DNA from: Bacilli bacterium
GTDB taxonomy: Bacteria; Bacillota_I; Bacilli_A; RF39; UBA660
Reading direction: 5' to 3'
Assembly: GCA_017472015.1 (NCBI GenBank)
Contig: JAFURC010000037.1
Span: 1 to 32,820 of the forward strand
DNA length: 32,820 nt
The translations under genes and the position numbers were made by a program. The first letter of the stretch is position 1; each line of letters starts with the position of its first letter. This document shows, piece after piece, positions 1 through 32,820 of this stretch. The notes beneath the pieces are model-generated. The model did not search any database, had not been told where the DNA came from, and worked only from the letters and a program-made list of their open reading frames with translations.

Positions 1-1
1 A

Positions 2-1492
2 AAAATGGAAAATGCAATGCCTAGTACTGGAGTGAAAAAAATATATTTTTATACTCCAAATCCTGTAATGCAAACAGAAGAATCAGGAACGGGAGTTCTT
101 GGAAAATGTGAAAATTTATTTGGTTCTGAAGATTATGATGAAGGAACGACTGCAACAACTTTTTGTCAAGGAACTGGAACAATGGATGGATATGATATTA
201 ATTTTTTGGGACACATGCTCATTCTATCAGAAGGAGATACTCTATTATTAGAAGAGGAAATTTTTCTAAAAAAAGATATATACTCTGCAGAAATAGTATT
301 AAATCCCGCAATGCAAACAGATGAATCAGGAACGGGAGTTCTTGGAAAATGTGAAAATTTATTAGGTTCTGAAGATTATGATGAAGGAACAACTGCAACA
401 ACTTTTTGTCAAGGAACTGGAACTTCTAATGGAAAAACTATATTTGAAAAAGCTAATGAAAATGATATTATGTTAAGTTTATTTTTAAGTTATGAATTTT
501 TAGTATCAAAAACAGATTTACCATATTTTGAATTTACTATAAGTGGAAAGAATACCTATAAACAAAAAGATATTTGGTATGATGTCGTATTAAATCATGG
601 AGATGTACCAGAAGGAAAATTAGAAGAAAATCGCATAAATGATGAATCTTTAAGATTTGCTTTATTAGAAGTAAATGGTGAAAATCAAAAAAATATTTTT
701 AATAATAGAAGTTATTCAAGTTTAGAAAATAAAAGAATTCATGTTGAAACAATACCTAAAAATACTATGAATGAAATTAATAAAACCTATCGTTTATATA
801 TGTGGATTGATGATAGTGTTGTAATTGGTAATGTTAATGAAGACTATACAACCGAAGAATGGAAAGATGTATTTGCAAGTATTAAAGTAAGTGTAACCGG
901 TGACTTTAACGAAAAAAACTATACAGATGAATCATGTTTTGAAACTCAAGTAGTCAGCAATTATATTCATAATTCTAATATTACTGAAGATCAAATTAAT
1001 ACGTGCGTATCTTATATAAGTGATAAAATTAGTTTATATGAAGAAGAAAATTATGAAGCGTATTGTGCAGGCACAGGAACGGGAAATGGTGCTACTTTGG
1101 AAAATGGATTAAAAAGAGGTTGGCAATTCACAGATGATGATGTAATTTATTTATTGGAAAATAATATAATTTTAAAATCTAATGACAGTATTGCAATTAC
1201 CGATTATGATGAAAGTTGTGGAAGTGATGTAATAATACCAAATAAAATAAATGGATATGAAGTAACAGAAATTGTTGATTCTGCATTTAACGATAAAAAT
1301 ATTAAAAGTGTTATTTTGCCTAATACTATGAAGGTTATTCGAGGTAATGCATTTACAGATAATCAAATTTTAAGTGTAAAAATTCCATCTTCGGTTAGTT
1401 ATTTATCTTGCCATGCTTTCTATATGTTTCAAGAGACTGTTACCATTGAAAAAGAAGAAAATTTAGTATGTGTTGAGGATATAATGATGTAA
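2..1492 (+). CDS. Repeat-containing surface protein with TasA-like module and BspA-type leucine-rich repeats (5' end outside window)
   Basis: The reading frame is open to the window edge and no signal peptide is visible, so the true start probably lies upstream; residues here are counted from the ATG at 5. Two copies of a 41-residue Cys-containing unit (about residues 19-59 and 100-140) contain GTGVLGKCEN and end in FCQGTGT. A third, degenerate FC.GTGT-like copy lies near residue 355 (YCAGTGTGNG). Residues about 172-300 form a module also found in the DGR target gene at 17219-19378, with the shared block KTYRLYMWIDDSVVIGN. The C-terminus, about residues 400-480, has BspA/LRR_5-type repeats (VILPNTMKVIRGNAF, VKIPSSVSYLSCHAF), a family usually seen on cell surfaces and in adhesins. 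Adhesion or interaction at the cell surface is inferred. A hairpin terminator follows. The gene ends cleanly at TAA. Confidence 0.7.
   Translation, partial: KMENAMPSTGVKKIYFYTPNPVMQTEESGTGVLGKCENLFGSEDYDEGTTATTFCQGTGTMDGYDINFLGHMLILSEGDTLLLEEEIFLKKDIYSAEIVLNPAMQTDESGTGVLGKCENLLGSEDYDEGTTATTFCQGTGTSNGKTIFEKANENDIMLSLFLSYEFLVSKTDLPYFEFTISGKNTYKQKDIWYDVVLNHGDVPEGKLEENRINDESLRFALLEVNGENQKNIFNNRSYSSLENKRIHVETIPKNTMNEINKTYRLYMWIDDSVVIGNVNEDYTTEEWKDVFASIKVSVTGDFNEKNYTDESCFETQVVSNYIHNSNITEDQINTCVSYISDKISLYEEENYEAYCAGTGTGNGATLENGLKRGWQFTDDDVIYLLENNIILKSNDSIAITDYDESCGSDVIIPNKINGYEVTEIVDSAFNDKNIKSVILPNTMKVIRGNAFTDNQILSVKIPSSVSYLSCHAFYMFQETVTIEKEENLVCVEDIMM
58..180 (+). repeat. 123-bp direct repeat, copy 1
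   Basis: Matches 301-423 with five single-base differences and no gap, so about 96% identical. The unit encodes a Cys-rich 41-residue segment of the surface protein. The spacing is 243 bp, in frame, so unequal recombination would delete or add 81 codons without a frameshift. Confidence 0.92.
301..423 (+). repeat. 123-bp direct repeat, copy 2
   Basis: Second copy of the unit at 58-180. The differences (T>C, T>C, A>T, T>A, G>A) are not restricted to adenine, so this pair looks like an ordinary duplication rather than a DGR template/variable pair. Confidence 0.92.
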
Positions 1493-1525
1493 TATTAATT
1501 TTTATGAAAGATGACTAACAAATAG

Positions 1526-1558
1526 GAAATAGATTTTAAATTCTATTTCTTTTTGTTT
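1526..1558 (+). terminator. Rho-independent terminator of the surface-protein gene
   Basis: Stem GAAATAGA (1526-1533) pairs with TCTATTTC (1542-1549) across an 8-nt loop and is followed by a T-rich tract. Confidence 0.7.
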
Positions 1559-1565
1559 AACTTTT

Positions 1566-1574
1566 TGATATAAT
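1566..1574 (+). promoter_or_regulatory. Extended -10 promoter for tgt
   Basis: TGATATAAT is an extended -10 element (TG-N-TATAAT). It sits directly after the preceding terminator's T-tract and about 25 bases before the GTG start of tgt. No convincing -35 is visible at the right distance, as is common for extended -10 promoters. Confidence 0.55.
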
Positions 1575-1582
1575 ACCTTTGA

Positions 1583-2749
<1,167 letters not shown>

Positions 2750-3766
2750 ATGAAAGTATTAAATGAATTAAGTGAAAATAATTTAGAGATTATTAAAACA
2801 GAAATTAAAAGTGATAACTTAGTTATTTTTCCAACCGAAACAGTTTATGGAATTGGGGCTAATGCTTTAAGTGAAGATGCGGTTAATAAAATATTTTTGG
2901 TTAAAGAAAGGGCTCGTAATAATCCTTTAATAGTTCACTTAAAAGATAAAGAAGAAATTACTAAATATGCTAAAGTTAATAACTCTGTTGAACAAAAATT
3001 AATTGATTCATTCATGCCAGGACCATTTACTTTAATTCTTGAAAAAAAAGATAATATCCCTACTAATGTAACCGCTAATCTTGATACTGTTGGAATTAGA
3101 ATACCTATAAATGAAATTGCTCATAAATTTTTAGAATATGTAGAAGTTCCAATTGCTGCTCCAAGTGCTAATATTTCATCACGTCCTAGTGGAACCAAAG
3201 TAAGTGATATTAAAGATGAATTTGATAATTTAGTTGATTATATAATAGATGGAGGAGAATCAAAGATTGGTCTTGAATCAACCGTTGTTAAAGTAATTGA
3301 TAACACACCAGTTATTTTAAGACCAGGTTTTATAACCAAAGAAGATATAGAAAATGTTGTTGGTAATTGTTTAGTTTCAGAAAATGTTTTAAAAGAAATA
3401 GATGATAAAAGTAAAGCTGAAAGTCCAGGAATGTTATATAGACATTATGCTCCAAAGACAAAATGTTTATTAGTTTATTCCAATGATACTAATAAATTAA
3501 AAGAATTAATTGAATCTAATTTAGGTGATAAAACCATTATTCTTGGAAGTAGTAAATTAAGTGATACTTCTTGTTATAAATTCATTAACTATGGGGATAC
3601 TCTTGAAGATATTTCTCATAATATATTTTCACTACTAAGAAAATGTGATACTTATGATGCTAATTTAATTATAATTGAAGGAGTAGAGAAAGTTGGATTA
3701 GGTCTTGCTATTATGAATCGACTTATTAGAACTTCTAACTTTAACTATCAAGAAATATTAAAATAA
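2750..3766 (+). CDS. ywlC: Threonylcarbamoyl-AMP synthase (Sua5/YwlC/YrdC family)
   Basis: Makes threonylcarbamoyl-adenylate from threonine, bicarbonate and ATP, the first step of t6A37 modification of ANN-decoding tRNAs. The N-terminal YrdC domain (about residues 12-205) shows FPTETVYGIGANA, KERARNNPLIVHL, MPGPFTLIL, GIRIPI, APSANISSRPSGT and GLESTVV. The extra C-terminal part (about 225-338, beginning SPGMLYRHYAPKT) makes it the long Sua5 type rather than the short TsaC type. The start ATG abuts the tgt stop and has AAGGTG just upstream inside tgt, which indicates translational coupling. The recX remnant follows immediately and its frame overlaps the end of this gene by about 10 bases. Confidence 0.95.
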   Translation: MKVLNELSENNLEIIKTEIKSDNLVIFPTETVYGIGANALSEDAVNKIFLVKERARNNPLIVHLKDKEEITKYAKVNNSVEQKLIDSFMPGPFTLILEKKDNIPTNVTANLDTVGIRIPINEIAHKFLEYVEVPIAAPSANISSRPSGTKVSDIKDEFDNLVDYIIDGGESKIGLESTVVKVIDNTPVILRPGFITKEDIENVVGNCLVSENVLKEIDDKSKAESPGMLYRHYAPKTKCLLVYSNDTNKLKELIESNLGDKTIILGSSKLSDTSCYKFINYGDTLEDISHNIFSLLRKCDTYDANLIIIEGVEKVGLGLAIMNRLIRTSNFNYQEILK

Positions 3767-4485
3767 AAAAATATATAAAATTTGGAACTAATAAATATAA
3801 AGTAATTTTAAGTGATGATACTTCTTTAGTTTTATATGAAGATGTTATATTGAAATTTAATTTATTACTAGAAAAAGAAATTAAAGATTTAGATCTAGTA
3901 TTAGCTTATAATGAAAAGTTTTCTTTATATGATAAAGTTTTAGGATATATTAGTAAGAAAAATCGAACAGAACTTGAAGTTAGAAATTATTTAAAAAAAT
4001 ATACAAGTAGTCTTGAAGAGATTGATAATATAATTAATAAGTTATATGAAAATAATATTTTAAATAAAGAAAATTATATTAGAAGTTATATAAATGATAA
4101 AATATATCTTAGTTTAGATGGACCTAATAAAATAAAAAATGATTTAATTAATTTAGGATTTGATAGTTATTTAATAGAAGATGAATTAGTAATATTTACT
4201 AAAGAATTAATTGTTGAGAGAATTAATAAATAAATTAATAAAGAGTTAAAACGTAATTCTAAGAGTTTAATAGTTTTTAAAAATAAAATGTTAGTTAATT
4301 TAATTAATTTAGGTTATTTAAAATCTGATATTTTAAGTTGTTTAAATAATATTACAGTAGAAGAGACTAACTTAAAAGAAAAAGAAATTGAAAAGTTGAG
4401 AAAAAAATATTCAAGAAAGTATGAAGGATTTGAACTTGATATGATTATTAAAAGAAAATTATATGAAAAGGGGTATCGAAATTAA
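3757..4485 (+). pseudogene. recX: RecX family regulator, interrupted by an in-frame stop and lacking a standard start codon
   Basis: RecX binds RecA filaments and modulates recombination. One frame from about 3757 to 4485 reads as a single RecX-like protein of about 242 codons: an N-terminal strand region (NKYKVILSDDTSLVLYEDV), then helical repeats with RTELEVRNYLKKY, INKLYENNILN, LINLGFDSYLIEDE and a C-terminal YSRKYEGFELD. A TAA at 4231-4233 splits it into 158 and 84 codons with no frameshift. No ATG or GTG is available for the N-terminus: the frame has a stop at 3742-3744, then only ATT (3757) or ATA (3763) before a TTG at 3850 that would remove about 31 conserved-looking residues. The downstream piece has an ATG at 4288 but no clear ribosome-binding site. 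Most likely a decaying gene. A functional N-terminal fragment started from AUU, or a sequencing error at the stop, are alternatives. Confidence 0.7.
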
Positions 4486-4518
4486 TTAATATTTACATGT
4501 TGTTAGGGGGGATATTAT

Positions 4519-5268
4519 ATGTTTGAAAATTTATTTAAAAGAAAAAATAAAAAGTGCAATAAAATTGAAAAAATAAAGACACAAAAAGAATTTTTAGTTA
4601 AAGATTTATATGTTACTTATCCTGATGTAGTGAGCTTGAACCGAGGTAAAGAAGATACTATTTCTTTTAATCAAGATAATGAGGAATTAGAGCCAATTAT
4701 TGTAATAAAAACAGGAAATAGATATGTTAGAAATGTTTTAAATAGACGCAAATACGGAATTTATTCTAAATTTCTCTATGATGAGGTATTTGAATGTTTT
4801 CTAAATCAGTATATGGTTGGTAGATTAGAACCATTAGAATTAGCTATAAATGATAAACTAAAGACAACAATAACTAGAGAAGAAATAATTGATTTATTAT
4901 ATCCTGAGAATAATCTTGATAAAGATTTAGAAGAAGAGATTGTTGATAATAATGAAGAAGAAATTAAAGATTTAGTTTTACGAGAAATTTTAAGAGTAAG
5001 TAATCATTTAGAAGAAAATTTAGTTTCAGAAGATGAAAAAGAAAAAATAAGAAATGAGTTAAAAGAATTAGGTTCTTATTATGTAAATAGTTTAATTAAA
5101 CTTAAAAGTAAAAAAGGTGAAATTACTTTATCATTTAAAAATGAACTTGATTTAAAAAATGAATGTATGCGGTTATTAACTGAAATTGAAGAGCAAGTTC
5201 CTGTTGATACCCATGAAAGTTCTTTAAGGAAACAATTAACTCTTTTTGAATCTAAAATAGGTAAATAG
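4519..5268 (+). CDS. Hypothetical protein, charged and mostly helical, 249 residues
   Basis: Starts at ATG 4519 with a strong GGGGGG-type Shine-Dalgarno sequence just upstream (around 4506-4511). There is no signal peptide or membrane segment. The N-terminus is Lys-rich (FKRKNKKCNKIEK). A middle block NRYVRNVLNRRKYGIYSK looks like the conserved core. A highly acidic stretch around residues 135-150 and a Lys/Glu-rich, probably coiled C-terminal half follow. I do not recognise the family. It is the last gene before the terminator/promoter repeat at 5271, which separates it from fic and, beyond that, mutL. Cytoplasmic location is inferred. Confidence 0.75.
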   Translation: MFENLFKRKNKKCNKIEKIKTQKEFLVKDLYVTYPDVVSLNRGKEDTISFNQDNEELEPIIVIKTGNRYVRNVLNRRKYGIYSKFLYDEVFECFLNQYMVGRLEPLELAINDKLKTTITREEIIDLLYPENNLDKDLEEEIVDNNEEEIKDLVLREILRVSNHLEENLVSEDEKEKIRNELKELGSYYVNSLIKLKSKKGEITLSFKNELDLKNECMRLLTEIEEQVPVDTHESSLRKQLTLFESKIGK

Positions 5269-5270
5269 AG

Positions 5271-5324
5271 GAATAAATAATGTAAATATATTTCTATTTA
5301 TTCTTTTTTTTGATACAATTAATT
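5271..5324 (+). repeat. Terminator/extended -10 promoter module, copy 1 (upstream of fic)
   Basis: Stem GAATAAAT (5271-5278) pairs with ATTTATTC (5296-5303), then T8 and directly TGATACAAT, an extended -10 promoter. The module ends the unknown gene and starts fic. It is about 54 bases long and repeated at 6039-6092 with only two differences. Confidence 0.8.
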
Positions 5325-5366
5325 AGTAATGTTTATAATTAGTAATTTTTAAGGAGGTTTATAATT

Positions 5367-6032
5367 ATGGAAAACAAATTTAAATTAACAAGAGAAGAAA
5401 ATGTTTTTATTGCTAAAAGAAATATTGTTGATTATATATGGAAAAGTGCTAATTTAGAAGGTATTGGAGTAACTTATCCAGAAACTCAAGCAATTTATGA
5501 TGGAGGAATTGTAAATGGATTAACGGTTGATAAGATAATTGCTATTAACAATTTAAAATATGCTTGGCAGTTTATACTAGAAAATGATGATATAGAATAT
5601 GATTACAAAGTATTATGTCATTTACATAAATTAACTGCTGATAAGTTAGTTCTTGATAGGGATTTAGGAAGGATAAGAACAACACCAGTTAATATCGGTG
5701 GAACTACCTGGAAACCAGATTTTCCTATTGAAAGTAAGATAAAAGAAGAATTAGAAGAAATTTTAAATCAAGATAATAAAACAAAAACTGAAATAGCCAT
5801 TGAAATAATGTTATGGGTTATGCGAAGACAAATGTTTATTGATGGAAATAAACGAGTAGCCATGTTATTTGCTAATAAAATAATGATTGATAATGGTTGT
5901 GGCATAATTACAATTTCTCAAGAAAATCAACCAACTTTTTATGAAAAACTTATTAAATTTTATGAAACAAATGATATGAATGATTTAAAACAATGGATAT
6001 ATGATACTAGTATTGATGGGATGAATTTATAA
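5367..6032 (+). CDS. Fic-domain protein with variant active-site motif
   Basis: Fic proteins transfer AMP or related groups from nucleotides to protein targets. The core Fic motif HxFxDGN(G/K)R appears as RRQMFIDGNKRVAM near residues 150-163, so the catalytic His is replaced by Gln (codon CAA). Phe, Asp, Gly, Asn and Arg are kept. Near residue 27, SANLEG matches the (S/T)xxxE(G/N) auto-inhibitory helix motif placed before the Fic core, as in class II Fic proteins, so no separate antitoxin is needed and none is seen. The start ATG has GGAGG 8 bases upstream. The gene stands alone between two near-identical terminator/promoter modules, which suggests an inserted cassette. Related Firmicutes Fic proteins with Gln at this position are, as I recall, common, so this may be a real subfamily with altered chemistry rather than a dead enzyme. 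Confidence 0.88.
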   Translation: MENKFKLTREENVFIAKRNIVDYIWKSANLEGIGVTYPETQAIYDGGIVNGLTVDKIIAINNLKYAWQFILENDDIEYDYKVLCHLHKLTADKLVLDRDLGRIRTTPVNIGGTTWKPDFPIESKIKEELEEILNQDNKTKTEIAIEIMLWVMRRQMFIDGNKRVAMLFANKIMIDNGCGIITISQENQPTFYEKLIKFYETNDMNDLKQWIYDTSIDGMNL

Positions 6033-6038
6033 TTTAAA

Positions 6039-6092
6039 GAATAAATGATGTAAACATATTTCTATTTATTCTTTTTTTTGATACAATTAACG
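6039..6092 (+). repeat. Terminator/extended -10 promoter module, copy 2 (upstream of mutL)
   Basis: Same module as 5271-5324 (two differences): stem GAATAAAT (6039-6046) with ATTTATTC (6064-6071), T8, then TGATACAAT. It terminates fic and drives mutL. Confidence 0.8.
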
Positions 6093-6103
6093 GGTGGTGA
6101 AGT

Positions 6104-7882
6104 ATGAGTAAAATACAAGTAATGGATACTAGTTTAGCAAATAAAATAGCAGCTGGTGAAGTAGTTGAAAAAACTATGAATGTTGTTAAAGAATTAGTTG
6201 AAAATTCAATTGATGCTAAAGCTAGTGTAATAAAAATTGAACTAATTGATAGTGGTGTTAAAGAAATTAAAGTAGTTGATGATGGAATAGGAATGGATGA
6301 AAATGATGCAGTACTCGCATTTTCTCGTCATGCAACTAGTAAATTAAAAACTTTAGATGATTTATTTAATATTAATTCTTTAGGTTTTCGTGGAGAAGCC
6401 TTACCTTCGATTGCTAGTGTTTCTAACATTTTACTTAAAACTAGTGATGGAAAAACCGGTACTATTGTAAGTTTAGAAGGTGGAATAGTTAAAGAAGTAA
6501 AGTCTGGTGATATTAAAAGAGGAACAACAATTATCGTTTCTAATTTATTTTATAATACCCCGGTTCGCTTAAAATATTTAAAAAGTTTATACACAGAACT
6601 TGCAAATATTACTGATTATGTAAATAAAATGGCACTTAGTTACCCAAATATTAAATTTATTTTAATTAATAATGGTAAAGAACTTTTAAATACTAGTGGT
6701 AATGGAGATTTATTAAAAACCATATTAAATATCTATGGTAATATAGTTGCTAGCAAAATGATGTATATTGAATCAGAAAATGATGATTACATGATAAATG
6801 GATATATCTCATATCCTGAGTTAACTAAAAGTAATCGAACTTCTATGACCCTTCTTGTTAATAACCGCGTTGTTAAAAATAATGAAATAATAAAAACAAT
6901 ATTAGAAGCATTCCATACTTATATTCCAAAAGATAGATGTCCTTATATTGTTTTAAATATTGAAGTTGATCCTTTCTTAGTTGATGTAAATGTTCATCCA
7001 ACTAAAATGGAAGTAAAATTTTCAAAAATTGATTCCTTACAGAGTTTAATCTATGAAACGATTACTAATAAATTAAATGAAAAAACTTTAATTCCAAAAG
7101 TTATGAATGAATTTGTTGAAGATAATTATTATAAAGATACAAAAGAAACTAATTTTTTTGTAAATGATAATTTATATGAAAACGAAGAAAAGAAAGAATT
7201 GGTTGAAAAAAAACAGGTTGAAGAAATAACCTTTGATTTTGATACTTTTAGTACTAAAGAAGAAATAAAAGATGATGAAGTAGTTATTCAAGAAGATAGT
7301 CGTATTAAAAACATGTATCCAATTGGAATAGTTCATGGAACTTATATAATATGCGAAAACGATCATGGTATGTTTATAATTGATCAACATGCAGCAGCCG
7401 AAAGAATTAATTATGAAAAATATTATCATGCTTTAAGTACTCATTCTAAAAATACAATTGATGTTTTAATCCCTTATCAAATTGAATTAACAAGTAATGA
7501 ATATTTAATTTTAGAAAAAAACTTTCATATTTTAGATAGACTAGGTTTTAAATATGAAGAATTTGGTTCGAACACAATTATTATTAGAACCCATCCAACT
7601 TGGATACCTAAATATGCTCCTCTTGAAGCAATTATGAAGATAATTGATATCATTATTTTAAATGAAGATTTTGATGAGGATAAATTTAATGAAAAAGTGT
7701 CAATTACACTAGCATGTAAAATGAGTATTAAAGCTGGAGATGTTATTACAATGCCTGATATGACTTACTTAATTGAAGAGTTAAGGAAGACTAAAAATCC
7801 TTTTACTTGTCCTCATGGAAGACCAACCATTATTGCATACACCAAGTATGATTTAGAAAAATTATTTAAAAGAGCAATGTAG
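6104..7882 (+). CDS. mutL: DNA mismatch repair protein MutL
   Basis: Couples mismatch recognition by MutS to strand removal. The N-terminal GHKL ATPase shows KIAAGEVVEK, ELVENSIDA, DDGIGMDEND and GFRGEALPSI, with a transducer region to about residue 320. A Lys/Glu-rich linker (about 325-395) follows, then the C-terminal dimerisation/endonuclease domain with DQHAAAERINYE, ACKMSIKAGD and CPHGRPT. These are the metal-binding motifs of nicking-competent MutL in organisms without MutH. 592 residues is typical. Its usual partner mutS is not in the window; upstream are fic and the unknown gene instead. It is followed 8 bp later by an unknown gene and then miaA, probably one operon driven by the module at 6039-6092. 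Confidence 0.97.
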   Translation: MSKIQVMDTSLANKIAAGEVVEKTMNVVKELVENSIDAKASVIKIELIDSGVKEIKVVDDGIGMDENDAVLAFSRHATSKLKTLDDLFNINSLGFRGEALPSIASVSNILLKTSDGKTGTIVSLEGGIVKEVKSGDIKRGTTIIVSNLFYNTPVRLKYLKSLYTELANITDYVNKMALSYPNIKFILINNGKELLNTSGNGDLLKTILNIYGNIVASKMMYIESENDDYMINGYISYPELTKSNRTSMTLLVNNRVVKNNEIIKTILEAFHTYIPKDRCPYIVLNIEVDPFLVDVNVHPTKMEVKFSKIDSLQSLIYETITNKLNEKTLIPKVMNEFVEDNYYKDTKETNFFVNDNLYENEEKKELVEKKQVEEITFDFDTFSTKEEIKDDEVVIQEDSRIKNMYPIGIVHGTYIICENDHGMFIIDQHAAAERINYEKYYHALSTHSKNTIDVLIPYQIELTSNEYLILEKNFHILDRLGFKYEEFGSNTIIIRTHPTWIPKYAPLEAIMKIIDIIILNEDFDEDKFNEKVSITLACKMSIKAGDVITMPDMTYLIEELRKTKNPFTCPHGRPTIIAYTKYDLEKLFKRAM

Positions 7883-7890
7883 GAGAAAAT

Positions 7891-8592
7891 ATGACTGAAA
7901 TAAAAACAATAAAAAATGAATTTAATAATATTATAAAATATCCCCTTAGAGGAACATTAGAAGGAGTTAATAGTCAAACTGATAATTTAATTTCTTTATT
8001 AGAAGTTGAAAATGATATTAATAAATTACGTAGTATTAGAAAAAAATTATTAGAAAGATTTGAATTTGATGTAACTAGTTTATTGAATAAAGATAAAAAA
8101 AGTAATCGTATAAATTTTAATTCTAAAAAATTAATACAAGGAGATTTACTTGATTTAGATATTTATTTAAATGGACATGAATATAATTGTTTATTTACTA
8201 AGTATGGATTAAATAGTATTAATGAATTTAATTCAGAAGTTGAAGAGATATTAGAAAAAATTATGCCGTATATAAGAAGATTATATGAAGTTTATGAACA
8301 TGAGAAAATGCGAAATATCCTTGCAAATGATTTTTATGATGGAATATATGTAAACATTGGACAAACAATTAAAAAATTATTAATTTGTGGTGATGGAGTA
8401 ATAATTACTGATGAAACACTTAAAAATTTAACTTTAACTTTAGATGAAAAAATTGAGTTAATTGAGTTTTTTTATGGTAATTTAGAAAAAATATTAAAAA
8501 GAATTTATATAAGAGATGAGGAATGTTTAGAAAGATTTAAGCCATTAACTACTGAAGGAAAAGTATTAACTTTATATAGAGGGAGAAAATGA
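7891..8592 (+). CDS. Hypothetical protein between mutL and miaA
   Basis: 233 residues, AGGAGA ribosome-binding site before ATG 7891, 8 bp after the mutL stop. Its TGA overlaps the miaA start by 4 bases (ATGA), so translation with miaA is probably coupled. Predicted soluble and helical, with charged segments (LRSIRKKLLERFEF, NSEVEEILEKIMPYIRRLY, LIEFFYGNLEKILKRIY) and no signal peptide or membrane helix. I do not recognise a family. Its conserved-looking position between mutL and miaA would be the best handle on function. Confidence 0.8.
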   Translation: MTEIKTIKNEFNNIIKYPLRGTLEGVNSQTDNLISLLEVENDINKLRSIRKKLLERFEFDVTSLLNKDKKSNRINFNSKKLIQGDLLDLDIYLNGHEYNCLFTKYGLNSINEFNSEVEEILEKIMPYIRRLYEVYEHEKMRNILANDFYDGIYVNIGQTIKKLLICGDGVIITDETLKNLTLTLDEKIELIEFFYGNLEKILKRIYIRDEECLERFKPLTTEGKVLTLYRGRK

Positions 8593-9455
8593 AAATAGTT
8601 GTAATAATAGGACCAACAGGAGTTGGAAAAACTAAACTTAGTATAAGTCTTGCAAAAAAAATGAATGCTGTTATTATGAATGCTGATAGTATGCAAGTAT
8701 ATAAAGAACTCAATATTGGAACAGCCAAAATTAAAGAAAGTGAAAAAGAAGGAATTAAGCATTATTTATTTGATATATGCGAAGTAGGTGATGATTATAA
8801 TATTTATAAGTATCAAAAAGATGGAAGAAAATTACTTGATGAATTTATTAAAAATAATCAAAATGTTATAATTGTTGGGGGAAGTGGGTTGTATATTAAG
8901 AGTTTGTTGTATGATTATAAATTTCAGGAAGAAGAAATAAATGAAACTTATGATAATTTAACTAATGAAGAAATACTTAAAGAGATTAAAAAATATCATG
9001 AAACTAGTATTCACGTAAATAATCGTAAAAGACTTGTAAGAGAGTTGAATAAAATAAAAAATAGTAATCAAGTTACTAGTGATATTAATAAAAAATTATA
9101 TGATTTTAAAGTAATTGGTTTAACTTGTGATCGAGAAAAATTATATGAAGTAGTTGATAAACGCGTTGATTTGATGGTTAAAGAAGGATTAGTAGAAGAA
9201 GTTAAAAATTTATATGATCGAAATATTCATAGTAAATCAATTCAAACAGGAATTGGTTATAAAGAGTTATATGAATATTTTAAAGGTAATATAACAAAAG
9301 ATGAAGCAATAGATTTAATTAAGAAAAATACAAGACATTTTATAAAACGTCAATATACATTCTTTAAACATCAAATGGATGTTAATTGGGTTATGACTGA
9401 TTTTGATAATTTCAAAAATACAATTAATGAGGCTTTAAAAATAATTAATGAATAA
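8589..9455 (+). CDS. miaA: tRNA dimethylallyltransferase
   Basis: Transfers the dimethylallyl group from DMAPP to A37 of tRNAs reading UNN codons. P-loop GPTGVGKT at residues 7-14, then ADSMQVYKELNIGTAK (substrate-binding Asp/Ser), HYLFDICEVGDDYN, VGGSGLYIKSLLY and QTGIGYKEL with the C-terminal RQYTFFKHQ. 288 residues is slightly short for the family (about 300) but all core motifs are present. The start overlaps the preceding stop as ATGA and has GGGAG upstream. Last gene of the mutL operon; a terminator follows at 9465. Confidence 0.96.
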   Translation: MKIVVIIGPTGVGKTKLSISLAKKMNAVIMNADSMQVYKELNIGTAKIKESEKEGIKHYLFDICEVGDDYNIYKYQKDGRKLLDEFIKNNQNVIIVGGSGLYIKSLLYDYKFQEEEINETYDNLTNEEILKEIKKYHETSIHVNNRKRLVRELNKIKNSNQVTSDINKKLYDFKVIGLTCDREKLYEVVDKRVDLMVKEGLVEEVKNLYDRNIHSKSIQTGIGYKELYEYFKGNITKDEAIDLIKKNTRHFIKRQYTFFKHQMDVNWVMTDFDNFKNTINEALKIINE

Positions 9456-9464
9456 TTATATAAG

Positions 9465-9500
9465 TAGTTAGAATTATTAAGTTTGATTTTAACTATTTTT
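9465..9500 (+). terminator. Terminator after miaA
   Basis: A 10-bp stem (TAGTTAGAAT with ATTTTAACTA, one G-T pair), 11-nt loop and T5. Confidence 0.65.
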
Positions 9501-9537
9501 ATTTTGAGTAAACTTCACAAAAACTACACAAAATAAT

Positions 9538-9564
9538 TTAGCACTCCTAGTTGACAAGTGCTAT
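9538..9564 (+). promoter_or_regulatory. CIRCE operator (HrcA binding site)
   Basis: TTAGCACTC, a 9-base spacer, then AAGTGCTAT. The left arm is a perfect match to the CIRCE consensus TTAGCACTC-N9-GAGTGCTAA; the right arm differs at its first and last base. It encloses the -35 box of the htpG promoter, so bound HrcA would block RNA polymerase. Repression by HrcA with release on heat shock is established for CIRCE generally. Control of htpG by CIRCE is less usual than of groE or dnaK. Confidence 0.9.
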
Positions 9565-9579
9565 TTTTGGTGTTATGAT
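9551..9579 (+). promoter_or_regulatory. SigA-type promoter of htpG-hsp20
   Basis: Consensus TTGACA at 9551-9556, a 17-base spacer and TATGAT at 9574-9579. The -35 lies inside the CIRCE spacer and right arm. Confidence 0.9.
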
Positions 9580-9614
9580 TAATTTGTTAAGTGATTAAAC
9601 AAGGAGGAAAATAA

Positions 9615-11489
9615 ATGAAAAAAGAATTTAAAGCAGAGTCTAAAAAACTTTTAAATATGATGATTAATTCAATTTATACAAACAAAGAAATATTTTTAAG
9701 AGAGTTAATTTCAAATGCAAGTGATGCAATTGATAAATTACATTATTTATCACTAACAAATGGAGATTTAAAAGTTAATAAAGATGAATTAGAAATAAAA
9801 ATAGAACTTGATAAGGATAATCGTACCATTAAAATAATTGATAATGGTGTTGGAATGACCATGGATGAACTTGAAAATAATTTGGGTACTATTGCTAAAA
9901 GTGGATCAGAATTATTTAAAGAAGAAAATAGTGATAGTAAAAATTTAGAAATAATTGGACAATTTGGTGTTGGATTTTATTCAAGTTTTATGGTATCAAA
10001 TGAAGTTAGTGTTTTAAGTAAAAGTATAAATTCAAATGATGCTTATCTTTGGAAGAGTAATGGAAGTGACGGGTATACTATTGAACCTAGTGAAAAAGAA
10101 GAAAATGGAACTGTTATTACTTTATATTTAAAAGAAGATACAGAAGATAATAATTATTCAGAGTTTTTAGAAAATTATACTATTGAAAGAATTGTTAAAA
10201 AATATTCTGATTATATAAAATATCCAATTAAAATGGAAGTTAGTCGTGAAGAAGAAGATGAGGAAACTAAAGAAAAAAAGAGTGTAGTTGAACTAGAAAC
10301 TTTAAATAGTATGACTCCTATTTGGAAGAAAAAACAAAAAGATGTAAGTGATAGTGAATATAATGATTTCTATACTGATAAATTTTATGACTATGAAAGC
10401 CCTTTAAAAGTTATTAAAAGTGAAGTAGAAGGGCTTACAAGTTATCAAGCCTTAATGTTTATACCAAGTCATGCACCTTATAATTATTATACAAAAGAAT
10501 ATGAAAAAGGATTAATGTTATATTCAAAGGGTGTAATGATCATGGATAAATGTGCTGATCTTTTACCTGATTATTTTAGTTTTGTTAAAGGAATTGTTGA
10601 CTCAGAAGACATAGAACTTAATATATCAAGAGAAACTATGCAACAAGATAAGCAAATTAAGTTAATTGCTAAAAGTATTGAAACAAAGATTAAAAAAGAA
10701 CTTGAAAATTTATTAAAAGAGGATAGGGATAACTATATTAAATTTTATGATTCATTTGGGGAACAATTAAAATATGGAATTTATTCAAGTTATGGAATGA
10801 ATAAAGAATTACTAGAAGATTTACTACTATTCTATTCATCATATGAAGATAAACATACAACATTATCTGAGTATGTAGATAGAATGGATGGAGATACAAT
10901 TTATTATGCATCAGGTGAAACAGTTGATAAGATTAAAATGATGCCAGCAGTAGAAGATGCAACTCAAAAAGGAAAAGAAGTATTATTCTTAACTAATTAT
11001 ATAGATGAATTTGTAATAAAAACAATTGGTAACTATAAAGAAAAGAAATTTATGAATGTATCAGATTCTAACTTTGATTTATCAAGTGAAGAAGAAAAAG
11101 AGGAATTAAAGAAAGTAAATGAAGAAAGTAAAGATTTATTTACTTCAATGAAAAATGTTCTTGTAGATAGTGTTAAAGATATAAGATTTACAAATCGCCT
11201 AAAAAATCATCCAGTTTGTTTAATAACTGAAGGTGATGTATCTCTTGAAATGGAAAAAGTTTTAAATGCTATGCCAAATGGTGATAGTGTTAAAGCAAAT
11301 AAGATTATGGAAATTAATGAATCACATCCAATTAGCAAGAAATTAAAAGAATTGCATAAAAATAACGATCGAGAAACCCTTGAAAAATATACTAAAGTTT
11401 TATATAATCAAGCTCGTTTAATAGAAGGATTAAGTGTTGAAAATCCACGTGAAATAACTGATTTAATTTGTGAAATTATGAGTAAATAA
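9615..11489 (+). CDS. htpG: Molecular chaperone HtpG (Hsp90)
   Basis: ATP-dependent dimeric chaperone of the cytoplasm. The N-terminal GHKL ATPase shows RELISNASDAIDKL, IDNGVGMTMDELENNLGTIA and GQFGVGFYSSFMV. The middle domain has the catalytic-loop region NISRETMQQD, and the C-terminal dimerisation region ends near MSK. 624 residues is full length. AAGGAGG lies 8 bases before the ATG. The gene sits under a consensus promoter overlapped by CIRCE and is followed 38 bp later by a small heat-shock protein gene with no terminator between, so both belong to one HrcA-controlled unit. Confidence 0.97.
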   Translation: MKKEFKAESKKLLNMMINSIYTNKEIFLRELISNASDAIDKLHYLSLTNGDLKVNKDELEIKIELDKDNRTIKIIDNGVGMTMDELENNLGTIAKSGSELFKEENSDSKNLEIIGQFGVGFYSSFMVSNEVSVLSKSINSNDAYLWKSNGSDGYTIEPSEKEENGTVITLYLKEDTEDNNYSEFLENYTIERIVKKYSDYIKYPIKMEVSREEEDEETKEKKSVVELETLNSMTPIWKKKQKDVSDSEYNDFYTDKFYDYESPLKVIKSEVEGLTSYQALMFIPSHAPYNYYTKEYEKGLMLYSKGVMIMDKCADLLPDYFSFVKGIVDSEDIELNISRETMQQDKQIKLIAKSIETKIKKELENLLKEDRDNYIKFYDSFGEQLKYGIYSSYGMNKELLEDLLLFYSSYEDKHTTLSEYVDRMDGDTIYYASGETVDKIKMMPAVEDATQKGKEVLFLTNYIDEFVIKTIGNYKEKKFMNVSDSNFDLSSEEEKEELKKVNEESKDLFTSMKNVLVDSVKDIRFTNRLKNHPVCLITEGDVSLEMEKVLNAMPNGDSVKANKIMEINESHPISKKLKELHKNNDRETLEKYTKVLYNQARLIEGLSVENPREITDLICEIMSK

Positions 11490-11527
11490 TATTAATAAGG
11501 TAATACTAAAAAAAGGAGAGTGATAAT

Positions 11528-11893
11528 ATGTTACCTAGAAATTTATTTTATGATATGTTAGATGAAGTTAATGCAAAAGGAATGAACTCTGATGTTTATG
11601 TAAAGGATGATGCTTACCACATTGAAATTGATGTTCCAGGATTTAATAAAGAAGACTTAAGTATTGAAGTGAATAAAGGAGTAGTAATTGTTAAAGCTGA
11701 AAAAACAATAACTGAAGAAAATAATGATAAAAAATATCTTCGTCATGAAAGAAGATATAATAAACTTGAAAGAAGTTTTTCGTTTTCGGATATTGATGAA
11801 GATAGTATTAAAGCTGAATTTAAAAATGGTACTCTTCATCTAACAATTAATAAAAAAGTAGTAGATACTAAAAAACAAATTACGATTGATTAA
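11528..11893 (+). CDS. Small heat-shock protein (Hsp20/alpha-crystallin)
   Basis: Holdase that binds unfolding proteins as oligomers without ATP. The alpha-crystallin domain covers about residues 18-110, with the typical IEIDVPGFNKEDLSIEV, a charged middle (RHERRYNKLERSFSF), and AEFKNGTLHLTI near the end (the A-x-x-x-N-G-x-L signature). The flanks are short; 121 residues is small for the family. Ribosome-binding site AAAGGAGAG. Co-transcribed with htpG, 38 bp upstream, so likely induced by heat through the CIRCE promoter. A strong terminator follows. Confidence 0.95.
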   Translation: MLPRNLFYDMLDEVNAKGMNSDVYVKDDAYHIEIDVPGFNKEDLSIEVNKGVVIVKAEKTITEENNDKKYLRHERRYNKLERSFSFSDIDEDSIKAEFKNGTLHLTINKKVVDTKKQITID

Positions 11894-11900
11894 TTATTTG

Positions 11901-11931
11901 AGTGAACATATAATTTGTTCACTTTTTAGTT
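11901..11931 (+). terminator. Terminator of the htpG-hsp20 unit
   Basis: AGTGAACA (11901-11908) pairs perfectly with TGTTCACT (11916-11923) across a 7-nt loop, followed by a T-rich tract. Confidence 0.85.
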
Positions 11932-11964
11932 TTATAATTATAGTTTGAAATTTAATTATATTAA

Positions 11965-11993
11965 TTTACATTATTTATTTTATATGATATTAT
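11965..11993 (+). promoter_or_regulatory. Promoter of the membrane-anchored propeller-like gene
   Basis: TTTACA (11965-11970), 17-base spacer, TATTAT (11988-11993) with an upstream TG (extended -10). Confidence 0.6.
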
Positions 11994-12017
11994 CATTTTA
12001 GAATAGGAGATTTGGTT

Positions 12018-13397
12018 ATGAAACAATATTTTATAATTTTATTATGTTTAGTTATATCTTTGGGTTTAATAGGAGTTTTTTATCTTTACTATCAAGAAGA
12101 TGATGAAAAGATAATTATTAACAACAATAAATATTTAACGGCTAATTATGCCATGATGATATATAGTAAAGTTGATGAATATGTAGATAAAAATATTGAT
12201 TTAGATAATTTAGAAATTACAGAAATTATCGAGGTATCAGATGATCAACTTGTAACTAATCAAGATGAATATAAAGATTGTGATGGTACTTTAAAAATAA
12301 CTAAGACTTTGAATGATATATATGTTTATGATATTGAGGCTAGTTGTTTAAATGTTAAAGATGAAGTAGGTTTAACTCTGAAAGTTTATAGTAATACTAA
12401 TCAAGATAGTGATTATCAAGTTATTCATACTTTAGATAAAAATGAATTAGGTTATGTCGGTGTTTTAAAAAATTATAAGTTAAATATTGAGGATAATGGA
12501 TGGGGATTAAATAGTAATAGTATAAGTGGAGTTGTTAATTTATCAAATGAATTAGATATTTTAAATTTTAAATTATTTGATTCTAAAAAAGAAGGTATTA
12601 ATACTAATTTATTTCCTCTTAAAAAAGGTTTTATATTAAGTGAATACAAAAATATTAATTTTGATCAAGTTTTAACTTATTATGATCAAGATTATAATTC
12701 AATTTGGACTAATGAAATTGGTAATAATTATATAACTGATTATTTATATGAAACCAAAGAAAAAATAGTCTTTGCTAATTTTGGGGAAATAATAGAATTT
12801 AATAAAGCAAATGGTGAAAGAACAGTGACTTTTAAAATAGAAATTCCGGCTAGTAGTGTTCATGTATCTTATAATAATGGTATTTTATATGCATATGATT
12901 GGCTTCATCGAGATCAAGTTTATAAGTATGATTTAAATGGTAATTTACTGTCATCTCTCGATTTATCGAATTATTTTAGCGATAATGACGAAACTTCTAT
13001 ATATGCTAATGAAAAATTAACTATTTATGAAACTTTAGATAATATTTATATATTTGATAATACAGGAAATATTTTAAATCAAATCAATAAAAATGATGTT
13101 TTAAATTATACCAATCATAGTTATTTTAGTATATTTGAAGATGGTTATAGCATTGCTTTAGAAGGATCGAGTAAAAATATTCGTGATATGGCATATGTTT
13201 ATTATAAATATGATTTAAATCATGAATTAGTATCACATAAAGAATATAAAATGAATTATGGTTATGAAACTTTAACAAAACTTGGATTAAATTATGAATA
13301 TGATATTAGTTATAATACTTTAATAAATGAGAAATTCTTTGAAATTCTGTATACTCCTGATAATAATGGAACGGAAGTTATCTTAATGTTTGAATAA
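12018..13397 (+). CDS. Membrane-anchored extracellular protein, possible beta-propeller
   Basis: I start this at ATG 12018, 8 bases after AGGAGA; a TTG at 12012 is open but too close to that site. A single N-terminal membrane segment (IILLCLVISLGLIGVFYLYY) lacks a clear cleavage site, so the protein is probably tethered with a large outside domain. The C-terminal two thirds contain strand-rich repeats of the kind IIEFNKANGER, VYKYDLNGNLLSSLDL and IYIFDNTGNILNQI, which resemble blades of a PQQ- or NHL-like propeller. Two Cys residues (around 85 and 112) could form a disulfide. I do not recognise a named family. It has its own promoter and terminator and stands alone between heat-shock and gat genes. 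Confidence 0.75.
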   Translation: MKQYFIILLCLVISLGLIGVFYLYYQEDDEKIIINNNKYLTANYAMMIYSKVDEYVDKNIDLDNLEITEIIEVSDDQLVTNQDEYKDCDGTLKITKTLNDIYVYDIEASCLNVKDEVGLTLKVYSNTNQDSDYQVIHTLDKNELGYVGVLKNYKLNIEDNGWGLNSNSISGVVNLSNELDILNFKLFDSKKEGINTNLFPLKKGFILSEYKNINFDQVLTYYDQDYNSIWTNEIGNNYITDYLYETKEKIVFANFGEIIEFNKANGERTVTFKIEIPASSVHVSYNNGILYAYDWLHRDQVYKYDLNGNLLSSLDLSNYFSDNDETSIYANEKLTIYETLDNIYIFDNTGNILNQINKNDVLNYTNHSYFSIFEDGYSIALEGSSKNIRDMAYVYYKYDLNHELVSHKEYKMNYGYETLTKLGLNYEYDISYNTLINEKFFEILYTPDNNGTEVILMFE

Positions 13398-13444
13398 AAG
13401 TAAATTAGATAATATAAATTCAAATGATCGAAATATTAAAATAG

Positions 13445-13471
13445 ACTTTATCAATTGGTAAAGTTTTTTTT
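13445..13471 (+). terminator. Terminator upstream of gatC
   Basis: ACTTTATC (13445-13452) with GGTAAAGT (13457-13464), tetraloop AATT, one G-T pair, then a run of eight T. Confidence 0.85.
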
Positions 13472-13479
13472 AATTTTAT

Positions 13480-13508
13480 TTGTATTTAAAAGTACTTTGT
13501 TATATAAT
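13480..13508 (+). promoter_or_regulatory. Promoter of gatCAB
   Basis: TTGTAT (13480-13485), 17-base spacer, perfect TATAAT (13503-13508), starting just after the preceding terminator. Confidence 0.8.
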
Positions 13509-13530
13509 ACTTATAGATTTGGAGGTAATT

Positions 13531-13830
13531 ATGGATAACAAATTAACAAGAGAAGAAGTATTACATGTTTTGGATTTAGCAAGACTTGAAGCAAATGAAG
13601 AAGACATAGAAAAATATCAAGTTGAACTTTTTAAAATGATTAAAGAAATAGATAAAATAAAAGATTTAAATGATTTTGATGATGACGTGTTAATTGCACC
13701 TTGGTCAAATGAAAGTCATTTAAGAGAATTTAATGAAATTAAAATCCCAGATGGTGATATATTAAAAAATGTTCCAAGTAAAAAAGGAAATTTCATTTCC
13801 GTTGATGTGGAGGTTTTAAAAGATGAGTAA
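13531..13830 (+). CDS. gatC: Asp/Glu-tRNA amidotransferase subunit C
   Basis: Small subunit that holds GatA and GatB together in the complex that amidates Glu-tRNA(Gln) and Asp-tRNA(Asn). Start ATG 13531 has a GGAGGT site 4 bases upstream; the longer frame from TTG 13480 would begin in the -35 box and is rejected. 99 residues, with the family pattern LTREEVLHVLDLARLEANEE and a C-terminal region around KNVPSKKGNFISVD. Overlaps gatA by 8 bases. First gene of a gatC-gatA-gatB operon with its own promoter. Presence of the complex implies that Gln-tRNA (and possibly Asn-tRNA) is made indirectly. Confidence 0.93.
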   Translation: MDNKLTREEVLHVLDLARLEANEEDIEKYQVELFKMIKEIDKIKDLNDFDDDVLIAPWSNESHLREFNEIKIPDGDILKNVPSKKGNFISVDVEVLKDE

Positions 13831-15268
13831 GTATTTAGATTTAAGTATAAATGAAATTCATGAACTTTTATTAAAAAAAGAAATTAAACCAATTGATTTA
13901 GTTGAAGAGTCATTTGAAAGAATAGGGGATAATCATTTAAATGCTTTTATAACAGTTGACTATGAAGGTGCTAGAAAAAGAGCAATTGAACTAGAAAGTA
14001 TTCCGGTAGATGAGAATAATTTATTATTTGGTATACCAATTGCTATTAAAGATAATATAATGGTTAAAGAATTAAAATGTACTTGTGCTAGTCACATATT
14101 AGAAAACTTTATTTCAGTTTATGATGCCAGTGTAGTTGAATTAATTAAAAAAAATAATATGATTATTATTGGTAAAACCAATATGGATGAGTTTGCAATG
14201 GGATCAACTAGTGAAACTAGTTATTTTGGTGCTCCAGTAAATCCTTGGAATGAAAGTAAAGTACCAGGAGGATCAAGTGGAGGATCGGCAGTTTCCGTTG
14301 CTGCACGGATAACTCCATTTGCTCTTGGAAGTGATACAGGAGGATCAATCAGACAACCGGCATCATTTACAGGAATTGTTGGAATGAAACCAACTTATGG
14401 AAGAGTTTCTCGTTTTGGTCTTGTTGCTTTTGCATCAAGTTTAGATCAAATAGGTCCAATGACAAGAAATGTTTATGAAAATGCTTTGCTTTTAAACTTA
14501 ATTAGTAAAAATGATGATAAAGATTTAACAAGTTTTGAAACAAGTGAAGATTTTACAAGATTAATTGGTAAAGATATTCGTAATATGAAAATTGCTATTC
14601 CAAATTACTTTGTATCTGATATCGTTGATAAAGATGTATTACATAAATTTAATGAAGTAGTCGAAATGTTAAAATCTAAAGGTTGTCAAGTTGATTATGT
14701 TGATATAAATCATATAAATAAAGCTGTTATTTTATATCAAATAATTGCTATGGGTGAAGCTAGTAGTAATTTAGCAAGATTTGATGGAATTAGATATGGT
14801 TTATCTAATCCTTCAAAAACTCTTGAAGATTTATACAAAAAAACTAGAAGTGAAGGATTTGGACGAGAAGTTAAACGTCGTATTATGGTTGGTTCTTATA
14901 TTTTAAGTGGTGAGAATGCTAAAATTTATTATAATAAAGCATTACAAATTCGCGATGATTTAAAGAAAAGTTTTGAAAATATTTATAAAGAATATGATTT
15001 AATTTTAGGACCTACTAGTAGTCGGGTTGCTTATGATTTTAATGATAATCAAGATGATCCATTAAAATGTTTCATGGATGATGTTTTAGTAATGCATGCT
15101 AATATGGGAGGTTTCCCTAGTATGTCAATTCCTATGGGATTTATTAATAACTTACCAATTGGTCTTCAAATCATGGGAAAAATGTATGATGAAGCAAAAA
15201 TTTATCAACTAGGAAGTTTTATAGAAAAAGAATTAAGTTTAGATTTAGAAGGAGGTAAACATGAATAA
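13823..15268 (+). CDS. gatA: Asp/Glu-tRNA amidotransferase subunit A
   Basis: Amidase subunit that frees ammonia from glutamine for GatB. It is an amidase-signature enzyme with the Lys-cisSer-Ser triad visible as K76 (IAIKDNI), S151 (PGGSSGGSAVS) and S175 (GSDTGGSIRQPASF). 481 residues is normal. ATG 13823 lies inside gatC with GGAGG just before it. The end overlaps gatB by 8 bases, so the three subunits are translationally coupled. Confidence 0.97.
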   Translation: MSKYLDLSINEIHELLLKKEIKPIDLVEESFERIGDNHLNAFITVDYEGARKRAIELESIPVDENNLLFGIPIAIKDNIMVKELKCTCASHILENFISVYDASVVELIKKNNMIIIGKTNMDEFAMGSTSETSYFGAPVNPWNESKVPGGSSGGSAVSVAARITPFALGSDTGGSIRQPASFTGIVGMKPTYGRVSRFGLVAFASSLDQIGPMTRNVYENALLLNLISKNDDKDLTSFETSEDFTRLIGKDIRNMKIAIPNYFVSDIVDKDVLHKFNEVVEMLKSKGCQVDYVDINHINKAVILYQIIAMGEASSNLARFDGIRYGLSNPSKTLEDLYKKTRSEGFGREVKRRIMVGSYILSGENAKIYYNKALQIRDDLKKSFENIYKEYDLILGPTSSRVAYDFNDNQDDPLKCFMDDVLVMHANMGGFPSMSIPMGFINNLPIGLQIMGKMYDEAKIYQLGSFIEKELSLDLEGGKHE

Positions 15269-16682
15269 TTATAAAAAAACAATTGGAATTGAAGTCCATG
15301 TAGAACTAAAAACCAAAGAAAAATTATTCTCACCTTCATCTAATTTATATGGTAATATGGCTAATCAAAATGCAAATATTATTGATTTAGGTTACCCAGG
15401 AGTTTTGCCAACTTTAAATAAAGAAGCCATTGATTTAGCAATTAAAGCAGCTCACGTTTTAAATTGTAAGATTAGAAAAAATATGCATTTTGATCGAAAG
15501 AACTATTTTTATCCAGATAATCCAAAGAATTTCCAAATTACCCAAGCAAGAACTCCAATTGGTTATGATGGGTATGTAGAAATAGATGATGATGGTATTA
15601 AAAAACGAATTGAAATTCTTGAAATGCACATAGAAGAAGACACATCAAAAAGTATTCATTCAAAAGAACGAACTTTACTAGATTTTAATCGTGCTGGTGT
15701 TCCTTTAATTGAAATAGTAACTAAACCTTGTATTCATACAAGCAAAGAAGCCACTTTATATTTAGAAAAACTTCGTGAACTTCTTTTATACGCGGGTGTT
15801 AGTGATTGTAAAATCGAAGAAGGTTCAATGAGGTGTGATGCGAATATTTCAATTAGTACATCTGATACTTTAGGAACTAAAATTGAAGTTAAAAATATTG
15901 GTTCAATTACCAATGTTGGTCTTGCAATTGATCATGAAGGTATTCGTCAAGAGGAATTAATTGAAAATGGGACTAGTTTAAAAGAAGAAACTAGAAGATA
16001 TGATGCTAAACTTGATAAAACAATTCTAATGCGTGTTAAAGAAACCGGAAATGATTATCGCTACTTCCCAGAACCAGATATCCCTTATATTAATTTATCG
16101 GATGAATATATTGAAAACGTTTTAAGTGATCTTCCAACATCAGCTGAAGTTCGCCGAAATAAATATTTAGAATCAGGAATAAGTCTTATTAATGTTAATA
16201 AATTAATTGCCAATAAAGAATTATCTGATTACTTAGAAACATTTAGTGATATTAATTTAAAAACAGCATCTAATTTATTACTCGGAGATATTCAAGCTTA
16301 TTTAAATAAGAAAAATATATCTATATTTGCTACTAAATTAACAAATGCTAAAATGCTTGAGTTAGTTAACAAATTAGATGATGGTAGTATTAGTCATAAA
16401 AACTTTAAAGATTTAGTAGATGATATCATGGACACTGATACAAATATTCAAGAATTATTAAAAGAAAAAGGAATCGAAAATGTTGTCGATGACACACTTG
16501 TTTTGGATATCATTAATAAAGTATTAACTGAAAATGAAAAAGTAGTAGATGATTACTTAGGTGGAAACGAGAGATCCCTTAAATTCTTAATGGGAATGGT
16601 TATGAAAGAAAGTAAAGGTAGTGTTAATCCAAAACTTGCCAATGACTTATTAATTAAAACTTTAAATGAAAGAAAGAACTAG
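15261..16682 (+). CDS. gatB: Asp/Glu-tRNA amidotransferase subunit B
   Basis: Subunit that binds the mischarged tRNA, activates Glu or Asp with ATP and accepts ammonia from GatA. Cradle-domain motifs include IGIEVHVELKTKEKLFSPSS, DLGYPGVLPTLN, RKNYFYPDNPKNFQITQ, DFNRAGVPLIEIVT and MRCDANIS. The C-terminal helical and YqeY-like tail (about residues 330-473) ends with GMVMKESKGSVNPKLAN. 473 residues, full length. GGAGG precedes ATG 15261. Last gene of the operon; the terminator begins within the stop codon. Confidence 0.97.
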   Translation: MNNYKKTIGIEVHVELKTKEKLFSPSSNLYGNMANQNANIIDLGYPGVLPTLNKEAIDLAIKAAHVLNCKIRKNMHFDRKNYFYPDNPKNFQITQARTPIGYDGYVEIDDDGIKKRIEILEMHIEEDTSKSIHSKERTLLDFNRAGVPLIEIVTKPCIHTSKEATLYLEKLRELLLYAGVSDCKIEEGSMRCDANISISTSDTLGTKIEVKNIGSITNVGLAIDHEGIRQEELIENGTSLKEETRRYDAKLDKTILMRVKETGNDYRYFPEPDIPYINLSDEYIENVLSDLPTSAEVRRNKYLESGISLINVNKLIANKELSDYLETFSDINLKTASNLLLGDIQAYLNKKNISIFATKLTNAKMLELVNKLDDGSISHKNFKDLVDDIMDTDTNIQELLKEKGIENVVDDTLVLDIINKVLTENEKVVDDYLGGNERSLKFLMGMVMKESKGSVNPKLANDLLIKTLNERKN

Positions 16683-16706
16683 ATACTTGGTATTTAGTTT
16701 TTTTAT
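16679..16706 (+). terminator. Terminator of gatCAB
   Basis: CTAGATAC (16679-16686) pairs with GTATTTAG (16690-16697, one G-T), triloop TTG, then T7. It overlaps the gatB stop codon. Confidence 0.8.
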
Positions 16707-16842
16707 TTATAAGGAATTTTTTCAAAATATAAATTAATAACTTCATTAAAATTACATAAAACATCATAAAAAAAATATTGTTTTTTTAAGCAAATTATTG
16801 TAATATATTTCAAAAATTAAAATTAGTATACGGGGAAATTAC

Positions 16843-16870
16843 TTGCAATTATAAAAATATGTGATAAAAT
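16843..16870 (+). promoter_or_regulatory. Putative promoter P1 upstream of the short ORF
   Basis: TTGCAA (16843-16848), 16-base spacer, TAAAAT (16865-16870). It would transcribe the 35-codon ORF and possibly read toward the DGR target. Confidence 0.5.
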
Positions 16871-16931
16871 GAAAATATACGATGTAAATGGAAAAATTAA
16901 TTTGCATAGTAAGGAAGGTAGTTGAAAAAAT

Positions 16932-17039
16932 ATGGGTAAAATAATTTGTAAATCAATAAAAAATTCAAAAAAAATCAAAAAAAGTCATATTTTTTTAACA
17001 AAAAAAGTTGACTCAGAGTCAACCATGGGGGGGGTATAA
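16932..17039 (+). CDS. Possible 35-residue Lys/Ser-rich peptide
   Basis: ATG 16932 to TAA 17039, with AAGGAAGG at 16911-16918 (13 bases from ATG, longer than ideal). The peptide is basic (KSIKNSKKIKKSHIF) and ends in TMGGV, where the two Gly codons and the final Val codon come from the G8 tract. A change of one G would shift the frame at the very end. No family recognised. It could be spurious, because the palindrome at 17007-17023 lies inside its 3' end. Confidence 0.25.
   Translation: MGKIICKSIKNSKKIKKSHIFLTKKVDSESTMGGV
17007..17034. repeat. Perfect 17-base palindrome followed by a G8 tract
   Basis: GTTGACTC-A-GAGTCAAC (17007-17023), then CAT and eight G (17027-17034). On the plus strand it is preceded by a run of A. 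On the minus strand the hairpin is therefore followed by T7, the form of a minus-strand terminator. A G8 run is conspicuous in such AT-rich DNA. Confidence 0.7.
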
Positions 17040-17147
17040 ATTATTATTTTGTAAATAAAATAATAACAAAAAACGACAAAATAAATACATAGAAAATGGT
17101 AAAATTAATATAAATTGTCATTCTTTTATGTGTTTTTATTTTAATAC

Positions 17148-17176
17148 TTGTAAAAGAATAAAATTTATATTATAAT
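17148..17176 (+). promoter_or_regulatory. Promoter P2 of the DGR target gene
   Basis: TTGTAA (17148-17153), 17-base spacer, TATAAT (17171-17176), about 40 bases before the ATG at 17219. Confidence 0.75.
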
Positions 17177-17218
17177 TAAATTACAATCAAGGGGCTAGGC
17201 AAAAATAGGAGGAAAGAA

Positions 17219-19378
17219 ATGAAAAAGAAAACAAAAACTTTAATACTAAGTATTGTAGTTACTTTAGTATTAATATTAACATTTATGATTTCATATGCAG
17301 CATTTGTATACAGACAAACAGGCGAGAATAACCAACAATTAGTACTAGGTGATATTTACATGCATTATAATGAAACAACAACAACGATAGACATCGATAA
17401 CATGATACCAATGAGTAAATTATCAGTAAATACAAGTGATGAAAAAGTAACCTTATGTGTTAATTATTTATATAACACATATGGAGCCGAATGGAATGGA
17501 CTGTATGGAGATTTAGTTCAGGACCAATTCAATAATTATAGCAATATAACTGGCAGTTTTATGGCTAATGATGCAACATACACAAATTACTGTGGTGGAG
17601 GAATAATTAAAATATATCCAGCCCCAAGTTCTTCAAGTAAAAATGAATATGTAGTAAGACCAATCAATGAATTTGCAGAACCAATAGAAGCAGTTGTCCC
17701 GATAAGAACAACACAAATTTTAACAGACTTTGAAAATGGAGTATTAACAGAAATCGATAAAGCATACTTCTTAGAAAACGAAATAATAATTGATAATATA
17801 AAAAATCTTGAATACTTTGAATTTTTAGTATCAGGAAAAAATACTAATACTAAAGGAAGTATTTTGTATAGTATTCAACTAGCAGAAGGTGAGGAACCAG
17901 TTCAAGAAGGGGAATCAATCCTTAATCGAATCGAACCAAGTTTTTTAAGGTTTAGATTAACTGAAGTAAATGGTGATGAAGAAACTATTTTAAAAGATAA
18001 TCAAGTATTTGATTCTTTTGAAAATGCTAATTTATATACAAGTATAATTTCTAAAAATACGACAAATAAAATCAATAAAACCTATCGTTTATATATGTGG
18101 ATCGATGATAGTGTAGTAATTGGAAATACAAGCGAAGCTAATTATTCAATGGAAGAATGGAATAGTTTGTATGCCAGTGTAAAAGTAAATGTAAATGGAA
18201 AATATGTAAAGGCAGAACCTTTAAGTGAAAAAGTTAAAAGTAAATTAGGATCTGAAGGAGTAGTAGCAGTTAATACCGATGGCGATTTATATGATGGAAC
18301 AGGAGAAATAAGAGAATATCGCTATTCTGGAATTGGTAACTATTGTACTTATACAGATGGTGAAAATGATTATAATATGAGTGTTGAAGGGGAAACTTGT
18401 CCAACAAGTGTTTGTCAAATAGCAGCACTAGCCGGAAATGCAATTTTCTCAAATACTAGTGATGGTGTATTATTGTACGGCTCATGTGCTGATAATGATG
18501 GTACAGAACTACCATTAAAAGTTGAAGGAAGTACGCCAATTGATTCAGGACTTCGTAATTATGTAGAATTTAATGGTGAACTTTGGCGAATAGTCGGAGT
18601 TTTTGGAGATAATGTAAAAATAGTTAAAGATACTCCTTTAACCAACGATATATACAATGAAGAAACATATACATCTGGGGAAACAACATACGAATTAAAA
18701 TTTACAACTGAAGGAACCAAATATGGATATTTTATTTACAACTATCCAACTGAAGGATATCAAGGGACTAATTTAAATGACTGGACTAATTCTGGAGCAA
18801 TGCATTACTTAAATGATGAAACAGGAAATAGTTATTATGCAAATAATTTGTCAACAGAAGCAAAGTCAATGCTTGAACAAGCAACATATAATTTAGGAAA
18901 TGTAAGTGTAGATAATGATATGTGGTTTGTTTCAGGAACAGCCAAAGAAGTTTATGAACAAGAAAGAGGAACTGTTATATGTGGAAGTAATGTAACAAGT
19001 TGGAGTAATGAAAATAACTGTAATATATGGAATGGGAATCAACCAACTTGGACAGGAGAAATAGGACTTTTATATCCAAGTGACTTTGGATATGCGTCAA
19101 ATAGTAATAATTGGTCAACAAACATGGGTGATTATTATCATAATGGTGGTAGTTTAAATAACTGGATGTTTAACACTGATACAGCCTTTACTTGGTTTCT
19201 CTCTCCGTCCGCGTATATTCCTTATTATGTGCTTGTATCCGGCAACTATGGTAATGTCGGTGATGACTATGCTAACCGCAATGGCTCTCTTCGCCCAGTC
19301 CTTAATCTAAAATCTCAAGTCATGACTACAGGTGGAGATGGAAGTTATTCTACACCATACACTTTGATTATTGAATAA
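17219..19378 (+). CDS. DGR target: predicted surface protein with TasA-like module and C-terminal variable lectin-like domain
   Basis: 719 residues, ATG 17219 with AGGAGG 6 bases upstream. Residues about 6-28 form a hydrophobic export segment ending ISYAAFVYRQTGEN, like SipW-dependent TasA/camelysin-type signals, so the protein is probably secreted or surface-bound. Residues about 30-325 form the module shared with the gene at the left edge (KTYRLYMWIDDSVVIGN near 286). The C-terminal domain, about 440-719, is rich in Trp, Asn, Gly and Tyr (ELWRIVGVFGDN, IGLLYPSDFGYASNSN) and ends with GSLRPVLNLKS and a GGDGS...PYTL tail. This resembles the C-type-lectin/FGE-like folds that carry DGR variable repeats. 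The VR covers residues 660-694 and 11 residues there differ from the template-encoded ones: 666, 667, 669, 670, 673, 675, 677, 682, 683, 684 and 687. Ligand unknown; binding variation is inferred. Confidence 0.93.
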   Translation: MKKKTKTLILSIVVTLVLILTFMISYAAFVYRQTGENNQQLVLGDIYMHYNETTTTIDIDNMIPMSKLSVNTSDEKVTLCVNYLYNTYGAEWNGLYGDLVQDQFNNYSNITGSFMANDATYTNYCGGGIIKIYPAPSSSSKNEYVVRPINEFAEPIEAVVPIRTTQILTDFENGVLTEIDKAYFLENEIIIDNIKNLEYFEFLVSGKNTNTKGSILYSIQLAEGEEPVQEGESILNRIEPSFLRFRLTEVNGDEETILKDNQVFDSFENANLYTSIISKNTTNKINKTYRLYMWIDDSVVIGNTSEANYSMEEWNSLYASVKVNVNGKYVKAEPLSEKVKSKLGSEGVVAVNTDGDLYDGTGEIREYRYSGIGNYCTYTDGENDYNMSVEGETCPTSVCQIAALAGNAIFSNTSDGVLLYGSCADNDGTELPLKVEGSTPIDSGLRNYVEFNGELWRIVGVFGDNVKIVKDTPLTNDIYNEETYTSGETTYELKFTTEGTKYGYFIYNYPTEGYQGTNLNDWTNSGAMHYLNDETGNSYYANNLSTEAKSMLEQATYNLGNVSVDNDMWFVSGTAKEVYEQERGTVICGSNVTSWSNENNCNIWNGNQPTWTGEIGLLYPSDFGYASNSNNWSTNMGDYYHNGGSLNNWMFNTDTAFTWFLSPSAYIPYYVLVSGNYGNVGDDYANRNGSLRPVLNLKSQVMTTGGDGSYSTPYTLIIE
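19196..19298 (+). repeat. DGR variable repeat (VR)
   Basis: 103 bases matching the TR at 21385-21487 (offset 2189) with 13 substitutions and no gaps. The substituted positions are 19214, 19218, 19223, 19226, 19236, 19241, 19242, 19247, 19262, 19265, 19268, 19277 and 19278. Every one is an A in the TR: seven became T, five G and one C. The invariant 3' end GGCTCTCTTCGCCCAG (19283-19298) is the likely initiation-of-mutagenic-homing (IMH) segment. The first base after it differs (T in VR, C in TR). Confidence 0.97.
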
Positions 19379-19410
19379 GGTTTCCTTGAGGGGTTACTCC
19401 TCAGGAAACC
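19379..19410 (+). other. Strong stem-loop directly after the DGR target stop codon
   Basis: GGTTTCC + TGAGG (19379-19391, one bulged T) pairs with CCTCA + GGAAACC (19399-19410): 12 bp with a 7-nt loop. A short T5 begins 9 bases further on, so it may terminate the target transcript. Hairpin or cruciform structures 3' of VR assist retrohoming in the Bordetella phage DGR. Here the distance from VR is about 80 bases, longer than in that system. Confidence 0.75.
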
Positions 19411-19464
19411 CCTGGAAATTTTTGTGAGTAAAAAATAAATAGATACTAAATAAAGAGATGAGTA

Positions 19465-19506
19465 GGTTAATCCAAGGCAAAGTCTAAAGACTTTGTCTTG
19501 GTAACC
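19465..19506 (+). other. Long stem-loop between target and DGR accessory genes
   Basis: GGTTA, a 2-base bulge and CCAAGGCAAAGTC pair with GACTTTGTCTTGG and TAACC around a TAAA tetraloop: about 18 bp with one G-T pair. It is followed by A-rich DNA rather than T, so a simple terminator role is unlikely. It could be a cruciform site, a structured RNA element or a processing site before the accessory operon. Confidence 0.75.
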
Positions 19507-19571
19507 AAAAAATGGATCACAAAAATAATTGTTAACTACTTTTCTTTGCGCAAATAATGAAAGGTAGAATT

Positions 19572-19928
19572 ATGGGTAATGTTAAAATTAGAAAAATAGG
19601 AACATTTTATAATGTATTTGATGATGATTGTTATATATTGTATTTCTTTTTTAATTATAATATTAAAAATAATAAAGTTGGATTTCCTAAATCGGCTTTA
19701 AATAAAGTTATTAATAAACTTGAAGAATTTAAAATAAATTATGAAGTAATTGGAGATTGTAGTAATAATTTTAAAAACTTAAATAAGTATAGTAAGTATT
19801 TAAAATTAGGATTTGAAAAATATAATAAAGATATAAAATATACTAATATAATGGAAAAATTAGGTAAAGCAAGTAATTTGAAATTAGAAAAAATATTAAT
19901 GAATATTGAGGAAATACTTGATGAATGA
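19572..19928 (+). CDS. DGR accessory protein resembling MutS domain I (MSL type)
   Basis: I start at ATG 19572, preceded by AAAGG (19560-19564) with a 7-base gap. The ATG at 19557 has no such site. 118 residues. The N-terminal half (KIGTFYNVFDDDCYILYF, then VGFPKSALNKVINKLEE and INYEVIG) follows the pattern of the MutS mismatch-binding domain (G-x-FYE-x-F-x-x-DA ... GxP ... L ... ), including an aromatic residue in the FYE position. Small MutS-like proteins (MSL) have been reported as DGR accessory genes, mainly in Firmicutes. It overlaps the next gene by 8 bases and so belongs to the MSL-Avd-RT operon. Role unknown; involvement in cDNA/VR heteroduplex handling is an inference. Confidence 0.6.
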   Translation: MGNVKIRKIGTFYNVFDDDCYILYFFFNYNIKNNKVGFPKSALNKVINKLEEFKINYEVIGDCSNNFKNLNKYSKYLKLGFEKYNKDIKYTNIMEKLGKASNLKLEKILMNIEEILDE

Positions 19929-20262
19929 TAAATTTAAAATAGCTAGATATATTAAAGATTTTATAATTATCCTTGATGATTATTTAGTTAATTATCCTAA
20001 AAAATATTTTGAACTTAGAAATAGATTAGTAAATGATAGTTATGAATTATTAGAACTTGTATATCTTGCAAATTACATGGATAATTTAGATAGAAAAAAT
20101 ATTCAAATTAAATCTTTGATGAAAATAAATATAATTGATTTTTATATTGAAGAAAGTTATAAAAAAAGAATTATCAGTGAAAAACAAAGTATTAAATTAA
20201 GTAATAATTTACTTATTATTAATAAAATGATTTATAAATGGGTTCAAGATGAAAAATGCTGA
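19921..20262 (+). CDS. avd: DGR accessory variability determinant-like protein (Avd)
   Basis: Avd is a small basic, pentameric four-helix bundle that binds the DGR reverse transcriptase and TR RNA and is needed for cDNA synthesis in the Bordetella phage system. ATG 19921 is chosen over TTG 19906 because GAGG lies 9 bases before it. 113 residues, predicted all-helical, with Avd-like segments: YFELRNRLVNDSYELLELVY, a middle helix with IQIKSLMKINIIDFYIEE, and the C-terminal NLLIINKMIYKWVQ ending in the Trp that this family often carries. It overlaps its neighbours on both sides (8 and 14 bases), so it is translated together with the MSL protein and RT. Confidence 0.75.
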   Translation: MNDKFKIARYIKDFIIILDDYLVNYPKKYFELRNRLVNDSYELLELVYLANYMDNLDRKNIQIKSLMKINIIDFYIEESYKKRIISEKQSIKLSNNLLIINKMIYKWVQDEKC

Positions 20263-21358
20263 AATAAAAGATTTACTTGATATTTATGATTTAGAAATAA
20301 GAAAGAATTGTCGAAATAAACGGAAAATTTATAATTTTGAAAAAAATAAAATGCAAAATATAAGTTATATAAAATACTTACTTGAAAATGATTTATATTA
20401 TCCGAGACATTATAATATTTTTATAATAAGAGATCCAAAATATAGAATTGTTATGTCTTTAAATATAAGTGATAAAATAATTAATCATTATCTGGCAAGA
20501 CATGTATTAATAGAAAAACTTGATAAATATTTAGATTTTCGCTCTGTTGCTACAAGAAAAGGGTATGGGAGTGATTATGGAATTAAACTTGTTAAAAAGT
20601 ATCTTGAAAAGAATAAGAAGAATGGTTTATTTTATATATTAAAAATAGATATTAAGAAATATTTTTATAATATTGATCACGGGGTTTTAAAAAGTTTATT
20701 AATTAATGAATTAGATGAAAGTGAATATTTATTATTAAGTCGAATAATTGATAGTACTGATTCTAATTATGTTAATTTATCTATTCAAGAAAAAATTCAA
20801 GAGGAAATTCTAAAAAGACCAAGAGATTATTTAAAAATAAAGGATTTACCAATTTATAAAAAAGGAAAAGGATTAAGTTTAGGGGCTATGACTAGTCAAT
20901 TTTTATCTATTTTTTATACTAATAGATTAATTCATTATATTGTTCATGATTTAAAACTTAAATATACAATTATATATATGGATGATATTATTATTATGCA
21001 TAAAGATAAAGATTATTTATATAAATGTTTAGATGAAATTAAAAGTATTATAAATTCTGATTTAAAATTAGAAATTAATGAAAAGAAGACTAAGATTGTT
21101 TCTAGTTATGAAGGATTTACTTTCTTAGGTTATAAATTCTTTATTAGAAATAATAAAACAATTATGAAAATAAAAAAAGATACTTTGGTTAAAGTTAAAA
21201 GAAGAGTTAAGAAAATAAAATATTTATATGATAAAGAGTATATTTCTTTTGAAAAAGTTTTTTGTAGTTTAAATACTTATTTATATAGTTTTAAATATGT
21301 AAGTAATTTTAAAGTAGTAAAAATAGTCAACAAATATTTTTTTAGTTATTATGGGTAA
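20249..21358 (+). CDS. Diversity-generating retroelement reverse transcriptase
   Basis: 369 residues. RT fingers and palm motifs are visible in order: RDPKYRIVMSLNISDKIINH, KGYGSDYGIKLVKKYL, LKIDIKKYFYNIDH with the first catalytic Asp at 134, LSLGAMTSQFLS (211-217 is LGAMTSQ) and IIYMDDIIIMHKD with Y243-M-D-D246, followed by INEKKTKIV and FTFLGYKF. LGxxxSQ in motif 4 is the DGR signature where group II intron RTs have QGxxxSP. No maturase or endonuclease domain follows, as expected for DGR RTs. The ATG overlaps avd by 14 bases. The template repeat begins 26 bases after the stop. It copies TR RNA with misincorporation at adenines and delivers the product to the VR of the gene at 17219-19378. 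Confidence 0.96.
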   Translation: MKNAEIKDLLDIYDLEIRKNCRNKRKIYNFEKNKMQNISYIKYLLENDLYYPRHYNIFIIRDPKYRIVMSLNISDKIINHYLARHVLIEKLDKYLDFRSVATRKGYGSDYGIKLVKKYLEKNKKNGLFYILKIDIKKYFYNIDHGVLKSLLINELDESEYLLLSRIIDSTDSNYVNLSIQEKIQEEILKRPRDYLKIKDLPIYKKGKGLSLGAMTSQFLSIFYTNRLIHYIVHDLKLKYTIIYMDDIIIMHKDKDYLYKCLDEIKSIINSDLKLEINEKKTKIVSSYEGFTFLGYKFFIRNNKTIMKIKKDTLVKVKRRVKKIKYLYDKEYISFEKVFCSLNTYLYSFKYVSNFKVVKIVNKYFFSYYG

Positions 21359-21384
21359 ACTCTTAAAAATAAGTTGAGTTGTTA

Positions 21385-21487
21385 TTTCTCTCTCCGTCCG
21401 CGAATAATCCTAATAATGTGCTTGAATCCAACAACAATGGTAATGTCGGTAATAACAATGCTAACAACAATGGCTCTCTTCGCCCAG
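21385..21487 (+). repeat. DGR template repeat (TR)
   Basis: 103 bases, invariant donor for the VR at 19196-19298. Read in the VR frame it encodes an Asn-rich stretch (NNPNNVLESNNNGNVGNNNA), mostly AAT and AAC codons, whose first two adenines are the mutable positions; AAY can become many residues but never a stop. 31 adenines lie between 21403 and 21487 and 13 of them differ in the present VR. The TR is downstream of RT and not itself part of an ORF with a start site. It is G+C-richer than its surroundings. Confidence 0.96.
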
Positions 21488-21611
21488 CCCTTTATTATTT
21501 GAATATTTGATTAAGGTTTAATATGAATATGTAAAGGACAAGTTTATCCTTGATTTTATCAGAAAGGAAATATAGATAGTTTAGGATACGTCTTTAAACT
21601 TATAACTATAT

Positions 21612-21881
21612 ATGAGTAAATTTAAAAGATATTTATTTGTTAAAAAAAAGTATCCTGATTATGTTGTGTTTATTTTATCTAAGAATAAATTAATTACTTA
21701 TAATAGGGATTTAGAAATTTATAATTATTTAAAAAAGGATTTATTCAAATTAAATATTAATTATATAATAGTTGATAATTTGGAATTAGAAATTTATAAA
21801 TTTAAACATAATAACTATTTTTACTACTTTAAACTTATTTTGTGTTTTGAGATAATTAAATATATTAAAAATAACTATTAA
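21612..21881 (+). CDS. Small uncharacterised protein following the TR
   Basis: 89 residues, ATG 21612, without a good ribosome-binding site. Basic and Tyr/Asn-rich. The segment KKKYPDYVVFILSKNKLITY, then NRDLEIYNYLKKDLFKLNIN, faintly follows the start of MutS domain I (K-x-YPD-x-x-x-F ... D-x-x-I ... L), in which case it could be a second MSL-like protein cognate to the one at 19572. That link is weak. It lies within the DGR island, between the TR and an XRE regulator with its own promoter, so association with the DGR is plausible from position only. It may also be a decayed gene. Confidence 0.5.
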   Translation: MSKFKRYLFVKKKYPDYVVFILSKNKLITYNRDLEIYNYLKKDLFKLNINYIIVDNLELEIYKFKHNNYFYYFKLILCFEIIKYIKNNY

Positions 21882-21911
21882 ATGATTTTTTTACAATTGT
21901 TTAATTTTTTC

Positions 21912-21940
21912 TTGATTAATTTCAAATATTTATATACAAT
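21912..21940 (+). promoter_or_regulatory. Promoter of the XRE regulator
   Basis: TTGATT (21912-21917), 17-base spacer, TACAAT (21935-21940). Confidence 0.6.
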
Positions 21941-21956
21941 TTAGGTGGTGTTAAAT

Positions 21957-22214
21957 ATGAGAAAAGAAAAAAGTAATTATACTGATCGTGAAAAGAGACT
22001 TATGGAGTTAGAAGATTTATTTGTTTCAGAGTTTGTTAAACTTCGTCATGATAATGGTTTAACTCAACAAAAAATGGCAGATAGTGCTAATGTAATTAGA
22101 GAAACAATTGCAAGAATTGAAAATAAAATTACATCTCCGCAAGTAAATACTTTAATTAAAATTTTAGAACCTCTTGGATATACAATTAAAATCGAGAAGA
22201 TAAATAAAAAATAA
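21957..22214 (+). CDS. XRE-family helix-turn-helix regulator
   Basis: 85 residues from ATG 21957, which has AGGTGGTG 6 bases upstream; the open GTG at 21945 lies within that site and is rejected. The HTH covers about residues 27-80: FVKLRHDNGLTQQKMADSAN, then VIRETIARIENKITSPQVNT and LEPLGYTIKIEK. The short N-terminal extension and the C-terminal LGYTIKI are typical of HigA-type antitoxins and small phage-like repressors, but no toxin gene is adjacent. It has its own promoter and terminator, so it is a stand-alone regulator at the edge of the DGR island. Whether it controls the DGR is unknown. Confidence 0.88.
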   Translation: MRKEKSNYTDREKRLMELEDLFVSEFVKLRHDNGLTQQKMADSANVIRETIARIENKITSPQVNTLIKILEPLGYTIKIEKINKK

Positions 22215-22234
22215 TAAAGTAATAAAAATGAATT

Positions 22235-22272
22235 ACAAGATCAAAAAAATAATTTTGTTCTTGTTTTCTTTT
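22235..22272 (+). terminator. Terminator after the XRE gene
   Basis: ACAAGATCAAAA (22235-22246) with TTTTGTTCTTGT (22253-22264), one mismatch, 6-nt loop, then a T-rich tract. Confidence 0.75.
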
Positions 22273-22289
22273 CAAAAGTTCGTTATAAT
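22261..22289 (+). promoter_or_regulatory. Promoter of parE-parC
   Basis: TTGTTT (22261-22266), 17-base spacer, TATAAT (22284-22289). The -35 is inside the right arm of the preceding terminator. A leader of roughly 70 bases follows before the ATG at 22368. Confidence 0.7.
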
Positions 22290-22367
22290 ATTAATGAAAA
22301 AAATGTATGGAAGATAATTGGTACTAGGAATAGTATTATTTTTGTCTTTAAAATTAGGAGTGATAAA

Positions 22368-24278
22368 ATGGCATATGATGAGAGTTCGATTAAAATATTA
22401 GAAGGATTAGAAGCAGTTAGAAAAAGACCAGGAATGTATATAGGTTCAACAGATAAGAGGGGCTTACATCATTTAGTATGGGAGATTGTTGATAATTCAA
22501 TAGATGAAGTTATAAATGGTTATGGAAATAGAATAGTTATAACTCTTCATAAAGATAAAAGTGTTGAAATAGAAGATTTTGGTAGAGGTGTACCAGTTGG
22601 TAAGCACTCAAGTGGAATGTCAACACCAGAAGTAATTTATACAGTTTTACATGCCGGTGGGAAGTTTGAACAATCAGGTTATAAAGTATCTGGAGGACTT
22701 CATGGAGTAGGTGCAAGTGTTGTAAATGCCTTATCTAGTTGGATGGAAGTTGTTATAAAAAAAGATAAAGGTGAATACTTTATTCGTTTTAAAGATGGTG
22801 GAAAGGTTGATGTTCCTCTAAAGAAAATTGGAACAACTAATAAAACTGGAACTAAAGTTCGTTTTATGCCTGATAGTAGTATTTTTTCAACAACTAATTT
22901 TTCTTTTACAACAATTTGTGAAAGAATGCAACAATCAGCATTTTTATTAAAAGGTTTAACAATTGATGTTATTGATTTAGAAGACGGGCGTGAAAATCAT
23001 TTTTGTTACCAAGATGGTATTAAAGAATTTGTAAGTTACTTAAATGAAGATAAGAAAAATTTACATAATGTTGTTTATTTTGAAGGTGAAAAAGACAAGA
23101 TAAATATGCAAGTTGCTTTTCAATATACCGATAGTTATAATGAAACAATTGAGTCGTTTGTTAATAATGTTAAAACTGGAGATGGAGGAACTCATGAAGT
23201 TGGTTTTAAAACTGCTTTAACTAAAGTTTTCAATGATTATGCTAAAAGTAATGGATTTTTAAAGGCTAAGGATAAAAACTTAGAAGGAAGTGATACAAGA
23301 GAAGGAATCACAGCAATTATTAGTTTACAAATTCCAGAATCTTTACTTCAATTTGAAGGCCAAACTAAAGGGAAACTTGGAACTCCAGAGGCTCGTCCAG
23401 CCGTTGAAGCCTTAGTAAGTGAGAAACTGCAATACTTTTTAGAAGAAAATAAAAGTGTAGCAACAAACATTATGGAAAAAATGGTTAAAAGTAAATTAGC
23501 TCGTGAAGCTGCAAGAAAAGCTCGTGATGAAGCAAGAAATGGAAAAAGTAAAGATAAAAAAGAAAAACTTTTAAGTGGGAAGTTAGCTCCAGCTGGTACT
23601 AAGAATCCTAAGAAAAATGAACTTTATTTAGTTGAAGGGGATTCAGCAGGTGGAAGTGCTAAAAGTGGTCGTGATAGAACATTCCAAGCCATTCTTCCAC
23701 TTCGAGGAAAAGTTTTAAATACTGAAAAAACGAAAATGGAAGAGTTATTTAAAAATGAAGAAATCAATACCATTATTCATACAATTGGGGCAGGAGTTGG
23801 ATCAGATTTTGAATCTGACGACTCCAATTATGATAAAATTATTATCATGACCGATGCCGATGATGATGGAGCCCATATTCAAATATTGTTACTAACATTC
23901 TTTTACCGTTATATGCGTGGGTTAATTGAAGCAGGTAAATTATTTATTGCTCTTCCACCTTTATATAAAATTGATTATAGTAAAAAAACTTTTTATGCCT
24001 GGGATGACTTAGAAAAACAACAAATCATGGATAATGAGAAATCAAAACCTACTGGTGTTCAAAGATATAAAGGATTAGGTGAGATGAATGCAACCCAACT
24101 TTGGGAAACAACAATGAATCCAGATACTAGAAGTTTAATTAAAGTAACGATAACTGATGCATTACTTGCTGAAAAAAGAGTAAGTGTATTGATGGGTGAT
24201 AAAGTAGAACCAAGAAAAGAGTGGATTGAAGAAAATATTGTATTTTCACTTGAAGATAATTATGTGATAGGGAAGTGA
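22368..24278 (+). CDS. parE: DNA topoisomerase IV subunit B
   Basis: ATPase subunit of the enzyme that decatenates sister chromosomes. GHKL domain motifs: RKRPGMYIGSTDKRGLHHLV, EIVDNSIDEV, IEDFGRGVPVG, SGGLHGVGASVVNALS. TOPRIM domain motifs: LVEGDSAGGSAKSGRDR and IMTDADDDGAHI, then GVQRYKGLGEMNA. 636 residues is standard. ParE rather than GyrB is favoured because the gene is followed 5 bp later by a ParC-like subunit and because of the GSTD.RGLHHL pattern. Ribosome-binding site AGGAG at 22354-22358. Confidence 0.93.
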   Translation: MAYDESSIKILEGLEAVRKRPGMYIGSTDKRGLHHLVWEIVDNSIDEVINGYGNRIVITLHKDKSVEIEDFGRGVPVGKHSSGMSTPEVIYTVLHAGGKFEQSGYKVSGGLHGVGASVVNALSSWMEVVIKKDKGEYFIRFKDGGKVDVPLKKIGTTNKTGTKVRFMPDSSIFSTTNFSFTTICERMQQSAFLLKGLTIDVIDLEDGRENHFCYQDGIKEFVSYLNEDKKNLHNVVYFEGEKDKINMQVAFQYTDSYNETIESFVNNVKTGDGGTHEVGFKTALTKVFNDYAKSNGFLKAKDKNLEGSDTREGITAIISLQIPESLLQFEGQTKGKLGTPEARPAVEALVSEKLQYFLEENKSVATNIMEKMVKSKLAREAARKARDEARNGKSKDKKEKLLSGKLAPAGTKNPKKNELYLVEGDSAGGSAKSGRDRTFQAILPLRGKVLNTEKTKMEELFKNEEINTIIHTIGAGVGSDFESDDSNYDKIIIMTDADDDGAHIQILLLTFFYRYMRGLIEAGKLFIALPPLYKIDYSKKTFYAWDDLEKQQIMDNEKSKPTGVQRYKGLGEMNATQLWETTMNPDTRSLIKVTITDALLAEKRVSVLMGDKVEPRKEWIEENIVFSLEDNYVIGK

Positions 24279-24283
24279 ACTAG

Positions 24284-26785
24284 ATGAATGAATTAATCAA
24301 AAAAATATATGATACAACGCTTGAAGATATCATGGAAGATAGATTTTCAAGATATGCTAAAGCGATTATTCAAGATAGAGCGATTCCAGATGTAAGAGAT
24401 GGACTTAAACCTGTTCAAAGAAGAATTTTATATGGAATGTATCATGATAGAAATACGCATGATAAACCAACTAGAAAAAGTGCTAAAACAGTTGGTAGTA
24501 TCATGGGTAATTTCCATCCACATGGAGATTCTTCAATTTATGATGCCATGGTCAGGATGAGTCAGTGGTGGAAACAAAATACTCCATATATTGAAATGCA
24601 AGGTAATAATGGTAGTATGGATGGGGATTCTCCTGCAGCTATGCGTTATACTGAGGCAAGACTTTCTAAAATTAGTAGTGAATTATTGAAAGATATTGAA
24701 AAAGATACGGTTACTTGGGCTCCAAATTTTGATGATACCTTAATGGAACCAACTGTCTTACCGGCAAAATTCCCAAACCTTTTGGTAAATGGTTCAACTG
24801 GTATTTCGGCAGGATACGCAACCAATATTCCACCTCATAATTTAGGGGAAGTAATAGATGCAACAATTAAAAGAATTGATAGTCCAAATTGTCATGAAGA
24901 AACGATATTTGATATCATCAAGGGACCTGATTTTCCAACTGGAGGAATCGTTGAAGGAAAAGAAGGAATTAGAGAGGCTCTTCGTACAGGTCGTGGTAAA
25001 GTAGTTGTCAGAAGTAAAGTTGAATATATTAAAGAAAAAGGTAAAGAACAAATAGTTGTTCATGAAATTCCTTATGAAGTTAATAAAGCCATGCTTGTTA
25101 AACGCATGAGTGAACTAGTTTATGATAAAAAAATTGAAGGAGTCACAGAAATTCGTGATGAATCCGACAGACACGATCCTGTTCGAATTGTTATTGACTT
25201 AAAAAAAGATGTTAATAAAGAAGTAATCTTAAATTATTTTTATAAAAATAGTGATCTTCAAGTTAATTATAACTATAACATGGTTGCTATAGTTGATCGT
25301 TGTCCAATGACGCTTGGAGTAATTGGAATATTAGATGCTTATATTAAACATTTTGAGGAAGTAATTACCAAAAGAACTAACTTTGATCTTAATATGGCTA
25401 AAAAACGTATGCATGTAGTTGAAGGTATGATTAAAGCAATTTCAATTCTTGATGCGGTTATTAAAACAATTCGGGCTAGTAAAAATAAAGCTGATGCTAT
25501 TTTAAATTTACAAAAGGAATATGATTTCACTGAAATTCAAGCAGACTATATTGTAACCCTTCAACTTTATCGTTTAACTAATTCGGATATTGATGATTTT
25601 ATAACAGAATTTAATAATTTAAAGAAAATAATTGAAGGATTAACTTTAATTTTAAGTGATAAAGAAAAGTTAAAAGATGTTATGAAACAAGAATTAAGAA
25701 ATATAAAGAAAGAATATGCAACACCTAGAAAAACCGAAATAAAAGATGAAGTTATGGATATTTCAATTGATGAAAAAGCCATGATAAAAGAGGAGGATGT
25801 AATAGTTTTAGTAAGTCGTGATGGTTATATTAAAAGATGCAGTCAAAGATCATATCAAGCAACTGACATGGAACCAACTTTAAAAGACAATGACTATCCA
25901 CTTGGTATATATGAAGCAAATACGTTAGATACTATCTTACTATTTACAAGTCTTGGTAATTTCTTATTCATTCCAGTTTATACTATTCCAGATATGAAAT
26001 GGAAAGATTTAGGAAAACATGTTAGTAATTTAGTTCCTTTATCTGATGGAGAAGAAATAATTAGCTCGATTAAAGTATCTGAATTTACTGATAAATTAGA
26101 TATTACTTTATCAAGTAAAAATGGTATGATTAAACGTACTAAATTAAATGAATTTAAATTACTTCGTTATAATAAAAGTGTTAATTGTATGAAATTAAAA
26201 GATGATGATAAATTAATTAATGCTTTCATTTCTAAATACAACAACATCTTTGTGGCAACTAGAAACGGTTATGGTCTTTGGTATGATATCACAGAAATTC
26301 CTACTGTTGGACTTCGTACAAGTGGAGTTAAATCAATTAATTTAAAAGATGATGTAGTAGTATCAGTTAACAACTTTGATAATCTTGATTATATTTCCTT
26401 AATAACTGACAAGAAAACCGGTAAACGAATGAAGTTATCAGAATTTGAAAAATCTTCAAGAGCCAGACGTGGACTTATGATTTTAAAAGAAGTTAAAAGT
26501 AATCCATATCATGTTTTAAAAACATTCACAGAAAATAACAATACTTACTTAGTATTAAGAACTGATGAAATAACTACTTTAAAAATAACGGAACTTCCAA
26601 TTTTAGATCGTTATTCAACCGGAAGTGCGATAAGTAAAAAGAATATAAATGATATTAATATTCAAGTATCTCTTATTAAAAAAGATGAAGAAGAAGTTAT
26701 TAACATTAAAGAAACTCAAGAAAAACCAAGACCTTCTTTAAAAGAAATTGATGAAAGACTTTTAACAATCGATGACTTTTTATAA
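24284..26785 (+). CDS. parC: DNA topoisomerase IV subunit A
   Basis: DNA-cleaving subunit partner of ParE. N-terminal breakage-reunion domain: DRFSRYAKAIIQDRAIPDVR, DGLKPVQRRILYGMY, then the quinolone-resistance region GNFHPHGDSSIYDAMVRMSQ, with Ser and Asp at the usual resistance positions (wild-type-like). The catalytic Tyr is 122 in AAMRYTEARL. The C-terminal part from about residue 495 is a beta-pinwheel with degenerate blades (VSRDGYIKR, SKNGMIKRTKL, ATRNGYGLWYD). There is no GyrA box (QRRGGKG-like), which supports ParC over GyrA. 833 residues. It starts 5 bp after the parE stop, so the two are co-translated. Confidence 0.94.
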   Translation: MNELIKKIYDTTLEDIMEDRFSRYAKAIIQDRAIPDVRDGLKPVQRRILYGMYHDRNTHDKPTRKSAKTVGSIMGNFHPHGDSSIYDAMVRMSQWWKQNTPYIEMQGNNGSMDGDSPAAMRYTEARLSKISSELLKDIEKDTVTWAPNFDDTLMEPTVLPAKFPNLLVNGSTGISAGYATNIPPHNLGEVIDATIKRIDSPNCHEETIFDIIKGPDFPTGGIVEGKEGIREALRTGRGKVVVRSKVEYIKEKGKEQIVVHEIPYEVNKAMLVKRMSELVYDKKIEGVTEIRDESDRHDPVRIVIDLKKDVNKEVILNYFYKNSDLQVNYNYNMVAIVDRCPMTLGVIGILDAYIKHFEEVITKRTNFDLNMAKKRMHVVEGMIKAISILDAVIKTIRASKNKADAILNLQKEYDFTEIQADYIVTLQLYRLTNSDIDDFITEFNNLKKIIEGLTLILSDKEKLKDVMKQELRNIKKEYATPRKTEIKDEVMDISIDEKAMIKEEDVIVLVSRDGYIKRCSQRSYQATDMEPTLKDNDYPLGIYEANTLDTILLFTSLGNFLFIPVYTIPDMKWKDLGKHVSNLVPLSDGEEIISSIKVSEFTDKLDITLSSKNGMIKRTKLNEFKLLRYNKSVNCMKLKDDDKLINAFISKYNNIFVATRNGYGLWYDITEIPTVGLRTSGVKSINLKDDVVVSVNNFDNLDYISLITDKKTGKRMKLSEFEKSSRARRGLMILKEVKSNPYHVLKTFTENNNTYLVLRTDEITTLKITELPILDRYSTGSAISKKNINDINIQVSLIKKDEEEVINIKETQEKPRPSLKEIDERLLTIDDFL

Positions 26786-26794
26786 AATTTAATT

Positions 26795-26824
26795 AGGTAA
26801 GTAGGTGACTATTTGCCTTTTTTT
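26795..26824 (+). terminator. Terminator after parC
   Basis: AGGTAAGTA (26795-26803) with TATTTGCCT (26810-26818), two G-T pairs, 6-nt loop, then T7. Confidence 0.7.
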
Positions 26825-26863
26825 AATTTTTTTTTAAATAATTTAGTTAATATTTTAATTTTG

Positions 26864-26872
26864 TGATATTAT
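26864..26872 (+). promoter_or_regulatory. Extended -10 promoter of the DUF4015 gene
   Basis: TGATATTAT, TG-N-TATTAT extended -10, about 32 bases before the ATG. The -35 is weak. Confidence 0.45.
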
Positions 26873-26903
26873 AGTAATATAAGAATTAAAATAGGAGTTT
26901 GAA

Positions 26904-28613
26904 ATGAAGAAAAAAAGAAAATTAAAAATTAAAAATGTAATTTTGCTTTTAGTTATTATTGTCTTTATAGGTGCTAGTATTATAATATTTACAGGAGGAG
27001 AAAAGAAACAATTCTTTGAAAAAACTGATAATGGATATTTGGGAAGTACAAGTTATACACTAGATTTATTTTGCCTTATAAAAAATGAGGAAACTGATGA
27101 AGAAAGTTTAGAAAAGAAACTTGAGCTTATAAGGGGAAGTGAAATTAAATATTATCCGGATAGTAAATATACTTATAATGAACTTGAATACACGAAAATA
27201 GAATATGAAAATAATTTTTATTATGTTTTAACTAGTAGTATCGTTGATTCAATGGATAGTGTTGTCATGGAAGAAAATTTATATGTAAGAACTAGTTATA
27301 ACTTACTAAAAGATTTAGATGGTAATTTACTTAGTTTAGTAAAAAAAGGTTCTTCTGTTGAAATAACTGGTTATAATGAATTACTTCCTGATGGAAGTGT
27401 TGATTTATATAAAGTAAAAGTAGGTGAAGAAGAGGGATATTTTTATAGTAAATATTTAGTTTCAACGGAAGAAGAATCTTTAAAAAACTATGATCCTGAG
27501 GGTATTTATAAAACTCATGAAAGCAGGGGAGATAAACTAGGTGGTGGAAGTGCGGCAACTCTTGACTATTATCCACGGGAAAAAGTAAGTTTTGAAGACA
27601 ATAAAATGCCAGAAGAAGTTTATGCCTTATATATAAATGGAGCTAAAGGAATTAAAAATAGTATTCAAAATTATATTGATTACGCGAAGACTACTAAAAT
27701 AAATGCTTTTGTTGTTGATATTAAGGATAATTCAGTTCCGGCTTATAAAAGTAGTATTTACGAAAAATATTCTCCAACAAATTATAAGTATGCCAATAAC
27801 AGTGTTGAAGATTATAAATATGCAATTAATTTATTAAAAGAAAATGGTTTTTATGTAATTGGAAGAATTACGACTTTTAAAGATGATTATTACGCTAAAG
27901 ATAATCCAAATAATGTCATTAGTAAAACTGATGGATCGATGTTAAAACATAGTGGTTCATACTGGCCAAGTCCTTATAACCGAGATGTTTGGAAATTTAC
28001 AGTTGATTTAGCCAAAGAGGCTGTTAATTTATTTGGATTTAATGAAATTCAATTTGATTATGTAAGATTTCCTGATCGCATAAGTAGTTATAAAAATATT
28101 GATTTTAAAAATAAATATGAAGAAACAAAAGCCGAGGCAATTCAAAGATTTTTAATGTATGCAACTGATTCTCTTCATGAATTAAATGTTTATGTGTCAG
28201 CTGATGTATTCGGAGAATCATCTTGGGGATATGTAACTGCTTATGGACAATACTGGCCAGCAATTAGTAATGTTGTTGATGCTATAAGTGCTATGCCATA
28301 TACTGATCACTTTGATAAAAAAGAAAGTAGTTGGAATAATCCTTATCAAACAATGTTAAACTGGGGTAAAACTGCCGCAACAAGACAAACTGAAACACCA
28401 TCACCAGCCGTTGCTCGTACTTGGATAACTGCATATGACACACCTTATTGGAATCCAACAGTTACTTATAATGGTGAAATGTTAACTAAACAAATAAAAG
28501 GATTGTATGATGCCGGACTAACTGGCGGATATATGACTTGGAATAGTGGTAGTAATTTAGCAAAATATAAAAGTCAAAAGTCAGCATTTAATATAAATTA
28601 TTTAGATGAATAA
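26904..28613 (+). CDS. Membrane-anchored putative glycoside hydrolase (DUF4015 type) with SH3-like domain
   Basis: 569 residues; AGGAG 9 bases before the ATG. One N-terminal membrane helix (about 11-31, VILLLVIIVFIGASIIIFTG) puts the rest outside the cell. Residues about 130-190 look like a bacterial SH3 domain, a common cell-wall-binding fold. The C-terminal half (about 235-560) matches the DUF4015 putative glycosidase family: VYALYINGAKG, INAFVVDIKDN, GFYVIGRITTFKDDY, NEIQFDYVRFPD, VYVSADVFGESSWG and GGYMTWNSGSN, with acidic residues at strand ends as in a TIM-barrel hydrolase. Substrate unknown; a cell-wall or exopolysaccharide glycan is inferred from the anchor and SH3 domain. Monocistronic by its own signals. 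Confidence 0.88.
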   Translation: MKKKRKLKIKNVILLLVIIVFIGASIIIFTGGEKKQFFEKTDNGYLGSTSYTLDLFCLIKNEETDEESLEKKLELIRGSEIKYYPDSKYTYNELEYTKIEYENNFYYVLTSSIVDSMDSVVMEENLYVRTSYNLLKDLDGNLLSLVKKGSSVEITGYNELLPDGSVDLYKVKVGEEEGYFYSKYLVSTEEESLKNYDPEGIYKTHESRGDKLGGGSAATLDYYPREKVSFEDNKMPEEVYALYINGAKGIKNSIQNYIDYAKTTKINAFVVDIKDNSVPAYKSSIYEKYSPTNYKYANNSVEDYKYAINLLKENGFYVIGRITTFKDDYYAKDNPNNVISKTDGSMLKHSGSYWPSPYNRDVWKFTVDLAKEAVNLFGFNEIQFDYVRFPDRISSYKNIDFKNKYEETKAEAIQRFLMYATDSLHELNVYVSADVFGESSWGYVTAYGQYWPAISNVVDAISAMPYTDHFDKKESSWNNPYQTMLNWGKTAATRQTETPSPAVARTWITAYDTPYWNPTVTYNGEMLTKQIKGLYDAGLTGGYMTWNSGSNLAKYKSQKSAFNINYLDE

Positions 28614-28636
28614 GGTGATGGCACTTTAAATGATAC

Positions 28637-28668
28637 TTTAAATTTTATAAATTCTATAAAAATTTAAA
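28637..28668 (+). repeat. AT-only inverted repeat between the DUF4015 gene and yutD
   Basis: TTTAAATTTTATA (28637-28649) pairs with TATAAAAATTTAAA (28655-28668) with one bulge and a 5-nt loop. There is no clear T-run, so it is a weak or atypical terminator at best. Confidence 0.4.
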
Positions 28669-28698
28669 ATCGAATGAAATAGACAAGGAGTTATAATA

Positions 28699-28998
28699 AT
28701 GAAAGAAAAAAATAAAGAAATTAAGTTAGATAATTCAAGTTACTTAGTTCTTGAAAATAAAAATGATTGTTTAAACAAAGAAGAATTAGAATCAAAGTAC
28801 ACTGATTATTTTTATGTATACGATTATATCTTAGGTGATTATGCCTATAATAAACTTAGGTTAAAAGGTTTTTGTGATAAGAAAAATAAAAATTGGAATA
28901 AAATAAATGATATTAATAATAAAGAAAGTTATTTAAAAAATCAATGTGCTTATGAATGTAATTATTTTTTGATTAAGAAGATTAAAGAGATGAAGTAG
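28699..28998 (+). CDS. yutD: YutD family protein (DUF1027)
   Basis: 99 residues, AAGGAG before the ATG. Matches the YutD pattern: a tyrosine-rich start of the core (ESKYTDYFYVYDYILGDYAY, then NKLRLKGFCDKKNK) and a C-terminal double-Cys motif, QCAYECNYFLIKK. In B. subtilis and relatives YutD is a small cytoplasmic protein of poorly defined function. Three cysteines, two of them in CAYEC, may bind metal. A terminator overlaps its stop codon, so it ends its transcript; the promoter is not clear. Confidence 0.8.
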   Translation: MKEKNKEIKLDNSSYLVLENKNDCLNKEELESKYTDYFYVYDYILGDYAYNKLRLKGFCDKKNKNWNKINDINNKESYLKNQCAYECNYFLIKKIKEMK

Positions 28999-29016
28999 GA
29001 ATTATTTCATCTTTTT
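28988..29016 (+). terminator. Terminator of the yutD-like gene
   Basis: AGATGAAGTA (28988-28997) with TATTTCATCT (29003-29012), one G-T pair, 5-nt loop, then T5. The hairpin overlaps the stop codon. Confidence 0.75.
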
Positions 29017-29087
29017 CTAAAATTTGGTAATTTAGTTATAATTATAAAAAAATATTTAAAAATTAAGTTAAAAAGAGTCAAAAATAC

Positions 29088-29115
29088 TTGAAATAATAAA
29101 TAAATATGTTAAAAT
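29088..29115 (+). promoter_or_regulatory. Promoter of the DUF1292 gene
   Basis: TTGAAA (29088-29093), 16-base spacer, TAAAAT (29110-29115). Confidence 0.65.
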
Positions 29116-29141
29116 GATAATAGAAGATATGGAGGATATAT

Positions 29142-29405
29142 ATGGAAGAGAAAAAAATGATTACTTTAACACTTGAAAATGGAACTAAAGAAGAAGTAGA
29201 ACTTTTATTATCTTTTAAATTTAATGATAACAATAAAGAATATGTTATATATACAAAAAATGAAACTGATGAAAATGGTAATGTAACTATTTATGTTTCA
29301 GGTGTTACTCGTGTAGGTGATGATATTACACTAAATACTGTAAGTGATGATAATGAATGGTCAAGAATAAAAGATCTTTTAAGAGAACTTTCAAAAAATG
29401 AATAA
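29142..29405 (+). CDS. DUF1292 family protein (YrzB-like)
   Basis: 87 residues, GGAGG before the ATG. Beta-rich small protein with the family pattern: LENGTKEEVELLLSFKFNDN, NKEYVIYTKNETDENGNVTI, then an acidic, helical tail (EWSRIKDLLRELSKNE). These proteins are widespread in Bacilli, often near yrrK/alaS, and have no established activity. Here the gene is followed 17 bp later by a coiled-coil protein, probably in one transcript ending at 30378. Confidence 0.85.
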   Translation: MEEKKMITLTLENGTKEEVELLLSFKFNDNNKEYVIYTKNETDENGNVTIYVSGVTRVGDDITLNTVSDDNEWSRIKDLLRELSKNE

Positions 29406-29422
29406 TTATAAGGGGTGATGAC

Positions 29423-30352
29423 ATGCAAGGAAATATCACGGTTTTAGGTGAACAAAAATTTTATGATAATAGTGCTTTATTTAAGACAAGAAAGCCAGCT
29501 AAACTTAGTACGTATAAAACATTTTATAAAAAGACAACTGAACTACAAAATAGTGTTCGTCGCGAAAAACAAGAACTTTCAAAAGTTTCTCAAAATGATG
29601 TTAAACAAGAAATTCAAACACCATTTGTTGAAACTCCAGTTCAATCAACTCCGCTGGAAGTGAACAAACCAGTTGAAACACCACAACAAGTTAATAACGT
29701 AGTAAACTTTCCATCAAAATCCAAAGAATTTTATCAAGCAAGTCTTGATACCACAAATGCTACTTGCTTTATTAATTCAACAGATGGAAATATAGTAAGT
29801 CTTGGACATCGTCGTTTAAAAACAAATCCAGTTGTACCTGAAAATACGAAAGAGGCGACTAAAAAAGTAGGAGTTGAATATGAAGTACCAGTTGTTGAGA
29901 AACAAGAAGAACCAGTTCAACAACCATTTGATTTTTCAAATGTTTCAAGTTTAAATGATTTTAGTACTCCAATTAAAGAGGAACCTAAATATACATTTGA
30001 TAAAGAAAAAAGATTGGATACAATTTTAGCAAAAGAGGTACAAACTCCTGTAGTAACTCAAGTTGATAATACAGGTGCAGAACTAGCACAAGCTAAAAAA
30101 GATTATGAAATAGTTGCAGAATCATTGGAAACTCAATTTGAAATTCAAAGTGAACTTGAAAGAGAACTTGAAGAGTTAAAGAGACAAAGAGTTGTCAAAA
30201 TTGAAGAATATAAGCAAAAAACTTTAGCGAAAACTCAAAATTTACATGATGTTTTAGCAACTATTAATCAATTAAAAGATGCAATTAATGAAGAAAAGAA
30301 AGCTTTGGGAATGCTTGATGAAGAGGAATATAAAAAAGCAAGTAATTATTAA
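29423..30352 (+). CDS. Low-complexity and coiled-coil protein of unknown function
   Basis: 309 residues, AGGGGTGATG just before the ATG. Residues about 60-230 are rich in Gln, Pro, Val, Thr and Glu (NKPVETPQQVNN, VVEKQEEPVQQPFDF), likely disordered. Residues about 228-300 form a heptad-like coiled coil (ESLETQFEIQSELERELEEL, then KRQRVVKIEEYKQKT). No signal peptide or membrane segment. The layout (short N-terminal patch, disordered linker, coiled coil) resembles bacterial cytoskeletal or division-scaffold proteins, but I do not recognise a family. Co-transcribed with the DUF1292 gene. Confidence 0.75.
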   Translation: MQGNITVLGEQKFYDNSALFKTRKPAKLSTYKTFYKKTTELQNSVRREKQELSKVSQNDVKQEIQTPFVETPVQSTPLEVNKPVETPQQVNNVVNFPSKSKEFYQASLDTTNATCFINSTDGNIVSLGHRRLKTNPVVPENTKEATKKVGVEYEVPVVEKQEEPVQQPFDFSNVSSLNDFSTPIKEEPKYTFDKEKRLDTILAKEVQTPVVTQVDNTGAELAQAKKDYEIVAESLETQFEIQSELERELEELKRQRVVKIEEYKQKTLAKTQNLHDVLATINQLKDAINEEKKALGMLDEEEYKKASNY

Positions 30353-30378
30353 ACTAGTGATTATTCATTAGTTTTTTT
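30351..30378 (+). terminator. Terminator after the coiled-coil gene
   Basis: AAACTAGTGA (30351-30360) with TCATTAGTTT (30365-30374), one G-T pair, tetraloop TTAT, then T7. Overlaps the stop codon. Confidence 0.8.
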
Positions 30379-30436
30379 GTATAAATTAAATTTTTAATAT
30401 CATAATATTAGTGTTAGAAAAATAAACTATTAATAG

Positions 30437-30640
30437 GTGATTGAAATACGCTTCTTTCTCTTTTTGATAGGATTTGGTTTTACTCTAATAGGTTTTATGT
30501 ATATGATTTTATATTTAAATTACTTAACAATTGGTTATAGTATATTTGAATATCTAAATTTAATTTTTAAAAGATTTGAATGTTTACTGGCTATACTTGG
30601 AATAATAATTCTTGTGATAGCTATATTTAAAGGAGACTAA
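30437..30640 (+). CDS. Small membrane protein with two hydrophobic segments
   Basis: 67 residues, start GTG 30437, forced by a TAG just upstream in frame (30434-30436). No good ribosome-binding site is visible, so the exact start is uncertain. Two hydrophobic helices (RFFLFLIGFGFTLIGFMYMI and LLAILGIIILVIAIF) flank a short loop with aromatic residues. The Shine-Dalgarno sequence of the next gene (AAAGGAG) lies in its last codons and that gene's ATG follows its TAA directly, so the two are co-transcribed. Family not recognised. Confidence 0.65.
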   Translation: MIEIRFFLFLIGFGFTLIGFMYMILYLNYLTIGYSIFEYLNLIFKRFECLLAILGIIILVIAIFKGD

Positions 30641-31303
30641 ATGACATATATTTATGATATTTTATTAAATTTTAATAATGATTTTTATGAATTTTATGAA
30701 TGGGAAAAAAGTGATAACATAACTCACATAAAAAAGATTCCAATTTATAAAGTAAGTTCTCGAGTAATCGAAGATTTTTTAATTAAAAAAATTAAAATAG
30801 ATGATCAAATTACATATGAAATTTTAAATAAAACAGAAGTATTTGATAATAAAAAAATAAAAACTTTAAAATATGCTTGTCTATTTACCGATTCTTATAA
30901 AGTAATTGCCGTTTTATTAAATGATGATTTAAGTATTTCAAAGGTAAGTGATTTATTACTTGATGAATCATGTGATACAATTGATATATCTAAGCGTTGC
31001 AATTTAATAAGTGTTACATATAATATAATAGGTAAGAAGAAAGATTATGTGTTTTTAACAAGAAAAGAAATTAAAATACGAAAATATTTAATAAATGAAT
31101 TTAAAAATGCTTATCGTGAAAAAGATATTAATAAACTAGAATACTTGTATTTTGAATATTTTAATAAAAGTTCAAGTGAAATTGAAACAATTTATGAAGA
31201 GTTAATTAATTCTTTAAGTAAAGAAATAACTATTAAACATATAAAACTATATGAACTATTGAAACTGTGTCATCAGGGTAATTTATCGAATTTGACAAAC
31301 TAA
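30641..31303 (+). CDS. DUF3603/YjbA-like family protein
   Basis: 220 residues, AAAGGAG before the ATG, immediately after the small membrane protein. The N-terminal 125 residues resemble B. subtilis YjbA/DUF3603 proteins: YIYDILLNFNNDFYEFYEWE, then KSDNITHIKKIPIYKVSS, YACLFTDSYKVIAVLL and a basic/Leu segment LLLDESCDTIDI. The C-terminal part is helical. Function unknown in the family; no membrane segment. Family assignment is from remembered sequence pattern only. Confidence 0.6.
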   Translation: MTYIYDILLNFNNDFYEFYEWEKSDNITHIKKIPIYKVSSRVIEDFLIKKIKIDDQITYEILNKTEVFDNKKIKTLKYACLFTDSYKVIAVLLNDDLSISKVSDLLLDESCDTIDISKRCNLISVTYNIIGKKKDYVFLTRKEIKIRKYLINEFKNAYREKDINKLEYLYFEYFNKSSSEIETIYEELINSLSKEITIKHIKLYELLKLCHQGNLSNLTN

Positions 31304-31320
31304 GTTGTTTTTGATAGAAT
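31292..31320 (+). promoter_or_regulatory. Consensus promoter of the ankyrin-repeat gene
   Basis: TTGACA (31292-31297), 17-base spacer, TAGAAT (31315-31320). The -35 overlaps the last codons of the preceding gene. Confidence 0.8.
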
Positions 31321-31351
31321 AAATGACGTCACACAGAAAGAGGTGGAATTT

Positions 31352-32038
31352 ATGTTTTATTCAATTATGCAAGCAGAAAGTCTTTGTGACAGTGATCCAT
31401 CCCTGATTTTCTCCTTAATTAATGAAGGAGATAAAGAGGTTCTTGATAAAATTATTAGTAAAGATGGATTTGATTTTAATTATAAGGATAAAGATGGGAA
31501 TAATATAATTATGTATTTATTAAAGACTAAACATTATGATTTAGCTTTAAAATACATTGATAAGGTAGATATAAATCATCAAAATAATGATGGAGATACC
31601 TTAGCACATATTTTAGTTGGCATTAACTATCTTAATGTTAAAGAAATAATTGAATATGTTTTTGATAATAAAGATTTTATTCCAAATATTAAAAATAAAC
31701 TTGGAGAAACTATTTTAGATAAGTCAATTAATAATAATTACTTATATACAACAATTAAAATTCTTGAAAATAAACGTTTTAATTCAATTGATGTTTATTC
31801 ATTTAAACATTTATATGAAACGTATATTAAAAGTAATAACTATGGAAAATATTCTAAGTTAAGTAATTTAGAAGTAATTCTTGATAATTTAGAAACTAAA
31901 AGATTATTACCTAGAATGGAAAAATTAATTAATTTAATTCAAAAAGACTTAGAAATTATAAAAAATGATTTTAACTTATCAAAAACAGAAAAATTAGATA
32001 ACATTATTAATTTAGTTATAATGGATGCTATCAATTAA
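31352..32038 (+). CDS. Ankyrin-repeat protein
   Basis: Start ATG 31352 with AGAGGTGG about 8 bases upstream; an open GTG at 31343 lies within that site. 228 residues. Ankyrin-like repeats occupy about residues 15-140: DFNYKDKDGNNIIMYLLKTK, VDINHQNNDGDTLAHILVG and NIKNKLGETILDKSI, each with the turn-helix pattern (N-x-x-G-x-T-x-L). The C-terminal 90 residues are helical and charged. No export signal, so a cytoplasmic protein-binding role is inferred; partner unknown. Own consensus promoter and terminator. Confidence 0.8.
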   Translation: MFYSIMQAESLCDSDPSLIFSLINEGDKEVLDKIISKDGFDFNYKDKDGNNIIMYLLKTKHYDLALKYIDKVDINHQNNDGDTLAHILVGINYLNVKEIIEYVFDNKDFIPNIKNKLGETILDKSINNNYLYTTIKILENKRFNSIDVYSFKHLYETYIKSNNYGKYSKLSNLEVILDNLETKRLLPRMEKLINLIQKDLEIIKNDFNLSKTEKLDNIINLVIMDAIN

Positions 32039-32067
32039 TAGTTTATGTAAAAATAAACTATTTTTTT
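32038..32067 (+). terminator. Terminator after the ankyrin gene
   Basis: ATAGTTTAT (32038-32046) with ATAAACTAT (32053-32061), 6-nt loop, T7. A second copy of the right arm plus T-tract (AAATAAACTATTTTTTT) follows at 32072-32088. Confidence 0.8.
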
Positions 32068-32112
32068 GTATAAATAAACTATTTTTTTCCATATTATAAA
32101 TGGGTGATGAAT

Positions 32113-32658
32113 ATGAAAAAAATATTAATAACAATAATTATGGTAATTTTTTTGGTAGGATGTGAAAATGATTTAATGAATACTCCAACTAAAAGAGTTG
32201 AAACAATGTTTAATAATTATATTACATTAGATTCTGAAGTACTTGATGATTTGGATGAGACTTTGTTAAGTGAAACAGTCATGACAACCGATCAAAAAGA
32301 AAGATACCGTGATATTTTAAAGAATCAATATCAACATTTGTCGTACGAAATAAAAGATGAAACTATTGATGGCGATACTGCGGTTGTTGAGGTGGAAATA
32401 GAAGTTTATGATTATAATAAAATTATAAGTGAATCAGAAGATTACTTAACAAATAATCAAGAAGAATTTTTAAGAGAGGATAATGAAACAACAGATATCT
32501 CGAAATTTAATGATTATAAACTAGAACAACTTGAAAAAGCCAAAGATAAAGTAACTTATACTTTGAATTTAACTTTATCAGTAGTTGATGATAAATGGAT
32601 GCTTGATAATTTAACTGATACAGAAATTAGTAAAATACATGGATTATATGCTTATTAA
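32113..32658 (+). CDS. Predicted lipoprotein of unknown function
   Basis: I start at ATG 32113, 6 bases after GGGTG; GTG 32104 and ATG 32107 are open but overlap that site. 181 residues. A type II signal peptide, KKILITIIMVIFLVGCEN, places the lipidated Cys in the lipobox FLVGC near residue 17, so the protein is anchored to the outside of the membrane. The mature part has a helix (KRVETMFNNYITLDSEVLDD) and a strand segment (YEIKDETIDGDTAVVEVEIE), the plan of DUF4878/DUF5105-like lipoproteins. Terminator signals follow at 32710. Confidence 0.85.
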   Translation: MKKILITIIMVIFLVGCENDLMNTPTKRVETMFNNYITLDSEVLDDLDETLLSETVMTTDQKERYRDILKNQYQHLSYEIKDETIDGDTAVVEVEIEVYDYNKIISESEDYLTNNQEEFLREDNETTDISKFNDYKLEQLEKAKDKVTYTLNLTLSVVDDKWMLDNLTDTEISKIHGLYAY

Positions 32659-32709
32659 AATAACTATTTAGAATTATTTGTTACAGTTTAGACTAGACAC
32701 GTCAAAAAT

Positions 32710-32743
32710 CAGGTAGAAATAAATTTTCTATCTGTTTTTTTTT
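32710..32743. terminator. Probably bidirectional terminator between convergent genes
   Basis: CAGGTAGAAA (32710-32719) with TTTCTATCTG (32725-32734), one G-T pair, 5-nt loop, then T9 on the plus strand. On the minus strand the hairpin is followed by a T5 run (from the A-run at 32704-32708). Confidence 0.75.
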
Positions 32744-32748
32744 ACTAA

Positions 32749-32820
32749 TTAAACTAATTTAGGTTTATTATTTAAAAGCGAGATTAAAGCATCAAACATA
32801 TTAATACCATTTTTAGCATA
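32749..32820 (-). CDS. C-terminal fragment of a minus-strand protein, possibly a transposase
   Basis: Only the last 23 codons are in the window, reading YAKNGINMFDALISLLNNKP then KLV and a TAA at 32749-32751. The pattern (A-K/R-x-G-x-N-x-x-D-A-L-x-x-L-x-x-x-P) resembles C-termini of some IS66-like transposases, which end in a Lys-Gly-helix-Pro segment. The evidence is short and the call weak. It is convergent with the lipoprotein gene, with a shared hairpin between them. It would be the only minus-strand gene in the window. Confidence 0.4.
   Translation of the reverse strand, partial: YAKNGINMFDALISLLNNKPKLV

Follow-up and report, generated by a model that had tools for sequence, protein, structure and literature searches.

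Diversity-generating retroelements (DGRs) are gene cassettes able to rewrite at random one short stretch of a surface protein. The DGR of Bordetella phage BPP-1 (mtd/avd/TR/brt) combines adenine-specific copying of TR into VR, a reverse transcriptase (RT) with an SQ motif, Avd, a structured RNA 3' of TR, and a hairpin beyond VR; its spacer RNA binds the RT-Avd complex and primes the cDNA. Among other DGRs, those with TR downstream of RT were classed as "group 2" by the DiGReF survey of 2012 (PMC3521204), 122 cassette patterns have been described (PMC6642488), and DGRs with an MSL accessory protein (PF01624) have been listed (PMC10053308). The Faecalibacterium prophage and Tentaclin DGRs have DUF6273 targets with a reported C-type-lectin-like domain (PMC11792537, PMC10743442).

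Analysis of a 32,820-nucleotide stretch of DNA (the window) from a metagenome-assembled genome of an uncultured gut Bacilli bacterium leaves us almost certain that positions 19196 to 21487 and their flanks are a genuine chromosomal DGR. The gene order is DUF6273-like surface target, MutS-I-like protein, Avd, DGR-type RT, and TR, and every gene is intact. The first-pass annotation had read the locus as a DGR, and each component that it named was borne out on checking; it overlooked the gene at 21612 to 21881 and the structured RNA after TR. Its suggestion that the order constitutes an architecture of its own did not hold, since an arrangement in which TR follows RT is already known as DiGReF group 2 (PMC3521204); what is new here relative to that group is the covarying RNA and a TR and RNA that move as a unit. 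The locus has in common with BPP-1 an adenine-type TR/VR pair, an RT with the SQ motif, Avd, and a structured RNA 3' of TR, together with a candidate hairpin beyond VR. In BPP-1, TR lies between avd and brt, whereas here it follows RT, and the 5' end of the TR RNA adjoins the RT gene here but avd in BPP-1. The BPP-1 element is also phage-borne, while this DGR lies on a bacterial chromosome and has a DUF6273-like target and two MutS-I-like proteins. Two features go beyond the known DGR parts: a conserved structured RNA adjacent to the template, and a small protein that is the second in the cassette to resemble mismatch-repair proteins. We found no earlier description of either. A phage origin was rejected: IMG/VR and phage records contained no close relative (the best phage RTs were ~27 to 32% identical), and the neighboring genes (gatCAB, mutL, hsp90, and gyrase) also counted against it. 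The TR/VR pattern was absent from the 16 other genomes of the genus and from the viral contigs searched.

Realignment of VR (19196 to 19298, plus strand) with TR (21385 to 21487, plus strand) reproduced the gapless 103-nt pairing reported earlier, with 13 differences that all fall on an A in TR (7 A>T, 5 A>G, and 1 A>C) out of 31 TR adenines (hypergeometric P = 1.9e-8). The 103-nt end is a favorable choice: homology runs on to 19306 in VR and 21495 in TR, and at 111 nt the alignment gains two differences outside A (TR 21488 C>T and 21493 T>A), giving 13/15 differences at A (P = 8e-7). As had also been claimed, all 13 changes occupy codon position 1 or 2 of the 719-amino-acid target frame, a pattern that is partly expected because 29 of the 31 TR adenines sit at these positions. 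No A>N change in this frame can turn any TR codon into a stop. At another locus of the same genome (C11), comparison of the two VRs of a single TR shows differences at 18/36 A sites versus 2/74 non-A sites. Across 46 loci, the top repeat pairs found by symmetric scoring differ at 41% of A versus ~6% of C, G, or T, and adenine-specific pairs recur across dozens of related loci. For the orphan-template TRs of one genome (G013), a clean VR partner was absent among the loci examined.

The RT (369 amino acids; 20249 to 21358, plus strand) ends 26 nt before TR, as noted previously. It contains the reported motifs LGAMTSQ and YMDD, which fit the DGR pattern ([ILV]GxxxSQ and YxDD); the SQ motif is common to annotated DGR RTs and unlike QGxxxSP. 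Its best solved relative is 8ub7 (1e-15, versus 6e-5 for group II maturases), an entry annotated only as reverse transcriptase, which we take to be the BPP-1 DGR enzyme, and it matches phrog_1423 at 1.6e-58. The Avd-like protein (19924 to 20262, plus strand), whose gene overlaps those of MSL1 and RT, matches phrog_3206, "Avd protein of DGR" (3.1e-10), in agreement with the first-pass annotation; its matches to NF033474 (2e-6) and PF22296 (5e-4) were below the cut-offs. In a tree with long branches, in which true group II or retron references were not included, the RT family formed a well-supported clade with a weak link to reference DGR RTs, which fell only in an unresolved group. These data also bear on the idea that TR and VR are an ordinary duplication, arising by gene conversion or from a decayed target copy, next to an RT from a different retroelement, for example a group II intron. 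The RT does match RVT_1 and, below cut-off, group II RT families, as such an origin would predict. However, the window RT scores 79 bits for the group II maturase family, whose cut-off of 300 is reached by no RT in the genome; the SQ motif, the adjacent Avd, and the best PDB match point to a DGR enzyme; and the differences are confined to A of one copy (P = 2e-8), a bias repeated in dozens of loci. The tests strongly disfavor an ordinary duplication, which we regard as extremely improbable.

The target gene (17219 to 19378, plus strand) encodes an N-terminal hydrophobic segment (signal or anchor), a middle region common to its paralogues, and a C-terminal DUF6273-like variable domain that contains VR. 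With respect to a C-type-lectin-like fold, DUF6273 was matched among relatives by 6 of 26 target domains, at 4.5e-8 in the best case; the variable domain of the window target fell short of a DUF6273 match on its own, and the whole target had no family match. VR lies within a DUF6273-related domain in the Faecalibacterium prophage and Tentaclin DGRs as well, but their targets are phage receptor-binding proteins, whereas the window target belongs to a family of bacterial surface-protein paralogues.

A structured RNA resembling a spacer (Sp) follows TR (21503 to 21615, plus strand), with P1 and its loop TTAAGG, a conserved AAAGGACA, a P3 hairpin, and P4 closing P5 with loop ATACGT. Among relatives, 90.6% of cells are paired, which was reached by 0 of 500 shuffles, and slid controls gave 36 to 52%; the covariation score was 0.651 versus 0.194 for shuffled alignments. 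The structure was set by hand and then used for a covariance model; a hand-set structure is biased towards itself, and a model-free swap test was concordant. Because the initial alignment was shifted at P1, RNAalifold recovered no more than 4 pairs from it. Folded singly, the window RNA had a minimum energy no better than that of shuffles (z = -0.58), and a search of 17000 to 22300 against Rfam 15, with E values as high as 1 admitted, yielded nothing relevant. The RNA was placed 9 to 39 nt past TR in 25/26 loci, including a clade left out of model building. It adjoins TR wherever TR is placed, and TR and RNA therefore behave together like a portable template module. By analogy, the RNA probably corresponds to the spacer RNA of BPP-1. 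Control of MSL2 translation, rather than cDNA priming, would be a different role for it: in loci of the window type, the start codon of MSL2 lies at the RNA's 3' edge, and in the window, C11, L162, and L171 its ATG is inside the last 4 nt of the RNA model. This role seems quite improbable to us, given that the RNA keeps to TR where MSL2 is elsewhere and is found in orphan modules that lack MSL2. With a covarying RNA family linked to the template, DGR templates can be sought independently of RT; the link also suggests that they are able to move, multiply, and lie apart from RT.

The window RNA scores 81.6 bits, a value relevant to whether the cassette is a decayed remnant in which TR and VR record past homing and which is now inactive. 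Other copies in the genome are indeed damaged, with the C11 RT frameshifted near amino acid 312 and the RT of a further locus (C38) broken and split. Against decay at the window itself stand this score, the intact genes with retained RT motifs, the absence of non-A drift within the 103-nt pair, and a TR that is stop-proof in frame; we consider inactivity unlikely.

The MutS-like accessory protein of the first-pass annotation, MSL1 (19572 to 19928, plus strand; ATG at 19572 behind AAAGG, with an alternative start at 19557), was correctly named at the family level: MutS_I (PF01624) was matched by 20/35 relatives (best, 6.1e-8), while the window MSL1 alone gave no Pfam match. The 89-amino-acid MSL2 (ORF89; 21612 to 21881, plus strand) is not assignable as MutS-like by sequence searches alone: 1/28 members match MutS_I (E = 0.03), and the profile match to MSL1 is 12.5%. 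Its fold, predicted with an alignment at pLDDT 95 (the single-sequence fold, at pLDDT 43, was not usable), retrieved MutS/MSH3 structures in all of the top 28 rows (Z of 6.8 to 4.9, with root mean square deviations of 2.2 to 2.8 over 59 to 67 residues), the next unrelated match having a Z of 2.4; the Foldseek E value was not significant. The modeling thus predicts a second MutS-domain-I fold that has diverged in sequence from MSL1. The cassettes of the MSL-type DGRs (PMC10053308) likewise include a small MutS_I-like protein, but here the second, diverged protein is also conserved, both being present in 27/29 close relatives.

We infer that MSL1 and MSL2 have a putative role in handling or hiding mismatches during homing, with the mismatched heteroduplex as their most likely site of action. 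Both lack the ATPase, the clamp, and all other MutS domains and may therefore shield the heteroduplex from the host MutS and MutL, which are intact in this genome; we offer this as a tentative guess. It is quite possible that the two proteins, rather than acting on mismatches, put the MutS-I fold to another use as scaffolds that bind RNA or RT. The missing MutS domains would fit such scaffolds, as would the loss in MSL1 of the usual Glu of the F-x-E motif and the presence in other DGRs of HRDC or of no such protein (PMC10053308). The mismatch-wedging Phe of this motif, invariant in 35/35 MSL1 sequences, argues in the other direction, although its conservation could be structural. Two conserved MutS-I-like proteins alongside a full host MutS and MutL make it directly testable how DGRs bring densely mismatched cDNA past mismatch repair.

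In the mechanism that we propose, TR and the 3' RNA would be transcribed together, and the RT-Avd complex would bind the RNA and prime cDNA from it, as in BPP-1. Template adenines would be miscopied, and the cDNA would replace VR, aided by the common 3' end of TR and VR and, it may be, by the hairpin that follows the target gene. MSL1 and MSL2 would act on the resulting heteroduplex, and the outcome would be a surface-protein loop with up to ~10^17 sequences. More speculatively, and on balance doubtful, this may be a gut Bacilli DGR lineage with a dedicated MSL1-MSL2 mismatch module, possibly a mini-MutS heterodimer, that protects or steers the adenine-mutated heteroduplex against host MutS/MutL, together with portable TR-RNA modules, of which some form arrays or lie apart from any RT, one RT possibly serving many templates in trans.

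The GC-rich hairpin (19379 to 19411, plus strand) lies directly after the target stop, ~80 nt 3' of VR. Its tail was flagged as terminator-like, and it may be a terminator; it is also a candidate homing hairpin or cruciform. A nearly identical hairpin follows the C11 target, and strong hairpins follow most other targets examined.

The template repeat (TR, 21385-21487) and the variable repeat (VR, 19196-19298) of the window align without gaps over 103 nt and differ at 13 positions, all of them adenines in the TR (7 changed to T, 5 to G, and 1 to C); given 31 adenines per 103 positions, such a distribution has a P value of 1.9e-8. This reproduces the coordinates and the counts of the first-pass annotation, which was also correct in placing all adenine changes at codon position 1 or 2 of the target's frame, in the 26-nt gap between the RT stop and the TR, and in the RT motifs LGAMTSQ and YMDD. 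At full detectable homology (111 nt), two further differences appear, both non-adenine and at the 3' edge (13 of 15 at adenine; P = 8e-7); related IMH and IMH* ends are also present in the DGR of Bordetella phage BPP-1 (PMC6642488). Read in the target frame, adenine changes in the TR cannot produce a stop codon, and A-to-N variation was computed to allow about 10^17 proteins.

The RT (20249-21358) matched RVT_1 (1.8e-17) and PHROG 1423 (1.6e-58). Among solved structures its best match was 8ub7 (1e-15), labeled just reverse transcriptase in the structure table, which we take to be the BPP-1 DGR enzyme; group II maturases were far weaker (6e-5). Its SQ motif is as in the annotated DGR RTs of BPP-1, Anabaena, Prosthecochloris, and Acaryochloris and is unlike the QGxxxSP found in an RT adjoining cas1. 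A match to phrog_3206 (3e-10) bears out the proposed Avd-like protein. The C-terminal domain of the window's target (17219-19378) groups with the target domains of relatives, among which 6 of 26 matched DUF6273 (best, 4.5e-8). In Faecalibacterium prophage DGR targets, the VRs lie within DUF6273 domains (PMC11792537), and the DUF6273 domains of Tentaclins have been modeled as C-type-lectin-like (PMC10743442). The target family is large in the host genome, with 36 protein matches on many contigs. At the window start (2-1492) lies a paralogue that has N-terminal regions in common with the target, with BspA-type leucine-rich repeats; it contains a 123-nt duplication (58-180 and 301-423) and apparently no VR.

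The host genome (G000) has three further RT loci. One of them, C11, has the window's gene order and one TR with two VRs in two targets; between these VRs, 18 of the 36 template-adenine sites differ, against 2 of the remaining 74. The C11 RT (L036, 2745-3844) is frameshifted near residue 312, which could reflect either an assembly error or decay, and the TR, the RNA, and both VRs look intact. The second, C38 (L037, 5674-10541), is a degraded DGR with an ATPase-like gene between the pieces of a split RT; two similar repeats were seen inside its target. The third, C32, belongs to a lineage of its own, and its TR is located between the target and avd. In the best repeat pairs of 46 loci, found with symmetric scoring, the differing fraction is 41% for template A and about 6% for the other three bases; this contrast is understated because several top pairs are not TR/VR pairs.

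A TR downstream of the RT was already known (PMC3521204), and the cassette order is thus not an architecture of its own, as had been proposed. MSL proteins (PMC10053308) and multiple VRs or TRs (PMC6642488) in DGRs were likewise known, which limits novelty to a second MutS-I-fold protein and an RNA family 3' of the TR; no description of either was found in the literature covered, most subscription journals lying outside it.

The suggested MutS-like accessory protein, MSL1 (19572-19928), held up at the level of its family: MutS_I-like sequence was detected in 20 of 35 relatives. All 35 have Phe at position 9, which in the alignment corresponds to the Phe that MutS wedges into a mismatch; two residues further, at the Glu of MutS, the commonest residues are N, S, I, H, and Y, Glu not being among them. 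A small gene 3' of the TR, absent from the first-pass annotation, encodes MSL2 (21612-21881); it accompanies the cassette in relatives at a variable position, and sequence searches gave no convincing match. Re-alignment by VIA of the Foldseek candidates for its alignment-based predicted fold (pLDDT 95) put domain I of MutS or MSH3 in each of the top 28 places (Z 6.8-4.9; rmsd of about 2.5 over 59-67 residues); below them, the next unrelated structure reached a Z of 2.4. Since the Foldseek search itself was not significant (best MutS match, E 0.13) and a structural Z below 8 can reflect a common arrangement, it is the sharp Z gap and the MutS-like neighbor that point to a MutS-domain-I fold for MSL2. 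Both proteins occur in 27 of 29 close relatives, counted by locus. Together with a full-length host MutS (998 bits) and a MutL encoded within the window (6104-7882, about 9 kb upstream of the target gene), these features favor a role in which MSL1 and MSL2 would act on mismatched heteroduplex; in one version, they may protect it from host repair.

Directly 3' of the TR lies a structured RNA (21503-21615) that is conserved among relatives and matched no family in an Rfam search. In a model-free swap test of 26 copies, comparing pairing of loop-flanking bases within and across sequences, the TTAAGG flanks paired at 6.27 of 7 positions within versus 4.65 across, and the ATACGT flanks at 6.08 versus 3.37 (0 of 5,000 permutations as good in each case). 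A search of 73 sources with a five-helix covariance model found 49 copies, among them those of the L106-L122 clade of loci, which was left out of model building. Over 41 distinct rows, pairing held in 90.6% of cells, 25 of 29 pairs had two-sided changes, and covariation was 0.651 versus 0.194 shuffled and was lost when partners were slid; these counts lean upwards, since related sequences were used and their alignment had been fitted to the structure, and the swap test is independent of that alignment. In 25 of 26 loci, the RNA lies 9-39 nt downstream of the TR; the remaining locus has a truncated TR alignment. This adjacency holds both where the TR follows the RT, as in the window, and where it precedes MSL1. 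The folded spacer 3' of the BPP-1 TR recruits RT-Avd and acts as the primer for cDNA (PMC12875486); by analogy, the RNA may serve the same recruitment and priming role.

The genus has 21 RNA copies in 11 of 17 genomes, several on contigs without a nearby RT. Locus L083 has four tandem copies, and in L053/L074 the RT is flanked by a copy on either side. The L083 tandem array (9112-11174), downstream of one RT, combines differing template repeats with four RNA modules; its TR at 9112 matches a VR at 6779 with 75 of 76 non-A sites identical and 13 of 31 A sites changed. TR-plus-RNA modules were also seen on analyzed stretches lacking an RT (L164, 4334-4446; L165, 608-720 and 939-1051; L163, 5270-5384; L162, 8958-9072; L166, 5927-6047). 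Such modules are possibly trans-acting templates; for those of another genome, G013, no clean VR partner was found among the loci analyzed.

A hairpin (19379-19411) follows the target stop; similar ones follow most targets examined, and that after one C11 target is nearly identical. A BPP-1 structure of similar type is needed for homing and lies ≤35 bp from the VR (PMC3240598), whereas some 80 nt separate the window's hairpin from the VR, and it may act as a terminator.

The host genome is a MAG of 1.33 Mb, and relatives bearing names are mostly uncultured Bacilli from guts of rabbit, ruminant, and others. The DGR locus is chromosomal, with gatB on one side and gyrase genes on the other; between the DGR and gyrB lies a small HTH_3 gene (21945-22214), possibly encoding a regulator.
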